A stretch of 64,000 nucleotides of DNA from an uncultured Rhodospirillales bacterium (GTDB taxonomy: Bacteria; Pseudomonadota; Alphaproteobacteria; Acetobacterales; Acetobacteraceae). The first letter of the stretch is position 1. Each line of letters begins with the position of its first letter. The stretch is from assembly GCA_903844135.1 (NCBI GenBank), contig CAIMSN010000003.1:1-64000 (forward strand), written 5' to 3'. Shown piece after piece: positions 1-64,000 of the stretch. Made by a program: the position numbers and the translations under genes. Under the pieces are notes generated by a model. The model did not search any database and was not told the DNA's origin. It saw only the letters and a program-made list of their open reading frames with translations.

Positions 1-523
1 CCTGCTTGGATTCCGCGGCGCCGATGAACCCGACCGGCATGCCGATCACCGCCGCCGGTGCCGGCGCGCCGGCGTCGATCAGCTCCAGCAGGTGGAACAG
101 GGCGGTCGGCGCGTTGCCGATCGCCACCACCGCGCCGCCGAGCCGGTCGCCCCACAGATCGAGAGCGGCGGCGGATCTGGTATTGCCGATCGCCTGCGCC
201 AGATGCGGCGTCCTGGCATCGCGCAGGGTGCAGAGGACCTGGTTGTTCGCCGGCAGCCGCGCCCGGGTGATGCCGTGCGCGACCATCTCGGAATCGCACA
301 GGATCGACGCGCCGTTCCGCAGCGCCGAGCGTGCGGCGGCGGCGAACCCCAGGCCGAAGCGGAGGTGGCCGGCGATCTCGACCATGCCGCTGGCGTGGAT
401 GATCCTGACCGCGACACGGGACTCGTCCGGCGCGAAGCCGGAGAGATCGGCTTCCGCGCGGATGGTGGCGAACGAGCGCGCATAGATCGCGGCGCCGTCG
501 CGGATGTAGTCGTAGCCGCTCAC
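1..523 (-). CDS. cobH: Precorrin-8X methylmutase (partial, C-terminus off window)
   Basis: CobH moves the C-11 methyl of precorrin-8X to C-12, giving hydrogenobyrinate in aerobic B12 synthesis. Reading the minus strand from a GTG at 523 gives 174 codons with no stop before the window edge. The N-terminus reads SGYDYIRDGAAIYA and is followed by HASGMVEI, which carries the family's catalytic histidine. Later come ILCDSEMVAHGI and a Gly/Ala-rich stretch ending VIGMPVGFIGAAESKQ, all typical of CobH. About 35 residues should be missing, since the family is near 210 aa. The start overlaps the cobG stop as GTGA, so the genes are probably translationally coupled and cotranscribed from the riboswitch-controlled promoter upstream. 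Confidence 0.95.
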   Translation of the reverse strand, partial: MSGYDYIRDGAAIYARSFATIRAEADLSGFAPDESRVAVRIIHASGMVEIAGHLRFGLGFAAAARSALRNGASILCDSEMVAHGITRARLPANNQVLCTLRDARTPHLAQAIGNTRSAAALDLWGDRLGGAVVAIGNAPTALFHLLELIDAGAPAPAAVIGMPVGFIGAAESKQ

Positions 524-1697
524 GCCGCCCGGTCCTGGAACAGGTCCAGCGCCCGCACCGCGTCGAGCGCCAGGCCGCGCAGCACCGGCGTGTCGCCGGC
601 GCTGCCGTGTCGCACCAGGTCGTAGCCTCCGTCGCGTCCGACCAGCGTGACGTCCGCCGCGCCGGGATGGGCGCAGCCCTTGTCGCAGCCCGACACGTGC
701 AGGAACCGCCCCGGCGGCAGGCAAGCCGACAGTGTCGCCGCATCGGCGGCGGCGGGCGTGGTGGCGCTGCCGCAGCCCGGCGCGCCGATGCAGGCGGCGG
801 TGCGCAGGCGCGGATCCGACGGGTCGATCAGGCGGTCGGACAGCACCGTCGCGATCGCCCGCCGGCCGTTCGGGGCCAGGCCGCCGATCAGGATCGCGCG
901 CCAGGGGGTGATGCGCAGCGTCGCGTCGCCGAGCCGCAGCGAGAGTTCGGCCAGCATGCGCAGCAGGGCGGCGTCGCACTGGCCCGGCTGGGTGCCGACG
1001 CCGAACAGCCGGTCCCGCAGGAGCGGGCCGACCGGGATCGGCGGCACTGTCAGCACCGGCGTCGCAGCGATACCGGCAAGTCCGGCGCGGGCGAACAGCA
1101 CGCCGCCCTGGAAGCGGGTCTCCGCGTCGACTGCGCGGGCGAGGCGCAAAGCGAGGTCGGCGGCCTGGCTCTCGGTGCAGGCGTGCGCGTAGCCGCCCGC
1201 CTCTATCCGCCAGACTCCGTCGCCGCCGCTGGAGCGCAGCGCGATGTCGCCGGTCGACGACGTGAGCGGCAGCGCGCCGCCGCCATCGACGAGGAAGGAG
1301 ACCTTGGGCGGCAGCGTCGCGAAGGCCGGATCGGCCAGTCCGGCCTCGAGCGAAGCGGCGATGGCCCGGGTCGCCGGCGCGCAGGCGGGATCGTCGCCGG
1401 CGAGCGGCGAAACCAGGATGTTGCGGCGGCGCTCGAGCGCCGCATCGTCCGAGGCCAGGCCGGCGGACACGGCGATGTCGGCGAACGCGACCGCCGAGTG
1501 CGCGGAGAAGCCGCGGAACTGCAGGTTGCCGCGATTGGTGGTCTCGATCGCGCCGTTGCCGTGTTGCATCGCCGCCTTCGACAAGGCGATGGCGTCGGCG
1601 GCGGCGAGCCGGCCGAAGCGCGGCTTGATCCGCAGCAGCAGGCCGTCGCCCGACGGCATCGGCGCGAACAGATCCGGGCACCAGCCGCGGACGGCGC

Positions 1698-1701
<4 letters not shown>
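520..1701 (-). CDS. cobG: Precorrin-3B synthase
   Basis: CobG is the O2-dependent iron-sulfur monooxygenase that converts precorrin-3A to precorrin-3B, so its presence marks the aerobic cobalamin route. The protein is 393 aa from a GTG start. It has the nitrite/sulfite-reductase-like repeat layout, and near the C-terminus C304 and C310 (CIGAPGC) with C339 and C343 (CDKGC) are the expected [4Fe-4S] and siroheme-type ligands. The GTG overlaps the cobN stop as GTGA, and its own stop overlaps the cobH start the same way. Length and motifs are normal for the family. Confidence 0.96.
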
Positions 1702-5060
<3,359 letters not shown>

Positions 5061-5071
5061 GCCGGCGCCCG

Positions 5072-6133
5072 CTATCCGGCCCGCAGCATCGCTTCGATCG
5101 CGGCGCGATCGATGCCGCTGCGGCCGATCACCACGATGCCGCCGTCGCGCGCCTCTCCCGGGCCCCAGGCGCGGTCGAACTGGTGGCGGAAGCGGGTGCC
5201 GACGCCCTGCACCGCGAGGCGCATCGGCTTTCCGGCGAGGGCGGCGAATCCCTTGATGCGCAGCACGTCGTGGGTCTCGGTGGCGGCGCGCAGGCGGCCG
5301 ATCAGCGAGTCCGCGTCGGTCTGTTCGCCGATCGGCACCACGAAGCTCTCGAAATCGTCGTGCTCGTGCGCGCCATCCTCCGCGTCGTGATGCGAGGGGC
5401 GGGCGGAGAGATCGTCCTCCGCGCCGGCGTCGAGACCGAGCAGTACCGACGGGTCGAGGCGACCCTCGCTGGTGCGCACCAGCTTGACCGAGCGCGGGAT
5501 CAGCGCGGCGATGTCGGCCTCGATCGCCGCCAGCGCCGCGTCGTCCAGCAGGTCGGCCTTGTTCAGGACCACTAGGTCGGCGGAGGTGAGCTGATCCTGG
5601 TAGACCTCGGCGAGCGGATTGTCGTGATCGAGCGCCTGGTCGGCGGCGCGCTGCGCCGCCACCGCGTCCGGATCGTCGGCGAAGCGGCCGGACGCGACCG
5701 CCGGCGCATCGACCACGGCGACCACCCCGTCCACGGTGACGCGGGTACGGATCGAGGGCCAGCCGAACGCCTTGAGCAGCGGCTTGGGCAGCGCCAGGCC
5801 GGAGGTCTCGATGACGATGTGCTCCGGCGGATCCGGGCGGTCGAGCAGGGCTGCGAGAGTCGGCAGGAAATCGTCGGCCACGGTGCAGCACAGGCAGCCG
5901 TTGGCGAGCTCGACGATGTCCTCGTCCCTGCAGCCCGGGATGCCGCAGGCGCGCAGCGTCTCGCCGTCAATGCCGAGCGCGCCGAACTCGTTGACGATCA
6001 CCGCGATCCGCTTGCCCTGCGCGTTGGCGAGCACATGACGCAGCAGCGTGGTCTTGCCGGCGCCGAGGAAGCCGGTGACGATGGTGGCCGGCACCTTGCG
6101 CGGCACCCCGCGCGGCGGGGTCGCGGCGCTCAT
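5072..6133 (-). CDS. cobW: CobW-family GTPase / metallochaperone
   Basis: CobW is a COG0523 G3E GTPase thought to deliver cobalt to the cobaltochelatase. The 353-aa protein starts at the ATG at 6133 (MSAATPPRG). It shows the P-loop GFLGAGKTTL at residues 21-30, the metal-binding CxCC motif (C80, C82, C83), an NKAD guanine-specificity motif, and a His/Asp-rich stretch (HHDAEDGAHEHDD) before the C-terminal domain, as expected of CobW metallochaperones. The start codon overlaps the stop of the upstream DUF1636 gene (ATGA), and cobN begins 11 bp downstream. Its place beside cobN supports CobW rather than another G3E GTPase. Confidence 0.95.
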   Translation of the reverse strand: MSAATPPRGVPRKVPATIVTGFLGAGKTTLLRHVLANAQGKRIAVIVNEFGALGIDGETLRACGIPGCRDEDIVELANGCLCCTVADDFLPTLAALLDRPDPPEHIVIETSGLALPKPLLKAFGWPSIRTRVTVDGVVAVVDAPAVASGRFADDPDAVAAQRAADQALDHDNPLAEVYQDQLTSADLVVLNKADLLDDAALAAIEADIAALIPRSVKLVRTSEGRLDPSVLLGLDAGAEDDLSARPSHHDAEDGAHEHDDFESFVVPIGEQTDADSLIGRLRAATETHDVLRIKGFAALAGKPMRLAVQGVGTRFRHQFDRAWGPGEARDGGIVVIGRSGIDRAAIEAMLRAG

Positions 6134-6495
6134 GCCGCCTCTCCCGGCAGCGCCGACGGGATCCGGCCGAGCACCATGTCGGCGAGGCTGGCGGGGCGCT
6201 TCGAGGGCATCACCGTGCCGGTCTTGGACGTGCGGTAGGCGGCGGCGAAGCTCAGGATGTCCTCCGCCTTCTCCGGCGTCAGGCGGCCGAGCAGGTAGGA
6301 CCATTTGCCTGGCATCGAGATCGCCGCGGCGCAGCCGGCATTGCACACCGACAGGCATTCGACGCCGGCAAGCCGGACGGCGTCCAGCGGCAGCGCGGCC
6401 AGCCGGTCGTAGAGGACGCGGCCCGGCACCGGCACGCCGTCCTGCGGCTGGGTCCCGGCGCGGCAGGTGGTACAGACATGGAGCACGGGAAGCAT
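6130..6495 (-). CDS. DUF1636 family metal/Fe-S-binding protein of the cobalamin operon
   Basis: This is a small 121-aa cytoplasmic protein, first gene of the riboswitch-controlled operon. It resembles the DUF1636 family, which is usually encoded beside cobW and cobN and has a thioredoxin-like ferredoxin fold. Visible cysteines are C8 and C11 (HVCTTC) and C47, C51 and C55 (ECLSVCNAGC), a pattern suited to an Fe-S cluster or metal binding. The ATG at 6495 is preceded by AAGGGGGACC, a good ribosome binding site. The longer upstream frame runs through the leader and is rejected. The biochemical role is unproven; a link to cobalt handling is inferred from context. Confidence 0.85.
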   Translation of the reverse strand: MLPVLHVCTTCRAGTQPQDGVPVPGRVLYDRLAALPLDAVRLAGVECLSVCNAGCAAAISMPGKWSYLLGRLTPEKAEDILSFAAAYRTSKTGTVMPSKRPASLADMVLGRIPSALPGEAA

Positions 6496-6651
6496 GGCGC
6501 GCGGTCCCCCTTCAGGTTCGGCCTCCGGAGGGTCCGGACGCCGGTCACGGGGGCTCTGTTCCGCCTCCGCCCCGGCTGGCGCCAGGCAGAGGTCGACACC
6601 GCATCGGCATCGCAGCGTTCCGGGCACCCCGCCGGACCGCACGGATGGACG
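6496..6651 (-). promoter_or_regulatory. Leader between riboswitch and first cob-operon gene
   Basis: This untranslated stretch of about 155 bases separates the 3' end of the riboswitch from the DUF1636 start. It holds the perfect palindrome CCTCCGGAGG (6522-6531) close upstream of the AAGGGGGACC ribosome binding site, plus several GC-rich arms. No U-tract terminator is obvious. Control could therefore act on translation, with CCTCC masking the Shine-Dalgarno, rather than on termination. That is an inference. I see no gene here. Confidence 0.45.
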
Positions 6652-6858
6652 ATGGCAGGTCTCCTGGCTTGCGGATCCGGATCGGGCCTTCGCCCGGTCC
6701 GCGCGTCCCGACCGCCTTCCCGAAGCGTCGGACCGCAAACGCGGCCCTGCTTCAGTGGCACATCGCGGGACGCTCACCGCCTACAGTTGCGGGGGCAGCG
6801 ACGGAGTTGGGCGTTTGCCGATTTTCATCGACGCCCGCACCGTCTTCCCTATTCACCT
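6652..6858 (-). promoter_or_regulatory. Cobalamin (adenosylcobalamin-type) riboswitch
   Basis: Read on the minus strand, the sequence has the conserved parts of the cobalamin riboswitch in order: GAATAGGGAAGACGGTG near 6855-6839, CCCCCGCAACTGTA near 6795-6782, the B12 box GCCACTG at 6759-6753, GGGAAGGCGG near 6724-6715, and AAGCCAGGAGACCTGCCA at 6670-6653. It lies upstream of the DUF1636-cobW-cobN-cobG-cobH operon in the right orientation, so high cobalamin should repress the operon. A P1-flanking arm may extend to about 6895. Confidence 0.97.
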
Positions 6859-6940
6859 CCCTCTCGGGAGGACCATCTGCCTTCGGTGTAGGCGCGTGAG
6901 GGCGGTTTGGGCAAGGGCCGAGGCCTCGGTCAGGCGTTCC

Positions 6941-7507
6941 TCAGACCCCCGGCAGCATCCTGGCGAGGGCCTTGTCGCGATCGAAGAGCTGATGCTTGAG
7001 CGCGCCCAGGACGTGCAGCGCCACCAGCGCATAGAGCGCGTAGCCCAGCCAGACATGGATCGCGAACCACTGGCTGTGGAGGGCGGCTTTCTCCGCCGGC
7101 GGCATCGCCATGATCCAGCCGAGCCTGGGCCAAGGGATCACCCCGAACAGCAGCAGCGGGGTGGCGGCGGCGTTCTTGTAGGCGGAATCGTGGATCCAGC
7201 CGGAAATCGGCAGGGCGAAGATCAGCGCGTAGAGGGCGATGTGCGCGCCATGCGCCAGGCCGCGCTCCGGGCGGGCATAGGAGGCGGGAAGGGGCGGCGG
7301 CCGGTGCGCGAGCCGCCAGAGCAGGCGCAGCAGCGCCAGGCCGAGCACGGTGATGCCGATCGACTTGTGGGTGTCGATCGCCCGTCGCACCAGCGAATCC
7401 GGGACGTCGTCGGCGAACAGGCCCAGGAGCACGTTGACGACGATCAGCACGGCGACCAGCCAGTGCAGCACCATCGCCGTTCTGGTATAGCGAGCCACTG
7501 CGACCAT
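6941..7507 (-). CDS. Cytochrome b561 family membrane protein
   Basis: This is a 188-aa diheme b-type cytochrome of the bacterial b561 (CybB-like) family, which passes electrons between the quinone pool and periplasmic or membrane partners. Four hydrophobic helices are visible. Candidate heme histidines are H15 (MVLHWLVA), H47 (DTHKSIG), H151 (IHVWLGYALYA) and H165 (VALHVLGAL). I chose the ATG at 7507 (MVAVARYTRTAM) because the family starts just before the first helix; a longer frame reaches 7582. It is divergent from the glycosyltransferase at 7558 and lies downstream of nothing obviously related, so the redox partner cannot be named. Confidence 0.88.
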   Translation of the reverse strand: MVAVARYTRTAMVLHWLVAVLIVVNVLLGLFADDVPDSLVRRAIDTHKSIGITVLGLALLRLLWRLAHRPPPLPASYARPERGLAHGAHIALYALIFALPISGWIHDSAYKNAAATPLLLFGVIPWPRLGWIMAMPPAEKAALHSQWFAIHVWLGYALYALVALHVLGALKHQLFDRDKALARMLPGV

Positions 7508-7557
7508 GTAGGAGGTCTCCCAGGGACGGCGCGCATGCGACGCGACGTCCGGGAACG

Positions 7558-9048
7558 ATGCAAGCACGTCTTGCGGCGGCACAGAAGACGATGGAATCCC
7601 GCATGACCGTGCAGAGCATGCCAGCAGTCGGCCCGTCCCTGCGACCCGAGAGCGAGGCCGAGACCATCGGCCGCACCCTGGCGCAGCGCCGGCAGGCGCT
7701 GTCGCCGCGCTTCAGCCCGCCGCCGACCCCGCTCTCCAGCCTGCTGATCCATGGCGCGGTGATGCTGCTGTGGATCGGGCTGATCGTGCGCGGGTTCGGC
7801 GGCGGTGGCCTGTTCGCCTGGTCCGCGGGGCTGGTCTACATCGCCTACGACACCGCGCTGCTGGTGTTCGTGTTCCGGCAGACCACGCGACGGCACCACG
7901 CCCGGCCGGCGGCGGGCGAGACCGGCCCGGTCGCGACGCCGCCCTCCACCACCGTCATCGTCGCCGCGCACGACGAGGCGGCGGTGCTGGCGGCGACCAT
8001 CGAGTCGCTGCAGGCGCAGACCCAGCCGCCGGACTGCATCCTGATCGCCGACGACGGCTCCACCGACGGCACCGGCGCGCTGCTGTCGGGCCGGTTCGGG
8101 CTGGAGCCGGGCGCACGGTCCGGTCCGCTGCGCTGGCTGCGGCTGCCGCAGGGCGGCAAGGCGCGGGCGCTGAACGTGGCGGTCACGCTGGCGGAGACCG
8201 ACCTGGTGCTGACCATCGATGCCGACACGCTGATCGCGCCGGACGCGCTGGCGGCGATGCGGCAGGCGTTCGTCGACGACCCGCATCTGGTCGCCGCCAC
8301 CGGGGTGCTGACGCCGTTCTGCGGTCCCGGCCTGTCAGGACGGATCCTGGAGTGGTTCCAGACCTACGAATATATCCGCAACTTCCTGTCCCGTGCCGCC
8401 TGGGGCCGGGCCGGCGGGCTGCTGCTGCTGTCCGGCGCGTTCGCCTGCTACCGGCGCGCGCCGCTGCTGGCGGTGGGCGGGTTCGATCCGGACTGCCTGG
8501 TCGAGGACTACGAGCTCACCCATCGCCTGCGTGATCATGCCGGGCGTCTCGGGCTGGACTGGCGCACCGCGGTGATCGGCGGCGCGCAGGGGCGTACCGA
8601 GGTGCCGGGCACGCTGCCGGCGTTCCTGCGCCAGCGCCGCCGCTGGTTCGGAGGCTTCCTGCAGACCCAGCTCTGGTATCGCCACATGGTCGGCAACCGA
8701 CGCTACGGCGTGCTCGGCATGGCGATGCTGCCGGTCAAGGCGATCGACACCATGCAGCCCTTCTATGGCCTGGCCGGCGCCGCCCTGATCCTGTTCTACC
8801 TCGCGACCGGGCATTTCGGCGTGCTGCTGCCGATCGCCGGCGTGATCGGCGCCAAGATCGTGCTGGACATGGCGTTCCATCTCTGGTCGCTGGGCGCCTA
8901 CCGAAACTGGCTGGGACGCGGCCGGCGGGCGTCGGTCGGACCGGCGATCGTCGCCTCGCTGATCGAACCGTTCAGTTTCCAGTTGCTGCGCCATGCCGGG
9001 GCGGCGCTCGGCTGGGTGTCGTTCATCCGCCGCTCGCGGCGCTGGTGA
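7558..9048 (+). CDS. Processive family 2 glycosyltransferase, membrane
   Basis: This 496-aa inner-membrane GT2 enzyme resembles poly-N-acetylglucosamine, hyaluronan or cellulose-type synthases. Two N-terminal helices (about 60-107) precede the catalytic domain. The catalytic domain has DDGS (165-168), DAD (221-223), VED (314-316) and QRRRW (358-362), the full D,D,D,QxxRW set of processive transferases. C-terminal membrane segments follow. The start is uncertain: ATGs at 7558, 7591 and 7603 are in frame, and the first 15 residues carry no conserved feature. No accessory deacetylase or export gene lies beside it, so the polymer is unknown. Confidence 0.88.
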   Translation: MQARLAAAQKTMESRMTVQSMPAVGPSLRPESEAETIGRTLAQRRQALSPRFSPPPTPLSSLLIHGAVMLLWIGLIVRGFGGGGLFAWSAGLVYIAYDTALLVFVFRQTTRRHHARPAAGETGPVATPPSTTVIVAAHDEAAVLAATIESLQAQTQPPDCILIADDGSTDGTGALLSGRFGLEPGARSGPLRWLRLPQGGKARALNVAVTLAETDLVLTIDADTLIAPDALAAMRQAFVDDPHLVAATGVLTPFCGPGLSGRILEWFQTYEYIRNFLSRAAWGRAGGLLLLSGAFACYRRAPLLAVGGFDPDCLVEDYELTHRLRDHAGRLGLDWRTAVIGGAQGRTEVPGTLPAFLRQRRRWFGGFLQTQLWYRHMVGNRRYGVLGMAMLPVKAIDTMQPFYGLAGAALILFYLATGHFGVLLPIAGVIGAKIVLDMAFHLWSLGAYRNWLGRGRRASVGPAIVASLIEPFSFQLLRHAGAALGWVSFIRRSRRW

Positions 9049-9113
9049 TTGTCGTTGCTCAATCGCTTCGATGCGCTAGGGTGATCCGGGCGTAACGATC
9101 CGGACCGACTGCG

Positions 9114-10064
9114 ATGAGAGTGGCGAGTGTTCGGGTCGCGATCTTGCTGTCCGGGTTGTGCCTCGTCTCGTGCAGTGACGGCGACCAGAAATCCTGCAGT
9201 CTCAAGACCGCCGCCGATCTGAAACTGCTCCCTGATGCCGTGTCGCCGACCGTCGAGGCCGAACTCAACGGCCGGAAGGTTGCCCTGCTGATCGATACGG
9301 GCGGCGCGACGTCCATGGTGACTCCGTCCGCCGCCGATAGCTTCGATCTGCGCCCGGCCCAGTTCGATCCCCATGCAGACCTGGGTGGAGTCGGAGGTCG
9401 CGACGAGGTGCCGATCGTCACTCTGCACGATCTCATGCTCGGCCACGGGCATGCGCGAAATCTCGATCTGCCGGTGGGCAGCAGCTTGCGGGGTCGGGTC
9501 GACGGACTCCCACTGATCGGTCTCTTCGGCGCAGATTATCTGTCGGCCTACGACGTCGATATCGACGTTCCGAAGCATCATTTTGGTCTCTACGACCTGC
9601 AACAATGCGGTTCCGAGATCGATCCGATCGAGGGGAGCTATTTCGAGGTGCCGTTCCGGCTTGAGAAGACGGCGATACGACTCGAGATCAAGATCAATGG
9701 CGTCCCGGTGCAGGCCGTGCTCGATACCGGCGCGCCACAGACATTGATTGATCTGGCGGATGCGCAGCGGATCGGATTGACGCGCGGGAGTCTCGCCGTG
9801 GACAAGGTGTATCGCGCGAACGCCGACGCCATGGATCAGACCGACATGGTCGCGCACCGGTTCGATAGCCTCGAGGTCGGCGCCGAGCGCTTCAAGAATT
9901 TCCGCTTCACTGTCGCCGACACGTATCTCGGCGATACACTGCTCGGTGACGATTTCTTCGCCCATAACCGTGTCTGGATCTCCTACCCGCGGCAGATGCT
10001 CTACATCCAGCCGGCCGCTAACGACGCGATCATCCACCAGGAGGGCACGCCGCCGGCGAAATGA
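9114..10064 (+). CDS. Lipoprotein with two retropepsin-like aspartyl protease domains
   Basis: The 316-aa protein starts with a lipoprotein signal (ILLSGLCLVSC, lipobox cysteine C20), so it should be anchored in the cell envelope. Two retropepsin-type active-site motifs are visible: LLIDTGGATS (DTG 61-63) and AVLDTGAPQT (DTG 204-206), each followed by beta-rich sequence. One chain could therefore form an intramolecular dimer like pepsin, whereas most bacterial retropepsin-like domains occur singly. Each half also has a hydrophobic LFGADYL / LLGDDFF segment typical of the fold. Base composition is visibly less GC-rich than its neighbours. The substrate is unknown. Confidence 0.82.
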   Translation: MRVASVRVAILLSGLCLVSCSDGDQKSCSLKTAADLKLLPDAVSPTVEAELNGRKVALLIDTGGATSMVTPSAADSFDLRPAQFDPHADLGGVGGRDEVPIVTLHDLMLGHGHARNLDLPVGSSLRGRVDGLPLIGLFGADYLSAYDVDIDVPKHHFGLYDLQQCGSEIDPIEGSYFEVPFRLEKTAIRLEIKINGVPVQAVLDTGAPQTLIDLADAQRIGLTRGSLAVDKVYRANADAMDQTDMVAHRFDSLEVGAERFKNFRFTVADTYLGDTLLGDDFFAHNRVWISYPRQMLYIQPAANDAIIHQEGTPPAK

Positions 10065-10085
10065 GCTACCGCCGGCCTGGCGCGC

Positions 10086-10985
10086 ATGCCACGCTGCGCC
10101 ATGCCGCGACCCCGTCCGATCCTTCTCGCCGCCCTGCTGCTCTGCGCCGCGGCGCCGCCGGTTCCGACTCCGAACGAGATCGTCGTGGCGGCGCCCGCCT
10201 CGGCCTGGCGCGCGGTGCCGGCCGAGGATCTGCTGGTGATGGTTCTCGGCGACGGGCGGCAGGTGCTGATCCAGCTCGCGCCGGCGTTCGCCCCGGTGCA
10301 TGTCGGCAACATCCGCGCCCTGGCGCGCGCCGGCTGGTGGGACGGCGCCGCGATCGTGCGCGAACAGGACGACTACGTGGTGCAATGGGCCAGGATGCCG
10401 GAAGGCCAGGCTCTGCCGGCCGGGGTGGCGGCGCATCCGCCGGCCGAATATGACCGTCCCGCCGCCGGACTGCCGATCGTGCCGCTCGGCTTCCCGGATT
10501 CCTATGCGCCGAAGGCCGGCTGGGCCGGCGGATGGCCGGTCGCCGGCGACGGGTCCCGGACCTGGCTGACGCATTGCTACGGCATGGTCGGCGTCGGCCG
10601 CGACATGCCACCCGATACCGGCAGCGGCGAGGAGCTCTACGCCGTGAACGGCCAGGCGCCGCGACAGCTCGACCGCAACATCGCCCTGGTCGGCCGGGTA
10701 GTGGACGGCATGGCGGTCCTGTCGGCCCTGCCGCGTGGCACCGCCGCCCTGGGGTTCTATGCCGATCCGGCGCAGCGCCTGCCGATCCGCAGCGTCAGGG
10801 TGGCGGCCGACCTGCCGCCGACGGAACGGCCGCGCCTGGAGGTGCTGGACCCGGCCAGCCCGGCCTTCGCCGCCGCCCTGTCGGCGCGCGCCAGCCGGCG
10901 CGATCCGTTCTTCGTCCGACCGGCCGGCATGACCGATCTGTGCAACGTCCCGGTGCCGGCCAGGATCGGCCACACCGCAAGGTGA
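10086..10985 (+). CDS. Periplasmic cyclophilin-type peptidyl-prolyl isomerase
   Basis: This 299-aa secreted protein has an N-terminal signal peptide ([15 protein letters not shown]) and a cyclophilin-like domain. Supporting segments are [24 protein letters not shown] near 75-100 and later [12 protein letters not shown] and [19 protein letters not shown], the usual cyclophilin C-terminal block. It should catalyse proline cis-trans isomerisation during folding of exported proteins. It is longer than minimal cyclophilins, with an insertion ([26 protein letters not shown] split across 119-145) and a C-terminal tail. It follows the protease gene by 21 bp and may be cotranscribed with it. Confidence 0.82.
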
Positions 10986-11070
10986 CGGGCGCGGCGTGCA
11001 GGTCCGCTTTCCCGCTGTCCTGAACACGCGCTAGCCTGTTCCCAAGGTCAAAAGACCAGGGAGGGAAACG

Positions 11071-12702
11071 ATGGCCGAACAGGCCGATTACATCGTCGTC
11101 GGCGCCGGTCCGGGCGGGTGCGCCGTGGCGTCGCGTCTCGCCGAGGCGCGTCCGGATCTGTCCATCGCCCTGTTCGAGACCGGCCCGGAGAAGCCCGGCC
11201 TGCTGTCGCGGGCGCCGCTCGGCATCGCCGGTCTGGTGCCGTTCCGGAACAGGAACAACTACGCCTACGAGACCGTGCCGCAGCCTGGGCTCGGCGGCCG
11301 CAAGGGCTACCAGCCGCGCGGCCGCGGCGTCGGCGGATCGAGCCTGATCAACGCGATGATCTATGTTCGCGGCCAGGCAGAGGATTACCGCGACTGGGAG
11401 GCGCTCGGCTGCGACGGCTGGGGCTGGCGCGACGTGCTGCCCTATTTCAAGCGCGCCGAGAGCAACAGCCGCGGCGCCTCGGATCTGCATGGCGCCGGCG
11501 GCCCGCTGCGCGTCGAGGATCTGCGCGAGGGCAATCCGGCCACCGACGCCTTCATCGAGGCCGCCCTGCAGGCCGGCTACCAGCCCAATGCCGACTTCAA
11601 CGGTCCCAAGCAGGAAGGGGTCGGGCGCTACCAGGTGTTCCAGAAGGCGGGCGAGCGGTTCGATGCCGGCACCGCCTATGTCCGGCCGGCGGCCACGCGG
11701 GCGCGCAACATAAGGGTGATCGCCGACGCCCAGGTCAGGCGGATCCGCTTCGAGGGCGCGCGGGCGGTCGGCGTGGTCTATCGCCAGGGCGACCGCGAGC
11801 TGACGCTCGATGCCGGGCTCGAGGTGATCCTGGCAGCCGGCGCGTTCGGCACCCCGCAATTGCTGATGGCGTCCGGCATCGGCCCGGCGGCGCATCTGCG
11901 CGAGCATGGCATCGCCCTGGTCAGCGACCGCGCCGAGGTCGGCGCCAACCTGCAGGACCACATCAACTACAGCACCAAGATCGCGGTCAGGGCCGACGGG
12001 CTGTTCGGCGTCGATCTGCCGATGATCGCCAGGATGCCGTCGGAGATGCTGGCCTGGAGCAAGCGCAAGCGCGGCCTGCTGACCACCAACGTCGCCGAGG
12101 CGGGCGGATTCCTGAAAAGCGATCCGGCGCTGGACCGGCCGGACCTGCAGCTTCATTTCTGCACCGGCATCGTCGACGAGCATAACCGCAAGCTGCATTG
12201 GGGGCCGGGCTACACGTTGCAGGTCTGCATGCTGCGTCCGCACAGCCGCGGCACGATTCGGCTGGCCAGCGCCGACATGCGCGATGCGCCGGTGATCGAT
12301 CCGAACTTCCTGTCCGACCCGCGCGACATGGAGACCATGCTGGCGGGCGCGAGGATCTGCGAGCGGATCAACAACGCGCCGGCGCTGCGCGCGCTGGGCG
12401 GGCGGCTGATGTACGGCAGCGGCGCCGACGACGAGGACACGCTGCGTGCTCTGGTCCGGGCCCATTCCGACACGCAGTATCATCCGGTCGGCACCTGCCG
12501 CATGGGCAGCGATCCGGACTCGGTGCTCGATCCGCAGTTGCGGGTCCGCACGGTGGAGAACCTGCGTGTCGCCGACGCCTCGATCATGCCGCGCCTGATC
12601 AGCGGCAACACCCAGGCGCCGACGGCGATGATCGGCGAGAAGGCGTCGGACCTGATCCTGGGCCGCAACCATGCCGGTGCGGCGCTGGCGGACGCGGCCT
12701 GA
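11071..12702 (+). CDS. GMC family FAD-dependent oxidoreductase (choline dehydrogenase-like)
   Basis: The 543-aa flavoprotein is similar in length and motifs to BetA/alcohol dehydrogenases of the GMC family. The ADP-binding motif GAGPGG lies at residues 11-16, and the GMC signature GRGVGGSSLINAM follows near 88-100. The C-terminal catalytic block has YHPVGTCRMG (active His) and the ASIMPRLISGNTQAPTAMIGEK segment. The start has a strong ribosome binding site, GGGAGGG, 5 bases upstream. The substrate alcohol cannot be deduced. cobU begins 7 bp after the stop; whether this reflects function or chance is unclear. Confidence 0.93.
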   Translation: MAEQADYIVVGAGPGGCAVASRLAEARPDLSIALFETGPEKPGLLSRAPLGIAGLVPFRNRNNYAYETVPQPGLGGRKGYQPRGRGVGGSSLINAMIYVRGQAEDYRDWEALGCDGWGWRDVLPYFKRAESNSRGASDLHGAGGPLRVEDLREGNPATDAFIEAALQAGYQPNADFNGPKQEGVGRYQVFQKAGERFDAGTAYVRPAATRARNIRVIADAQVRRIRFEGARAVGVVYRQGDRELTLDAGLEVILAAGAFGTPQLLMASGIGPAAHLREHGIALVSDRAEVGANLQDHINYSTKIAVRADGLFGVDLPMIARMPSEMLAWSKRKRGLLTTNVAEAGGFLKSDPALDRPDLQLHFCTGIVDEHNRKLHWGPGYTLQVCMLRPHSRGTIRLASADMRDAPVIDPNFLSDPRDMETMLAGARICERINNAPALRALGGRLMYGSGADDEDTLRALVRAHSDTQYHPVGTCRMGSDPDSVLDPQLRVRTVENLRVADASIMPRLISGNTQAPTAMIGEKASDLILGRNHAGAALADAA

Positions 12703-12709
12703 ACCGCGC

Positions 12710-13249
12710 ATGACCCAGGACTCCCCGAGGCTCGGCCTGATCCTGGGCGGCGCGCGTTCCGGCAAGAGCCGCCATGCCGAGGCGATCGTCACCGCGCTGC
12801 CGGCGCCCTGGGTCTATCTGGCGACCGGGCGCGCCTGGGACGAGGAGATGCGAGAGCGCATCGCCCTGCACCGGCAGCGGCGCGAGGCTGGCTGGCGCAC
12901 GGTCGAGGTGCCGGTGGCGCTGGCCGACGCGCTCGACGCGGAAGCCGCGCATCCGGTGCTGGTGGATTGCCTGACGCTGTGGCTCACCAACCTGCTGCTG
13001 GAGGAGCACGACGTCGCGCAGGCGACCGGCGGCCTGCTCGCGGCGCTCGAACGCCGTCGCGCGCCGACAATGCTGGTGGCCAGCGAGGTCGGGCTGGGCA
13101 TCGTGCCGGAAACCGCGCTCGGGCGGCGCTTCCGCGACGAGGCCGGACTGCTGCATCAGAAGATCGCCGCGATCGCCGATCGGGTGGTGCTGGTGGTGGC
13201 CGGGCTGGCGCTGACGATGAAGGACGCGCCGGGCGATAGGATGCGCTGA
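12710..13249 (+). CDS. cobU: Bifunctional adenosylcobinamide kinase / GTP transferase
   Basis: CobU (CobP) phosphorylates adenosylcobinamide and transfers GMP to it, part of nucleotide loop assembly. The protein is 179 aa from the ATG at 12710. It carries the Walker A motif GGARSGKS (13-20), YLATGRAWDEEMRERI, LVDCLTLWLTNLL, and VASEVGLGIVPE near the C-terminal third, all family signatures. It lies 7 bp after the GMC gene, about 6 kb from the riboswitch operon and 6 kb from cobO-cobQ, so the B12 genes in this window are in three separate groups. No riboswitch is visible upstream of this copy. Confidence 0.95.
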   Translation: MTQDSPRLGLILGGARSGKSRHAEAIVTALPAPWVYLATGRAWDEEMRERIALHRQRREAGWRTVEVPVALADALDAEAAHPVLVDCLTLWLTNLLLEEHDVAQATGGLLAALERRRAPTMLVASEVGLGIVPETALGRRFRDEAGLLHQKIAAIADRVVLVVAGLALTMKDAPGDRMR

Positions 13250-13328
13250 TCGCGACAGTTCGATGATTTCGCCTGCCGGAACGGTCCTGGGTCCTTGCGC
13301 TCCGGCAACGGTCGCCTAGAACCGCGCG

Positions 13329-14540
13329 ATGCGGACCGGGTACACGAACCGGCGCGCCGGGCTGCGGCGCGGCCTGGGCTATGCGGTGGTATTCGGCGGA
13401 CCCGGCGCGGTGCAGTCCTTCGCCGCGCTGTGGCTGCAATCGCGCGGGCTCGGCGTGGCCGAGATCGGCCCGGTGCTGGGCGCCAGTTTGTGCGTCCGGC
13501 TGGCGGTCGGGCCGCTGATCGGGGTCTGGGCGGAACGGTTCGCGCACCTGTCCACCCCGCTGGCCCGGCTCTGCCTGGCGGTCGCGATCGCTGCCTCGCT
13601 GTCGATGCTGTGCCCGGGCCTGTTGCTGCCGATCCTGTTGGGCTGGAGCCTGCCGTCGATCTGCTGCGGCGCCTGCACGCCGCTGCTCGATGCCGCCAAC
13701 CTGCAGGGCGCACATCGCCGGCCGGACCTGTTCTGCTGGCCGCGCCTGGCGGGTGCCGCCGCCACCCTGGTCGGCAGCCTGGCGTTCGGCGTCGCCGCCA
13801 CCCTGTTCGGGATCGGCGCGGCGATGCCGGTCTGGAGCCTGGCGAGCGGGCTGGGCGCGGCGTGGGTGCTGTGGCGGCTGGGTACGGTGCCCGCCGGTCC
13901 CGGACTCGCGGCCGCCCGGATTCCTCTCGCCGCCACCGGGACCGACCGGGCCGGCCTGGCGATGCTGGCGCTGGCCGCGTCGATCCTGGTGCAGGCGTCG
14001 CACGGCTTCAACGCCCTGCTGATGCTGGACTGGCACGCGCAGGGACGCAGCGCCCTGCAATGCGCCCTGCTGTGGCAGATCGGTCCGGTCGCCGACATCG
14101 CGCTGTTCTGGCTGCTCGGCAGGATCGCCACGCCGCCGGCGACGCTGCTGGCGCTCGCCGCCGCCGCCGCCACGCTGCGCTGGATCGGCTACGCGCTCTC
14201 GCCGCCTTTGTGGATGATCTGCCTGCTGCAGACGCTGCATGCGCTGAGCGCGACCGGCAGCTACATCGCCGCGGTGCAGTTGGTCGACCGCATGGTCCCG
14301 CCGCATCGTCGCGTGCTGGCGCAGGTGACGAGCTGGGCGATGCTGGGCGGCGTCGCCAAGGGCCTGGTCACGCTGGCCAGCGGGCCGATCGGCGCCGGCT
14401 CCACAAAAGACGGCTATTGGATCATGGCCCTGCTGGCGGCCGCCGGGCTGCTGCTTTCGCTGGTGCTGACTTTCCTGTTGCGGCATTCGCGCGACGCCAG
14501 CCCGGACCGACTTTTAAATATCATTCAGCTTGATCGTTAA
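13329..14540 (+). CDS. MFS transporter
   Basis: This 403-aa integral membrane protein has about 12 hydrophobic segments. The N-terminal layout (GYAVVFGGPGAVQSFAALWLQSRGLGVAEIGPVL) recalls the small MFS_1-like / 3-phenylpropionate (HcaT-type) transporters. No substrate motif can be read. The last codons run into the AT-rich promoter region of the next gene (14517-14548), leaving 42 bp before it. It may or may not belong functionally with the secreted protein, ROK regulator and TonB receptor that follow. Confidence 0.8.
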   Translation: MRTGYTNRRAGLRRGLGYAVVFGGPGAVQSFAALWLQSRGLGVAEIGPVLGASLCVRLAVGPLIGVWAERFAHLSTPLARLCLAVAIAASLSMLCPGLLLPILLGWSLPSICCGACTPLLDAANLQGAHRRPDLFCWPRLAGAAATLVGSLAFGVAATLFGIGAAMPVWSLASGLGAAWVLWRLGTVPAGPGLAAARIPLAATGTDRAGLAMLALAASILVQASHGFNALLMLDWHAQGRSALQCALLWQIGPVADIALFWLLGRIATPPATLLALAAAAATLRWIGYALSPPLWMICLLQTLHALSATGSYIAAVQLVDRMVPPHRRVLAQVTSWAMLGGVAKGLVTLASGPIGAGSTKDGYWIMALLAAAGLLLSLVLTFLLRHSRDASPDRLLNIIQLDR

Positions 14541-14548
14541 TACGCTAT
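14517..14548 (+). promoter_or_regulatory. Promoter/operator-like motif upstream of the secreted unknown protein
   Basis: This AT-rich stretch sits in otherwise GC-rich DNA. It holds AATATCAT (14517-14524) and CGCTAT (14543-14548), with the two starts 26 bp apart. The same two words with exactly the same spacing occur upstream of the TonB receptor at 16985-17016. The shared layout suggests a common promoter or binding site for the ROK regulator encoded between them. It overlaps the last codons of the MFS gene. Confidence 0.5.
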
Positions 14549-14582
14549 AGAGCCGACGCCGCGACATGGCGAAGGAACCACG

Positions 14583-15785
14583 ATGCGTACTCGATTTCCG
14601 CTCGGACCCGGCCTCGCCGGCCTGTCTTTCGCCGCGGCCTGCGCGCTGCAGGCGGCGGCCGCGGCGCCGGCGCAGCAGAGGCCGGCCGATTCCGGTCTGG
14701 TCAGGATCACCGTCGATTTTCTGCGCACCCGCGACACGCCCGCGCGCGAACCGGTCCGGCTGATCCAGGCGAGCTGTCCGGTGTGCCGCCAGGTCGACGA
14801 TCCGCGCGACGCGCGGGAGAACGTCCGCCAGACCGTGGTCGCGCTCGACGTCCCGGCCGGACGGGTGATCGAGCCGGAGTTCAGCGCCAGCGTGGGCGCG
14901 TTCGACCGCGCGATCCTGCAGACCCAGGACGTGCCACTCCGGGCCGTGCCGGGCGGGCTGCGGATCGCGCTGCCGCCGGTGGAGCGCGAGACCAGCGAAG
15001 CCGGCGAGTTCGCCACCAATATCGTCGGGACCGGCTTCGTGCTGCGGTTCGAGCACGCCGATCCGGAACGGCGTTCCGGCGCCTACGCCACCACCCTCCC
15101 GGTGCGTCAGCGGCTCGCCGCCGACCGGCTCGAATTCGCCTTCCGCGAGGCGGTGATGGCGCTCGGGCTGGGCGCGCGGGTCGCGCGCGACGGGCTCGGC
15201 GTGATCGAGATCATGGGGTTCGACACCAACGATCCGCACGGCCATACGGATGCGCCACCGCACGTGCACATGCATCTGCGCTGGCCCTACAATACCGGCA
15301 CCCAGATCGGGCATTTCTATCTCGGCCCGGACGGCAGGCTGCTGCGCGACGCGGTCGGGATCGCCGGGCTGAACGCGCCCGGCCGGGTGTTCCAGCCGGG
15401 CATGCCGTTCGACACCATCGGCCCGAACGGCGATCCGGTGTTCCGCCAGCGGATCGAGACCGACGGCACCCTGACCCTGTCCGCTCCGGATGGCCGCGCG
15501 TGCCGCATCGGCGCGCCGTCCGACGATTTCACGGTCATGATCCATGTCGCCTGCGACGGGAGGGGACCGGTCGGGATCGGCGTCACCGACGATCGCGACG
15601 CCGGCGACATCGCGGTCCGCACGGAGACCGCCGCCGGCGCGATCCTCGAGCATTTCCGCTACGACCCGCGCACCGGCCTGCTGCTGAGCCAGACCACGCC
15701 GCCGGTCGACGAGCCCTCAGCGATCGTGCCGACGGTTCAGGGGGTGACGTTCGACCCGTTTCCGGCGCCGCGCTCGTCGAAATAG
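14583..15785 (+). CDS. Secreted protein of unknown function with His-rich HxHxH motif
   Basis: I do not recognise this 400-aa protein. An N-terminal signal peptide (about 1-29, ending AAAAAP) predicts export. Features that stand out are a CPVC pair (C65, C68) and a histidine cluster in DPHGHTDAPPHVHMHLRW, with H219, H221, H227, H229 and H231, followed by H244. This is a plausible metal site. The C-terminal half looks beta-rich. It lies beside a ROK-family regulator and a TonB-dependent receptor and shares a promoter-like motif with the receptor, so I infer a role with the imported ligand, such as binding or hydrolysis. Its 3' end overlaps the convergent ROK gene by 49 bp. Confidence 0.8.
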   Translation: MRTRFPLGPGLAGLSFAAACALQAAAAAPAQQRPADSGLVRITVDFLRTRDTPAREPVRLIQASCPVCRQVDDPRDARENVRQTVVALDVPAGRVIEPEFSASVGAFDRAILQTQDVPLRAVPGGLRIALPPVERETSEAGEFATNIVGTGFVLRFEHADPERRSGAYATTLPVRQRLAADRLEFAFREAVMALGLGARVARDGLGVIEIMGFDTNDPHGHTDAPPHVHMHLRWPYNTGTQIGHFYLGPDGRLLRDAVGIAGLNAPGRVFQPGMPFDTIGPNGDPVFRQRIETDGTLTLSAPDGRACRIGAPSDDFTVMIHVACDGRGPVGIGVTDDRDAGDIAVRTETAAGAILEHFRYDPRTGLLLSQTTPPVDEPSAIVPTVQGVTFDPFPAPRSSK

Positions 15786-16924
15786 TCGCGCGACAACAGC
15801 AGCGCCGCCACCCCGGTCGCGGCCGCGCGATCGACCACCTCGGCGCGCACCAGGCGTGGCGTCTGCCAGCCGACGCCACGGCGCGGCGGCCGGCTCTCGT
15901 CCAGCCAGCGCACCTCGCCGATCAGCCGGTCTGCGAGGGACGCCGGGACCAGCCCGCCCAGCACCACGGCATCGAGGTCGAGCACGTAGCGCAGCGCATT
16001 GGCGACGAACGAGACCGACGGTCCGTGGGTGGCGATCCAGTCCTCGACTCCCGGCCAGTCGGGCCGGAAGCGCTGCGCCAGGTCGACGATGCCCTCGGTG
16101 GCGACGCCGCACATCGCGAGATGCTGGCGCAACCGGCCGAGGCTCGGCGACGGCAGTCCGGCCAGGTCGAGCAGTCCGGCCACCTCTCCGGCATTGCCGC
16201 GCGCCCCGCGCAGCGGCGCGCCGCCCGCGATCAGGCCGGCGCCGAAGCCGTGCGCGAAATTGAGGTAGGCGAAGCTGCCGGCCCAGCGTCCGACGCCCAG
16301 CAGGTGCTCGCCGACCGCGGCCGCGTTGGCGATGTTCTCCACCTCGAACGGCAGGTCGAGCGACGCTTCCAGGGCCGCAGCGAGGTCGGTCAGCGCCCAG
16401 TCGTCGAGTTCCGCCGCCGGGTTCACCGCATTGCGCCCCGGAACGAAATAGCCGGCGATCGCCAGCCCGCCACCGATCACCGCGGCCCGCGGCAGCTCAA
16501 GCTGGCGCAGCGTACGGTCGAGGAAGCGCGCGATCCTGGCGGCGACCGCGTCCCGCTGCATGCCGGGCACGCCGACCGTGGCCGAGGCGCGGACGGTGCC
16601 GGAGAAATCCATCAGAACCGCCTCGGCATGGTCGGTCATCACCGAAACGCCGAGCGCCGCCAGCGCGTCGGCGCGCAGCCGGACCGCGTTGCTCGGCTGT
16701 CCGCGTCCGGACACCACCGGGGCGCCGATCTCGATCAGGCCGCGCTCGGCCAGGTCGTTGGTGGCGCGGAACACCGCCGTTCCGGAAAGGCCGGTCTCCT
16801 GGATCAGGCCGGCCCGGGTGGTCTCGCGCAGCGCGCGCACGGTCCTCAGCACCAGCCGCTCGCGCGGCGTCGCCGTGGCCAGCGCATGCGCCCGATAGAG
16901 CCTCTGCCTGATCGAATCGCGCAT
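15737..16924 (-). CDS. ROK family transcriptional regulator (NagC/XylR-like)
   Basis: The 395-aa protein has an N-terminal winged helix (ETTRAGLIQETGLSGTAVFRATNDLAERGLIEI) followed by an actin-like sugar-kinase-fold domain. The latter includes AVIGGGLAIAGYF, FEVENIANAAAVGEHLLG, GFGAGLIAGGAPLRGARGNAGEVAGL and DAVVLGGLVP, as in ROK repressors. The zinc-ligand cysteine cluster of classical ROK proteins is not obvious. It is divergent from the TonB receptor and convergent with the secreted unknown, so it probably represses both through the AATATCAT-CGCTAT motif. The inducer would be a sugar or sugar derivative by family precedent, which is an inference. Confidence 0.88.
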   Translation of the reverse strand: MRDSIRQRLYRAHALATATPRERLVLRTVRALRETTRAGLIQETGLSGTAVFRATNDLAERGLIEIGAPVVSGRGQPSNAVRLRADALAALGVSVMTDHAEAVLMDFSGTVRASATVGVPGMQRDAVAARIARFLDRTLRQLELPRAAVIGGGLAIAGYFVPGRNAVNPAAELDDWALTDLAAALEASLDLPFEVENIANAAAVGEHLLGVGRWAGSFAYLNFAHGFGAGLIAGGAPLRGARGNAGEVAGLLDLAGLPSPSLGRLRQHLAMCGVATEGIVDLAQRFRPDWPGVEDWIATHGPSVSFVANALRYVLDLDAVVLGGLVPASLADRLIGEVRWLDESRPPRRGVGWQTPRLVRAEVVDRAAATGVAALLLSRDYFDERGAGNGSNVTP

Positions 16925-16984
16925 CCCTGCCCCCTACCGCCGCACTCTCCCGTGTTTCGCGGCGGGGCACTATGGCTTCACGAT

Positions 16985-17016
16985 AATATCATACTTTATG
17001 TAATTTATTGCGCTAT
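16985..17016 (+). promoter_or_regulatory. Promoter/operator-like motif in the ROK-TonB receptor intergenic region
   Basis: AATATCAT (16985-16992) and CGCTAT (17011-17016) lie 26 bp apart in the AT-rich divergent promoter region between the ROK regulator and the TonB receptor. The arrangement repeats the one at 14517-14548. It may be a promoter for the receptor, an operator for the ROK protein, or both. Confidence 0.5.
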
Positions 17017-17050
17017 CAAACGGCGGCCGAAACGAACCGAAAGCCGGATC

Positions 17051-19285
17051 ATGATCAATCGCCGTCCTTGCCATGCCGGACTCCGGTCGCTGCTCGCCGC
17101 CTCGAGCGCCCTGGCCGGGCTGCTCTGCACCGACCCGGCGCTCGCCCAATCCGGCAACGTCGCTCCTGCGACGACTTCGGTGCCTGCGGCGCAGCCGGTC
17201 GCCGCCGATGCCGGCAACGACGCCGAGACCGTGACCGTCATCGCCGCGCACAAGGCCACCGATGCCTCCGGCTTCAGCAATTCCAGCAAGAACAGCGGCC
17301 AGACCTACAAGCTGACGTCGGGGCAGACCCAGGTCCGCATCACCCAGCGCGAATTGCTGGAAGCGTCGATCCCGGTCGGTTCGATCACCAGCGCGCTCGC
17401 CAACCAGCCCAACCTGGTGCTGCCGACCACCACCTCGCCGATCGTCGGCGGCAACATCTATCTGCGCGGCTTCTCCAAGGGGCTGTTGAATGTCCGGCTC
17501 GACGAGATCCCGATCAATCTCGTCGACAATTACAGCGTCTATGCCAACCAGTTGCTGCCGCTCGGGCTGACCGGCTCGCTCGATCTCAAGCCCGGCGCCG
17601 GCTCGGCCTCGACCATCGGCTATTCCGATTTCGGCGGCACCATCGACGTCAACTCCGCCAGCCCGGCGCCGAAGCCGTCGGTCACGTCGGAGGTCGGCTA
17701 CGGCTCGTTCGACGAGCAGAAATACGGCATGACCTTGAATTCCGGCCTGCTGTTCCATGACAGTACCGCGATCATCGTCAGCCTGAACCACCAGTCGGCC
17801 GGGGGCTATTTCGATACCGGCGCCGACGGGCGCGCGGTGCAGAGCGGCCAGGTACCCACCGACAACCAGGAGGCGGTAAAGCTGGTGAGCGAGGTCGGAC
17901 CCGGCACGCTCACCGGCCTGGTCTCGCACACCAACGAGACGTTCTATCTGGTGCAGGGCGCCACGCCAGCGCAGATCGCGCGCTACGGCAGCACCGCCAC
18001 CGTCTATACCGGACCGGAGACTCCCGCGACCTTCTGGGAAAACCAATACAAGAAGGAACACAACACGATCGCCTACCTGGACTACGCGCTGCCGCTCGGC
18101 AGGGCGATCACGCTGTCCGAGAAACCCTATTACTGGAGCGGCTACACCTACACCACGTCGGTGCCGACCGCGGCGCCATACAACGCGCATTACATCTCCG
18201 AGAGCCTGCAGGACGATTTCCGCTATGGCGACATCCTCAAGGCGGACGCCGACGTGACGCCATGGTCGCACCTGCAGAGCGGCGTCTGGCTCGACTATAC
18301 CCGCTACACCGCCTCGCAGCCGGTCGGCGCGATCGCCCAGGGCTACGGGCCGCTCCCGGACACCACGCACCAGACCGACAAGACCACCACGGTGCAGCCC
18401 TATGTCGAGGCGAGGATCTGGATCGGCGACCGGCTCAGCGTCACGCCGGGCGTGAAATACAGCCTCGTCACACGCGCCTATCGCGATCAGCTCAAGCATT
18501 CCGGCTACGACAAGAGCTGGCGCGACGCGCTGCCCTCGATCGGGCTCAACTATATCGTGGTCGGCGCCAGGAACGCGCCGGTGCTGTCGGTCTATGCCAA
18601 CTACACGCGCTCGTTCGAGCCGCCGGCGTTCAGCCAGATCAGCACCACCGCGCAGAATTTCGGATTGATGCCGCAATACGCGGACAGCGTCGAGGCCGGT
18701 CCGATGTGGGATTTCGGCCGCTGGAGCGGCAAGCTGTCCGTGTTCGACACGCATTTCCTGAACTACATCCAGACCGTGACGATCTCCAACGCGGCCAATC
18801 CGAACGGCATCGCCACCTTCGGCAACGCCGGCGGCGCCACCTATCAGGGGATCGATTTCAACAACAGCCTGAGGATCACGAAGCGGGTTTCGGCGTTCGC
18901 CAATCTCGGGCTGCTGGACGCGCATTTCTCCAGCCAGAGCACGCCGATCACCTACGCGCCGCACAACACCGACGCGGTCGGGCTGCGCTACCAGGGCGAC
19001 CGGCTGCAATGCGGCGTGTCGATGCAGTACAATACCGGCTATTTCGTGCAGAACACGTCCACTCTCTACACCAAGCTGACCCCGTTCTTCACCGCCAACC
19101 TGTTCGCCAGCTATCGCCTGCCGCTGGTGCTGCCGCATATAGAGAGCGCGGTGCTGAGCCTGAACATCGACAACGCCTTCGACCGCCGCTACCTGGTCGA
19201 CGGCAGCAGCTTCAACGGCGTGCGCGACTTCAACTATGCCCTGCCGCTCAACGCGTTCGCCGACCTGAAGATACGCTTCGATTAG
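17051..19285 (+). CDS. TonB-dependent outer-membrane receptor
   Basis: The 744-aa precursor starts at the ATG at 17051 with a signal peptide (cleavage expected after ALA at about residue 32). The frame is open far upstream, but that part is antisense to the ROK gene. A plug domain follows (GSITSALANQPNLVL, GGNIYLRGFSKG, then NSASPAP), and then a long 22-strand-type barrel with alternating aromatic residues, ending LKIRFD. It should import a scarce ligand with TonB-ExbBD energy. The neighbouring ROK regulator suggests a carbohydrate-like ligand over a siderophore, but that is not proven. A terminator-like hairpin follows. Confidence 0.92.
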   Translation: MINRRPCHAGLRSLLAASSALAGLLCTDPALAQSGNVAPATTSVPAAQPVAADAGNDAETVTVIAAHKATDASGFSNSSKNSGQTYKLTSGQTQVRITQRELLEASIPVGSITSALANQPNLVLPTTTSPIVGGNIYLRGFSKGLLNVRLDEIPINLVDNYSVYANQLLPLGLTGSLDLKPGAGSASTIGYSDFGGTIDVNSASPAPKPSVTSEVGYGSFDEQKYGMTLNSGLLFHDSTAIIVSLNHQSAGGYFDTGADGRAVQSGQVPTDNQEAVKLVSEVGPGTLTGLVSHTNETFYLVQGATPAQIARYGSTATVYTGPETPATFWENQYKKEHNTIAYLDYALPLGRAITLSEKPYYWSGYTYTTSVPTAAPYNAHYISESLQDDFRYGDILKADADVTPWSHLQSGVWLDYTRYTASQPVGAIAQGYGPLPDTTHQTDKTTTVQPYVEARIWIGDRLSVTPGVKYSLVTRAYRDQLKHSGYDKSWRDALPSIGLNYIVVGARNAPVLSVYANYTRSFEPPAFSQISTTAQNFGLMPQYADSVEAGPMWDFGRWSGKLSVFDTHFLNYIQTVTISNAANPNGIATFGNAGGATYQGIDFNNSLRITKRVSAFANLGLLDAHFSSQSTPITYAPHNTDAVGLRYQGDRLQCGVSMQYNTGYFVQNTSTLYTKLTPFFTANLFASYRLPLVLPHIESAVLSLNIDNAFDRRYLVDGSSFNGVRDFNYALPLNAFADLKIRFD

Positions 19286-19310
19286 ACGATCAACGGACAA
19301 AGTCTTTTCG

Positions 19311-19334
19311 CTTCTTTTTCTTCGGAAAAAGAAG
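19311..19334 (+). terminator. Hairpin after the TonB receptor
   Basis: A perfect 10-bp stem (CTTCTTTTTC with GAAAAAGAAG) closes a TTCG tetraloop 26 bp after the receptor stop and 42 bp before cobO. It resembles the Y-rich/R-rich terminator hairpins common in acetic acid bacteria. No clear U-tract follows on the plus strand, so its efficiency is uncertain. Confidence 0.55.
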
Positions 19335-19375
19335 GCCACTTCCTTCGATCCCCCGACCCGCTATCCTGCCCTGCC

Positions 19376-19981
19376 ATGTCTCAGACCGATCCCGACCGTC
19401 ACAAGGCGAAGATGCAGGCCCGCAAGGCGGTGCAGGACCGTGAGGTCGCCGGCAAGGCGATCGAGAAGGGGCTGCTGATCGTCCATACCGGGCCGGGCAA
19501 GGGCAAGTCGACCGCGGCGTTCGGGCTGCTGCTGCGCATGGTCGGGCGCGGGCGCAGGACCGCGGTGGTGCAGTTCATCAAGGGCGCCTGGAGCACCGGC
19601 GAGCGGAGTGTGCTGGAGGGGTTCGGGCCATTGGTGGAATGGCACACCATGGGCGAGGGCTTCACCTGGGAGACGCAGGATCGCGACCGCGACGTCGCCG
19701 CCTGCCGCAAGGCGTGGTCGGTGACGCTGGAGCTGCTGTCGCGCGAGGATCTGGCGCTGGTGGTGCTGGACGAGCTCAACATCGCGTTGCGCTACGACTA
19801 TCTTTCCTTGGACGAGGTGCTGGCGGCACTGGCGGCGCGGCCGGCGATGCAGCATGTGGTCGTCACCGGACGCAACGCGAAGCCGGCGCTGATCGAGGCC
19901 GCCGACCTCGTCACCGAGATGACCGTCGTCAAGCATCACTTCGCCGCCGGCGTGAAGGCGCAGGAAGGGATCGAATTCTGA
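19376..19981 (+). CDS. cobO: Cob(I)yrinic acid a,c-diamide adenosyltransferase
   Basis: CobO transfers the 5'-deoxyadenosyl group of ATP to cob(I)yrinic acid a,c-diamide. The 201-aa protein has the ATP-binding motif GPGKGKST (39-46), [20 protein letters not shown] and [15 protein letters not shown], plus the C-terminal [17 protein letters not shown] ending typical of CobO/CobA proteins. The first 20 residues are charged ([16 protein letters not shown]), as usual for alphaproteobacterial CobO. cobQ starts 14 bp downstream, indicating an operon. No riboswitch is visible in front of it. Confidence 0.97.
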
Positions 19982-19995
19982 CCGCCAGGCCAGCC

Positions 19996-21465
19996 ATGGC
20001 GCTGATGCTCCAGGGCACCGGCTCGTCGGTGGGGAAATCGGTGCTGGTCGCCGGCCTGGCGCGTGCGCTCACGCTGCGCGGGCTGCGGGTCAGGCCGTTC
20101 AAGCCGCAGAACATGTCGAACAATGCCGCGGTGACGGCCGATGGCGGCGAGATCGGCCGGGCGCAGGCGCTGCAGGCGCTGGCCTGCCGGGTGGCGCCGT
20201 CGGTGCACATGAATCCGGTGCTGCTCAAGCCGCAGAGCGAGACCGGGTCGCAGATCGTAGTCCAGGGCAGGGTGCGCGGCAGCGCCAGGGCGCGCGAGTA
20301 TCAGGCGCTCAAGCCGGGCCTGATGCCGGCGGTGCTGGAGAGTTTCGCCAGGCTGCGGGCGGAGGCGGACATCGTGCTGGTGGAGGGCGCCGGCTCGGCG
20401 TCGGAGATCAACCTGCGACGCGGCGACATCGCCAACATGGGCTTCGCCGCGGCGACCGGCACCAGGGTGGTGATCGTCGGCGACATCGACCGCGGCGGGG
20501 TGATCGCCAGCCTGGTCGGCACCCATACCGTGCTGGACGATGCGGATCGCGGCCGCATCGCCGGCTTCATCGTCAACCGGATGCGCGGCGATCCCTCCCT
20601 GTTCGCCGACGGCATGGCGGCGATCGCCGCGCACACCGGCTGGGCGCCGATCGGGCTCGTGCCGCATCTGGACGCGCTGCGCGCGCTGCCGGCCGAGGAT
20701 GCGGCCGATCTGGCCTCGCTCGCGGCGGCGCGGCCGGTCTCCGGCCAGGTGAGGATCGCGGTGCCGCTGCTGCCGATGATCGCCAATTTCGACGATCTCG
20801 ACCCGCTGCTGGCCGAGCCGGCGGTGGAGTGCCTGCTGCTGCGGCCCGGCCGTCCGCTGCCGGGCGACTGCGACCTGGTGATCCTGCCTGGCTCGAAGGC
20901 GACCATCGCCGATCTCGCCAGCCTGCGAAGCGAGGGGTGGGATATCGACCTGGCCGCGCATCGCCGTCGCGGCGGCCGGGTGCTGGGTCTGTGTGGCGGC
21001 TACCAGATGCTGGGCCGGACCATCGCCGATCCCGACGGGATCGAGGGTCCGCCCGGCACGGTCGAGGGGCTGGGCCTGCTGGAGATCGACACCGTGCTGG
21101 GCGGCGACAAGCGGCTGGAGGCGATCGGCGGCGTGCTGCTGCCGGAGCGGACGCCGTGTTCCGGCTACGAGATGCATCTCGGCCAGAGCGCCGGCGCCGA
21201 TCGTGCGCGGCCGTTCCTGCGACGCGCCGACGGCAGCGAGGAGGGCGCGGTTTCGGCCGACGGCCGGGTCGCCGGCACCTATCTGCACGGGCTGTTCGCC
21301 GGCGACGCCGCGCGCGGCGTGCTGCTGCGCCGTCTGGGGCTCGATCCGGCGCCGCGCGACCACGCGGCCGGCGTCGAGGCGGCGCTCGACGCGCTGGCGG
21401 CGCATCTGGAGCGGCATCTCGACATCGACCGGCTGCTGGCCATCGCCGCGGAGGCCGGCGCATGA
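19996..21465 (+). CDS. cobQ: Cobyric acid synthase (glutamine-hydrolysing)
   Basis: CobQ amidates four carboxyl groups of adenosylcobyrinic acid a,c-diamide. The 489-aa protein starts at the ATG at 19996 ([17 protein letters not shown]). Its N-terminal dethiobiotin-synthetase-like ATPase domain includes [11 protein letters not shown] and [13 protein letters not shown]. The C-terminal class I glutaminase domain has the nucleophile in [11 protein letters not shown] and the catalytic His in GTYLHGLF. The stop overlaps a tiny 10-codon ORF (21462-21494), which in turn overlaps the next small gene. Confidence 0.97.
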
Positions 21466-21490
21466 TGCGCGACCTGCCGGGATTGCAACG

Positions 21491-21652
21491 ATGAGCTTCA
21501 CCATCCTGATCGTCGCCTTCGCGGCGATCATCCTGACGATCTCGGCGCTGACCCTGTTCGGCACCGTCGCCGGCTGGCTGCGCCGGCGTCACGACGACGC
21601 GACCCCGGACCCGGTGATCGCCGATTCAAAGGACCAGTTCGACCCGAAATAG
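21491..21652 (+). CDS. Small single-pass membrane protein, unknown
   Basis: The 53-aa protein begins MSFTILIVAFAAIILTISALTLF in outline, one hydrophobic helix (about 3-28), followed by a basic, then acidic cytoplasmic tail (GWLRRRHDDATPDPVIADSKDQFDPK). It begins 25 bp after cobQ. A 10-codon ORF bridges the gap with ATGA overlaps at both ends, so translation is probably coupled to cobQ. The Arg-rich stretch after the helix suggests N-out/C-in topology. No family assigned. Confidence 0.65.
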   Translation: MSFTILIVAFAAIILTISALTLFGTVAGWLRRRHDDATPDPVIADSKDQFDPK

Positions 21653-21674
21653 CCCGTCGGGCGACGGCCGGCAT

Positions 21675-21767
21675 TCAGCCCTTGATGAGGGTGCCGACGA
21701 TGCTGGTCAGGTAGATGAACAGGAACACGCCGCCGATCATCAGCGCGACAGGCATCCAGGGCTTCAT
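21675..21767 (-). CDS. Very small membrane protein (30 aa), unknown
   Basis: A minus-strand ORF of 31 codons encodes MKPWMPVALMIGGVFLFIYL and then TSIVGTLIKG, a single transmembrane helix with short polar ends. The amino-acid content is what a real single-pass miniprotein would show: no Arg/Pro shadow bias, and a hydrophobic core with a Lys near each end. It is convergent with the 53-aa membrane protein, 22 bp away. Element copy 1 of the structured repeat lies upstream. Function unknown. Confidence 0.55.
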   Translation of the reverse strand: MKPWMPVALMIGGVFLFIYLTSIVGTLIKG

Positions 21768-21864
21768 GCGGTCCTCGGTCGGTCGTGGTTGCGCCTATCG
21801 ATACGGGAATATCGCCCCGGCGTCATCAGCGACGGTCTTCTACACTGAAGCCTCAGTGGCACGG

Positions 21865-22030
21865 AGAGACCGTCCGTAAACGTGTCCTGGCGAGTCAGAG
21901 GCGGCGCGCCGCGTCGCCGGCCGCGGGTCAGGGACGAGCATCGGAGCGGAGCGACCTGGTTGGTCGCGAGCACCGAAGCGCAGACCCTGGCCCGCGGATG
22001 ACCGCCAGGGCGCGTTTACGGACGGTCTCT
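21865..22030 (-). repeat. Structured post-stop repeat, copy 1 (after putA)
   Basis: This 166-bp element has 18-bp perfectly complementary ends (from AGAGACCGTCCG at the left to CGGACGGTCTCT at the right). Inside are CCTGGCG / CGCCAGG continuing the closing stem, a side hairpin built on GGCGGCGC / GCGTCGCC, and an inner stem CCGCGGGTCAGGG / CCCTGGCCCGCGG capped by the hairpin GCGACC-loop-GGTCGC. It begins 2 bases after the putA stop codon on the minus strand. Related copies are at 29808-29970 and 55541-55708, with compensated differences in several stems. Confidence 0.85.
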
Positions 22031-22032
22031 TC

Positions 22033-25000
22033 TCAGAGGGTCATGAGGCTGGCATTTCCTCCGGCCGCGGTCGTGTTGGTGCTGATGCTGCGCTCGTGCA
22101 TCAGCCATTCCAGATGCAGTCCGGCATCGGCGTGGTCGAGCCGGAACACCTGCACCAGCGGGCCGTCCAGGGCCGACAATTCGGCGACCAGCGGCACCAG
22201 CCGGTCGCGGCTGGCGAGCGCGGCGCCGACCGGCCCGGGGACGGTCTCCAGCGACAGCGCGTCCGGCAGCGCCCGGAGCGCGCGCGCGACCGCCGGCATG
22301 CCGGCCAGGTCGGCGCGGATCCGGGCCCGGTTGCCGGTCGCGAGCGTGGCGGCGAGCTGCAGCAGCAGACTGTCCTCGTCCGAGGCGACGCACAGCACCG
22401 TGCCGCGTGGCCGCACGCCGTAGAGGTTCCGCTCGCCGACCGGGCCGGGCAGGAGTCGTTCGGCGCCGAATGGGCTGCGTTCCATGATCGCCGCGCAGGC
22501 CGGGTGCAGCGCATGGCCGTCCAGCAGCGACAGGAACACGCGCGCCGGTTCCGGCGCCGCGCCCGGGAGCAGGGCCTCGGTGGCCGCGCCGCGCCGCAGA
22601 CGATGCAGGATCAACGGACCGCCGGCCTTGGGTCCGGTTCCGGACAGGCCGGTACCGCCGAACGGCTGGCTGCCGACCACGGCGCCGATCAGGTTGCGAT
22701 TCACATACAGGTTGCCGGCCTCGCTGCGCGCGGTGATGCGCTCGACGGTCTCGTCGATGCGGGTATGCAGCCCGAAGGTGAGGCCGTAGCCGGTGGCGTT
22801 GATCGCATCGACCACCCGCTCCTGATGCGCCTGCCGATAGCGCAGCACATGCAGCACCGGACCGAACACCTCCTCGCCGAGCTGGTCGATGCGGTCGATC
22901 TCGATCAGCGCCGGGGCGACGAAGCTGCCGCGTGCGCACGAGTCCGGCAGCGACGCGCGGGTCACGCGGCAGCCGAGCGCCGCCATGCGGGCGACATGCG
23001 CCTCGATCCGGTCGCGCGCCGCATCCGAGATCACCGGGCCGACATCGGTGGAGAGCAGCGTCGCGTCGCCGACGCTCAGTTCGGCCATCGCGCCGGCCAG
23101 GATCGCCAGCGTGCGGGGCGCGGCCTCCTCCTGCACGCACAGGATGCGCAGCGCCGAGCAGCGCTGTCCGGCGGAATCGAACGCCGAGGCGATCGCGTCG
23201 GCCACCACCTGTTCCGGCAGCGCCGCGCTGTCGGCCAGCAGCGCGTTCTGGCCGCCGGTCTCGGCGATCAGCGGCACCGCGCCGCGCTCCGCATCGGCGC
23301 GCCGCGCCAGGGTGGCGGCGATCGAGCGCGCGACCTCGGTCGAGCCGGTGAAGAGTACCCCCTGCACCGCAGCGTCGGCGACCAGGGCGGCGCCGATGCG
23401 GCCGTCGCCGGGCAGAAACTGCAGCACGCCACGCGGGACGCCGGCCGCGTGCAGCAGCGCCACCATGCGCGCGGCGATCAGCGGCGTCTCCTCGGCCGGT
23501 TTGGCCAGCACCACGTTGCCGGCGGCCAGCGCCGCGGCGATCTGGCCGGTGAAGATCGCCAGCGGGAAGTTCCACGGGCTGATGCACACCACCGGTCCCA
23601 GCGGCGCGCCGTCCGGCGGCAGGTCGCCGGCGGAGACCGCGGCATAGCGCAGGAAGTCGATCGCCTCGCGCACTTCGCCGACCGCGTTGGCGGCGGTCTT
23701 GCCGGCCTCGCGCATGATCGGGCCGAGCAGCGCGGGGAGCAGCTCCTGCAGCCGGTCGGCGGCGCGCGACAGGCAGGCGGCGCGGGCATCCGGCGCCGTC
23801 GCCGACCAGCCCGGCTGCGCCGCGACGGCGGCGGCCACGGCGCGGGCGACGTCGTCCGGCGCGGTGTCGGCGCACCGACCGACCAGGCGGGAGCGGTCGG
23901 ACGGGTCCAGGCAGTCGCGGGCCGGCATGGCGGCGGCCTCGACCGCGAGCAGCGGCGCGGCGACCGGCGGGATCGGGTCGGGCGCGTCGATCAGCGACGC
24001 CAGCCGCGCCAGGCAGGTCTCGCTGGCCAGGTCGAGGCCGGCGGAATTGCGCCGTTCCGGCCCGAACAGGTCGGACGGCGCCGCGATCGCCGCATGCGGC
24101 GCGCCGACCGGCCGGGCCGCCCGCGCCTCCGCCACCGGATCGGCGACCATCTCCGCCACCGGCACGTCCGGGTCGGTGATGCGGTTGACGAACGAGCTGT
24201 TGGCGCCGTTCTCCAGCAGGCGCCGCACCAGATAGGCCAGCAGGGTCTCGTGGGTGCCGACCGGGGCGTAGATCCTGCACGGCCGGTCCAGCTTCGCCGG
24301 TCCGACCACCTGCTCGTAGAGCGTCTCGCCCATGCCGTACAGGCACTGGAACTCGTAGTCGGCGGAGTCGCCGGCGATCGCCGTCACCGCGGCCACGGTC
24401 TGGGCGTTGTGGGTGGCGAATTGCGGGAAGATCGCGTCCGGCGCGGCCAGCAAGCGACGGGCGCAGTCGAGATACGACACGTCGGTATGCAGTTTGCGGG
24501 TGAAGACCGGGAAGTCGGACAGGCCGGCCTCCTGCGCCTTCTTGATCTCGCTGTCCCAGTAGGCGCCCTTGACGAGCCGCACCATGAGCCGGTGTCCGCT
24601 GCGACGGCCCAGCGCCACCAGATGGTCGATCACCGCCGGCGTGCGGCGCGCATAGGCCTGGATCACGAAGCCGATCCCGTCCCAGCCGGCGAGGTCCGGC
24701 TGCCCGCACAGGCTCTCCAGCAGATCGAGCGAGAGTTCGAGCCGGTCGGATTCCTCCGCGTCGATGTTCAGCCCGACATCGTGCCGGCGGGCCAGGCTGG
24801 CGAGCCCGGCCAGGCGCGGCAGCAGCTCGTCGCGGACGCGCTCCTGCTGCGCGCGGCCGTAGCGCGGATGCAGCGCCGACAGCTTGACCGAGATGCCGGC
24901 GCCGTCGCGCAGCGACCGGCCGCGATTGTGCGCGCCGATCGCGCGGATCGCGCCCTCGTATTCCGCCAGATAGGCGCGGGCGTCGGACTCGGTCAGCGCC

Positions 25001-25650
25001 GCCTCGCCGAGCATGTCGAACGAATAGCGGAAGCCTTCCGCCTCGCGCGGCCCGGCCTGGCGCAGCGCTTCGGCGATGGTCTCGCCCATCACGAACTGCT
25101 CGCCCAGGATGCGCATCGCCCGGTCCATGGCGCGCCGGATCAGCGGCTCGCCGCCGCGTCCGAGCACGCGCAGCAGCGCCGCCTGCAGGCCGGCCTTGCC
25201 GCCGCCATGGTCCTGCAGCCTGCCGGTGATCAGCAGACCCCAGGTGGCGGCGTTGACGAACAAAGACGGGCTGTTGCCGAGATGGGCGCGCCAGTCGCCG
25301 CCGGCGATCTTGTCGCGGATCAGCAGGTCGCGGGTGGCGGCGTCCGGGATCCGCAGCAGCGCCTCGGCCAGGCACATCAGCGCCACCCCCTCCTGGCTGG
25401 AGAGCGCGTATTCGCGCATCAGCCCCTCGACCGGGCGCGGCCGGCCGCGCATGCGCAGCGCCTCGACCAGACGCGCGGCGAGACGGGTCGCGCTCTCCGG
25501 GGTGGGTGGCGCGGTGGCGAGCAGGGCGGCGACGCAGTCCGGCTCGCTGCGCCGGGTGGCGTCGGTGATGCGGCGCCTGGTCTCGTCCGGCGCGCGCCAG
25601 ATCGGGGCGAAACCGCCATCGGCGGGGCATGCCGGCTGCAGATTGTCCAT
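22033..25650 (-). CDS. putA: Bifunctional proline dehydrogenase / delta-1-pyrroline-5-carboxylate dehydrogenase
   Basis: PutA oxidises proline to glutamate using FAD and NAD+. The 1205-aa protein (ATG at 25650, MDNLQPACPADGG) has an N-terminal proline dehydrogenase barrel with ISVKLSALHPRYG, RLVKGAYWDSEIKKAQ and FATHNAQTVAAV. The aldehyde dehydrogenase domain follows, with ISPWNFPLAIFTGQIAAALA, FTGSTEVARSIA, the general base in IAETGGQNALLAD, and the catalytic Cys in FDSAGQRCSALR. I see no N-terminal ribbon-helix-helix, so it is probably not autoregulatory like E. coli PutA. An alternative start lies about 23 codons upstream (MTLASARRLW). The stop is followed at once by structured repeat copy 1. 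Confidence 0.96.
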   Translation of the reverse strand: MDNLQPACPADGGFAPIWRAPDETRRRITDATRRSEPDCVAALLATAPPTPESATRLAARLVEALRMRGRPRPVEGLMREYALSSQEGVALMCLAEALLRIPDAATRDLLIRDKIAGGDWRAHLGNSPSLFVNAATWGLLITGRLQDHGGGKAGLQAALLRVLGRGGEPLIRRAMDRAMRILGEQFVMGETIAEALRQAGPREAEGFRYSFDMLGEAALTESDARAYLAEYEGAIRAIGAHNRGRSLRDGAGISVKLSALHPRYGRAQQERVRDELLPRLAGLASLARRHDVGLNIDAEESDRLELSLDLLESLCGQPDLAGWDGIGFVIQAYARRTPAVIDHLVALGRRSGHRLMVRLVKGAYWDSEIKKAQEAGLSDFPVFTRKLHTDVSYLDCARRLLAAPDAIFPQFATHNAQTVAAVTAIAGDSADYEFQCLYGMGETLYEQVVGPAKLDRPCRIYAPVGTHETLLAYLVRRLLENGANSSFVNRITDPDVPVAEMVADPVAEARAARPVGAPHAAIAAPSDLFGPERRNSAGLDLASETCLARLASLIDAPDPIPPVAAPLLAVEAAAMPARDCLDPSDRSRLVGRCADTAPDDVARAVAAAVAAQPGWSATAPDARAACLSRAADRLQELLPALLGPIMREAGKTAANAVGEVREAIDFLRYAAVSAGDLPPDGAPLGPVVCISPWNFPLAIFTGQIAAALAAGNVVLAKPAEETPLIAARMVALLHAAGVPRGVLQFLPGDGRIGAALVADAAVQGVLFTGSTEVARSIAATLARRADAERGAVPLIAETGGQNALLADSAALPEQVVADAIASAFDSAGQRCSALRILCVQEEAAPRTLAILAGAMAELSVGDATLLSTDVGPVISDAARDRIEAHVARMAALGCRVTRASLPDSCARGSFVAPALIEIDRIDQLGEEVFGPVLHVLRYRQAHQERVVDAINATGYGLTFGLHTRIDETVERITARSEAGNLYVNRNLIGAVVGSQPFGGTGLSGTGPKAGGPLILHRLRRGAATEALLPGAAPEPARVFLSLLDGHALHPACAAIMERSPFGAERLLPGPVGERNLYGVRPRGTVLCVASDEDSLLLQLAATLATGNRARIRADLAGMPAVARALRALPDALSLETVPGPVGAALASRDRLVPLVAELSALDGPLVQVFRLDHADAGLHLEWLMHERSISTNTTAAGGNASLMTL

Positions 25651-25782
25651 CACCGCGACTCCGAAGCGCTTCGTGTGCGTCCTCAACCACAACCGCCGGG
25701 CCGATGCCAGCGTCATCGCACGTTGATCGCGCGCGCTGCCGCGACCATCTGTAACCGTCGACGGTGCGGAGCGGACGGCAGG

Positions 25783-26751
25783 ATGGCAGACGACCCGTAT
25801 GGGATTCTCGGGGTTTCGCGCGACGCGGATCAGGCGGCGATTCGCAAGGCTTATCGCCGCCTGGCCAAGGCCAGCCATCCCGACCTGCATCCCGGCGACA
25901 AGGCGGCCGAGGAGCGGTTCAAGAAGATCGCCAGCGCCAATGGCCTGCTGTCGGACCCGGAGCAGCGCGCCAGGTTCGATCGCGGCGAGATCGACGCGTC
26001 CGGCCAGGAGCGGCATCGGCCGCCGCCCGGCGGCGGCTATCGCGCGCATGCGCAGGGCGCCGACGGAGCGCGGTATGGCGGCGCGCAATATTCAACGTCC
26101 GGTGCCGGCTTTGGCGGCGGGTTCTCCGAGGAGGATCTGGGCGACATTTTCGGCGGGATGTTCGGCGCCCGGGCCGGAGCCCGGGCTGGCGGCGGAGCGC
26201 GGACCCGTCCGGCCGGGCCGCTGCGTGGCGAGGATCGCAGCTACACGCTGTCGGTCTCGTTCGTCGATGCGGTGCTCGGCGCCACCACACGCATCACCCT
26301 TCCCGGCGGCGCGACTCTCGACGTCAAGGTGCCGCCCGGGATCGGCGACGGCCAGACCCTGCGGCTGCGCGGCAAGGGCGGCGACGGGCACGAGGGCGGT
26401 CCGGCCGGGGACGCGCTGATCCAGATCCATGTCGTGCCGGATGCGCGCTTCGTGCGCGACGGCGACGATATCCGCACCGAGGCGGCGATCGGCCTCCGCG
26501 AGGCGGTGCTGGGCGGTTCGGTGCAGGTGCAGACTCCGGCCGGGCCGGTGGCGCTGACGGTGCCGGCCGATTCCGATACCGGCAGCGTGCTGCGTCTGCG
26601 CGGACGCGGCGTGGCGGCGCACGGCCAGCGTGCGGCGGGCGACCTCTACGTGACGCTGACGGTGCGGCTCGGACGCGCCGACGCGTCGCTCCGCGCCTTC
26701 CTGCGCGGTGATCCGTCCGAGCCCGCGAAGGAAGCGGAGGGCACGTCATGA
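25783..26751 (+). CDS. DnaJ-class chaperone, CbpA-like
   Basis: The 322-aa protein has an N-terminal J-domain with the HPD motif at residues 32-34 (ASHPDLHPGDK). A Gly-rich linker (FGGGFSEEDLGDIFGGMFGA) follows, then two beta-sandwich DnaJ C-terminal domains (DVKVPPGIGDGQTLRLRGKG, AGDALIQIHVVPDARFVRDGDDI). There is no zinc-finger CxxCxGxG region, so it is CbpA/class II-like rather than DnaJ. It stimulates DnaK. The next gene overlaps its stop (ATGA) and encodes a CbpM-like partner, strengthening the CbpA assignment. It is divergent from putA. Confidence 0.92.
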   Translation: MADDPYGILGVSRDADQAAIRKAYRRLAKASHPDLHPGDKAAEERFKKIASANGLLSDPEQRARFDRGEIDASGQERHRPPPGGGYRAHAQGADGARYGGAQYSTSGAGFGGGFSEEDLGDIFGGMFGARAGARAGGGARTRPAGPLRGEDRSYTLSVSFVDAVLGATTRITLPGGATLDVKVPPGIGDGQTLRLRGKGGDGHEGGPAGDALIQIHVVPDARFVRDGDDIRTEAAIGLREAVLGGSVQVQTPAGPVALTVPADSDTGSVLRLRGRGVAAHGQRAAGDLYVTLTVRLGRADASLRAFLRGDPSEPAKEAEGTS

Positions 26752-27083
26752 TCACCATGGACATGCTGTGCGTGCGCGTGGAGCGCGTCACGCCCGCCGA
26801 GCTCGAGGACTGGATCGCCCGGGCCTGGATCAGGCCGGACGGGGAGCCCGGCTTCTACCGGTTCCAGCCGATCGACGAGGCGCGGGTCAGGCTGATCGTA
26901 GAGCTGCGGTACGATCTGCGGATCGACGACGAGGCGCTGCCGCTGGTGCTGTCGCTGCTCGATCAGCTCTATGCGGAGCGGCGTCATCTCGGCAGAGTGC
27001 GGGACGCGCTCGCGCGAGCCGACGCGACGTCGCTGCGCGAGACGCTGGCGCGGATTCTGGACGAAACGGCGCCGGAAAGCTGA
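26748..27083 (+). CDS. CbpM-like chaperone modulator
   Basis: The 111-aa protein starts inside the cbpA-like stop (ATGA) and reads MDMLCVRVERVTPAELEDWIARAWIRP in outline. It matches the MerR-like helical CbpM/YbaB-type pattern: a first helix with WI..WI, then YRFQPIDEARVRLIVELRYDLRIDDEALPLVLSLLDQLY. In E. coli CbpM binds the CbpA J-domain and inhibits its co-chaperone activity. The pairing with the J-domain gene is the main evidence, since sequence conservation in this family is low. It is slightly longer than E. coli CbpM (101 aa). Confidence 0.8.
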   Translation: MITMDMLCVRVERVTPAELEDWIARAWIRPDGEPGFYRFQPIDEARVRLIVELRYDLRIDDEALPLVLSLLDQLYAERRHLGRVRDALARADATSLRETLARILDETAPES

Positions 27084-27142
27084 TAGTCTCGTCATGAAAC
27101 CGCCATGTGGGTCGTGCGCTGCACTCTCCGGGGACTGATGCC

Positions 27143-27313
27143 ATGCCGTTCGATGGAGCGAATTTCCAGGTACCCAAAACACCGCGCAAGCGCGCGAGCC
27201 GCAGCGAGAACGTGCTGACGATGCTGATCCTGGTCGCGGCGCTCGGATTGCTGGTGCTGCCGGTCTCGGCAACCGCCCTGATCGATATCGCGGCCTATTT
27301 CGGCGGCCATTAG
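27143..27313 (+). CDS. Small membrane protein, unknown
   Basis: This 56-aa ORF starts at the ATG at 27143 (MPFDGANFQVPKTPRKR). It has a basic N-terminal segment (KTPRKRASRSEN) and one hydrophobic helix (VLTMLILVAALGLLVLPVSA), then a short tail ending IAAYFGGH. Positive-inside charge suggests an N-in, C-out topology. It lies 59 bp after the CbpM-like gene and 14 bp before the sulfite-oxidase-like gene. No recognisable family. Confidence 0.6.
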   Translation: MPFDGANFQVPKTPRKRASRSENVLTMLILVAALGLLVLPVSATALIDIAAYFGGH

Positions 27314-27327
27314 CGCCGGAACCGGCC

Positions 27328-28413
27328 ATGCCGGAGATGCTGGTGCATGGCGCGGCGCCGTACAATGCCGAGCCGGACCGGGCGCGGCTGGCGGCGCGCT
27401 TGGTCACCGACAACGATGTCTTCTACGTTCGCTGTCACGGCGACGTCCCGGCGCTGGACGAGGCGACGCACCGGCTCCGGGTCGACGGTCTGGTGCGGTC
27501 GAAGCTGGACCTGTCGATGCACGAGCTGAACACACGCTTCACGCAGGTCGCGTGCGAGGCGGTGCTGCAATGCGCCGGCAACCGCCGCGCCGACATGCAG
27601 GGCGTGCGTCCGACCAGCGGCGATCCGTGGCAGGTCGGCGCGATCGGCAATGCACGCTGGCAGGGCGTTCGGCTCGCCGACGTTCTCGACGCAGCCGGGG
27701 CAGCCGGGATCGACCGCGCAGACGCGAGCCTGCATGTCGCGTTCGAATGCCTCGACCACTGCACCGTGGACGGCGAGCGGTTCCGCTACGGCGCGTCGAT
27801 CGGCCTGCCCAAGGCGCTTTCGCCCGACGTCCTGCTGGCGACCGGCATGAATGGCGTCCCCCTTCCGCCGGAGCACGGCTTTCCGCTGCGGCTGGTGGTT
27901 CCGGGCTATGCCGGCGTGCGCAGTCCGAAATGGCTGTCGCGCATCACCGTCCAGACGACGCCGTCGGACAATCCGATCCAGGCGCGGGACTACAGGCTGC
28001 TGCCGCCGGACGTGAGCGCTGAGGCGATCGACTGGTCGCGCGGCTTCGCGATCGAGGAGATGCCGGTGAACGCGGCGATCTGCGTGCCGGCGCCGTTCGC
28101 GGCGCTGCCGGAGGGACCCGTGACCATCGAAGGCTGGGCGATGGCCTCGTCACGGTCGATCGTGCGAGTGGACGTGTCGGCCGATGGCGGACGGGTCTGG
28201 CACCAGGCGGCGCTGCGTCGCAGCCAGGATGGCGGCGCCCGGAGCTGGACCCTGTGGCGCATCGGCCTGGCGCTCGGGCGCGGCCGGCACGAGCTGGTCG
28301 TCCGCGCCTGGGACGCGGCCGGGCAGACGCAGCCGTCCGACGTCGCCGAGATCTGGAACGTCAAGGGTTATCTCAGCAACGCCTGGCACCGCGTCCAGGT
28401 CGAGGTCGGGTAG
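27328..28413 (+). CDS. Sulfite oxidase-type molybdopterin enzyme (cytoplasmic)
   Basis: The 361-aa protein matches the sulfite oxidase family: an N-terminal Mo-pterin domain with the molybdenum-ligand Cys in VLQCAGNRRADM (C82) and the GNARWQGVRLADVL and PLRLVVPGYAGVRSPKWL blocks, then a C-terminal Ig-like dimerisation domain (VTIEGWAMASSRSIVRVDVSADGGRVWHQA). No Tat signal is present, unlike SorA- or SoeA-type periplasmic enzymes, so it is probably cytoplasmic. The likely reaction is sulfite to sulfate. A LysR gene follows 7 bp downstream and may regulate it. Confidence 0.9.
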   Translation: MPEMLVHGAAPYNAEPDRARLAARLVTDNDVFYVRCHGDVPALDEATHRLRVDGLVRSKLDLSMHELNTRFTQVACEAVLQCAGNRRADMQGVRPTSGDPWQVGAIGNARWQGVRLADVLDAAGAAGIDRADASLHVAFECLDHCTVDGERFRYGASIGLPKALSPDVLLATGMNGVPLPPEHGFPLRLVVPGYAGVRSPKWLSRITVQTTPSDNPIQARDYRLLPPDVSAEAIDWSRGFAIEEMPVNAAICVPAPFAALPEGPVTIEGWAMASSRSIVRVDVSADGGRVWHQAALRRSQDGGARSWTLWRIGLALGRGRHELVVRAWDAAGQTQPSDVAEIWNVKGYLSNAWHRVQVEVG

Positions 28414-28420
28414 CGCCGGT

Positions 28421-29320
28421 GTGACGCTCGACCAGTTGCGGGTGTTCGTCGCGGTCGCCGAGCGCGAGCACGTCACCCGGGCGGCGTCGGCGCTGAACCT
28501 CGCGCAATCCGCGGTGAGCCATGCGGTGGCGCTGCTGGAGGCGGAATTCCGCACCCGGCTGTTCGACCGGGTCGGACGGCGCATCGTCCTGACCGAGGCG
28601 GGGCGCACCTTCCTGGTCGAGGCGCGCGCCGTGCTGTCGCGCGCGGACGTGGCCAGGACGGTCCTGGCGGAACTCGGCGACCTGGAACGCGGCAGCCTGC
28701 GGGTCCATGCCAGCCAGACCATCGCCGGATACTGGCTGCCGGCACGCCTGGCGGCGCTGCATCGGCGGCATCCCGGCATCGAGATCGGCCTGCGGATCGG
28801 CAACACCGAACAGGTCGCCCGCGCGGTGCATGACGGCGAGGCCGAGATCGGTCTGATCGAGGGGGCGATCCACGACCCGGCGCTGCTGTCGAGCGTGGTC
28901 GCGCACGACCAACTCGTGCTGGTGGTCGCGCCGGCGCATCCCTGGGCGCATGGGCCATCGCCCGGGTCGGCCGCGCTGGCGGCGGCGGACTGGGTGCTGC
29001 GCGAGCCCGGTTCCGGGACGCGCTCGGCCTTCGAGACGGCGATCGCCCGGCTCGGCGTTCCGGCCGGGAGTCTGCGCGTGGCGCTGCAGTTGCCGTCGAA
29101 CGAGAGCGTCCGCGCCGCGGTGGAGAGCGGCCTCGGGGCGACGGTACTGTCCGCCTCGGTCGCGGCGCCGTCGCTCGAGGCCGGGTTGCTGGTTCGTGTG
29201 CCGATGGCGCTGCCGGAACGGGCGTTCCGCGTGGTGCATCACCGCGAGCGATCGCTCGGCCGCGCCGCCCGGGCTTTCCTGGCCGGCCTCGAATCGCCTT
29301 CAGCGGAGACCCGTGCCTGA
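28421..29320 (+). CDS. LysR family transcriptional regulator
   Basis: The 299-aa protein begins at a GTG at 28421 (TLDQLRVFVAVAEREHVTRAA), 7 bp after the molybdoenzyme. The N-terminal winged helix (about 1-60, AASALNLAQSAVSHAVALLEAEF) is followed by a periplasmic-binding-like effector domain (AEIGLIEGAIHDPALLSSVVAHDQLVLVV). The type resembles CysL/CbbR-like LysR proteins found with sulfur-oxidation genes; the effector is unknown. Its 3' end overlaps the convergent membrane gene by 21 bp. Confidence 0.9.
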   Translation: MTLDQLRVFVAVAEREHVTRAASALNLAQSAVSHAVALLEAEFRTRLFDRVGRRIVLTEAGRTFLVEARAVLSRADVARTVLAELGDLERGSLRVHASQTIAGYWLPARLAALHRRHPGIEIGLRIGNTEQVARAVHDGEAEIGLIEGAIHDPALLSSVVAHDQLVLVVAPAHPWAHGPSPGSAALAAADWVLREPGSGTRSAFETAIARLGVPAGSLRVALQLPSNESVRAAVESGLGATVLSASVAAPSLEAGLLVRVPMALPERAFRVVHHRERSLGRAARAFLAGLESPSAETRA

Positions 29321-29782
29321 TCGGCCCGAGCGCAGCATCGCCCGCATCAGCCGACGCGGCACCAGCAGGGCCGCCAGCATTGAGGCGGCGAGCGGGGCCG
29401 CGGTGTCGAGCAGGAACAGGGCGCGATGATCCATCAGCGCCAGCAGCAGTCGTTCGGTCAGATGCGGCAGCATCGCCCGGCGCAGCAGCAGCAGGTCGAC
29501 CAGCGGCAGCAGGAGCGCCGCGACCGCCTTCGGCCAGATCCGGGCCGGCGTGCGGGCCGCGATCGCCCCGATCAGCAGCCCGGTCGGCAGGCACCCCTTG
29601 AGCAGTCCGACCAGGCCGAGCGCCGTCAGGACCGGCAACAGCAGCACCGACCCCAGCAGCCAGTGCAGCGTCTCCCAGGCGAACACCGCCACCACCAGCA
29701 GGAACAGCCCGGGCAGCAGCAAGGCATAGAAAATCGCGAACACTCCCGCCGCCAGCAACAGCGCCAGCCGCGTCGGCACCAT
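29300..29782 (-). CDS. Membrane protein of unknown function
   Basis: This is a 160-aa hydrophobic protein with about four helices (ALLLAAGVFAIFYALLLPGLFLLVVAVFAW split as helices 1-2, then SVLLLPVLTALGLVGLL and ARIWPKAVAALLLPLVDLLLL). The C-terminal part has a second hydrophobic stretch, then a basic tail (RRLMRAMLRSGRSG). The ATG at 29782 is preferred; a GTG at 29785 is also in frame. It is convergent with the LysR gene (21-bp overlap). Structured repeat copy 2 lies 26 bp upstream. No family assigned. Confidence 0.65.
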   Translation of the reverse strand: MVPTRLALLLAAGVFAIFYALLLPGLFLLVVAVFAWETLHWLLGSVLLLPVLTALGLVGLLKGCLPTGLLIGAIAARTPARIWPKAVAALLLPLVDLLLLRRAMLPHLTERLLLALMDHRALFLLDTAAPLAASMLAALLVPRRLMRAMLRSGRSGTGLR

Positions 29783-29807
29783 CACCGAACTAAGACCGAA
29801 TTCTCGG

Positions 29808-29970
29808 GAGGGGGGCTGGAAACGTGTCCTGGCGAGTCAGAGGCGGCGCATGGCGACGCCGGCCGCGGGTGAGACGCGCGCACCGGAGCGGAGCGGCCTC
29901 CTGGCCGCGAGCACCGGAGCACAGCGGATCGCCCGCGGATGACCGCCAGGGCGCGTTTACGGCCCCCCTC
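29808..29970 (-). repeat. Structured post-stop repeat, copy 2 (after fdxA)
   Basis: This 163-bp relative of the element at 21865-22030 starts directly after the fdxA stop codon (minus strand). Its outer arms are GAGGGGGGC / GCCCCCCTC, a different sequence from the GAGACCG arms of copies 1 and 3 but still complementary. The side hairpin is GGCGGCGC-ATG-GCGACGCC and the internal hairpin is GCGGCC-TCCT-GGCCGC. The inner stem (CCGCGGGT...) is less well paired here than in the other copies. Confidence 0.8.
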
Positions 29971-30303
29971 TCAGGGGGTGTGGGGGTTGGGGGAGAGCAG
30001 CTCGGCCTTGCCGGGCTTGTCCTTCCAGTCGTCGGCGTCGGCCGGGGGGGTGCCCTTGCGGGTGATGTTCGGCCAGGTCTTGGAATAGTTGGTGTTGGTC
30101 TCGGCCCAGGCGGTGGCGCGATCGTCGCTGTCCGGCAGGATCGCCTCGGCCGGGCATTCCGGCTCGCAGACGCCGCAATCGATGCATTCGTCCGGATTGA
30201 TCACGAGCATGTTCTCGCCCGCATAGAAGCAATCGACCGGGCAGACCTCGATGCAGTCCATGTACTTGCAGCGGATGCAGTTCTCGGTGACCACGTAGGT
30301 CAT
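29971..30303 (-). CDS. fdxA: 7Fe ferredoxin
   Basis: The 110-aa ferredoxin has the FdxA cysteine pattern. C9, C17 and C50 should bind a [3Fe-4S] cluster, and C21, C40, C43 and C46 a [4Fe-4S] cluster ([17 protein letters not shown], then [12 protein letters not shown]). C12 and C25 are the usual extra cysteines of the family. The C-terminal region ([23 protein letters not shown] in outline) is also typical. The start is preceded by GGAGATGG. It follows the helicase and S4 genes on the same strand, the order common in alphaproteobacteria. The stop is fused to structured repeat copy 2. Confidence 0.96.
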
Positions 30304-30446
30304 CGTCCATCTCCGATCATGCGACGGCGGCCGATCCGCGGCCGCTCGTCCATCAGGTAAAGTGTGACGTGCGAACGGGCGCGCAAGCCCGGTCGATCAC
30401 GTCGGGCGGCGAGATATGAAAGCGTTTGTGTTCCAGCGCAAGGCGG

Positions 30447-30746
30447 TCAGTCCGGGATCTCCTCGTAGAGGGTGCGTGCTTCCGGGGCGGGGCCGCGGCG
30501 GCTGGCCAGGGCGAGCACGCGGATCACCCTGACCCCCACGCGCGGCAGCGGCAGGGTGACCACGTCGCCTGGGCGCACCCTGGCGTGCGGCTTGTCGGTC
30601 GGCTGTCGGTTGATGCGGATCAGCCCTTCCTGGATCAGCCTGGCGCAGTCCGACCGCGCTTTGAGGAAGCGTGCCGACCAGAGCCAGATATCGAGTCGCT
30701 GCCAGTCGCGGTCGGTGTCGCCTGTCCGGCCGCCCGTCGTCGCCAT
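30447..30746 (-). CDS. RNA-binding S4 domain protein (Hsp15-like)
   Basis: This 99-aa protein is mostly one S4 domain: QRLDIWLWSARFLKARSDCARLIQEGLIRINRQ, then VRPGDVVTLPLP. It resembles Hsp15, which binds free 50S subunits carrying nascent chains and recycles them. The start codon shares one base with the helicase stop (TGATG), so the two are translationally coupled. fdxA lies downstream. The C-terminal tail is short and basic-acidic (ASRRGPAPEARTLYEEIPD). Confidence 0.9.
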   Translation of the reverse strand: MATTGGRTGDTDRDWQRLDIWLWSARFLKARSDCARLIQEGLIRINRQPTDKPHARVRPGDVVTLPLPRVGVRVIRVLALASRRGPAPEARTLYEEIPD

Positions 30747-33661
30747 CAGCGCCCGAATCGCATCCCGGCCAGCACCGCGAACGGGCTGTCAGGGTTGATC
30801 GGACGCCCAGGGGGCTTGCCAGGCGGCGTGGAAGGCGGCCTGGCAGGCTGTCGAGGCTGCTGAGCGTGTGGCGGCTGCTGCGGAGCCGGCCTGCCCTGCT
30901 GCGGCGGCTTCTTGTGCGGACGGGAGCGGGGCGGCCGCCTGGTCGGCGCCTCGTTCGGCGGGGTCTCGGACCCGGCGGTGGTTTCGACCGTCTCCCTGGC
31001 CGCTTGCTGGTCCGGACCTGTCGCTGCGTCCGCCGCGCCCTCGGCGTGCGGTCCGGCCCCGCTCCTGGCGCCGCTCTTGCCATGGGTCCGGGCCTGGTGG
31101 CGGCCCTGGATCCGGGCGCGTTCGCCGCGCGCGGCGATCAGCGGCGGCGCCGGCGGCCCGAACGCATCCTCCGGCAGCGGGAAGGCCGGCAGCATCCTGA
31201 TCTCCAGCCCCGGCAGCACCTGCGACAGGATCTCGCCCCTGACCGACAGGCGCGAGGCGAGGTCGGGCGGCAGCGCGGTCGGGCGGCGGCGCGTCATCCA
31301 GCCCAGCTCGCCGGCGACCCGCTCCGCGACGTCGAGCCTGAGCAGCACCGGCCCGCACGTCACCCAGCCGAGCCTGGCCAGCAGGCCGGCCGGCGCCTGG
31401 GAGTCCTGATCCACCGGCGCGGAGATCCTGCCCTCCTGCGGCAGCTTCGGCACCGGGATGCCGGCCCTGACCGACAGCAGGATCGCCCGCATCCGGGTCG
31501 GCCTGGGCTTGAGCAGCGCCGGCATGAACAGGGCGAACCGCCCGACCTTGATCCCCAGCGCCTTGAGCCGGGCGCGGACCTGCGGCGTCAGCGGCGCGCG
31601 CAGCGGACCGGCGACCAGGCCGGCCTGCTCGGTCAGCAGGTGCAGCACGCCGCGCAGCGCGCTGTCGTCGGCGGCCTGGCGCTCGGCGGCGATCAGCGGC
31701 GCCAGCGCCTCGGCGATGGTGGCGTCGACGAAGAACTGCAGCCGCGCCCGCACCTGCTCGCGCTGGCTGCCGTCGAGGAACTCGCTGTCGCGCACCTCGA
31801 CCATCGGCTTGAGCAGGGTCGGTCCGGGCCGCAGCCTGCCGACCGGCGCGCCGTCCCAGCCTACGGTGCGGCCATCCTCGGCGATCGAGAAGCTGGCGTT
31901 CGATGCCGCCACCAGCGCCTGCACCCGGCGCGGGATCTCCTCGCGCAGCGCCCGCCTGGCGGCGCGCAGCACCAGCCGGATCTCGGGGCCTTCCGCCTGC
32001 GGGTCTGGGATCAGCGCGAAGCCGGACACGTGGCCCACCGAATGACCCTCGACCACCACCTCGCCGCGCGCGGTGACGGCGGACAGCAGCTCGCTGCCGT
32101 CGCCGCGTTCGGCCTCGTCGAGGCTGCGGATCAGCGAGGCGGCGCGGCGGTCGACGAAGCGCGCGGTCAGGCGCTCGTGCAGCGCATCGGACAGCAGGTC
32201 CTCGATCTCGCGGGCGCGCTCCTGCCAGCGCGGCGCATCCGCCAGCCAGTCCTTGCGGGCGGCGATATAGGCGCAGACCCGGACCCCGGACAGGCGCTGC
32301 ATCAGCGTGTCGATATCGCCGTCGGCGCGGTTCAGGCTGGTCAGCAACTGCTCCAGCCAGGCCTCCGACAGCCGGCCGCTCTGCATGACTTCGAAGAACA
32401 CCCGTGCGCAGAGCCTGGTGTGGCTGTCGTCGCCGAGCTTGCGGAAATCGGGGATCTGGCAGGCATCCCAGAGCAGCCGGGTGGCGGACCGGCTGGTGGC
32501 CAACGCGCGGATCTCCGGATCGGCGGCCAGCGCGGTCAGGGTCTGCAGGTCCGACGCCTCGTTGCCGGCGACCAGGCCGCGCATCGGCGGCGGCGCCAGC
32601 AGGCTGTCGAGCAGCGCGTCGGGACCGGACAGGTCGAGCGCGCTGTTGCGCCAGGAGAGCTGTTCCAGCGGATCGAAGCGATGCGCCTGCACCGCCTCGA
32701 CGATCTCGTCCGGCATCGGCGGGCAGGTGCCGGTGGTGCCGAAGCTGCCGTCGCGCATTCCGCGCCCGGCGCGCCCGGCGATCTGCGCCACCTCGGCCGC
32801 ACTCAGCCGCCGTGGGCGGGCGCCGTCGAACTTCGACAGGCCGGCGAAGCCGACATGGTTGACGTCCATGTTCAGGCCCATGCCGATCGCGTCGGTGGCG
32901 ACCAGATAGTCGACCTCCTTGTCCTGGTAGAGCGCCACCTGGGCGTTGCGGGTGCGCGGGCTGAGCCGGCCCATCACCACGGCGCAGCCGCCGCGACGGC
33001 GACGGATCAGCTCGGCGATCGCGTAGACCTCGGCGGCGGAGAACGCCACCACGGCGGAGCCCGGCGGCAGCTTGGTCAGCTTGACCGGACCGACATGCAG
33101 CAGTTGCGACAGGCGCGGCCTGGTCTCGATCTCGGCCGTCGGCACCAGCCGCTGCAGCAGCGGGCGGATGGTCTCGGCGCCGAGGAACATGGTCTCGACG
33201 GTGCCGCGCGCGTGCAGCAGCCGGTCGGTGAACACATGGCCGCGATCCGGGTCGGCGCAGAGCTGGATCTCGTCGACGGCGACGAATTCCGGCTTCGGCA
33301 TGTCGCCGCCCTCGAGGCGGTTGATCGGGTCCAGCGGCATCGCCTCGACGGTGCAGGAGAACCAGCGCGCGCCGGGCGGGATGATCTTTTCCTCGCCGGT
33401 GATCAGCCCGACCTTGGCTTCGCCTTTCTGCGCCACCATGCGGTCGTAGTTCTCGCGTGCCAGCAGGCGCAGCGGGAAGCCGATGATGCCCGAGCCATGG
33501 CCGAGCAGCCGCTCCATCGCCAGATGGGTCTTGCCGGTATTGGTCGGGCCGAGCACCGCCTTGACCCTGGGGGCGAACGGACCGCCGCGCGGCCCCTCCG
33601 CGAAGGCGGTGGAGTGCGGGGTGTCGAAACGGCCATACGGCCGGAAGGGTGCGCCAGACAT
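30746..33661 (-). CDS. Suv3/MgpS-like superfamily 2 helicase
   Basis: The 971-aa protein starts at the ATG at 33661 (MSGAPFRPYGRFD). Walker A is GPTNTGKT (38-45) and the DExH-type box is DEIQ (130-133). Motif VI-like QIAGRAGRG follows, plus the AIGMGLNMDVNHVGF segment of Suv3-family RNA helicases. The C-terminal 130 residues are proline- and arginine-rich low-complexity sequence. It should unwind RNA or RNA-DNA hybrids. The S4 protein is translated from the overlapping TGATG. It is divergent from the aminopeptidase gene. Confidence 0.9.
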   Translation of the reverse strand: MSGAPFRPYGRFDTPHSTAFAEGPRGGPFAPRVKAVLGPTNTGKTHLAMERLLGHGSGIIGFPLRLLARENYDRMVAQKGEAKVGLITGEEKIIPPGARWFSCTVEAMPLDPINRLEGGDMPKPEFVAVDEIQLCADPDRGHVFTDRLLHARGTVETMFLGAETIRPLLQRLVPTAEIETRPRLSQLLHVGPVKLTKLPPGSAVVAFSAAEVYAIAELIRRRRGGCAVVMGRLSPRTRNAQVALYQDKEVDYLVATDAIGMGLNMDVNHVGFAGLSKFDGARPRRLSAAEVAQIAGRAGRGMRDGSFGTTGTCPPMPDEIVEAVQAHRFDPLEQLSWRNSALDLSGPDALLDSLLAPPPMRGLVAGNEASDLQTLTALAADPEIRALATSRSATRLLWDACQIPDFRKLGDDSHTRLCARVFFEVMQSGRLSEAWLEQLLTSLNRADGDIDTLMQRLSGVRVCAYIAARKDWLADAPRWQERAREIEDLLSDALHERLTARFVDRRAASLIRSLDEAERGDGSELLSAVTARGEVVVEGHSVGHVSGFALIPDPQAEGPEIRLVLRAARRALREEIPRRVQALVAASNASFSIAEDGRTVGWDGAPVGRLRPGPTLLKPMVEVRDSEFLDGSQREQVRARLQFFVDATIAEALAPLIAAERQAADDSALRGVLHLLTEQAGLVAGPLRAPLTPQVRARLKALGIKVGRFALFMPALLKPRPTRMRAILLSVRAGIPVPKLPQEGRISAPVDQDSQAPAGLLARLGWVTCGPVLLRLDVAERVAGELGWMTRRRPTALPPDLASRLSVRGEILSQVLPGLEIRMLPAFPLPEDAFGPPAPPLIAARGERARIQGRHQARTHGKSGARSGAGPHAEGAADAATGPDQQAARETVETTAGSETPPNEAPTRRPPRSRPHKKPPQQGRPAPQQPPHAQQPRQPARPPSTPPGKPPGRPINPDSPFAVLAGMRFGR

Positions 33662-33762
33662 CGAGGACGATGGTCGGGCCGTCCGGCCGGGTTTGCAAGC
33701 GCCGTCCGGTCGGACCAGCATCGGCCGGATACGAGCAAGAACCCGCCGAAAGCCCGCCATCG

Positions 33763-35295
33763 ATGCCAGATTCCGTCCCAGACTTCTCGTTCGACCGGCC
33801 ACTCGACTGCCTCGTCGCCGACACCGATGCGCTGGCCGCGACGGCGCGCACGATCCGGTGTGTCCGCCCGTCCGGCCTGGAGGCGGCGCTGGCGGCGCTG
33901 CCGGCGGACCAGGCCGGCTGGGCGCGTGCCGCCGGGTTCGCCGCCAGGGAGGGCGAGCTGGTGACGCTTCCGGGCGATGGCGGGATCGCCGGCGCGCTGC
34001 TCGGGCTCGGCGAGGCGGAGTCGCCGTTCGCCTATGGCGGACTGGCCCAGGCGCTCGGCCGAAAGAGCGAGGCCGGCCAGGACGGAGCCGATCCGGAGGC
34101 GGATGCCGGCGCTCCGTGGCGCCTGGCCCTGCCGGACGGCGCGGACATGGACCAGGCGGTGCTGGGCTTCTGCCTCGGCGCGTACCGCTTCGGCGCCTTC
34201 CGGGCGGCGAAGACTCGGCCGGCCAGGCTGGTGGCGCCGGCAGGAACCGGGCGCGGCCAGGCGATCGCCAGGGCCGCCTGGCTGGCACGCGACCTGATCA
34301 ACATGCCGGCCAACCGGCTGGGCCCGCTCGAGCTGGCCCAGGCCGGGCGCGACGTGGCGGCCGGCTTCGGCGCCAGCGTGGAGATCGTTTCCGGCGACGC
34401 GCTCGCCGGGCGCTATCCGGCGGTCGGCGCGGTCGGGGCCGGCTCGGCGCGGCCGCCCCAGGTGCTGGTGGCGGCGTGGCGCGGCAGCGGCGCCACCGGC
34501 TCGGCGCCGCATCTGTCGCTGGTTGGCAAGGGGGTGGTGTTCGATACCGGCGGTTACGACCTCAAGCCGTCCGCCGGGATGCTGCGGATGAAGAAAGACA
34601 TGGGCGGGGCGGCGCTGATGCTGGCGCTGGCCAGGATCGTGATGGAGGCGGACCTGCCGGTGCGGCTGTCGCTCCGTCTGGGCTGCGTCGAGAACAGCGT
34701 GTCGGGCCATGCGATGCGGCCGTCCGACGTTCTGGCGACGCGGCGCGGCCTGTCGGTCGAGATCGGCAACACCGACGCCGAGGGGCGGCTGGTGCTGTGC
34801 GACCTGCTCGCCGAGGCTTCCGACGAATCGCCCGACCTGCTGATCGACGCGGCGACGCTGACCGGCGCCGCCCGCGTGGCGCTCGGCCCTGATCTGCCGG
34901 CGTTGTTCTGCAACGACGACGAGGTCGCGCGGATCATGCTGGACTCCGGCCGCCTGTCGCACGATCCGCTCTGGCGCCTGCCGCTCTGGCCAGGCTACGA
35001 CGACTGGCTGTCGAGTTCCGTTGCGGATCTGAACAATGTTTCATCCCGACCGATGGCGGGTGCGATCACAGCCTCATTGTTTCTTCAACGTTTCATAGCG
35101 AAATCGATTCGCTGGGCGCATGTCGACAGCTATGCGTGGAACGACCAGGCGCGTCCCGGTCGTCCCGAGGGCGGCGAAGCGCTCGGTTTGAGGGCTCTGT
35201 ATCTGGCAAGTTTGCGAATTCTTAATCTCGATCACGATACGAAACAGTCTGGTAACGTAATCGGGACTGAACCAAGTCATATTAACGGACTATAA
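33763..35295 (+). CDS. M17 family leucyl aminopeptidase
   Basis: The 510-aa cytoplasmic metallopeptidase starts at the ATG at 33763 (MPDSVPDFSFDRPL). The catalytic block reads VGKGVVFDTGGYDLKPS, with K256 and D261 expected as Zn ligands. The M17 signature NTDAEGRL follows at 336-343, with the catalytic Arg in it. The family's usual GGISLKP is GGYDLKP here, as in the proteobacterial PepB-like subgroup. The last 30 residues (from about LYLASLRILNLDHD) are encoded in AT-rich DNA and look like a run-on into a promoter region. Confidence 0.92.
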   Translation: MPDSVPDFSFDRPLDCLVADTDALAATARTIRCVRPSGLEAALAALPADQAGWARAAGFAAREGELVTLPGDGGIAGALLGLGEAESPFAYGGLAQALGRKSEAGQDGADPEADAGAPWRLALPDGADMDQAVLGFCLGAYRFGAFRAAKTRPARLVAPAGTGRGQAIARAAWLARDLINMPANRLGPLELAQAGRDVAAGFGASVEIVSGDALAGRYPAVGAVGAGSARPPQVLVAAWRGSGATGSAPHLSLVGKGVVFDTGGYDLKPSAGMLRMKKDMGGAALMLALARIVMEADLPVRLSLRLGCVENSVSGHAMRPSDVLATRRGLSVEIGNTDAEGRLVLCDLLAEASDESPDLLIDAATLTGAARVALGPDLPALFCNDDEVARIMLDSGRLSHDPLWRLPLWPGYDDWLSSSVADLNNVSSRPMAGAITASLFLQRFIAKSIRWAHVDSYAWNDQARPGRPEGGEALGLRALYLASLRILNLDHDTKQSGNVIGTEPSHINGL

Positions 35296-35429
35296 GAGGC
35301 ATCGCCATCAACGCTGCATGTCGGGCTCGTCCCGAGCCTCCGGCACGCAGCGACGGACCCAGAACGGGAAACGGTGGACAGACGGAACCGCGTGTCGCGG
35401 CTCCGGCTCGACAGGAAAGGAGTTTCAGG

Positions 35430-35822
35430 ATGGCCCAGGCCTCGACGACCGACCATCTGGTGGCAACGCTGCGCGATACCGTCGTTTCGATGGTGCGTCG
35501 TGACGGACCAGATTTGTCCGCACGCCAGCTCGGCGTGTTTCTCACCTGCTACCTGCAGGACGAGGCGCATACCGTGCGCGGCCTCGCAGCCGACCTCAAC
35601 GTGTCGAAGCCGGCGATCACCCGCGCGCTCGACCGCCTCGGCGAACTCGATCTCGCTCGCCGCAAGGTCGATCCGATGGACCGCCGGTCGATCCTGGTGC
35701 AGCGCACGCTGAAGGGCGCGGCCTATCTGCGCGAGCTGCGCGCGATCATGAGCGAGGCCTCCGGCACCACCACGCGTCGTGGTCATGCCGAGGAGCGTGG
35801 CGGCCGTCGCGCCGCAGGCTGA
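35430..35822 (+). CDS. MarR family transcriptional regulator
   Basis: The 130-aa protein has a winged helix-turn-helix: LSARQLGVFLTCYLQDEAHTVRGLAADLNVSKPAITRALDRLGELDLARRK in outline, then the wing DPMDRRSILVQRT, a classic MarR layout. A strong ribosome binding site (GGAAAGGAG) precedes the ATG. The C-terminal tail is short, ending RRGHAEERGGRRAAG. The intergenic region 35296-35429 is less GC-rich than the surroundings and contains ACTATAAG, a likely -10. Target genes cannot be read from the sequence; the adjacent secreted-protein gene is a candidate. Confidence 0.88.
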   Translation: MAQASTTDHLVATLRDTVVSMVRRDGPDLSARQLGVFLTCYLQDEAHTVRGLAADLNVSKPAITRALDRLGELDLARRKVDPMDRRSILVQRTLKGAAYLRELRAIMSEASGTTTRRGHAEERGGRRAAG

Positions 35823-35910
35823 CGGCAACCGCGCAGCACTCCGGACGTTGCATCGGCAGAGCGGGCCCGGCCGGGCCCGCCGCCGTATCGACGATCCCGA
35901 GGAAAACTTC

Positions 35911-36369
35911 ATGCGTCTCGCCGTTCTCGCTTCCAGCCTGGCTCTGGCATCCGCCGCCTTCGCCGCTCCCGCCCTCGCGGCCATGGACCCCGGCAAGAGC
36001 GCCGCGCCGGATGGCTACGTCACGATCGTCTCCAAGTCCGCCGATATCGGCGTCGGTGCGAGCTGGGGCTCCGGCACCTTGACCTTCCATCACCACAAGT
36101 ATGCGTTCTCGGTGAAGGGCGTCGACGTCGCCGCGGTCGGATACTCCAAGGTCACCGGACACGGCCGCGTCTACGATCTCAAGAACCTGCATGATTTCGA
36201 CGGTACCTATGCGGCGGCCGACGGCGAGGCCACGGTCGGCAAGGGTCTCGGCGGTCAGGTCCTCAAGAACGGCAACGGCGTCGAGCTGCGCATCGACAAC
36301 ATGACCAAGGGCGCACGTCTGGCCGGCGCGGCCCAGGGCATCGAACTGACCCTCGACGACAGCAAGTAA
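35911..36369 (+). CDS. Secreted protein, unknown function
   Basis: The 152-aa protein has a clear signal peptide (MRLAVLASSLALASAAFAAP, cleavage near ALA-A). The mature part reads DGYVTIVSKSADIGVGASWGSGTLTF, then AFSVKGVDVAAVGYSKVTGHG and VYDLKNLHDFDGTYAAADGEATVGKGLGG. The Gly-rich, beta-type sequence resembles a conserved alphaproteobacterial envelope family, with some likeness to Ysc84/SYLF-type lipid-binding proteins, but I cannot assign it firmly. It follows the MarR gene by 88 bp in the same direction. Confidence 0.75.
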   Translation: MRLAVLASSLALASAAFAAPALAAMDPGKSAAPDGYVTIVSKSADIGVGASWGSGTLTFHHHKYAFSVKGVDVAAVGYSKVTGHGRVYDLKNLHDFDGTYAAADGEATVGKGLGGQVLKNGNGVELRIDNMTKGARLAGAAQGIELTLDDSK

Positions 36370-36373
36370 GCTT

Positions 36374-37417
36374 TCAGGACCAGCGCGACAGTCCTGCGCG
36401 CCGTGCGCGCAACCAGACTGTCGCGCTCCAGGAAAGCTGCGGCAGCAGCACGATCATTGCCGCGACGAGTGGTCTTGCTGGCAGGAGCGCCAGCGAGATC
36501 ACGCCGCCCCAGCAGGCGAACGCCCAGTGAATCACGGCAACCGTCGTGTGCGACAGACCGGTGCGCGCGGCGACCTGATAGAGATGTCCGCGATGCGCCT
36601 GGGTGAGTCGCTCTCCCGCGCGCAGGCGCCGCGCGAGGGTGAACAGAACGTCCCAGAGGATACCGGCCAGGATCAGCGGAACCATCTCCGCGACAGCAAG
36701 ACGCACGGTGTCTGCCAGCAGCAGCAGAGCAAAGCCGCCGGTGAGCAGGCCGCACACCTGGCTACCCACGTCGCCCATGAAGATCCGCGCCCGCGGCATG
36801 TTGTAGGGCAGGAAACCGAGCAGCCCGGCCGACAGCATCGCGCTGCAGGCGGCGAGCAGCGGATCGCCGACGGCCAGACCAAGCAGGCAGGCGAACACGC
36901 CGCAGATCGCCGAGACGCCGGACGCCAGGCCATTCAACCCGTCGATGAAATTGAGCGCGTTGGTGGTCAGCATCAGCCAGCAGAAACCGAGCAGGCAGAG
37001 CGGCGCCAGCAGCCAGGATGAGGGCCAGACCGGTGCGGAGGCGAGCGAAGCGGCGACCGTCAGCGCCGCCGCGGCGCACTGCGCGCCGAACTTGGCGCGG
37101 ACGCCGAACTGGCGCAGATCGTCCAGCCACGAGACCGCCGCCAGCAGCGCAGTGGCGCTGAGCAGCAGCCCTGCCGGCAGCAGCCGGCCGGCGCCGCCCG
37201 GCAGCACCGCAAGACAGGCCGGAACCCCCAGCAGCACGGCGGCGACCATGCCGACGCCGCCGCCCCTGGGGATCGGACGGTCATGCGCGCTGCGCGCGCC
37301 CGGCACGTCCATCACCGCGAGCCGGATCATCCGCCGCACCAGCATGGACGAGAGCGCCACCGCAGCGAGCGCGGCCACGGCCAGGACCAGCGGGGCGGCG
37401 AGGTTCGGTGGGTGCAT
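36374..37417 (-). CDS. Undecaprenyl-phosphate glycosyl-1-phosphate transferase, GT4/MraY-WecA family
   Basis: This 347-aa polytopic protein starts polysaccharide assembly by moving a sugar-1-phosphate to undecaprenyl phosphate. WecA/MraY motifs are in order: the Mg2+-binding DD at 99-100 (VSWLDDLRQFG), NALNFIDGLNGLA (N153 to A165), and RIFMGDVGS near 212-220 with the cytoplasmic loop. RLTQAHRGHLYQ recalls the HIH-type substrate motif of the family. It is divergent from the CapD-like gene 95 bp away and probably serves the same surface polymer. Confidence 0.9.
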   Translation of the reverse strand: MHPPNLAAPLVLAVAALAAVALSSMLVRRMIRLAVMDVPGARSAHDRPIPRGGGVGMVAAVLLGVPACLAVLPGGAGRLLPAGLLLSATALLAAVSWLDDLRQFGVRAKFGAQCAAAALTVAASLASAPVWPSSWLLAPLCLLGFCWLMLTTNALNFIDGLNGLASGVSAICGVFACLLGLAVGDPLLAACSAMLSAGLLGFLPYNMPRARIFMGDVGSQVCGLLTGGFALLLLADTVRLAVAEMVPLILAGILWDVLFTLARRLRAGERLTQAHRGHLYQVAARTGLSHTTVAVIHWAFACWGGVISLALLPARPLVAAMIVLLPQLSWSATVWLRARRAGLSRWS

Positions 37418-37512
37418 CGTCGTCCATTCCGGAATGGGCCGCGCCGTGCCGGAGGGCGCACGCCGGCGCCCGCCTTCTAGTGCGGCTGCGGCTGGGCTAT
37501 AGGGACGCGAAC

Positions 37513-39513
37513 ATGCCGCCGCAACGCCCAGACACGCCGGGCCAGACCCGACACAGGATTCCGGACGCCGTGTCGGTCCGCAATCGGCTGAGGCCCTGGA
37601 ACCGGATCCTGGTCAACATGGCGCTCGACGGCGCCCTGGCGGCGCTGGCGGCGCCGATCGCCCGCTGGCTGGCGGATCCCGGCGGCGGGCTGCTGCATCC
37701 GCTGTGGTTCCTCGCCGGCGGTGCGATCACCCTGCTGGTCGGGGGTGTGCCGTTCAGGGTGCAGCAGCAATATTGGCGCTTCTCCGGCGTCGCCGACCTG
37801 CTCGGCATCGCCGGCGGCTCGGTCGCCAGCGCCGGTCTGTTCGCCCTGTTGCTGCTCGGCACCGGATTCCGCCTGCCGAGCGTCACCTTCCCGATCATCC
37901 ATGCGCTCACCCTGCTGGTCCTGCTGGGCGGTCTGCGGATCGTGTATCGGCTGTCGCAAGGCGGTTTCGCGCCGGGCGGGCTGTTCGCCGGGCGCGCCGG
38001 CACGCAGCGGGTGCTGCTGCTCGGCGCCGACCAGGCGGCGGACCTGTTCATCCGCGCGGTGCGCCGCGAGCGCGCGACTCCTCTGCGCGTGACCGGCCTG
38101 CTGGCCCGCGGCCGTCACCAGCCGGGACGGCGAATCCATGGCGTGCCGATCCTGGGCACGCTGCGCGACATCGATCAGGTGCTCGACCGTCTGGAGGCGA
38201 GGGGCAAGCGGCCGGACGGGCTGGTGGTGACCGATCCCGATCTGCGCGGCGCCGATCTGGCCGCGGTGATCCGCGCCGCCGACCGGCTGAACATCACCGT
38301 GGGACGGGTGCCGGACCCCACCGCCTTGTCGCCGGCCGCGCGGGTCGAGCTGCGTCCGGTGGCGATCGAGGAGCTGCTCAACCGTCCGCCGGTGTCGCTC
38401 GACAAGAGCGGCATGGCCTCCCTGGTCGCCGGACGCAGGGTGCTGGTGACCGGCGCCGGCGGCACCATCGGCGCCGAACTCGCCCGGCAGCTCGCGGCGC
38501 TGCAGCCGGAGACGCTGATCCTGCTGGATCACGGCGAGTTCGCGCTGTGGCAGATCGACCTGGAGCTGGGCGAGCGCCACCCTGCGCTGGAGCGCCGCTC
38601 CGTGGTCGCCGACATCCGCGACTCCGCACGGCTGCGGGCGCTGTTCGACTCGCTGCGTCCGGAACTGGTGTTCCATGCGGCGGCGCTCAAGCACGTGCCG
38701 ATCGTCGAGGCCAACCCGTCGGAGGGGATGCTGACCAACATCGTCGGCACCCGCCAGGTCGCCGATGCGGCGCAGGCGGCGGGCGCGCTGGCGATGGTGC
38801 TCATCTCGACCGACAAGGCGGTCAATCCGAGCAGCCTGATGGGCGCCTCGAAACGCGCCGCGGAAATGTATTGCCAGGCGCTCGACGTCGCCGGGCCGCC
38901 GGACGGATCGGGGATGCGCTGCGTCACCGTGCGGTTCGGCAACGTGCTGGGCAGCACCGGCTCGGTGGTGCCGCTGTTCCGGCGCCAGCTCGAGCGCGGC
39001 GGGCCGCTGACCGTGACCCATCCCGACATGCAGCGCTATTTCATGACCGTGCCGGAGGCGGTCTCGCTGGTGCTGCAGGCCAGCGCGCTCGGCAGCGCCC
39101 CGCATCCCGAGGCCGGCGCTGTCGATCTCGGCCGCAACGGCAGCATCTTCGTGCTCGACATGGGCCAGCCGGTGAAAATCGTCGATCTGGCGCGACAGAT
39201 GATCCGTCTTGCCGGGCTGCGTCCGGACCACGACGTGCAGATCCGCTTCACCGGCCTCAGGCCGGGCGAGAAGCTGTTCGAGGAGCTGTTCCACGGCAGC
39301 GAGGCGCCGCTGCCGACCGGCCATCCCGGTCTGCTGATCGCCACCCCCAGGGTCGCCGATCGCGTGCAGGTCGGCACCGCCCTCGACGGCATCGAGGCGG
39401 ACTGCCGCGCCGGCCGCATCGACCGTGCGCTGGCGAAGCTCAACCAACTGGTGCCGGAGTTCGCGCACAACCCCGACGGGCTCGTACCGGAACCTGAAAG
39501 GACCGCTCCATGA
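37513..39513 (+). CDS. Membrane NDP-sugar 4,6-dehydratase/epimerase (CapD/WbpM-like)
   Basis: The 666-aa protein has four N-terminal transmembrane segments (about 30-150), a NAD-type binding domain (RVLLLGADQAADLFIRAV), and a C-terminal short-chain dehydrogenase domain. The latter has VTGAGGTIG (residues 312-320) and STDKAVNPSSLMGASKRAAE. The catalytic Tyr of usual SDR epimerases is replaced by Met in SLMGASKR, as in WbpM/FlaA1 4,6-dehydratases. It likely makes a UDP-4-keto-6-deoxy sugar, which the adjoining DegT protein then aminates. The next gene overlaps its stop by four bases. Confidence 0.93.
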   Translation: MPPQRPDTPGQTRHRIPDAVSVRNRLRPWNRILVNMALDGALAALAAPIARWLADPGGGLLHPLWFLAGGAITLLVGGVPFRVQQQYWRFSGVADLLGIAGGSVASAGLFALLLLGTGFRLPSVTFPIIHALTLLVLLGGLRIVYRLSQGGFAPGGLFAGRAGTQRVLLLGADQAADLFIRAVRRERATPLRVTGLLARGRHQPGRRIHGVPILGTLRDIDQVLDRLEARGKRPDGLVVTDPDLRGADLAAVIRAADRLNITVGRVPDPTALSPAARVELRPVAIEELLNRPPVSLDKSGMASLVAGRRVLVTGAGGTIGAELARQLAALQPETLILLDHGEFALWQIDLELGERHPALERRSVVADIRDSARLRALFDSLRPELVFHAAALKHVPIVEANPSEGMLTNIVGTRQVADAAQAAGALAMVLISTDKAVNPSSLMGASKRAAEMYCQALDVAGPPDGSGMRCVTVRFGNVLGSTGSVVPLFRRQLERGGPLTVTHPDMQRYFMTVPEAVSLVLQASALGSAPHPEAGAVDLGRNGSIFVLDMGQPVKIVDLARQMIRLAGLRPDHDVQIRFTGLRPGEKLFEELFHGSEAPLPTGHPGLLIATPRVADRVQVGTALDGIEADCRAGRIDRALAKLNQLVPEFAHNPDGLVPEPERTAP

Positions 39514-40643
39514 CGCGCAGCATCGCCTTCCTCGACCTGAAGGCGCAGCAGGCCAGGATCGCCCCTGCGCTCAGGGCCAGGCTGGAGACCGTGCTCGGCC
39601 ATTGCCAGTTCGTGCTCGGGCCCGAGGTGGGCGAGCTGGAGGGGCGGCTGGCGTCGTTCTGCGGCGCCGGGCATTGCGTGGCGCTCAGCTCCGGCACCGA
39701 CGCGCTGCAGATCGCGATGATGGCGGAGGGCATCGGTCCGGGCGATGCGGTGTTCCTGCCCGCCTTCACCTACACCGCCACCGCCGAGGTGCCGCTGGTG
39801 CTGGGGGCGACGCCGATCTTCGTCGATGTCGATCCGCGCAGCTTCCAGATCGACGTCGCGCATCTCGAGGCCAGGATCGAAGCGGTGCGCGCCGCCGGCA
39901 GCCTGCGTCCAGCGGCGATCGTCGGCGTCGACCTGTTCGGCCAGCCGGCGGACTGGCCGGCGCTGCGCCGGATCGCCGGCGAGAACGGCCTGTTCCTGCT
40001 CGACGATTGCGCGCAGAGCTTCGGCGGATCGCTGTGCGGCGCCCGTCTCGGACGCGAGGCCGACGCCACCGCGATCAGCTTCTTCCCGTCCAAGCCGCTC
40101 GGCGGCTACGGCGATGGCGGGGCGCTGCTGACCGACGATGCCGACCGGGCCCGGCTGTATCGCAGCCTGCGCTCGCACGGCGAGGGCGAGACCCGCTACG
40201 AGGTGCTGCGCACCGGCATGAACGGCCGCCTCGACACGCTGCAGGCGGCGGTTCTGCTGGCCAAGCTGGACGTGTTCGAGGCCGAGCTGGCGCGTCGGGC
40301 GCAGATCGCGCTGGCCTACGATCGCGGCCTGTCCGCACTGCTGGACGTGCCGGCGCGGGTGCCGGACAGCGTCAGCGCCTGGGCGGTCTATGCGGTGCTG
40401 CTGCCGGATGCGGCGCGACGCGACGCGCTGCAGGCCGGCCTGCGGGAGCGGGGCGTGCCGACGGCGATCTATTATCCGCGGCCGCTGCATCTGCAGCCGG
40501 CCTACCGTCCGCATCATGACGGCGTCGTCCTGCCGGTGTCGGAAGATCTGGCCACGCGCATCCTGGCGCTGCCGATCCAGCCGGAGCTCCAGGACGACGA
40601 GGTCGCCTACGTGATCGAGCAGGTGCGGGCGGTGCTCGCGTAA
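39510..40643 (+). CDS. DegT/DnrJ/EryC1 sugar aminotransferase
   Basis: The 377-aa PLP enzyme has the internal-aldimine Lys at K195 (SFFPSKPLGGYGDGG), the PLP-ring Asp in LLDDCAQSFGG (165-166), and the substrate region ALSSGTDALQIAMMAEGIGPGDAV. These are typical of WbpE/PglE-type UDP-4-keto sugar aminotransferases. It overlaps the dehydratase gene (ATGA), so the pair acts in sequence to make a UDP-4-amino-sugar for a surface polysaccharide. The GGDEF gene lies 8 bp from its stop on the other strand. Confidence 0.93.
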   Translation: MTRSIAFLDLKAQQARIAPALRARLETVLGHCQFVLGPEVGELEGRLASFCGAGHCVALSSGTDALQIAMMAEGIGPGDAVFLPAFTYTATAEVPLVLGATPIFVDVDPRSFQIDVAHLEARIEAVRAAGSLRPAAIVGVDLFGQPADWPALRRIAGENGLFLLDDCAQSFGGSLCGARLGREADATAISFFPSKPLGGYGDGGALLTDDADRARLYRSLRSHGEGETRYEVLRTGMNGRLDTLQAAVLLAKLDVFEAELARRAQIALAYDRGLSALLDVPARVPDSVSAWAVYAVLLPDAARRDALQAGLRERGVPTAIYYPRPLHLQPAYRPHHDGVVLPVSEDLATRILALPIQPELQDDEVAYVIEQVRAVLA

Positions 40644-40651
40644 GCCGGAGG

Positions 40652-41830
40652 TCAGAGCGCGCCGGGGCGGGTCCGGTCGGTCGCGGTCTCGGAGAGCGCG
40701 TCCTCCATCACCACCCGGTTCCGGCCGAGCCGCTTGGCGCGATAAAGAGCGCGGTCCGCGAGCGCCATCTGGTCGCTCAGATTGACGACGCCGCCTCTGG
40801 CGATGGCGATGCCGACGCTGACCGTGGTGCCGCAGCCGAGCGCCTGCTCGGAATCGGCGAAGGCGGTGCGCACCTGTTCGGCGCGGGTGCGGATCTCCAG
40901 CCGGTCCTGGCCGCAGAGCGCGGCTGCGAACTCCTCGCCGCCGACCCGGCCGAGGACGGCGTCGCCGCCGAGGATGTGTCGCAGGATCTGCGCGAAGCGC
41001 TGGATCGTCGCGTCGCCCGCGGCATGGCCGAGCGTGTCGTTGATCCGCTTGAAATGGTCGATGTCGAACAGCACCAGGGTGCGCTCCGGCATCGCCTCGG
41101 CCTTGCGCCAGAAGCCGCGCCGGTTGAGCAGCCGGCTCAGCTCGTCGCGCAGCGCCAGCCTGCGCTCGCGCCTGGTCTCCATGTCGAGCGCGGTGATCAT
41201 CGCCAGGCCGGGCCACAGGATGGTGCGCGAGAAGACGGCGACCATAAGCGTCAGTTCGGTCCGCGCACCGACCATCAGCACGTGCGGCCACACCAGGCTG
41301 ATGGCGGAGAGGCAGGTCATCAGCGGGTGCAGCGCGACCAGGCCGATCATGCATTGGTGCGCCAGCGACCGGTGGCGCACCCGCAGCAGCGCCGCCAGGC
41401 ACGCCAGCGCCAGCAGGTCGTCGAGCACGAAAGCGAACACCATATCGGCCAGCATGTCGCCCGGCGGCGGACCGTACCGGGCCGTCGGCAATCCCGACGA
41501 GAGCCACCGCGCCAGGCAGAAGCCGAGCCAGACGAGCGGGGCGGCGGCGACCCAGCGCAGGCTGCGGCGCTGTCCGACCAGATCGGCGATGGCCAGCCAG
41601 TACAGGCTGAAAGCCAGGAGACTGCCGGCGATCGCCGCGAGCCGCACCGGCGCCGCTGTCGAGAAAGCCAGCCAGGGCAGGCAGAGCCCGGTTACGAGGG
41701 AGGCGACCGCGAGCAACCGCATGGCACGGCTGCGCAACTGCAGCGCCGCGACGGTGCACAAGGCGGCGACCAGCAGCGGCACCAGCATCGGGGGAAGGAC
41801 GGTCAGAAACGCCGGCGGGATCGTGTCCAT
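40652..41830 (-). CDS. Membrane diguanylate cyclase (GGDEF domain)
   Basis: The 392-aa protein has about seven N-terminal hydrophobic segments (10-215) and a C-terminal GGDEF domain. The active-site loop reads GGEEF (297-301), with VLFDIDHFKRINDTLGHAAGDA upstream, so synthesis of cyclic di-GMP is expected. There is no RxxD inhibitory site five residues before GGEEF, so product inhibition of the usual kind is not predicted. It is convergent with the DegT gene beside a polysaccharide cluster, consistent with control of matrix or surface polymer. Confidence 0.93.
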   Translation of the reverse strand: MDTIPPAFLTVLPPMLVPLLVAALCTVAALQLRSRAMRLLAVASLVTGLCLPWLAFSTAAPVRLAAIAGSLLAFSLYWLAIADLVGQRRSLRWVAAAPLVWLGFCLARWLSSGLPTARYGPPPGDMLADMVFAFVLDDLLALACLAALLRVRHRSLAHQCMIGLVALHPLMTCLSAISLVWPHVLMVGARTELTLMVAVFSRTILWPGLAMITALDMETRRERRLALRDELSRLLNRRGFWRKAEAMPERTLVLFDIDHFKRINDTLGHAAGDATIQRFAQILRHILGGDAVLGRVGGEEFAAALCGQDRLEIRTRAEQVRTAFADSEQALGCGTTVSVGIAIARGGVVNLSDQMALADRALYRAKRLGRNRVVMEDALSETATDRTRPGAL

Positions 41831-42103
41831 CGCCGTCTTTCTAGCCGACCCGCCTCGTCCCGCGACAGTGTGTTCGTCGCGCAAACGTAATGTTGATGAC
41901 CCTCGACCGGACCATGGCGGGTGATCGTTCGATCGCGCGCCGCGGGCCAGCCGCGGCCTCATCGTCGGCCGCCGCGTTTTCGAGGCAGCCCTGGGAGCGG
42001 TGCCTGAGCCGCCGGGCCGCATCCGCGCTTGTCCTCTCCGGGCGGTTCCCGCTAAGCCTTGCTGCGATGCGGCGCGGCTCGCGGCCGATCGGGGAACAGC
42101 GAC

Positions 42104-42568
42104 ATGGATCAACGCCGCGGCAGGGCTGCCGGACCGATCGGAGCGTATGGGCGGACGTTCGGACTGGCGCTGACGCTGATGGTCGCCGGCCGGGCCGCGG
42201 CACAGGCCCAGACCCAGACCCAGGCCCAGACCCAGGCCCAGACCCAGGACCAGACCCAGGGCCAGACCGACACCCAGAGCCCGGCTCAGGCCCGGACCAC
42301 CGCGCCGCCGTCGATGGCGGGCTCGAACGAGAACCTGACCGTGCTGGGCCATGCGCACCGGTTTCAGCCGGCGCCGATGCCGGGTCCGGAGATGGGACCG
42401 CCGCCGGACAAGCCGGCGCCGCATCTCGGCCGCTACAAGATCTCCGGCGACCAGACCAAGAAGGACGGCTACGACGCCCAGACCGGCGCCTATATCGCCC
42501 CGTTCGGCAGCGCCTATACCAATGCCGGTCCCGTCGCCGACGGGCTGGCATCGCGCTTCCAGCACTGA
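42104..42568 (+). CDS. Secreted protein with Ala-Gln-Thr-Gln repeats, unknown
   Basis: The 154-aa precursor (ATG at 42104) has a signal peptide (FGLALTLMVAGRAAAQ). A low-complexity run of Gln/Thr/Ala repeats follows (residues about 33-60: AQTQTQAQTQAQTQDQTQGQ), then a conserved-looking tail (HLGRYKISGDQTKKDGYDAQTGAYIAP). The repeats are encoded by near-identical CAGACC/CAGGCC hexamers, a slippage-prone tract. No family assigned. The intergenic region before it (41831-42103) is divergent to the GGDEF gene and shows nothing else I can name. Confidence 0.65.
   Translation: MDQRRGRAAGPIGAYGRTFGLALTLMVAGRAAAQAQTQTQAQTQAQTQDQTQGQTDTQSPAQARTTAPPSMAGSNENLTVLGHAHRFQPAPMPGPEMGPPPDKPAPHLGRYKISGDQTKKDGYDAQTGAYIAPFGSAYTNAGPVADGLASRFQH
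42201..42280 (+). repeat. Hexamer-based Gln/Thr tandem repeat
   Basis: About ten tandem copies of CAGACC / CAGGCC units encode the AQTQ repeat of the secreted protein. It is imperfect (CAGGAC, CAGGGC variants near the 3' end) and could expand or contract in length between strains. Confidence 0.8.
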
Positions 42569-42739
42569 CGCCGGAGACCGCCTCGGAACCGGATCCGCCG
42601 GCGATCCGACGCGGAGGTCCGGAGCTGGCGTGAGCTCACGGCCTCAAGACCGCTCCGCTCCGAGACAAGAGCCGGTTCGTGCCCAGCCAAGACCGGCGGA
42701 TCGCCGGTTCCTACCCTTCCGACGACGCATTGTGTCGAG

Positions 42740-43948
42740 ATGGGAATGCCGGGAATGTCGCGATCCATTCTGACCGACGAGCTGTTCGAGAGCTTTTCCA
42801 GCTCCATCCTGCCGTCGGCGGACGCGGAATCGCTGCCGCCGGCCTGCTACGTGGACGAGGAGTTCTTCCGCTTCGAGAAGCAGGCCCTGTTCTATCGCGA
42901 ATGGCTCTGCGTCGGCCGCGAATCCTGGGTGCGCGAATCCGGCGACTACTTCACCTCGCGGCATGTCGGCGAACCGATCGTGGTGACCAGGACCCGCGAC
43001 GGAGAGGTCGCGGCGATGTCGGCGGTCTGCCAGCATCGCGGCATGGTGGTCGCCGAGGGGTACGGCAACGTCAAGTCTCTGCTCTGCCCCTATCACCACT
43101 GGGTCTATTCCCTGAGCGGGGAGCTGGTCGGCGCCCCGGAGATGGGCCGCACCTGCAATTTCGACAAGGCCGACCACGGGCTGCCACGGCTGCGGGTGGA
43201 GATCTGGCACGGATTCGTGTTCATCAACTTCGATCCCGACGCCGCGCCGCTGGCGCCGCGCCTGGTCGCGCTCGAGGATGTCGTCGCCAACTACGATCTG
43301 GCCGGCCTGGACGGTCCGCGCCCGGGCCCGCCGACCCGGTTCAACTGGAACTGGAAGGTGATGCTCGAGAACAACAATGACGGCTACCACGCCAACCGTC
43401 TGCATCACGGTCCGCTGCACGATTGCGTGCCCAGCAGGCTGGCGGAGTTTCCAGAGCTACCGGACGATACCGGCGGCTATTACCGCACCAACGGCTCGAC
43501 CCATCCCAATGCCAGCTTCAACCCGACCCAGAAGGCGATGCTGCCGATCTTTCCGCGCCTGACCGAACAGGAGCAGGGCAGGGTGGCGTTCGTGAACATC
43601 CCGCCGAGCTTCTCGCTGGTGATGAACACCGACATGGTGCTGTTCATGATCATGCAGGCCGAGGACGCCGACCATCATTCGCTGGACATGGGCACCCTGG
43701 TCGCCCCCGAGGCGTTGCGCGACCCGATGTTCGACCGGCTGCTGAGATTCAACCAGGAGTCGGTCAACGAGATCGTGCAGCAGGACCTGCATGTCGACGC
43801 GCTGGTGCAGCAGGGGCTGAAATCGAAGTTCGCCCCGCGTGGCCGCTATTCCTGGCAGGAGGGCGCGCAGCGGCAATTCAATCTCTGGCTAGTGGACCGC
43901 TACCGGCGCGGCTGGCAGGCGCTCAGGCCGCGCGGCGATACGGTCTGA
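42740..43948 (+). CDS. Rieske [2Fe-2S] aromatic/heterocycle-hydroxylating oxygenase, alpha subunit
   Basis: The 402-aa protein has a Rieske domain with C97-x-H99 (CQHRG) and C116-x2-H119 (CPYHHW), then a catalytic domain with the mononuclear iron site D214, H217 and H222 (NNNDGYHANRLHHG). It should oxygenate a substrate with O2 and an external reductase that is not visible nearby. The start is uncertain: ATGs at 42740, 42746 and 42755 are in frame. A VOC-family gene follows by 13 bp. It heads the accessory catabolic region, but the substrate is unknown. Confidence 0.92.
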   Translation: MGMPGMSRSILTDELFESFSSSILPSADAESLPPACYVDEEFFRFEKQALFYREWLCVGRESWVRESGDYFTSRHVGEPIVVTRTRDGEVAAMSAVCQHRGMVVAEGYGNVKSLLCPYHHWVYSLSGELVGAPEMGRTCNFDKADHGLPRLRVEIWHGFVFINFDPDAAPLAPRLVALEDVVANYDLAGLDGPRPGPPTRFNWNWKVMLENNNDGYHANRLHHGPLHDCVPSRLAEFPELPDDTGGYYRTNGSTHPNASFNPTQKAMLPIFPRLTEQEQGRVAFVNIPPSFSLVMNTDMVLFMIMQAEDADHHSLDMGTLVAPEALRDPMFDRLLRFNQESVNEIVQQDLHVDALVQQGLKSKFAPRGRYSWQEGAQRQFNLWLVDRYRRGWQALRPRGDTV

Positions 43949-43961
43949 CGGAGCCGATGCG

Positions 43962-44450
43962 ATGCAACCGAACACGCTGATCTTCGTCGACCTGGCCTCG
44001 GACGATCCAGAGGCCGCCGGTCGCTTCTATGCCGAGGTGTTCGGCTGGCACGACGATCCGAGACCGGCCGGGCTGTATCACCGCATGGTGCCGGGCGGCA
44101 CGTTCGCCAATCCGGACGGCACGCTGAGCGCGGTCGGCAACCTGCATCTCGGCATCTTCCACGCCGGCAACGCGCGGCCGCATCCCGATGCCGGCGGCGT
44201 CGAACCCAGGCGGTTGAGCGAGGCCGGCCGCAAGCCGCGGATCTGGATCCTGATTGGCGACGGAAACAGCGCCGAGGACATCATCGCACGCGCACTGGAC
44301 CGCGGCGCCGCCCTGCTGTGGCGGAACCATTACTGGTCGGAATTCAACGGCACCAACCACGCCTTCCGCGACCCCTGGGGCAACGAGATCGTGCTCTGGG
44401 GAAAAGCCGGATCTCCGCCCGAAATACCCGAAACCTTCACCAGAGAATAA
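43962..44450 (+). CDS. VOC superfamily (glyoxalase/extradiol-type) protein
   Basis: The 162-aa protein shows the VOC fold pattern: NTLIFVDLASDDPEAAGRFYAEVFGW at the N-terminus and NHAFRDPWGNEIVLWGK at the C-terminus, with a metal-ligand-like region (GNLHLGIFHAG, H-rich). It could be an isomerase, lyase or binding protein. It is probably cotranscribed with the Rieske gene (13-bp gap). Two hairpins follow the stop, before the convergent TauD gene. Confidence 0.8.
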   Translation: MQPNTLIFVDLASDDPEAAGRFYAEVFGWHDDPRPAGLYHRMVPGGTFANPDGTLSAVGNLHLGIFHAGNARPHPDAGGVEPRRLSEAGRKPRIWILIGDGNSAEDIIARALDRGAALLWRNHYWSEFNGTNHAFRDPWGNEIVLWGKAGSPPEIPETFTRE

Positions 44451-44465
44451 AGCCCGTTCCGGGAT

Positions 44466-44486
44466 CCAAGGGCCCGAGGCCCTTGG
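44466..44486. terminator. Bidirectional terminator-like hairpin 1
   Basis: Perfect 9-bp stem, CCAAGGGCC and GGCCCTTGG around a CGA loop. It lies between the convergent VOC and TauD genes, 15 bp after the VOC stop, and could end transcription in both directions. Confidence 0.7.
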
Positions 44487-44491
44487 CAGGT

Positions 44492-44508
44492 CGAGGACAG
44501 CGTCCTCG
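44492..44508. terminator. Bidirectional terminator-like hairpin 2
   Basis: A second 7-bp stem (CGAGGAC with GTCCTCG, loop AGC) follows hairpin 1 by 5 bp and ends 2 bp before the TauD stop. The paired-hairpin layout resembles termination regions seen in acetic acid bacteria. Confidence 0.6.
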
Positions 44509-44510
44509 CC

Positions 44511-45353
44511 TTACCGTCCCCGGACCGCATCATCGAGCATCCAAGTCCTGTGCACGTGCCGCACATATCTCGTCTTGTCGAACGGCGTTCCGGTATGCAG
44601 CGTGCAGCGATTGTCCCACACCAGCACGTCACCGGCCTGCCATTTGTGGCGGAACACGAACCGCTCCTGCGTCACATACGCCATCAGCTCCGCGAGCAGC
44701 TCGAGCCCCTCGGGGTTGGGCATGCCGACGATGCCGCGCGTGGTGCCGGAGCTCACCCACAAAGCGCGCCTTCCATCCACCGGATGCGCCCGCACCAGCG
44801 GGTGCACGACGTCCGGGAAGCGATCGTCGCCGGGCGCGACATCGGCCTTGAGCAGCTCCATCAGGGCGCGCCAGCTATGCTGCACCTGGAGCCCGTCCAG
44901 CGCCGCCTGTCGCTCCGGCGGCAGGGCGGCGAAGGCGGCGACCAGATCGGCGAACAGCGTGTCGGAGCCTTCCGGCGGCACCTCCATCGCATAGAGCATC
45001 GTGCACATCACCGGATTCGCGAGGTACGAGCTGTCGGTGTGCCAGCCCTGGCCGGCATCGACGTCGCCGATCGTGCGGCCGTTCTCGACCTTGTTGGACA
45101 GCACGAAGATTTCCGGAATGCCGGGGTAGGTGTATTCGCGGCGCTCGTTGGTTTCCGGTGTGCCGAATGCGCGCGAGAACGCCATCTGCTGTGATGGCGT
45201 CAGCGTCTGGCCGCGCAGCAGCAGCACGCCATGGCGATGGAACACGTCCACCACCGCGCGATGGATGCCGGTTCCGCAGGTGGCCAGGTCGACGCCGCGC
45301 ACCTCGGCGCCGAAGCCGTTGCTGAGCGGGTGGACGTCGAGTTCGATCGCCAT
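44511..45353 (-). CDS. TauD/TfdA family Fe(II)/2-oxoglutarate dioxygenase (copy 1)
   Basis: The 280-aa enzyme starts at the ATG at 45353. The 2-His-1-Asp facial triad is visible: H105 and D107 (GQGWHTDSSY) and H253 (NRCTLHTGT), with the 2-oxoglutarate-binding Arg in RYVRHVHRTW. Family members hydroxylate taurine, 2,4-D, alkyl sulfates or other small organic acids; the substrate here cannot be told. It is upstream of the MFS gene on the same strand (58 bp), so the two may form an operon. A second TauD-type enzyme is at 53846. Confidence 0.93.
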   Translation of the reverse strand: MAIELDVHPLSNGFGAEVRGVDLATCGTGIHRAVVDVFHRHGVLLLRGQTLTPSQQMAFSRAFGTPETNERREYTYPGIPEIFVLSNKVENGRTIGDVDAGQGWHTDSSYLANPVMCTMLYAMEVPPEGSDTLFADLVAAFAALPPERQAALDGLQVQHSWRALMELLKADVAPGDDRFPDVVHPLVRAHPVDGRRALWVSSGTTRGIVGMPNPEGLELLAELMAYVTQERFVFRHKWQAGDVLVWDNRCTLHTGTPFDKTRYVRHVHRTWMLDDAVRGR

Positions 45354-45411
45354 GTGGGTGGTCTCCTTCCGGTGCAGTATCGGAGAGCGATGCGGGTCCG
45401 GTCTTTGCCGG

Positions 45412-46656
45412 TCACGCCTGGGAAGTTGCCAGAGCGACCGAAGCCGGCGCGCGGTGCGGCGCGCGCAGGCGTATCGACCAGGCGGCGATCGCCAGCAGCA
45501 CCACCGCGCAGCCATAGAACGAGGTGTCGAACCGTCCGGTCGCGTCGGCGACCCAGCCGGCCAGCGCCGGTCCGACCACCGAGACGATCGAGAAGAGCTG
45601 GTTGGCGCCCATGATGCGGGCGAAGTTGGTGCCGCCGTAATAGGCGTCGATCGCCAGCGTGGTGCCGATCATCACGGTGCCGTAGCCGCCGCCGACGCCG
45701 ATCGCGAACAGCACCAGCGCCGGCATCGAGACCGAGCCGGCGAGCGCCACCAGGCCCACCGCCTGCGACAGCAGCCCGAGCGTCAGCAGGGCACGCACGC
45801 CGACTCGGCCGGCGATCCCGCCCATCAGCAGCGGAAAGGCGGCGTGACCTGCCGACTGGATGCTGAAGGTGAGCACGGCGATGCCGAGGCCGACGCCGTG
45901 CAGCGTGAGATAGGACATGGTGAAGGCGTTCAGCGTCGACGACACCAGGTAGGTCGCGGAGATGGCGCAGCCGACCGCGTAGAATTGCGGCGTGCGCAGC
46001 GCCGCGCGCAGACTGCTGCCGGGCGATGCGTCACCGACCGGCTGCTCGTCGCCGGGCTCGGCGATCAGGCGGATGGCGATGCTGCCGGCCACCGCCATCA
46101 GCGCCGCCATGAACCACCAATAGTCGCGCCACCCGCCGAACAGGCGGATCGTGCCTTCGACGATGCCGGGCCAGGTCGCGCCGCCGACGCCGCCGCAGCC
46201 GAGATAGGCGCCGAACATCAGCGGCCGCTGCGGCGCCGGCGCCGCGCCGAGCAGATGCAGCGCCGGCACTGCGCCGGCCAGGGCGAATCCCACCCCCAGC
46301 AGCAGCGCGCCGGCGAAATATCCGCTCGCGTCGTGGCAGGTCGCCAGCACTGCATAGGCCAGCACGAGGGCGGTCACGCCGCTTCCGATCGCCAGGCGTG
46401 CGCCGAGGCGCCGGATCAGCAGGCCCGGCAGAACGCTGCACAGCCCCGCCGCCAGCGCCAGCACGGTGAAGCCGGAACCGGCCTGGGTCCAGCTCAACCC
46501 CAGGCTGGGGATCATGTGCGGCAGCACCACGCCCAGCGAGGCGAAGCTCGATCCCATGATCATGACGTACAGCAGGCCGAGTGCCACCAGCATCGGCAGC
46601 ATGCGTCCGGCCGCTGGCGGATCGTCCAGGAGTCGGGTGCGGGCGGCGTCGCTCAT
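45412..46656 (-). CDS. MFS transporter (copy A of a tandem pair)
   Basis: This 414-aa protein has about 12 transmembrane segments and a monocarboxylate-like N-terminus (LGVVLPHMIPSLGLSWTQAGSGFTVLALAAGL). It overlaps the amidohydrolase stop by 4 bp (ATGA). A related MFS (48068-49318) lies on the other side of the amidohydrolase, with the same SLGVVL..WTQAG / WSMTQAG pattern, so the two may be duplicates. Substrate import for the amidohydrolase is the likely role. Confidence 0.88.
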   Translation of the reverse strand: MSDAARTRLLDDPPAAGRMLPMLVALGLLYVMIMGSSFASLGVVLPHMIPSLGLSWTQAGSGFTVLALAAGLCSVLPGLLIRRLGARLAIGSGVTALVLAYAVLATCHDASGYFAGALLLGVGFALAGAVPALHLLGAAPAPQRPLMFGAYLGCGGVGGATWPGIVEGTIRLFGGWRDYWWFMAALMAVAGSIAIRLIAEPGDEQPVGDASPGSSLRAALRTPQFYAVGCAISATYLVSSTLNAFTMSYLTLHGVGLGIAVLTFSIQSAGHAAFPLLMGGIAGRVGVRALLTLGLLSQAVGLVALAGSVSMPALVLFAIGVGGGYGTVMIGTTLAIDAYYGGTNFARIMGANQLFSIVSVVGPALAGWVADATGRFDTSFYGCAVVLLAIAAWSIRLRAPHRAPASVALATSQA

Positions 46657-48071
46657 GTCACAGGCCAGCGTGTGCGCAGGGTCAGGCCGGAGCGGGCCAG
46701 GATCGCCTCGCCCGCTCTCTGCGCTTCGGCGAGCAGCCGGTCCTCGTCGATCGTGGTGCAGCGATAATTCTCCACTACCCGCACGCCATCGACCCAGACG
46801 CTGTGCACGCCGCGACCGTCGGCGGACCAGACGAGCTGGTTGATCACGTTGAACAGCGGTCGCCATTCCGGACGATGGGTGTCGTGGGCGACGAAGTCGG
46901 CCTTCTTGCCGGGTTCCAGGGAGCCGATCGCGTGCTCGAGCTGCAGCGCGCGGGCACCGTTCAGCGTCGCGCATTCGTAGGCCTGTTCGGCCGGGAACAG
47001 GCGCGGATCCTGTCGTGCGTCCTTGTAGAGCCCGGCGAGCAGATGCGTGGCGCGCATCATGTCGTGGAAGTTGCTGTCGTTGTTGCCGTCGGTGCCGAGG
47101 GTCAGCGTGACGCCCCGGGCCTGCATCTCCGGGAAACGGCCGACCGCGCCGGCCCCATAGGCGCCCCTGAGCGCGGTGGTGACGCAGTGCGAGACGCAGC
47201 CGCGCGCCGCGGCCAGCAGCGCCACCTCGTCGGTATCCAGATGCACCGCATGGGTCAGCACGACGTTCGGACCCAGCACGCCCAGTTCCGAAAGATGCCG
47301 CAGCGGCCGATGGCCGTAGCGGGCCAGGAACCAGTCGGGATCGTTCGTCGCCGGGCTCATATGCGCCGCCACGCCGACCCCGTTGCGGTCGGCCAGCGCC
47401 TTGGCGGCCTGCCACAGCGTGTCGCTGCAGGTCATGTGGCCGACGATCACCGGCCAGGCCGCCACCCGCTGTCCCGCGCCGGCCGGGTAGCGCGACAGCT
47501 CGTCCTCGAGCAGCGAGACGGTCTCGTCGGTGAGTGCGCCGGGATAAGTCTGCGTCGCCGGATCGAAATCCCAGGCCCACTGGCCGACGCGGGCGCGGAT
47601 ACCGATCTCGCCCAGCCCGTCCATCACCGGATCGAGGAAGCGCACCGTTCCGGCCTCCAGGACGCTGGTGGTGCCGCTGCGCAGCATCTCCAGCGCCGCC
47701 ATCTGCGCCGACAGGCGCTCGTCGGCCTCGGTATGCGCCATGTGCGCCGGCACCAGCCAGCCGAACACCAGCTCCTCCCAGCCGAGATCGTCCGGCGCCA
47801 GGCCGCGCGTCAGCGGCTCGCCGGTGATGTGGACATGGGTGTTGACCAGGCCGGGGGTGATGACGAACCGGCTGCCGTCGATCAGGGTCCGTGCCTGGAA
47901 TCGCGCGCGGAGATCGTGCGACTTGCCGACCGCGACGATGCTGTCGCCCTGCACCGCGATCGCGCCGTCGCAGATGATCCGGCGCTGCGCATCCATCGTC
48001 ACCAGAAGGGTGTCGGTGATCAGCAGGTCGATCGTCGTCGGCGGCGGCGGCCCGTCGACGGAGGCGCTCAT
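46653..48071 (-). CDS. Amidohydrolase (AtzA/TrzN/SsnA-like, metal-dependent), copy 1
   Basis: The 472-aa enzyme is of the ATZ/TRZ/cytosine deaminase type. The HxH metal motif is H79 and H81 (NTHVHIT). Further metal or catalytic residues are in AAHMSPA, VLTHAVH and LGTDGNNDS. It lies between two MFS genes, joined by ATGA overlaps on both sides. It closely resembles the amidohydrolase at 52377, including the C-terminal RPEWRPL...NQLVW..GVHSVWVDG.RVVE.YRCTTIDE block. It probably removes an amino, halide or similar group from a heterocycle. Confidence 0.9.
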   Translation of the reverse strand: MSASVDGPPPPTTIDLLITDTLLVTMDAQRRIICDGAIAVQGDSIVAVGKSHDLRARFQARTLIDGSRFVITPGLVNTHVHITGEPLTRGLAPDDLGWEELVFGWLVPAHMAHTEADERLSAQMAALEMLRSGTTSVLEAGTVRFLDPVMDGLGEIGIRARVGQWAWDFDPATQTYPGALTDETVSLLEDELSRYPAGAGQRVAAWPVIVGHMTCSDTLWQAAKALADRNGVGVAAHMSPATNDPDWFLARYGHRPLRHLSELGVLGPNVVLTHAVHLDTDEVALLAAARGCVSHCVTTALRGAYGAGAVGRFPEMQARGVTLTLGTDGNNDSNFHDMMRATHLLAGLYKDARQDPRLFPAEQAYECATLNGARALQLEHAIGSLEPGKKADFVAHDTHRPEWRPLFNVINQLVWSADGRGVHSVWVDGVRVVENYRCTTIDEDRLLAEAQRAGEAILARSGLTLRTRWPVT

Positions 48072-49318
48072 CGCGCCGCTACAGCCTGCGCCGGCGCGGT
48101 CCGTGGCGCGCGCATCAGCGCGCAGGGCACCGCCAGCAGCGCCAGCACCGCGGCATAGACCTGATAGATCGGCGCGAAACCGCCGGTGCGATCGGCGACC
48201 ATCCCGGCGGCCAGCGGTCCGGCCGCGGCGAAGGTCGTCAGCAGCGCCACCACCGCCAGCACCCTGGCGCCGGTTTCGGCACCGAAATAGTCGAGCGGCA
48301 GGATGGTGCAGGAGACGAAGGCGAGGCCCCAGCCGGCGCCGAAGCTCAGCGCGCTGGCGAATTGCTGCAGCGGCCCGTGCGCGCCGGCCAGAAGGGCGCA
48401 GCCGACCGCCTGCAGCGCCAGACCCGCGCCGAGCAGCACCGACGGCCGCACCAGTTCGCACAGCCGGCCGGAGGCGCCCTTGATCAGCGTCGCGGTGATG
48501 GCGCCAGCGCTCAGCACCAGGGCGCCGGTGGTCTCCGAGGCACCGAGCCGGACCAGGTGCGCGACCAGAACGCTCGAATTGGTGGTGACGCTGGTCATGG
48601 TGGCGATCATCGCCGCGCAGACCAAGAGGAATTGCGGCGTCGGCACCGCCTGCCTGGGCGTCCAGACCGGCTGCGCTGCCGGGGAGCCGACCGCCTCGCG
48701 CACGTCCTGCTCCGGTGGCCCGGCATCGCGCACCGCCAGCAGGCAGACCAGGCCGATCAGCGCCGCCGCCGCGGTCATGATGCGCCAGTGCGCGCGCCAG
48801 CCGACGGCGTGCACGATCGCCACCACCACCGGCGGTCCGCAGGCGGCGCCGAACGCGCCGAGCATGAGATAGTAGCCGATGGTGCGCGAGGCGCCGCGCC
48901 CGAACCAGCCTGCCAGCAGATACACGCCCGGGACGTTGCCGCCGAGCGTGTAGCCGATGCCGAGCAGAATCATCGCGGCGAAAAACAGGAACAGGCTCTG
49001 GCTGAGCGAGGCCAGCAGGAATCCGGCCGCGAGCATCGCCGCACCGGCGCACAGCGCGCCGCGGCCGCCCAGCCTGACCATGGCGATCGCGCCGAGCGGG
49101 CTGGACAATCCGCAGGCCAGGCCAAGCACGGTGAAGCTGAGCCCGGCCTGCGTCATCGACCAGTGCAGATCCGCGCCCATCGTGAACAGCACCACGCCGA
49201 GAGAGGTGAAGGTGGCGGCATTCAGGAAAAAGAAGATCAGCGACGCGCCGCCGAACGCGGACCAGCGGCCGGCGGCGGGAAAGGCGGAGCGCGCGCGCGC
49301 GACGGGCAGTGCGGTCAT
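48068..49318 (-). CDS. MFS transporter (copy B of a tandem pair)
   Basis: This 416-aa protein has about 12 membrane segments, with FTSLGVVLFTMGADLHWSMTQAGLSFTVLGLACGL near the N-terminus, similar to the MFS at 45412. The start at 49318 (MTALPVARARS) is preferred to an upstream GTG-type extension. It is first in the minus-strand MFS-amidohydrolase-MFS group and is divergent from the AraC gene, which may regulate it. Substrate unknown. Confidence 0.88.
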   Translation of the reverse strand: MTALPVARARSAFPAAGRWSAFGGASLIFFFLNAATFTSLGVVLFTMGADLHWSMTQAGLSFTVLGLACGLSSPLGAIAMVRLGGRGALCAGAAMLAAGFLLASLSQSLFLFFAAMILLGIGYTLGGNVPGVYLLAGWFGRGASRTIGYYLMLGAFGAACGPPVVVAIVHAVGWRAHWRIMTAAAALIGLVCLLAVRDAGPPEQDVREAVGSPAAQPVWTPRQAVPTPQFLLVCAAMIATMTSVTTNSSVLVAHLVRLGASETTGALVLSAGAITATLIKGASGRLCELVRPSVLLGAGLALQAVGCALLAGAHGPLQQFASALSFGAGWGLAFVSCTILPLDYFGAETGARVLAVVALLTTFAAAGPLAAGMVADRTGGFAPIYQVYAAVLALLAVPCALMRAPRTAPAQAVAAR

Positions 49319-49615
49319 GCGGTCAATGCCTCCTGCAGTGGCCGGTCCAGCCTGTCCGGAGGGTGGCGACCGCGATGCTCCGGCGTCTTGCCCCAGCATG
49401 CATCGGCACTTGTCGCGGCTCCCCTGGCAGACGGCGGTGGCGCATCATGCGCGCGCCTCCGGTCGATTTGATACGTCGATCCGAGACGATGACGAGCAAG
49501 TTGCGTGCCTGACGACGACGCCGCTCGAAGCTCCAGCACATGGCATGGCGCTTGCTTGCCATTATCTCGGTATGGCCGCGCTTGCGCCAGGCACGAACAG
49601 CGGAGTCCGAATACG

Positions 49616-50569
49616 ATGCAGTCGTGGAAATGCTCGACCGAGTCCGTCGGCAGCGACGACCGGCTGCGCGTCTGGGGCGAGGCGCTGGCGCAGATCTCCC
49701 TGCCGGCGACGCAACTGCACGATCAGTCCGGCTTCCATGGCGACGTCTCCAGCATCGTCTCGCCGATGGGCATCGCGTTCTCGCGGGTCGCCTCGTCGGC
49801 GCAGACCCTGGCCGGGGCCTGCACCAGCAGCACCCCCGGCCTGTGGCTCGCGCTGCCGGTGCAGGGCGTGTTCCGGCCCGGCGCCGCGGGCGGGCAGGAT
49901 CTCGGCAGCGGCGACATTCTCTACGGACCGACCGGCTGCGACTCCACGCTTCGCCTGACCGAAAGGTTCGTGATGCTCTACATCAGCATCCCGAGACAGA
50001 TGCTGCATCCCAGGATGCTCAATCTGCGGAGCCTGCGGCAGGGAACCCTCGATGGCGGGCAGGCCGTCAACCGCATCTTCTGCGCCCTGCTCCGCGCCGT
50101 GGTCGACGATCTCGACGAGATGACCGAGGAGCATATCCGTCCGATCGAAATGGCGGTATCTGAGTTCGTGATCTCCAGCCTGGCGCCGCGGTCCGCGCTC
50201 GGCTGCTTCGACCTCGCCACCGCGAGCAATTTCGCCCGCATCTGCCAGGCGATCGAAACCCATCTCGGCGATGGCGACCTGACCCTGCATCACATCGCCG
50301 ACCAGCAGCGTGTCTCGACACGCTACATCCAGAAGCTGTTCCAGCAGGCGGGCCTGAGCTTCGGGCCCTATCTGCGCCAGCGCCGGCTCGAGCAGTGCCG
50401 TGCCGACCTCGTCAGTCCGGCGCTGCGCGGCCTGTCGATCAGCGACATCTGCTTTCGCTGGGGCTTCAACGACGCGGCACATTTCAGCCGCTCGTTCCGC
50501 GCCGAATACGGCACCACGCCGCGCGCCTTCCGCCAGGACCACGCCTGGACGCCGACGCTGCCGCATTAG
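49616..50569 (+). CDS. AraC family transcriptional regulator
   Basis: The 317-aa protein (ATG at 49616) has an N-terminal cupin-like sensing domain and a C-terminal AraC double helix-turn-helix, including LTLHHIADQQRVSTRYIQKLFQQAG and LSISDICFRWGFNDAAHFSRSFRAEYGTTP. The N-terminal domain resembles the AraC_binding_2/FeaR type. A longer frame begins at 49505. Its position between the two amidohydrolase operons makes it the likely activator of this catabolic region. The divergent 297-bp intergenic region shows no operator I can name. Confidence 0.92.
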   Translation: MQSWKCSTESVGSDDRLRVWGEALAQISLPATQLHDQSGFHGDVSSIVSPMGIAFSRVASSAQTLAGACTSSTPGLWLALPVQGVFRPGAAGGQDLGSGDILYGPTGCDSTLRLTERFVMLYISIPRQMLHPRMLNLRSLRQGTLDGGQAVNRIFCALLRAVVDDLDEMTEEHIRPIEMAVSEFVISSLAPRSALGCFDLATASNFARICQAIETHLGDGDLTLHHIADQQRVSTRYIQKLFQQAGLSFGPYLRQRRLEQCRADLVSPALRGLSISDICFRWGFNDAAHFSRSFRAEYGTTPRAFRQDHAWTPTLPH

Positions 50570-50818
50570 CAGGCTGCCGAGAGAACGTCGCGTCTCTGCC
50601 TGTGCTGGAATTGGCTGTGTTGAGCGGATCGCGGGTTCGGTCTGTGTGGTGGCGACGAGCGGACGGCGCCGATGGTCGGCTCCGTGCGAAGCTGGCCGCG
50701 CTTGGCAGGCGCCGGAGCTGCGTCCGGGCGTTTATTGCTGAAGGGCGCGAGGGCCACCGGCCAGCGGCCACTGCCCCGGGTCGAGGCAGAGCACGCGCCT
50801 TGCGTGTTCAGCAGCCTG
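50568..50818. mobile_element. Possible degenerate insertion element
   Basis: The gap of about 250 bp between the AraC stop and the Ser-rich gene stop is flanked by an 8-bp inverted repeat, CAGGCTGC (50570-50577) and GCAGCCTG (50811-50818). The right end TTCAGCAGCCTG resembles the termini of several insertion sequences. No transposase frame of convincing composition is present. It may be a MITE or an eroded IS; the evidence is weak. Confidence 0.3.
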
Positions 50819-51088
50819 TCAGGCCTGGAGGCTGAGCCGGCTGCCGGGGGTATCGCTCGTGGCCGGATCGCTCGCCGAAATGGTGCTGGTGGAGATGATG
50901 TTGCCCGAGGCGTCGCTCACCGTGGTGGTGACCGAGCCATCGGCATTGGTGGTGACGCTGGTCGTGTCGGTGGATGCGCTGCTGCTCGAACTCGAACTGG
51001 ACCCGCTGGAACCGGTGCTGGAAGCACCGCTCCCTGACAGAAGCCCGGACGCAACGGAGGCGTTCGCCGCGCTGATTGACATGCTCAT
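50819..51088 (-). CDS. Small Ser/Thr-rich low-complexity protein
   Basis: The 89-aa protein (ATG at 51088) reads MSMSISAANASVASGLLSGS, then a run of Gly/Ser, a poly-Ser tract of eight, and TTSVTTNADGSVTTTVSDASGNIISTSTI in outline. The TNADGSVTTTVSDASGNII part resembles short repeat units in secreted or surface proteins, so I think the gene is real. No signal peptide of classic form is visible. It is convergent with the AraC gene and its stop abuts the inverted repeat of the possible mobile element. Confidence 0.6.
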   Translation of the reverse strand: MSMSISAANASVASGLLSGSGASSTGSSGSSSSSSSSASTDTTSVTTNADGSVTTTVSDASGNIISTSTISASDPATSDTPGSRLSLQA

Positions 51089-51276
51089 GGTTCGGGGTTC
51101 CGGGCTGCCTTTCGATCGCATCCAGTATCACCGGGGAATTGCTAACCGCAGGTTAACGACCCAACGGCATTCGTGACGCCCGGCCCGCCGGATCGGGCAA
51201 CAGACCATGCTCGCGCAGGCAAGACCGCTTCCGACCGGCGCGGCTAGCGTGACGCGTTCCCACGCGAGGCCCCGAG

Positions 51277-52350
51277 ATGCCACTCACACCGGATGCCGCC
51301 ACGGCGCGCCTGCTTGCCGCACCGACCGCCCTGCATCATCTGCCGGCGACGCCGCGCACCATCCATTGGGGCTATTTCGATGCTGCGCTGGCGCCGGCGC
51401 TGAAGGTCAGGAGCGGCGATCTGGTCCATGCCGAGGCCATCACCCATCATGCCGGGGACGATCCAGACCTGCTGATGGACGACGCCATCCACACCATCTT
51501 CCGCGAGGTGCCGGAAGCCGATCGCAATCCTGGCGTCCACATCATGACCGGTCCGATCCATGTCGAGGGCGCCAGACCGGGCGATATGCTCGAGGTGCGC
51601 TACCTGAGCATGACTCCACGCAACCGGTTCGGCTCCAACCTGGCGGCGAACTGGGGCTATCTCTACAAGGAGTTCGACGAGCGCGAGCGGGTGACGATCT
51701 ATCGCATCGACCCGTCCGGCAACACCGCCGAGGCGGTGTATGCGTACGATTTCCCCGGCAAGTATTTGACGCCCGGCACCATCACGCGCTGCCCGGAATG
51801 CGACCGGCAGTCGGCGCTCAAGGGCGTGCGCATTCCGGTGCGTCCGCATCTCGGCACCGCCGGGGTGGCGCCGGACGCGACCGGGCGGGTCAGCACGATT
51901 CCGCCCGGGCTGCATGGCGGCAACATCGACAATTGGCGGATCGGCGCCGGTGCGACGATGTACTATCCGGTGCAGGTGGACGGGGCGCTGTTCTCGATCG
52001 GCGATCCGCATATCTCGCAGGGCGACGGCGAGATCTCCGGCACGGCGATCGAATCCTCGCTCGACGTGGTGTTCCAGTTGATCCTGCGCCGCGACTTCAC
52101 CTTCCCATCGCCGCTGCTGGAGACGCCGGAATACTGGATCGTGCACGGGTTCGACGAATCGCTGGAGGTGGCGATGCGCGCGGCGTCGCTGGACATGATG
52201 CGACTGCTCGGCGAGCAGCAGGGCCTGTCGAACAACGATTCCTATTCGCTGATGAGCGTGGCGGCGGATTTCGGCGTGACCCAGGTGGTGGACGGAAGGC
52301 AGGGGATCCACGTGAAGATCCCGCGGGGCATCTTTCCGCCCAAGGACTGA
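51277..52350 (+). CDS. Acetamidase/formamidase family protein
   Basis: The 357-aa protein matches FmdA/AmdA enzymes, which hydrolyse formamide or acetamide to ammonia and the acid. Family blocks include VRSGDLVHAEAITHHAGDD, VHIMTGPIHVEGARPGDMLEV, IPVRPHLGTAGVAPD, PPGLHGGNIDNWRIGAGATMYYPV and DPHISQGDGEISGTAIE. It should release ammonia late in the pathway. The adjacent amidohydrolase begins 26 bp downstream, so both probably form one operon. Confidence 0.93.
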   Translation: MPLTPDAATARLLAAPTALHHLPATPRTIHWGYFDAALAPALKVRSGDLVHAEAITHHAGDDPDLLMDDAIHTIFREVPEADRNPGVHIMTGPIHVEGARPGDMLEVRYLSMTPRNRFGSNLAANWGYLYKEFDERERVTIYRIDPSGNTAEAVYAYDFPGKYLTPGTITRCPECDRQSALKGVRIPVRPHLGTAGVAPDATGRVSTIPPGLHGGNIDNWRIGAGATMYYPVQVDGALFSIGDPHISQGDGEISGTAIESSLDVVFQLILRRDFTFPSPLLETPEYWIVHGFDESLEVAMRAASLDMMRLLGEQQGLSNNDSYSLMSVAADFGVTQVVDGRQGIHVKIPRGIFPPKD

Positions 52351-52376
52351 ACCAGGACGCGGAATCGGAGCACGAC

Positions 52377-53750
52377 GTGCAGGCAGATACGCTCATCGCT
52401 GGCGCCACCCTCGTCACCGTCGACGCGACGCGTCGCGTCATCGCCGATGGCGCGCTGGCGATCGACGCCGACCGGATCGTCGCGGTGGGGCCGGCCGCCG
52501 AGATCGTCCCGGCGGTGCAGGCGCGCCAGGTGATCGACGGGCGGCGCTTCGTCGTCACGCCCGGCTTCATCAACGGCCATGTCCACATCACCGAGGCGCT
52601 GTTCAAGGGCTTCATGCCGGAGCATCTCGGCTTCGACGAGTCGGTGTGGCGCTGGGCGGTGCCGCTGCATCAGGGCCAGACGGCGGCCGAGCAGGCGCTG
52701 GGCGCGCGCATGTCGGCGCTGGCGATGCTGCGCACCGGGACCACCTGCTTCCTTGAGGCCGGCACCGTGCTGGCGCTGGATGCGGTGATGGAGGCGCTGC
52801 ACCAGACCGGCATCCGCGCCCGCGTCGGACGCTGGGTGCTCGATCGCGCCTTCGCGCCGGGCGACGACCAGGGCGCGATGACCGATGCGGCGCTGGCGCT
52901 GCTGCGGGACGAGCTCGATCGCTATCCCGGACATGACGGGCAGCGCATCGCCGCCTGGCCGCTGCTGATCGGCCACAACACCGCCACCGACGCGCTCTGG
53001 CAGGGTGCGCGGCGACTGGCCGATGCGCACGGTGCCGGGATCTCGGCGCATATGAGCCCGGCGCCGGGCGATGCCGACTGGTATCTGGCCAACACCGGCC
53101 GGCGCCCGGTCGAGCATCTGGCGCGGCTGGGCGTGCTCGGACCGGGCCTCAGCCTGACCCACATGGTGCATGCCGACGCGGCCGAGATCGCCCTGCTGGC
53201 CGAGACCGGCACCAACGTGATCCATTGCCCGTCCGCCGCGCTCAAGGGCGGCTACGGCACCACCCGGACCGGCCGGTTTCCGGAGATGGCCGAGGCCGGA
53301 ATCAATCTCCTGCTCGGCACCGACGGCGCCGATACCGCCGATCTGATGCGGCCGATGACGCTGATGGCCGGGCTGTTCAAGGATGCCAGGTGCGACACCG
53401 CGGTGTTTCCGGCGCGCCGCGCGCTGGAGATGGCCACCGTCAACGCCGCCCGCGCGCTGCGGCTGGACTCGCAGATCGGCAGCCTCGCGGTCGGCAAGAA
53501 GGCCGATCTGGTGCTGCATGATACCGAACGGCCGGAATGGCGGCCGCTGCTCAATCCGGTGGACCAACTGGTCTGGTGCGCCGGCGGCGGCGGCGTGCAC
53601 AGCGTCTGGGTGGACGGGCAGCGCGTGGTCGAGGATTATCGCTGCACCACCATCGACGAGGCGGCGCTGTACGAGGAGATCCAGCAGGCGGCGGAGGCCT
53701 ACGTGCGACGCTCCGGCCTGCCGCCGGTGGTGCCGTGGCCGGTGCCCTGA
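52377..53750 (+). CDS. Amidohydrolase (AtzA/TrzN/SsnA-like), copy 2
   Basis: The 457-aa enzyme starts at a GTG (52377) in outline VQADTLIAGATLVTVDATRR. The HxH motif is H68 and H70 (NGHVHIT); later SAHMSPAP, LTHMVH and LGTDGADT carry other metal or catalytic residues. It is a clear paralog of the amidohydrolase at 46653, matching along most of its length, including a nearly identical C-terminal domain. Two such paralogs may act on consecutive substrates. It is flanked by the formamidase and TauD copy 2. Confidence 0.9.
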   Translation: MQADTLIAGATLVTVDATRRVIADGALAIDADRIVAVGPAAEIVPAVQARQVIDGRRFVVTPGFINGHVHITEALFKGFMPEHLGFDESVWRWAVPLHQGQTAAEQALGARMSALAMLRTGTTCFLEAGTVLALDAVMEALHQTGIRARVGRWVLDRAFAPGDDQGAMTDAALALLRDELDRYPGHDGQRIAAWPLLIGHNTATDALWQGARRLADAHGAGISAHMSPAPGDADWYLANTGRRPVEHLARLGVLGPGLSLTHMVHADAAEIALLAETGTNVIHCPSAALKGGYGTTRTGRFPEMAEAGINLLLGTDGADTADLMRPMTLMAGLFKDARCDTAVFPARRALEMATVNAARALRLDSQIGSLAVGKKADLVLHDTERPEWRPLLNPVDQLVWCAGGGGVHSVWVDGQRVVEDYRCTTIDEAALYEEIQQAAEAYVRRSGLPPVVPWPVP

Positions 53751-53845
53751 GGTCCGTCACGGCCGATCAAGAGGCGGCGCGCCCGGGTCAAAGACAGCAC
53801 GCACGGCGTCGCCGATCCTGCAGGCAATCTCCGGGAGTGACCGTC

Positions 53846-54661
53846 ATGCGCTACGAGACCATCAAGGCCCACAGATTGACGCCGATCGTCGGCGCCGAGA
53901 TCTCCGGCGTCGACCTGACCGGACCGTTGTCCGGCCAGCAGGTCGAGGAGCTGCGCCAGGCTTTGGCCGAGCATCTGGTGATCTTCTTTCGCGACCAGAA
54001 GCTCGATTTCGAAAGCCACAAGGCAATGGCGCGGGCGTTCGGCGACATCCATATCGCGCCCAGCACCCGGCAATGGACCGAGCCGGGCCACCCGGAGATC
54101 ACCAGGATCCATGCCGACGAGAACTCGACCTTCGTCGCCGGCGAGGATTGGCATTCCGACATGAGCTGCGATCCCGAGCCGCCGCTGGGGTCGATCCTGT
54201 ATCTGCACACCGTGCCGGAGGTCGGCGGAGACACCGTGTTCTCGAGCATGTATGCGGCGTACGACAGGCTGTCGGACCGGATGAAGGCGTATCTCGAGGG
54301 TCTGACCGCGACCCATGACGCGACGCTGGGCTTCGGCGGCATCACCCCGCCCGGCATGGTGCTGCCCAAATCCTCGCATCCGGTGATCCGGACCCATCCG
54401 ATGACCGGACGCAAGACGATCTACGTCAATCGCGGATTCACCACGAAGATCGAGGGACTGCCGGCGCACGAGAGCACGGCGATCCTGAACTTCCTGTTCC
54501 AGCACGTGCAGAAACCGGAGTTCCAGTGCCGCTTCAGTTGGAAGCCGCATTCGATCGCGTTCTGGGACAATCGCTGCCTGCAGCATTCCGCGATCTGGGA
54601 CTATTTCCCCAACCGGCGGTCCGGCTACCGTATCCAGGTCTGCGGCGAGAAGCCGTATTGA
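53846..54661 (+). CDS. TauD/TfdA family Fe(II)/2-oxoglutarate dioxygenase (copy 2)
   Basis: The 271-aa enzyme has the facial triad H103 and D105 (EDWHSDMSC) and a distal His in CLQHSAIWDYF, with a 2-oxoglutarate Arg in RRSGYRIQV. The VNRGFTTKIEGLPAHES segment also matches TauD/TfdA enzymes. It differs clearly from copy 1 at 44511, so the two probably have different substrates. The LigB-like gene starts 2 bp after its stop, indicating close coupling. Confidence 0.93.
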   Translation: MRYETIKAHRLTPIVGAEISGVDLTGPLSGQQVEELRQALAEHLVIFFRDQKLDFESHKAMARAFGDIHIAPSTRQWTEPGHPEITRIHADENSTFVAGEDWHSDMSCDPEPPLGSILYLHTVPEVGGDTVFSSMYAAYDRLSDRMKAYLEGLTATHDATLGFGGITPPGMVLPKSSHPVIRTHPMTGRKTIYVNRGFTTKIEGLPAHESTAILNFLFQHVQKPEFQCRFSWKPHSIAFWDNRCLQHSAIWDYFPNRRSGYRIQVCGEKPY

Positions 54662-54663
54662 GC

Positions 54664-55479
54664 ATGGCGGTGAAAATGTTGCGCCAACCGACCATCTTCC
54701 TGCCGCATGGCGGCGGACCCTGCTTCTTCATGGACCCGCCCCCGGACGATCCGCAGCGCTGGGTCGGCATGGAAGCGTATCTGCGCTCGATTCCCGACGC
54801 GCTTCCGCAAAAGCCGGCCGCCCTGCTGGTGGTCTCGGCGCACTGGGAGATGCCGGTTCCGACGGTTTTGTCGAAGGCGAATCCCGGGCTGCTGTTCGAC
54901 TATAACGGCTTTCCACCACACACCTATCGCCTGACTTTCCCGGCGCCCGGCGCGCCGGAGCTGGGCCAGCGGGTGAGGGCGCTGCTCGGCGAAGCCGGGA
55001 TGCAGACCGACGAGGATGCGCAGCGGGACTACGATCACGGCGTGTTCGTGCCGCTGAAGGTGGCCTTCCCGGAGGCCGACGTGCCGATCCTGCAGCTCTC
55101 GTTGCGTCAGGGCCTCGATCCGTCGACGCATATCGCCATCGGCGCCGCGTTGCGCGGGCTGCGCGACGACAACGTGCTGATCATCGGCAGCGGCCTCAGC
55201 TTCCACAATCTGGGCGGACTCGGCGACCCGCGCACCGCCGAGCCGTCGCGCCGTTTCGACGACTGGCTGGTCGACACGCTGTGCGGCAAGACCGCCGCCG
55301 CGCGCGAGCAGGCGCTCGCCGCGTGGAGCCAGGCGCCTGGTGCGAGGATCTGCCATCCGCGCGAGGAGCATCTGCTGCCGCTGATGGTGGCCGCCGGCGC
55401 CGCCGGCGAGGATGCCGGAACCCAGGCCTATAGCGGCCAGATCTGGGGCAAATCGGTCTCCGCCTTCCATTTCGGCTGA
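54664..55479 (+). CDS. DODA-type extradiol dioxygenase / LigB-fold protein
   Basis: The 271-aa protein has the LigB/DODA pattern: FLPHGGGPCFFMD (H15), VVSAHWEMP (H59), DYDHGVFVPL (H124) and GSGLSFHNL (H180), the usual metal and catalytic histidines of this family. Members include 4,5-DOPA dioxygenases and YgiD-type proteins that cleave catechol-like rings. It directly follows TauD copy 2 (2 bp) and could open a ring product made upstream. Copy 3 of the structured repeat lies about 60 bp beyond its stop. Confidence 0.92.
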   Translation: MAVKMLRQPTIFLPHGGGPCFFMDPPPDDPQRWVGMEAYLRSIPDALPQKPAALLVVSAHWEMPVPTVLSKANPGLLFDYNGFPPHTYRLTFPAPGAPELGQRVRALLGEAGMQTDEDAQRDYDHGVFVPLKVAFPEADVPILQLSLRQGLDPSTHIAIGAALRGLRDDNVLIIGSGLSFHNLGGLGDPRTAEPSRRFDDWLVDTLCGKTAAAREQALAAWSQAPGARICHPREEHLLPLMVAAGAAGEDAGTQAYSGQIWGKSVSAFHFG

Positions 55480-55540
55480 AGACGGCACCTCACCGACGAC
55501 GAGGCGACCGTTCGCGGACGCATCGTGGCCGGGTCAGGCG

Positions 55541-55708
55541 GAGAGACCGTTCGGAAACGTGTCCTGGCGAGTCAGAGGCGTCGCGCAGCGACGCCGGCCG
55601 CGGGTGATCCCCGAGCACCGGAGCGGAGCGGCCTTGCTGGCCGTGAGCACCGGAGCACAGCGGATCACCCGCGGATGACCGCCAGGGCGCGTTTCCGACC
55701 GGTCTCTC
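55541..55708 (-). repeat. Structured post-stop repeat, copy 3 (after TonB receptor)
   Basis: A 168-bp copy whose right arm touches the stop codon of the TonB receptor gene (minus strand). The outer arms are GAGAGACC / GGTCTCTC plus TCGGAAACG / CGTTTCCGA. The side hairpin is GGCGTCGC-GCA-GCGACGCC, the inner stem CCGCGGGTGATCC / GGATCACCCGCGG is perfect, and the internal hairpin is GCGGCC-loop-GGCCGT. This is the best-paired of the three copies. Confidence 0.85.
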
Positions 55709-58076
55709 AGAAGCGGTAGGCTACGGTGCCGATGACCTGCATCGGCGGGATATATTGAACGCTGGTCTGGGCGGTGCCGTAGGGGTCGGTATATTTGCTG
55801 TTGATACCGGCGACGTCGGTCACGTTGGTCGCGGCGAGCTGGACCGTCCAGTTGGTGCGGTTCGGGACGTAGAGCAGGCTCAGATTGATCACCCCGTAGG
55901 AATTGATCCTGTCCAGCGAGGGTTCGTTGAAGACGCGTTCCCACTCCGCGCCGCGGAAGATGAACTCCGCGCGCGGCGTCAGCGTGCCGTACGGCACGTC
56001 GAAGGTGTAGGCGATGCTCGCTGATCCGGAGATCTTGGGGATGGCCGGAGCGCTCTTGCCGTTCAGGTTGCGGGCGTTGGCCTCGACCAGCGCGGCGCAG
56101 CCCGGATTGTAGTAGATGCCGCCGAACGCGCACGGGCTGGGATAGGGCCGGCTCTCGATCGCGTTCTGCACCGTCGAATCGATGGTGAAGTAATCACCGT
56201 TCACGATAGCGGCTTCCCAGGCCAGGTTGACGTTGAGATGCAGCCTGTCGTGCAGCGCGGCGTAGGAGCCTTCGGCCTCCAGGCCGTAGGCATGGACCGA
56301 GGGAATGTTGGCGATGCCGCCATCGAACGGGATCGGGTCGTTCTCGATATACTGCATGTTATGATAGAAATAGTAGAAGGCGGCCAGATTCAGGCGCAGG
56401 CGGTGATCGAGGAACATGTTCTTCGACCCGATCTCGAACGCCGTGTTGGTCTCCGGCACGAAGGTTTCCGGAACCACGAGCTGGCCGTAGATGCCGTTGA
56501 CGCCGCCGGGTTTGTAGCCGCGTGACAGCGAGCCGTACAGCAGGTTGTCGGGCGTGGCCTGATAGTCGAGCGAGAACCGGTAGGTCGGCACGTGGTCGGT
56601 ATAGTTCTGGCTGACGGTGTCGATCGCGAATTGGGAAAAATTATGGCTGTTCGACCCGTAGTAGTCGTAGTTGTAACGGCCGCCGACCGTCACGCCCAGT
56701 TTCGGCAGGATATGGTAGGTCGCCTGTCCGAACACCGAATAGGAACGGCGCTGTACCGCGGTGTCGTTGCCGTAGCTCAGATTGCCTGGCGGCCTGGTCT
56801 CGATGTCCGGCCCGACCGCCAATTGCGCCGGACCGGGGCTGGCGCAGGGCGCGGTGGTGCATTCGAACTCGGCCACGAACTGGTGGCTCGACTGGTTCAG
56901 CGCGAACGCGCCGACCACCCAGTCCAGACGCGAGCCGGGCAGCGACACCAGATCGAATTCCTCGTTGAAGTTCCTGACCTTGGTGTTCCAGGCGGCGACG
57001 TCGTCGTAGATCCCCAGCAGCGAGACCGCGCTGCGCGAACCGTCCTCCTGCTGCTGGTGGTTGAGGCCCTGATAGCCGCTGACCGATTTGATGCTGAACC
57101 AGTCAGTGTCGTATTGCAGGTTGAGGTGGTAGAGCTGGCTGTGCAGGTTGAACTCGGACGGATAGTCCTGCTCGAACTTGCGCGGATCGGTCTGCGGATC
57201 GAGCACGTTCTTCTGCTCGGCGCCGTTCTGGTCGGCGCCCGACCACATGCCGGTCAGGGTCGCGGTGAAGCGTGCCGTGGGTTTCCACAGCACCGCGGCC
57301 TTCATGGCCTGGTCGTGCGCGTCGTCCAGGTTGTTGCTGGACAGGATGGTGTCGGTGCCGAATCCGTCATGGTCGAATTTCTGCGCCGACAGCCGGATGG
57401 CGACGGTGCTGCCGAGGGGGATGTTCACCTCCGCGCGCTCGCGGAACAAGGCGTAGGTGCCGGCGCTCACATCGGCGGCGCCGTCATAGACGCCGAGCTT
57501 CGGCTGCTGGGTGACGATGGAAATCGCGCCGCCGGTCGCGCTCTGCCCGTACAGCGCGCCCTGCGGACCGCGCAGCACCTCGATGCGGTTGATGTCGAAC
57601 AGCGTCTGGTCGAGCGAGATGGTGTTGGCGATATAGACTCCGTCGATGAATTCGGAGACGCCCGGCGACGTCGTCAGGGAGTTCTCCGGGGTTTCGGAGC
57701 CGATGCCGCGGATGCTGACCAGGTTCTCGAAGCCGGAGGCCTTGGTGATCTCCAGGCCGGGCACGGTGGCGTTCAGATCGGAGATCTGGGTCGAGACCCG
57801 CTTGTCCAGGGTGGCGGCGGATACCGCGGTCACCGCCAGCGGCGTGTTCTGCAGGTTGGTCTGCCGCCGTTCGGCGGTGACCACGACGGTTTCCAGACCG
57901 CCCTTGCCGCTCGCCTCCGCCGGCGACGCCACCGGGTTCGCCGGTCGCCGGGGTGCCGCTGGCGGGGTGGCCGACGCGGCCTGCGCGCATGCCGCCCGGA
58001 CGGGAACCAACGGCAGCAGCGCCGTCGTGCAGAGGAGCAACGCCTTGCGGCAGTCGCACAGGATGCGCCAAGCCAT
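55707..58076 (-). CDS. TonB-dependent outer-membrane receptor (catabolic cluster)
   Basis: The 789-aa receptor (ATG at 58076) has a signal peptide (LLLCTTALLPLVPVRAACAQA) and a TonB box-like region (LETVVVTAERR). Its plug domain includes DLNATVPGLEITK, VSIRGIGSE and VLRGPQGALYGQSATGGAI, and the barrel ends in the expected terminal Phe (GTVAYRF). It is related to pigment or aromatic-compound-type receptors in layout. It is divergent from the RutA-like gene. Its job should be uptake of the substrate of the catabolic region. The stop is followed directly by repeat copy 3. Confidence 0.93.
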   Translation of the reverse strand: MAWRILCDCRKALLLCTTALLPLVPVRAACAQAASATPPAAPRRPANPVASPAEASGKGGLETVVVTAERRQTNLQNTPLAVTAVSAATLDKRVSTQISDLNATVPGLEITKASGFENLVSIRGIGSETPENSLTTSPGVSEFIDGVYIANTISLDQTLFDINRIEVLRGPQGALYGQSATGGAISIVTQQPKLGVYDGAADVSAGTYALFRERAEVNIPLGSTVAIRLSAQKFDHDGFGTDTILSSNNLDDAHDQAMKAAVLWKPTARFTATLTGMWSGADQNGAEQKNVLDPQTDPRKFEQDYPSEFNLHSQLYHLNLQYDTDWFSIKSVSGYQGLNHQQQEDGSRSAVSLLGIYDDVAAWNTKVRNFNEEFDLVSLPGSRLDWVVGAFALNQSSHQFVAEFECTTAPCASPGPAQLAVGPDIETRPPGNLSYGNDTAVQRRSYSVFGQATYHILPKLGVTVGGRYNYDYYGSNSHNFSQFAIDTVSQNYTDHVPTYRFSLDYQATPDNLLYGSLSRGYKPGGVNGIYGQLVVPETFVPETNTAFEIGSKNMFLDHRLRLNLAAFYYFYHNMQYIENDPIPFDGGIANIPSVHAYGLEAEGSYAALHDRLHLNVNLAWEAAIVNGDYFTIDSTVQNAIESRPYPSPCAFGGIYYNPGCAALVEANARNLNGKSAPAIPKISGSASIAYTFDVPYGTLTPRAEFIFRGAEWERVFNEPSLDRINSYGVINLSLLYVPNRTNWTVQLAATNVTDVAGINSKYTDPYGTAQTSVQYIPPMQVIGTVAYRF

Positions 58077-58147
58077 CGCCGGTCCTTCGAGGGAATGGAG
58101 GAAACTCGTTTCGTTGCCGCAGTATGACCAGCCGCACCTATGACGGT

Positions 58148-58176
58148 CTTGTGTCGCAACGCACAAGCTCTTGTGC
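58148..58176. promoter_or_regulatory. CTTGTG inverted/direct repeat operator candidate
   Basis: CTTGTG (58148-58153), CACAAG (58162-58167) and CTTGTG (58170-58175) lie in the divergent promoter region of the TonB receptor and RutA-like genes. The middle and right words form a perfect GCACAAG-CT-CTTGTGC palindrome, and the left and middle words are an inverted repeat 8 bp apart. This looks like an operator for a dimeric regulator. The regulator is not identified. Confidence 0.5.
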
Positions 58177-58333
58177 GCCGCGCCATCGCGGCCGCCCTTG
58201 CACGCGGACGGCGCCGTTCGTGTCGTGGTAGGCTGTGCGCGGGCGGCAAGTCGCCGGGCGCGCTCGGCCAAGTCAGGCCGGCGCGCGGGGCCTATGGGAG
58301 ACGGCGAGGACCAGTGATCGGGGAACCACGTCC

Positions 58334-59464
58334 ATGACCGGATCGCCAGTGGCGATGCCTCGCTTCGGGTTGCCGTCCGACCAAGGCGGCAAGGATTTCG
58401 GCATCTTCCTGCCGATGGCCAATGGCGGCTGGATCCTGTCCAGCACCGCGCCACGCCTCGACGGGTCCTGGGACTACAATCTGAAGGTGGCCCTGCTGGC
58501 GGAAGAGACCGGGTTCGACTTCATCATGTCGATGGCCAAATGGCGCGGCTATGGCGGCGTGACCCAGCATTGGCGCTCCGCGCTCGACTCGCAGATGCTG
58601 ATGGCGGCCCTGGCGGCGGTGACCAAGCGGGTCAGGGTGCTGACCACGGTGCATACGCTGCTGCAGAACCCGGCGGTGACCGCCAAGATGATCGCCACGC
58701 TCGACCGGATCAGCCACGGCAGGAGCGGGCTGAACGTGGTGAACGGCTCCTACAAGGGCGAATTCGAGCAGATGGACGCCTGGCGTCGCAATGTCGGACA
58801 CGACGAGCGCTACGACCTGGCCGACGAATGGATGCAGATCATCAAGCGGCTCTGGTCCGAGCCCTCGGTCGACTTCGCCGGCCATTACTTCACCATGACC
58901 GACTGCCAGTCCGATCCGAAGCCGGTCAGCCCGCCCTTCCTGGTCTGTGCCGGCACCTCGGCGCGCGGCATGCGCTTCACCGTCGACCAGATGGACGCGA
59001 TGTTCGCCGGCGGCCGCGACGATGCCGAACTCGCCGGGATCAGCCGCTCGGTCAAGGAACTGGCGCGCGCGGCGGGCCGCCGGCTGCGCACCTACACCAT
59101 GATGACGCTGGTGATCGGCGAGACCGACGCGGCGGCCGAGGCGGAGGCGGCGCGCTACCGGGAGGGATTCGACCAGGAGGCCTGCTTCGGCATGATGCGC
59201 GCCTACGGTTTCCTCGACAGCGAGATCGGCAAGGAGAACTCGTTCGTGCAGAACGCCCGCTCCGGCTTCATGTCGGCGCGGCTGATCGGATCGGCGCAGA
59301 CCATCGCAGCAAGGATGATCGAAATGCTGGAGAATTGCGACCTGGACGGCTTCATGCTGATCTTCCCGGACTATCTCGCCGGCATGCCGGTGTTCGTGAC
59401 CGAGATCCTGCCGGTGATCCGCGCCCGCTTTCCCACCCGCCCGGTGTTCGCCGATGCCGTCTGA
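58334..59464 (+). CDS. LLM-class flavin monooxygenase, RutA-like
   Basis: The 376-aa protein (ATG at 58334) is a bacterial luciferase-like flavin oxygenase. It reads DFGIFLPMANGGWILSST, then WDYNLKVALLAEETGFDFIMSMAKW, ISHGRSGLNVVNGSYKGEFEQM and FVCAGTS-type blocks, closely resembling RutA, which opens the uracil ring in pyrimidine degradation. The next gene is an isochorismatase-fold hydrolase (RutB-like) overlapping by 11 bp. No rutC-G genes are nearby, so this may act on a different heterocycle. Confidence 0.9.
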   Translation: MTGSPVAMPRFGLPSDQGGKDFGIFLPMANGGWILSSTAPRLDGSWDYNLKVALLAEETGFDFIMSMAKWRGYGGVTQHWRSALDSQMLMAALAAVTKRVRVLTTVHTLLQNPAVTAKMIATLDRISHGRSGLNVVNGSYKGEFEQMDAWRRNVGHDERYDLADEWMQIIKRLWSEPSVDFAGHYFTMTDCQSDPKPVSPPFLVCAGTSARGMRFTVDQMDAMFAGGRDDAELAGISRSVKELARAAGRRLRTYTMMTLVIGETDAAAEAEAARYREGFDQEACFGMMRAYGFLDSEIGKENSFVQNARSGFMSARLIGSAQTIAARMIEMLENCDLDGFMLIFPDYLAGMPVFVTEILPVIRARFPTRPVFADAV

Positions 59465-60131
59465 CGCGCCATCGATCGATCCCGCGGTCGACGCTGCCCT
59501 GCTGCCGGCGCTGATCGCCCCCGGCCGGACCGCGCTGCTGGTCATCGACGTGCAGGAGGATTTCTGCGCGCCGCAGGGCGCCGCCGGCCGATGGGGGGTC
59601 GATCTCGGCCGGTTCGAGGCGCCGCTCGGCCGCATCCAGGCGCTGATCGGCGCCGCGCGCGCGGCGTCGGCGACGATCGTGTTCGTCCGGGTGATCTCCA
59701 GTCCGGAGACGGACTCCACCGCGCTCCGGGCGCTGCATGCGGCCAAGGGGCGCCCGCCGGCGGCGCTCGCCGTCTGCCGCGCCGGCACGCCGGGCGCCCG
59801 CTACTACCAGGTCGGCCCGGAGCCGGGCGACCTCGAGATCGAGAAGCGGCTCTATTCCAGCTTCGCCGGCACCGATCTGGACACGCAGTTGCGCGGGCGC
59901 GGCATCGACACGCTGCTGGTGACCGGCTTCACCACCGAATGCTGCGTCGACTCCACGGTGCGCGACGCCTTCCACCGCGACTATCACTGTGTGCTGGTCG
60001 CCGATGCCTGCGCCGCCTACGAGCCGGCCCTGCATGACGGCGCGCTCGCCGCCCTGTCGAAGAACTGCGCCCTGCTCACCGAGACCGGAGACGTCCTGGC
60101 AGCCTGGCAGGCGGATGTGCGCGGATCCTGA
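59454..60131 (+). CDS. Isochorismatase-fold hydrolase, RutB-like
   Basis: The 225-aa protein has the cysteine-hydrolase triad: D32 (VIDVQEDF), K131 (IEKRLYSSF) and C164 (TECCVDST). RutB hydrolyses ureidoacrylate or peracid in the uracil pathway. Translation overlaps the RutA-like stop by 11 bp, so the pair is coupled and probably acts in sequence. It could equally be another amide hydrolase of the family, and the substrate needs testing. Confidence 0.9.
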   Translation: MPSDAPSIDPAVDAALLPALIAPGRTALLVIDVQEDFCAPQGAAGRWGVDLGRFEAPLGRIQALIGAARAASATIVFVRVISSPETDSTALRALHAAKGRPPAALAVCRAGTPGARYYQVGPEPGDLEIEKRLYSSFAGTDLDTQLRGRGIDTLLVTGFTTECCVDSTVRDAFHRDYHCVLVADACAAYEPALHDGALAALSKNCALLTETGDVLAAWQADVRGS

Positions 60132-60345
60132 CCAGCCCGGGCCCTGGGTCATCCGGCCCTGAACCTTCCGTCCTGTGGCCGGTGCATGGCGTCCCTGCTT
60201 CGGGCAGGCGCGTCCCGCGCATCCAGCAGTCGCGGCCCAACCCGGATTTTGCTACAACCATCGTCGGCGACCGGCACCGGCCGGAATGCTCTGTTGAAAC
60301 CGGTTATGCCGGGGCCATCTCTGCGCCGCCGCAGGATCAACCACC

Positions 60346-60350
60346 GAGGG
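60346..60350 (+). promoter_or_regulatory. Shine-Dalgarno for the AUU-initiated gene
   Basis: GAGGG lies 8 bases before the ATT at 60359. It supports initiation there because no other start is in frame nearby. Confidence 0.6.
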
Positions 60351-60358
60351 TTACGACC

Positions 60359-60718
60359 ATTTTCAAGGGAAACAAGTTCGACGAGCGCCAGTCCGCGTCC
60401 GCCGAGGCCAAGCGTGCGCTTCTCGCCAAGTTCCAGTCCCGTCCGCCCGCGGACGATCCTGAGGTGCAGGCGCGCGCCGCCGAGCGCAAGGCGATCGCCG
60501 AGGCGCGCGAGGCGCGTCTGGCCGAGCGGCGCGTGGAACGCGAGGCCGAGATGGCCAAGCAGGCGGCCGAGCGCGAGGCCGCTCTCGCCGCCGAGGCGCT
60601 GCGCCGCAAGGAAGAGGAAGCCGCCGCGGTCGAGGCGGCTCGGGCGGAAGCGCTGCTGAAGCTGCAGCAGAAGGCCGCCCGCGACGCACGCTACGCCGCC
60701 CGCAAGGCGCGTCGCTGA
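60359..60718 (+). CDS. DUF6481 family protein, apparent AUU start
   Basis: The 119-aa highly charged protein is mostly one coiled helix rich in Ala, Glu and Arg (DPEVQARAAERKAIAEARE, then RRVEREAEMAKQAAEREAA), like the alphaproteobacterial DUF6481 family. It begins FKGNKFDERQSASAEAKRAL after a start codon I place at ATT 60359, with GAGGG 8 bases upstream. No ATG, GTG or TTG is in frame between this ATT and the distant ATG at 60182, whose 59 added codons have no family-like features. Its stop overlaps the start of the SDR gene. Function unknown. Confidence 0.75.
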   Translation: MFKGNKFDERQSASAEAKRALLAKFQSRPPADDPEVQARAAERKAIAEAREARLAERRVEREAEMAKQAAEREAALAAEALRRKEEEAAAVEAARAEALLKLQQKAARDARYAARKARR

Positions 60719-61566
60719 ACCGACCGGCCGAGGCCCGCACCGCGGTCGCCACCGGCGTCACCAGCGGCCTCGGACGCTGGATCGCGCTGGGCCTGGCCGA
60801 GGCCGGGCTTCGGCTGATCCTGGTCGGCCGCGATGCCGGCCGGCTGGCGGAGACCGCCGGCTGGATCGCCGGGCGCTGCGGAACCGCACCGCCGCGGACC
60901 GTCCTGGCCGATCTCTCCCTGCTGTCGGAGACGCGCCGCGCCGCGCGCGACATCCTGGCGGCCGAACCGGCGCTGGACCTGCTGGTTAACAATGCCGGCA
61001 CCTTGTCGCCGCGGCGGATCGACACCGTGGAAGGCCACGAACTCACCCTGGCGGTGAACCATCTCTCGCCGTTCCTGCTGACCCGCCTGCTGCTGCCGGC
61101 GCTCCGCCGCTCCGGCGCCGGCAGGGTGGTTCATACCGGCTCCTCCTCGTCGGACCGCGCCGGCATCGATCCGGACGATCTCGAGCTGACGCGGCGCTGG
61201 CGCATGACCCGCGCCTATGCCCGCTCCAAGCTGGCTCTGCTGATGACCGCGATCGAGACCGCCGACCAGGAGCAGCGGCGCGGCGTGACCGTCAACGTCG
61301 CCCATCCCGGCCTGGTCGCCACCAACCTGGTGCGCAGCGGCGGGATCGACCAGTTCGTCTGGTCGCGCCTGCTGTCCCGGGTGGCGCTGACCGCGCAGCG
61401 TGGTGCCGACACCGCCCTGTTCGCCGCCCTGTCGCCGGACTGTGCCGGCGTTACCGGTCGCTATCTGAAGCGGTGCGCGCCTGCGGCGCCGAACCGGCGC
61501 GCGCTGGACACGATGCTTCGGGCACGGGTGCTGGCGGCGACGGAGCGCCTCGTCGGGCCGGACTGA
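60715..61566 (+). CDS. Short-chain dehydrogenase/reductase 1, apparent CUG start
   Basis: The 283-aa SDR has the cofactor motif TGVTSGLG (13-20), VNNAGT, and the catalytic RAYARSK (YxxxK). The reading frame has no ATG, GTG or TTG in the first third; the first TTG is at 61003, after the cofactor motif. The only sensible start is CTG at 60715, which shares CTGA with the stop of the DUF6481 gene, the same type of overlap seen in other operons here. The product would be MNRPAEARTAVATG. The 3' end overlaps SDR2 by 116 bp. Substrate unknown. Confidence 0.8.
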   Translation: MNRPAEARTAVATGVTSGLGRWIALGLAEAGLRLILVGRDAGRLAETAGWIAGRCGTAPPRTVLADLSLLSETRRAARDILAAEPALDLLVNNAGTLSPRRIDTVEGHELTLAVNHLSPFLLTRLLLPALRRSGAGRVVHTGSSSSDRAGIDPDDLELTRRWRMTRAYARSKLALLMTAIETADQEQRRGVTVNVAHPGLVATNLVRSGGIDQFVWSRLLSRVALTAQRGADTALFAALSPDCAGVTGRYLKRCAPAAPNRRALDTMLRARVLAATERLVGPD

Positions 61567-62554
61567 TCCCGGCCGCCACCAGACGCCACAGCCCGATCAG
61601 CCAGAGCTGGACGCTCCATCCGCGCGCGCGGTCCATGAACGGGCCGTCGATCGCCGCCCGGGCATCGTGGCTGTCGAACAGGCACGGCGCCACCGCATCC
61701 CGCGCATCGCCGTCGCGCGGCAGTTCGGAGGCGAAGTCGCTCTTGCTCACCAGATATCCCGCCAGACCCGGAGACAGGCGGGCGATCAGCGAATAGGCGA
61801 ACACCACTCCGGTCAGCCGACGCTCGCCCTGGCCGGACGCGCACAGCACCACGCCGCGCGCCGCGACCCCGGTGCGATAGACCGGCGGCACCGGCCGCGC
61901 CGGAAATCCCATGTGCGACACGGCATGGTCGAAGAACGGCGTGTTGATCGCCGGAGGGAACAGCGTCGAGATCCTGACCGCGCTGCGCACCAGTGCCAGC
62001 TCCAGCGTCAGAGACTGGGCGAACGCCCTGACCGCCGCCTTGGCGCCGGAATAGGAGCTCATCAGCGGCACGCCGTGGAATACCACCGCCGAGCACACAT
62101 TGACGATCACGCCCTGGTCGCGCGGCGTCATGTGCGACAGCGCCACCCGACAGCCATTGACGGTGCCGAGATAGGTGACCTCGGTGACGCGCCGGAACTC
62201 CGCTTCCGGGACGGAGGCGAAATGCCCGTAGACCCCGTTTCCGGCCGCGTTGACCCACGCGTCCAACGGCCCGAGGGCCGCCACCAGCGCCCGCGCCGCC
62301 GCCGCCAGACCCGCCGCGTCGGTCACGTCGGCCGGCTCGACCGCCACGATGGCGCCCGGCACCCGCGCCGCGATCAGCGACGCGGCCGCTTCCAGCCCCG
62401 ACCGGTTGCGCGCGATCAGCCCGACCCGCCAACCGTCCAGGGCGAACTGCAGGGCGCTGCCCAGCCCGATCCCCGAGGATCCGCCGGTCAGGACCACCAC
62501 CTTGGTCAGCCCGGGTGCCGGAGGGCCGGCCGGTGAGCGTCGAGTCGTTCGCAT
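61451..62554 (-). CDS. Short-chain dehydrogenase/reductase 2
   Basis: The 367-aa SDR (ATG at 62554, MRTTRRSPAG) has TGGSSGIG (23-30), NAAGNG and YSGAK (YxxxK), as in DhrS7/SDR-type oxidoreductases. A C-terminal extension of about 80 residues, including a hydrophobic segment (WSVQLWLIGLWRLVAAG), may anchor it to the membrane. The last 38 codons are antisense to SDR1 and are Pro/Ala-rich, so the true C-terminus could be shorter in relatives. It is divergent from cysD. Function beyond redox is unknown. Confidence 0.83.
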   Translation of the reverse strand: MRTTRRSPAGPPAPGLTKVVVLTGGSSGIGLGSALQFALDGWRVGLIARNRSGLEAAASLIAARVPGAIVAVEPADVTDAAGLAAAARALVAALGPLDAWVNAAGNGVYGHFASVPEAEFRRVTEVTYLGTVNGCRVALSHMTPRDQGVIVNVCSAVVFHGVPLMSSYSGAKAAVRAFAQSLTLELALVRSAVRISTLFPPAINTPFFDHAVSHMGFPARPVPPVYRTGVAARGVVLCASGQGERRLTGVVFAYSLIARLSPGLAGYLVSKSDFASELPRDGDARDAVAPCLFDSHDARAAIDGPFMDRARGWSVQLWLIGLWRLVAAGISPARRGAPSPPAPVPEASCPARAGSAPQARTASDSDR

Positions 62555-62688
62555 CGGCGCATTAGCACCGGCGCTGCCCCGGCTGTAAATTGCCGCGCAG
62601 CCCAGCCGCGCATTCGTGACCCTTGGAATATTGCGCCGCCGCCTGCATCTGGAGCACCGTCGAAAACCCTGACCGAGGACCATGCGCG

Positions 62689-63618
62689 TTGAGCGACGTC
62701 GCCAACACTGGGGGCAAGCCGGTTTCGCTGACCCATCTGCAGCGGCTCGAGGCCGAGAGCATCCATATCCTCCAGGAGGTGGTGGCGGAGGCGGAGCGCC
62801 CGGTGATGCTCTATTCGGTCGGCAAGGACAGCGCGGTGATGCTGCATCTCGCGCGCAAGGCGTTCCATCCGGCGCCGCCGCCGTTTCCGCTGCTGCATGT
62901 CGACACCACCTGGAAGTTCCAGGACATGTACCGGATGCGCGACCGCATGGCGGCGGAGAGCGGCATGGAACTGCTGGTGCATCGCAATCCGGAGGCGATG
63001 GCGCGCGGCATCAATCCGTTCGACCATGGCGCGCTGCATACCGACCTGTGGAAGACCGAGGGCCTGAAACAGGCGCTCGAGACGCACGGTTTCGACGCCG
63101 CGTTCGGCGGCGCGCGGCGCGACGAGGAAAAGAGCCGCGCCAAGGAGCGGATCTTCTCGTTCCGCAACGCCGCGCATCGCTGGGACCCCAAGACCCAGCG
63201 CCCTGAACTCTGGCGGCTGTACAATGCGCGCAAGGCCAAGGGCGAGAGCATCCGGGTGTTCCCGATCTCCAACTGGACCGAACTCGATATCTGGCAATAC
63301 ATCCAGCTCGAATCGATCCCGATCGTCCCGCTCTATTTCGCCGCCCCGCGTCCGACCGTGACGCGCGACGGGCTGCTGCTGATGGTCGACGACGAGCGCT
63401 TCCGTCTCGCCCCCGGCGAGGTGCCGGTGGAGCGCAGCATCCGCTTCCGCACCCTGGGCGACTATCCGCTGACCGGCGCGGTCGAGAGTCGGGCGGCGAC
63501 GCTCTCCGCGGTGATCCAGGAGACGCTGCTGACCACTACCAGCGAGCGGCAGGGCAGGGCGATCGACAAGGACGCCGGCGCCTCGATGGAGAAGAAGAAG
63601 CAGGAGGGGTATTTCTGA
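62689..63618 (+). CDS. cysD: Sulfate adenylyltransferase subunit 2
   Basis: CysD is the PP-loop subunit of ATP sulfurylase, which activates sulfate to APS. The 309-aa product has the PP-loop SVGKDS (43-48), [36 protein letters not shown] and the typical C-terminal [18 protein letters not shown] ending. I place the start at TTG 62689 because GAGGA (62675-62679) is 9 bases upstream; the ATG at 62682 is out of frame and too close. A frame extension to 62623 is unlikely. It overlaps cysN (TGATG). Confidence 0.95.
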
Positions 63619-64000
63619 TGCCGGCCCCGAGTTCCACCCCGACCGCCTACCAGACCGACGCGCTGATCGCCGAGGATATCGACGCCTATCTCGATCTGCA
63701 TCGGCACAAATCGCTGCTGCGGTTCATCACCTGCGGTTCGGTCGACGACGGAAAATCGACCCTGATCGGGCGCCTGCTCTACGACAGCAGGATGATCTTC
63801 GACGACCAGCTCGCGAGCCTGGAGGCCGACAGCAGGCGCGTCGGCACGCAGGGCGGGCAGATCGATTTCGCTTTGCTGGTGGACGGGCTCGCCGCGGAGC
63901 GGGAGCAGGGCATCACCATCGACGTCGCCTATCGGTTCTTCTCGACCGAGAAACGCAAGTTCATCGTCGCCGACACGCCCGGACACGAACAGTACACCCG
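63618..64000 (+). CDS. cysN: Sulfate adenylyltransferase subunit 1 (partial; CysN or CysNC)
   Basis: This is the GTPase subunit of ATP sulfurylase, cut by the right window edge after 127 codons. The G1 motif is GSVDDGKS (40-47), and DTPGH (119-123) is the G3 motif; [16 protein letters not shown] is the switch-region signature of EF-Tu-like CysN. The ATG shares its A with the cysD stop (TGATG), so the subunits are translated together. A fused CysC kinase domain, common in this group, would lie outside the window and cannot be judged. Confidence 0.95.

Follow-up and report, generated by a model that had tools for sequence, protein, structure and literature searches.

Small palindromic repeats are common in bacteria, and their movement and role are mostly obscure. 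Among the closest described systems are the repeats Bru-RS1 and Bru-RS2 of Brucella (Halling & Bricker 1994, as cited), which measure 103-106 bp (PMC2677664, PMC10800456, PMC3163539, PMC2267715) and are listed with a conserved secondary structure (PMC2267715). The RIME and ABC repeats of Sinorhizobium are alphaproteobacterial intergenic repeats as well (PMC2573895; RIME also in PMC2873474), and transcription at REP-like elements has been described in S. meliloti (PMC2873474). In Bradyrhizobium, Br-REP1 and Br-REP2 are 3'-UTR repeats with several stem-loops and complementary RNAs (PMC5082802). REP and BIME sequences are present in many copies on the 3' side of genes, often adjoining the end of the ORF, and the GTAG termini of REPs often give a TAG stop codon (PMC3733652). 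Intergenic palindromic repeats beside ORF ends are, judging from the passages on REPs (PMC3733652), Bru-RS, RIME and Br-REP drawn on here, an already known kind of element.

The element studied here was located in a 64,000-nt stretch of contig CAIMSN010000003.1 (the window), from an uncultured bacterium of the Acetobacteraceae. A preliminary description had reported three structured stretches, at 21865-22030, 29808-29970 and 55541-55708, and all three were recovered at these positions. A covariance model of the ~140-nt core (R1), built from 16 cores that include those of the three window copies, matches at 21878-22017, 29820-29958 and 55555-55694, always on the minus strand and with 148-153 bits. 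The next-best matches in the window reach 19 bits, besides weak second-strand matches (28-32 bits) at the same three places. Outer arms lengthen the pairing from these cores to about the limits given above.

All three copies lie at the end of a gene on their own strand. Copy 1 (21865-22030, minus strand; core AAACGCGCCCTGGCGG ... CCAGGACACGTTT, 21878-22017, 148.1 bits) is found 2 nt behind the TGA stop codon (22033-22035, minus strand) of a PutA-like proline dehydrogenase/aldehyde dehydrogenase gene. The corresponding ORF (22033-26088, minus strand) carries Pro_dh, Aldedh and Pro_dh-DNA_bdg domains; its 5' limit is that of the open frame, with a putative start. Copy 2 (29808-29970, minus strand; core 29820-29958, 149.7 bits) is flush with the stop codon (29971-29973, minus strand) of a 4Fe-4S ferredoxin-like gene, an open frame at 29971-30396 (minus strand, putative start) with Fer4 domains and DUF3470. 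The final two bases of copy 3 (55541-55708, minus strand; core 55555-55694, 152.8 bits) fall inside the stop codon (55707-55709, minus strand) of a TonB-dependent receptor gene (55707-58454, minus strand, putative start). Taken with the AAACGCGCCCTGGCGG end first, the distances from the three stop codons are 2, 0 and -2 nt. Folded as minus-strand RNA, copies 1 and 3 reach -112.6 and -123.6 kcal/mol (z -9.3 and -11.4), and none of 200 shuffles was as good.

The fold consists of a long closing stem leading to a three-way junction, from which a short side hairpin and a long inner stem, capped by an apical hairpin, emerge. The closing stem, side hairpin and inner stem had been described earlier and are present in the copies. 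From the outside inwards, the closing stem is made of a locus-variable outer arm, then AAACG..CGTTT and then CCTGGCG..CGCCAGG. Full-length cores of 129-145 nt, together with two arms of about 12 nt, give whole copies of ~165 bp. Of the shared architecture that had been proposed, the stems hold and the shared outermost sequence does not: the outermost ~12 nt vary between copies and fall into unrelated sequence types (GAGACCG.., GAGCCTG.., GAGCGTTCC.., GAGGGGGG..). The arms of copy 2, GAGGGGGGC and GCCCCCCTC, are complementary, though their sequence is unrelated to the arms of copies 1 and 3. The same complementarity was found in 27 of 28 full-length copies folded with their arms, L029 being the exception, and such terminal inverted repeats are shared with MITEs.

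To evaluate compensatory change, 23 full copies were aligned together with their arms, giving 62 pairs, and compared with 500 shuffles and with slid versions. In this alignment, 96.6% of the cells are paired. Both sides have changed in 22 of the 62 pairs (shuffle mean 11.7; at most 8 in slid versions), and such changes concern 83 cells (shuffle mean 21.9; at most 13 in slid versions); no shuffle attained these values. For further pair types, the observed value is not above the shuffles (202 of 500). The test is silent on the side hairpin, because it is invariant across the 23 copies. The stems stay paired while their sequence changes, and the pairing of the three-way junction is conserved. Covarying arms could also be accounted for by insertion of the element into the loop of pre-existing terminator hairpins. 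This candidate was dropped, as no matching arms were seen by eye at the congeneric gene ends; the arms therefore belong to the element, with the caveat that intergenic DNA turns over fast.

No Rfam family was matched by the element at its gathering cut-off, either in the window or at 14 loci from this and other lineages. At a lenient threshold, the best score of copy 3 was 19.5 bits, where the cut-off is 62. The window's only Rfam match is a cobalamin riboswitch elsewhere, at 6637-6892 (minus strand, 104.9 bits). The preliminary description, which had recommended this comparison, knew of no described element that matches; this stands with respect to Rfam and has to be qualified with respect to similar palindromic repeats, such as Bru-RS and RIME, that are known in alphaproteobacteria. 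Its view that the element is more complex than a simple palindromic repeat or a terminator agrees with the lack of a T-run after the stem. At least 6 T in 8 nt on the mRNA strand were present in 1/26 copies of the source genome, 2/60 of its relatives and 2/71 named-genome copies among the matches listed, compared with 1, 4 and 0 in the control, and an intrinsic terminator was rejected for want of a T-run behind the stem.

Like Bru-RS1 and Bru-RS2, the element is a dispersed intergenic palindromic repeat of an alphaproteobacterium. It is set apart from them by description, with ~165 bp and a three-way junction against 103-106 bp. Exact copies of the apical hairpin are also found in Ochrobactrum teleogrylli (26) and Brucella grignonensis (1; loci L156 and L206), and this suggests a possible kinship with Bru-RS. 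By description, RIME and ABC of Sinorhizobium are alike in being intergenic repeats of alphaproteobacteria. With REP and BIME, the element shares the many copies, the position 3' of genes and the frequent proximity to an ORF end. REPs as described, however, are 20-40 bp long, tagged by GTAG/CGTC and associated with a RAYT, whereas this element is longer and its ends show no enrichment of the tags (13/157, against 17 at control positions 100 nt out). The RAYT Y1 transposase (PF01797) was detected in 0/4 genomes of the source bacterium's family and in one of two Mesorhizobium genomes; RAYT mobilisation was consequently rejected for the source family. The printed consensus of Br-REP1 and Br-REP2 does not resemble the core of the element by eye. 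Lichenicola cladoniae is presumably a member of the Acetobacteraceae. This alphaproteobacterium is singled out in the RepRanger paper with 1,369 predicted REPs (PMC12306157), and relatives of the element may be part of that count.

The number of copies is much larger than the three that had been claimed, as the genome holds about 40. The covariance-model search, one of the checks proposed in the preliminary description, returned 40 matches at E<=1e-4 in the 3.78-Mb draft genome of the source bacterium, as well as matches elsewhere; with copy 1 as the query, blastn gave 58 matching pieces in this genome. R1 matches were obtained in 12 of 60 genomes searched, the source genome among the 12. Among 289 genomes drawn from the whole class, four carried the exact apical hairpin. 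It was counted in 11 genomes, all picked because they carried it: 46 and 39 in two Mesorhizobium, 34 in Inquilinus, 35 in Gluconacetobacter, 26 in Ochrobactrum teleogrylli and 1-11 in the remaining six. A scan of named genomes for the hairpin gave at least 117 stretches, so that the hairpin is at least as widespread as the matches listed, which include genomes titled Mesorhizobium, Phyllobacterium, Devosia, Sphingobium, Novosphingobium, Inquilinus, Gluconacetobacter and others. Outside the alphaproteobacteria, the few matches listed are titled Listeria, Paenibacillus, Opitutae and Myxococcales. A Myxococcales MAG contig (L196) and a Listeria contig (L157) have exact apical hairpins within palindromes; of the non-alphaproteobacterial matches, only L196 passed the boundary filter and enters the counts below. 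The distribution is patchy, and the subfamilies appear by eye to be lineage-specific. At two loci of G045 (L042, 1501-1612; L051, 1501-1575), the apical hairpin is accompanied by little likeness in the outer stems; G045 is a genome of another family, and the G+C of its matches is 0.45-0.50.

Carriage by plasmids or phages was considered and rejected for copy 3, which matches no plasmid and is matched in phages only over short stretches, at chance level (coverage at most 26% at E 0.5). The Mesorhizobium-type element is present in 36 plasmid records, mostly very large ones. On the 4.8-Mb contig C1 of G001, 12 of 13 model matches and all 10 exact hairpins are on one strand, most of them at 3.0-4.7 Mb. 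A preference for one replication strand was rejected as the cause: dnaA is at 1.97 Mb, and if replication starts there, copies occur in both orientations with respect to the fork. In the exact-hairpin count, the remaining multicopy genomes are less one-sided than G001 (0 against 10). Of the congeneric genomes, G001 and G003 have many copies, as does the source genome, and no copy was found in G002.

For the analysis of placement, element ends were set by extension of the palindrome, and genes were not used. From the source genome, the 31 places with both core ends recognised were taken, not all 40 model matches; from the relatives, 66 of 80 rows, leaving out duplicates of one place and second-strand and short partial matches. 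Five of these 97 places were discarded for lack of a recognisable apical hairpin. Together with 87 hairpins among the matches listed in the named-genome scan, this gave 179, of which the 157 with ends 100-190 nt apart were kept and scored: 26 from the source genome, 60 from relatives and 71 from named genomes, the last among the matches listed.

A codon-usage gene finder placed a same-strand left neighbour beside 25/26 copies in the source genome, 47/60 in relatives and 55/71 among the named-genome matches listed; in about a quarter of the copies elsewhere (13/60, and 16/71 of the listed matches), there is none. The stop codon of this neighbour is within 3 nt of the element start in 18/26, 23/60 and 39/71 (the last among the matches listed) and within -10..+10 nt in 19/26, 41/60 and 45/71 (again, the last among the matches listed). 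Without the gene finder, an in-frame stop was sought at -4..+2 of the gene-side end, the frame being open for at least 240 nt, or for more than 100 nt if it ran off the locus. Such a stop was found in 17/26, 28/60 and 41/71, and at the opposite end on the other strand in 0, 5 and 7 of the same three sets, the last in each case among the matches listed. By chance, a stop triplet is expected in 8-13% of sites, and only 17-27% of these triplets end an open frame of the required length. The conserved 'AAACGCGCCCTGGCGGTCATCC' end is the one nearest the upstream gene. In five source-genome copies, the gene finder places the stop codon over 10 nt into the element, which therefore supplies it.

The downstream side is less regular. 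In the source genome, 14 convergent downstream neighbours stand against 11 on the same strand, at scattered distances. Of the convergent genes, 0/14 in the source genome, 1/31 in relatives and 8/31 among the named-genome matches listed stop no more than 10 nt from the far end of the element, so the placement is not exclusively one-sided. The stop codon also tends to be mirrored by complementary bases in the far arm. In 23 related Mesorhizobium-type copies, most of which hold a stop codon at the three columns concerned, the arms match there in 52, 57 and 74%, compared with 30, 37 and 40% with far arms shuffled among copies. Annotated plasmid records agree with the placement at L292, L295 and L296, where the palindrome begins right at the annotated CDS end, and disagree at L289-L291 (one orthologous site, about 45 nt away), L293 and L294.

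Matching gene ends in relatives are found without the element. Among the 30 best-matching gene ends fetched from four congeneric species, some of which may be paralogues and which cover 10 of 20 copies queried, R1 had 0 matches. In several of them (L004, L007, L009, L016, L017, L024), the stop codon is, by eye, at the same codon. A second search joined the two flanks at each of 13 insertion sites and looked for them in another 24 genomes, 22 of them titled Mesorhizobium. It gave, among the matches listed, 29 loci (10 of the 13 sites) with both flanks, none of which has room for a full element, the gaps being at most 48 nt; these places were picked by flanks matching on both sides and are biased towards clean sites. 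At several of these sites, the element is inserted exactly behind the stop codon and the subsequent native bases are intact, e.g., TCTAA-element-TGATTC when filled and TCTAATGATTC when empty. No target-site duplication is apparent by eye in the 29 comparisons, in which the flanks are about 80-98% identical and a short duplication could escape. Remnants of the 5' half persist at three of the 29 places (G331 for the L135 site, G329 and G341 for the L159 site); part of the pattern is therefore loss of an inherited copy, not new insertion. A transposase or an autonomous copy was not found, and no long copy was noticed among the matches in the draft genome. In two pairs of loci, L056/L039 and, across genera, L048/L077, relatives seemingly have a copy behind the same gene, to judge by eye from the C-termini; this could be inheritance or repeated insertion.

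The two strands do not fold equally well. Folded as RNA, 154 of the 157 elements are more stable on the strand complementary to the mRNA, with an average advantage of 7.5 to 24.3 kcal/mol per lineage group; with DNA parameters, 155 are. When the apical part is removed, the outer stems alone favour the complementary strand in 150 of 156, with 4 the other way. Symmetrically mutated perfect palindromes, used as a control, leaned slightly the same way (81 vs. 64 of 150). As the copies are related, the 154 are not independent events, and the 14 named lineage groups are the safer count; all 14 lean the same way on average. On the mRNA-like strand, A.C pairs exceed G.T pairs by 106 to 33 in the source genome, 253 to 69 in relatives and 223 to 105 in the named genomes, under a scoring that treats both alike; this excess is largely the repeated counting of a few conserved columns. 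Four such columns in the source genome hold C.A or A.C in the majority of copies, which reads as U.G on the opposite strand; the sporadic differences lean the same way, weakly (20 to 12). The plus strand, on which the window copies had been described earlier, is the better-folding one. This asymmetry speaks against a structured RNA on the mRNA strand; of the structured-RNA option raised in the preliminary description, an antisense RNA remains compatible, as does a folded single-stranded DNA.

With a probability of a little under 0.6, the element is best explained as a non-autonomous mobile palindrome, like REP and Bru-RS, that is inserted flush behind stop codons and has its working fold on the template strand. 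A REP/MITE-like mobile element was among the options raised earlier, and the many copies, the matching gene ends without the element and the conserved pairing speak for it. The preliminary description had set its reading against many genome copies without conserved pairing; the copies are indeed many, but the pairing is conserved. The element would spread by insertion, with copies mostly directly behind a stop codon and the 'AAACGCGCCCTGGCGGTCATCC' end by the gene. A folded single strand, either template-strand DNA or an antisense transcript, would be recognised by a putative mobilising enzyme via the highly conserved apical hairpin, and the presence of the same hairpin across genera suggests one shared recognition system. 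Our guess is that the folded molecule is DNA rather than antisense RNA. The flush position may come from targeting, or from selection keeping those copies that are harmless to the reading frame and the downstream region. That insertion is actually aimed at stop codons, a complementary folded strand of DNA or RNA being joined directly behind the stop, perhaps through base pairing between the end of this strand and the stop codon, is doubtful; no bacterial transposon that senses where a stop codon lies is known to us. The inverted stop codon in the far arm could reflect template switching within the palindrome or pairing between the end and the stop codon during insertion. The host gene would gain a strong hairpin right after its stop codon, which may alter mRNA stability or translation.

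A functional 3'-UTR RNA would also show this position: a hairpin in the mRNA would stabilise the transcript, terminate transcription or delay the ribosome at the stop codon, and selection would keep it in place. Its constant orientation, its near-zero distance from the upstream stop codon, its very stable fold and the compensatory changes fit this explanation. Moreover, among the small RNAs predicted in Thalassospira lucentensis is a sequence that agrees exactly with part of the apical hairpin, on the mRNA strand (PMC6413936), and E. coli REPs at most 15 nt from a stop codon reportedly stall ribosomes (as cited in PMC12306157). It is nevertheless unlikely, as the mRNA strand is the worse folder in 154/157 and, in most copies, is mismatched (C.A) at positions that form U.G on the other strand; furthermore, no T-run follows the stem, and matching genes in relatives do without the element. 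The strand asymmetry in all lineage groups would be expected of an antisense transcript that tolerates G.U pairs, encoded by the element, read from its far side into the 3' end of the gene and selected for its fold. In Bradyrhizobium, sense and antisense start sites cluster at ORF ends and complementary sRNAs contain repeats, although the repeat is a different one (PMC5082802). Such a transcript is distinctly improbable here, since the downstream side offers no constant partner, with the 14 convergent and 11 same-strand neighbours of the source genome at scattered distances.

The mobile palindrome thus described would share some properties with the attC sites of integrons, which are located behind the stop codon of a gene, carry R boxes (RYYYAAC / GTTRRRY), fold on the bottom strand and are acted on by a tyrosine recombinase. 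A folded recombination site of this type would explain both the placement and the preference for the complementary strand. The sequence of attC sites is not conserved, however, unlike the apical hairpin of the element, and no cassette array was noticed around the copies inspected. The integron integrase (TIGR02249) was above its curated cut-off in none of six genomes; partial matches far below it occurred in five of the six, likewise in 13 of 14 control genomes. An attC site was rejected for want of an integrase above the cut-off, and an attC-like explanation is very improbable. Among open-licence papers, no printed account was found that combines placement flush with the stop codon and a fold on the complementary strand. 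The combination of three measurable properties, namely placement at stop codons, compensatory pairing and a fold on the non-messenger strand, narrows the possible mechanisms and makes them testable.

Several copies of the source genome are rearranged. Two miniature deletion derivatives (L245, 1990-2040; L246, 1870-1920) have kept both arms and lost nearly all of the inside. Solo ends on contigs C103 and C119 had been considered as transposons; this was rejected, as they are deletion derivatives. On contig C69 (23035-23450; L250, 9036-9451), three copies are arranged head to tail with a repeat of about 125 nt; two of them are without their 3' third (in the plus orientation of the window), and the last copy is complete.
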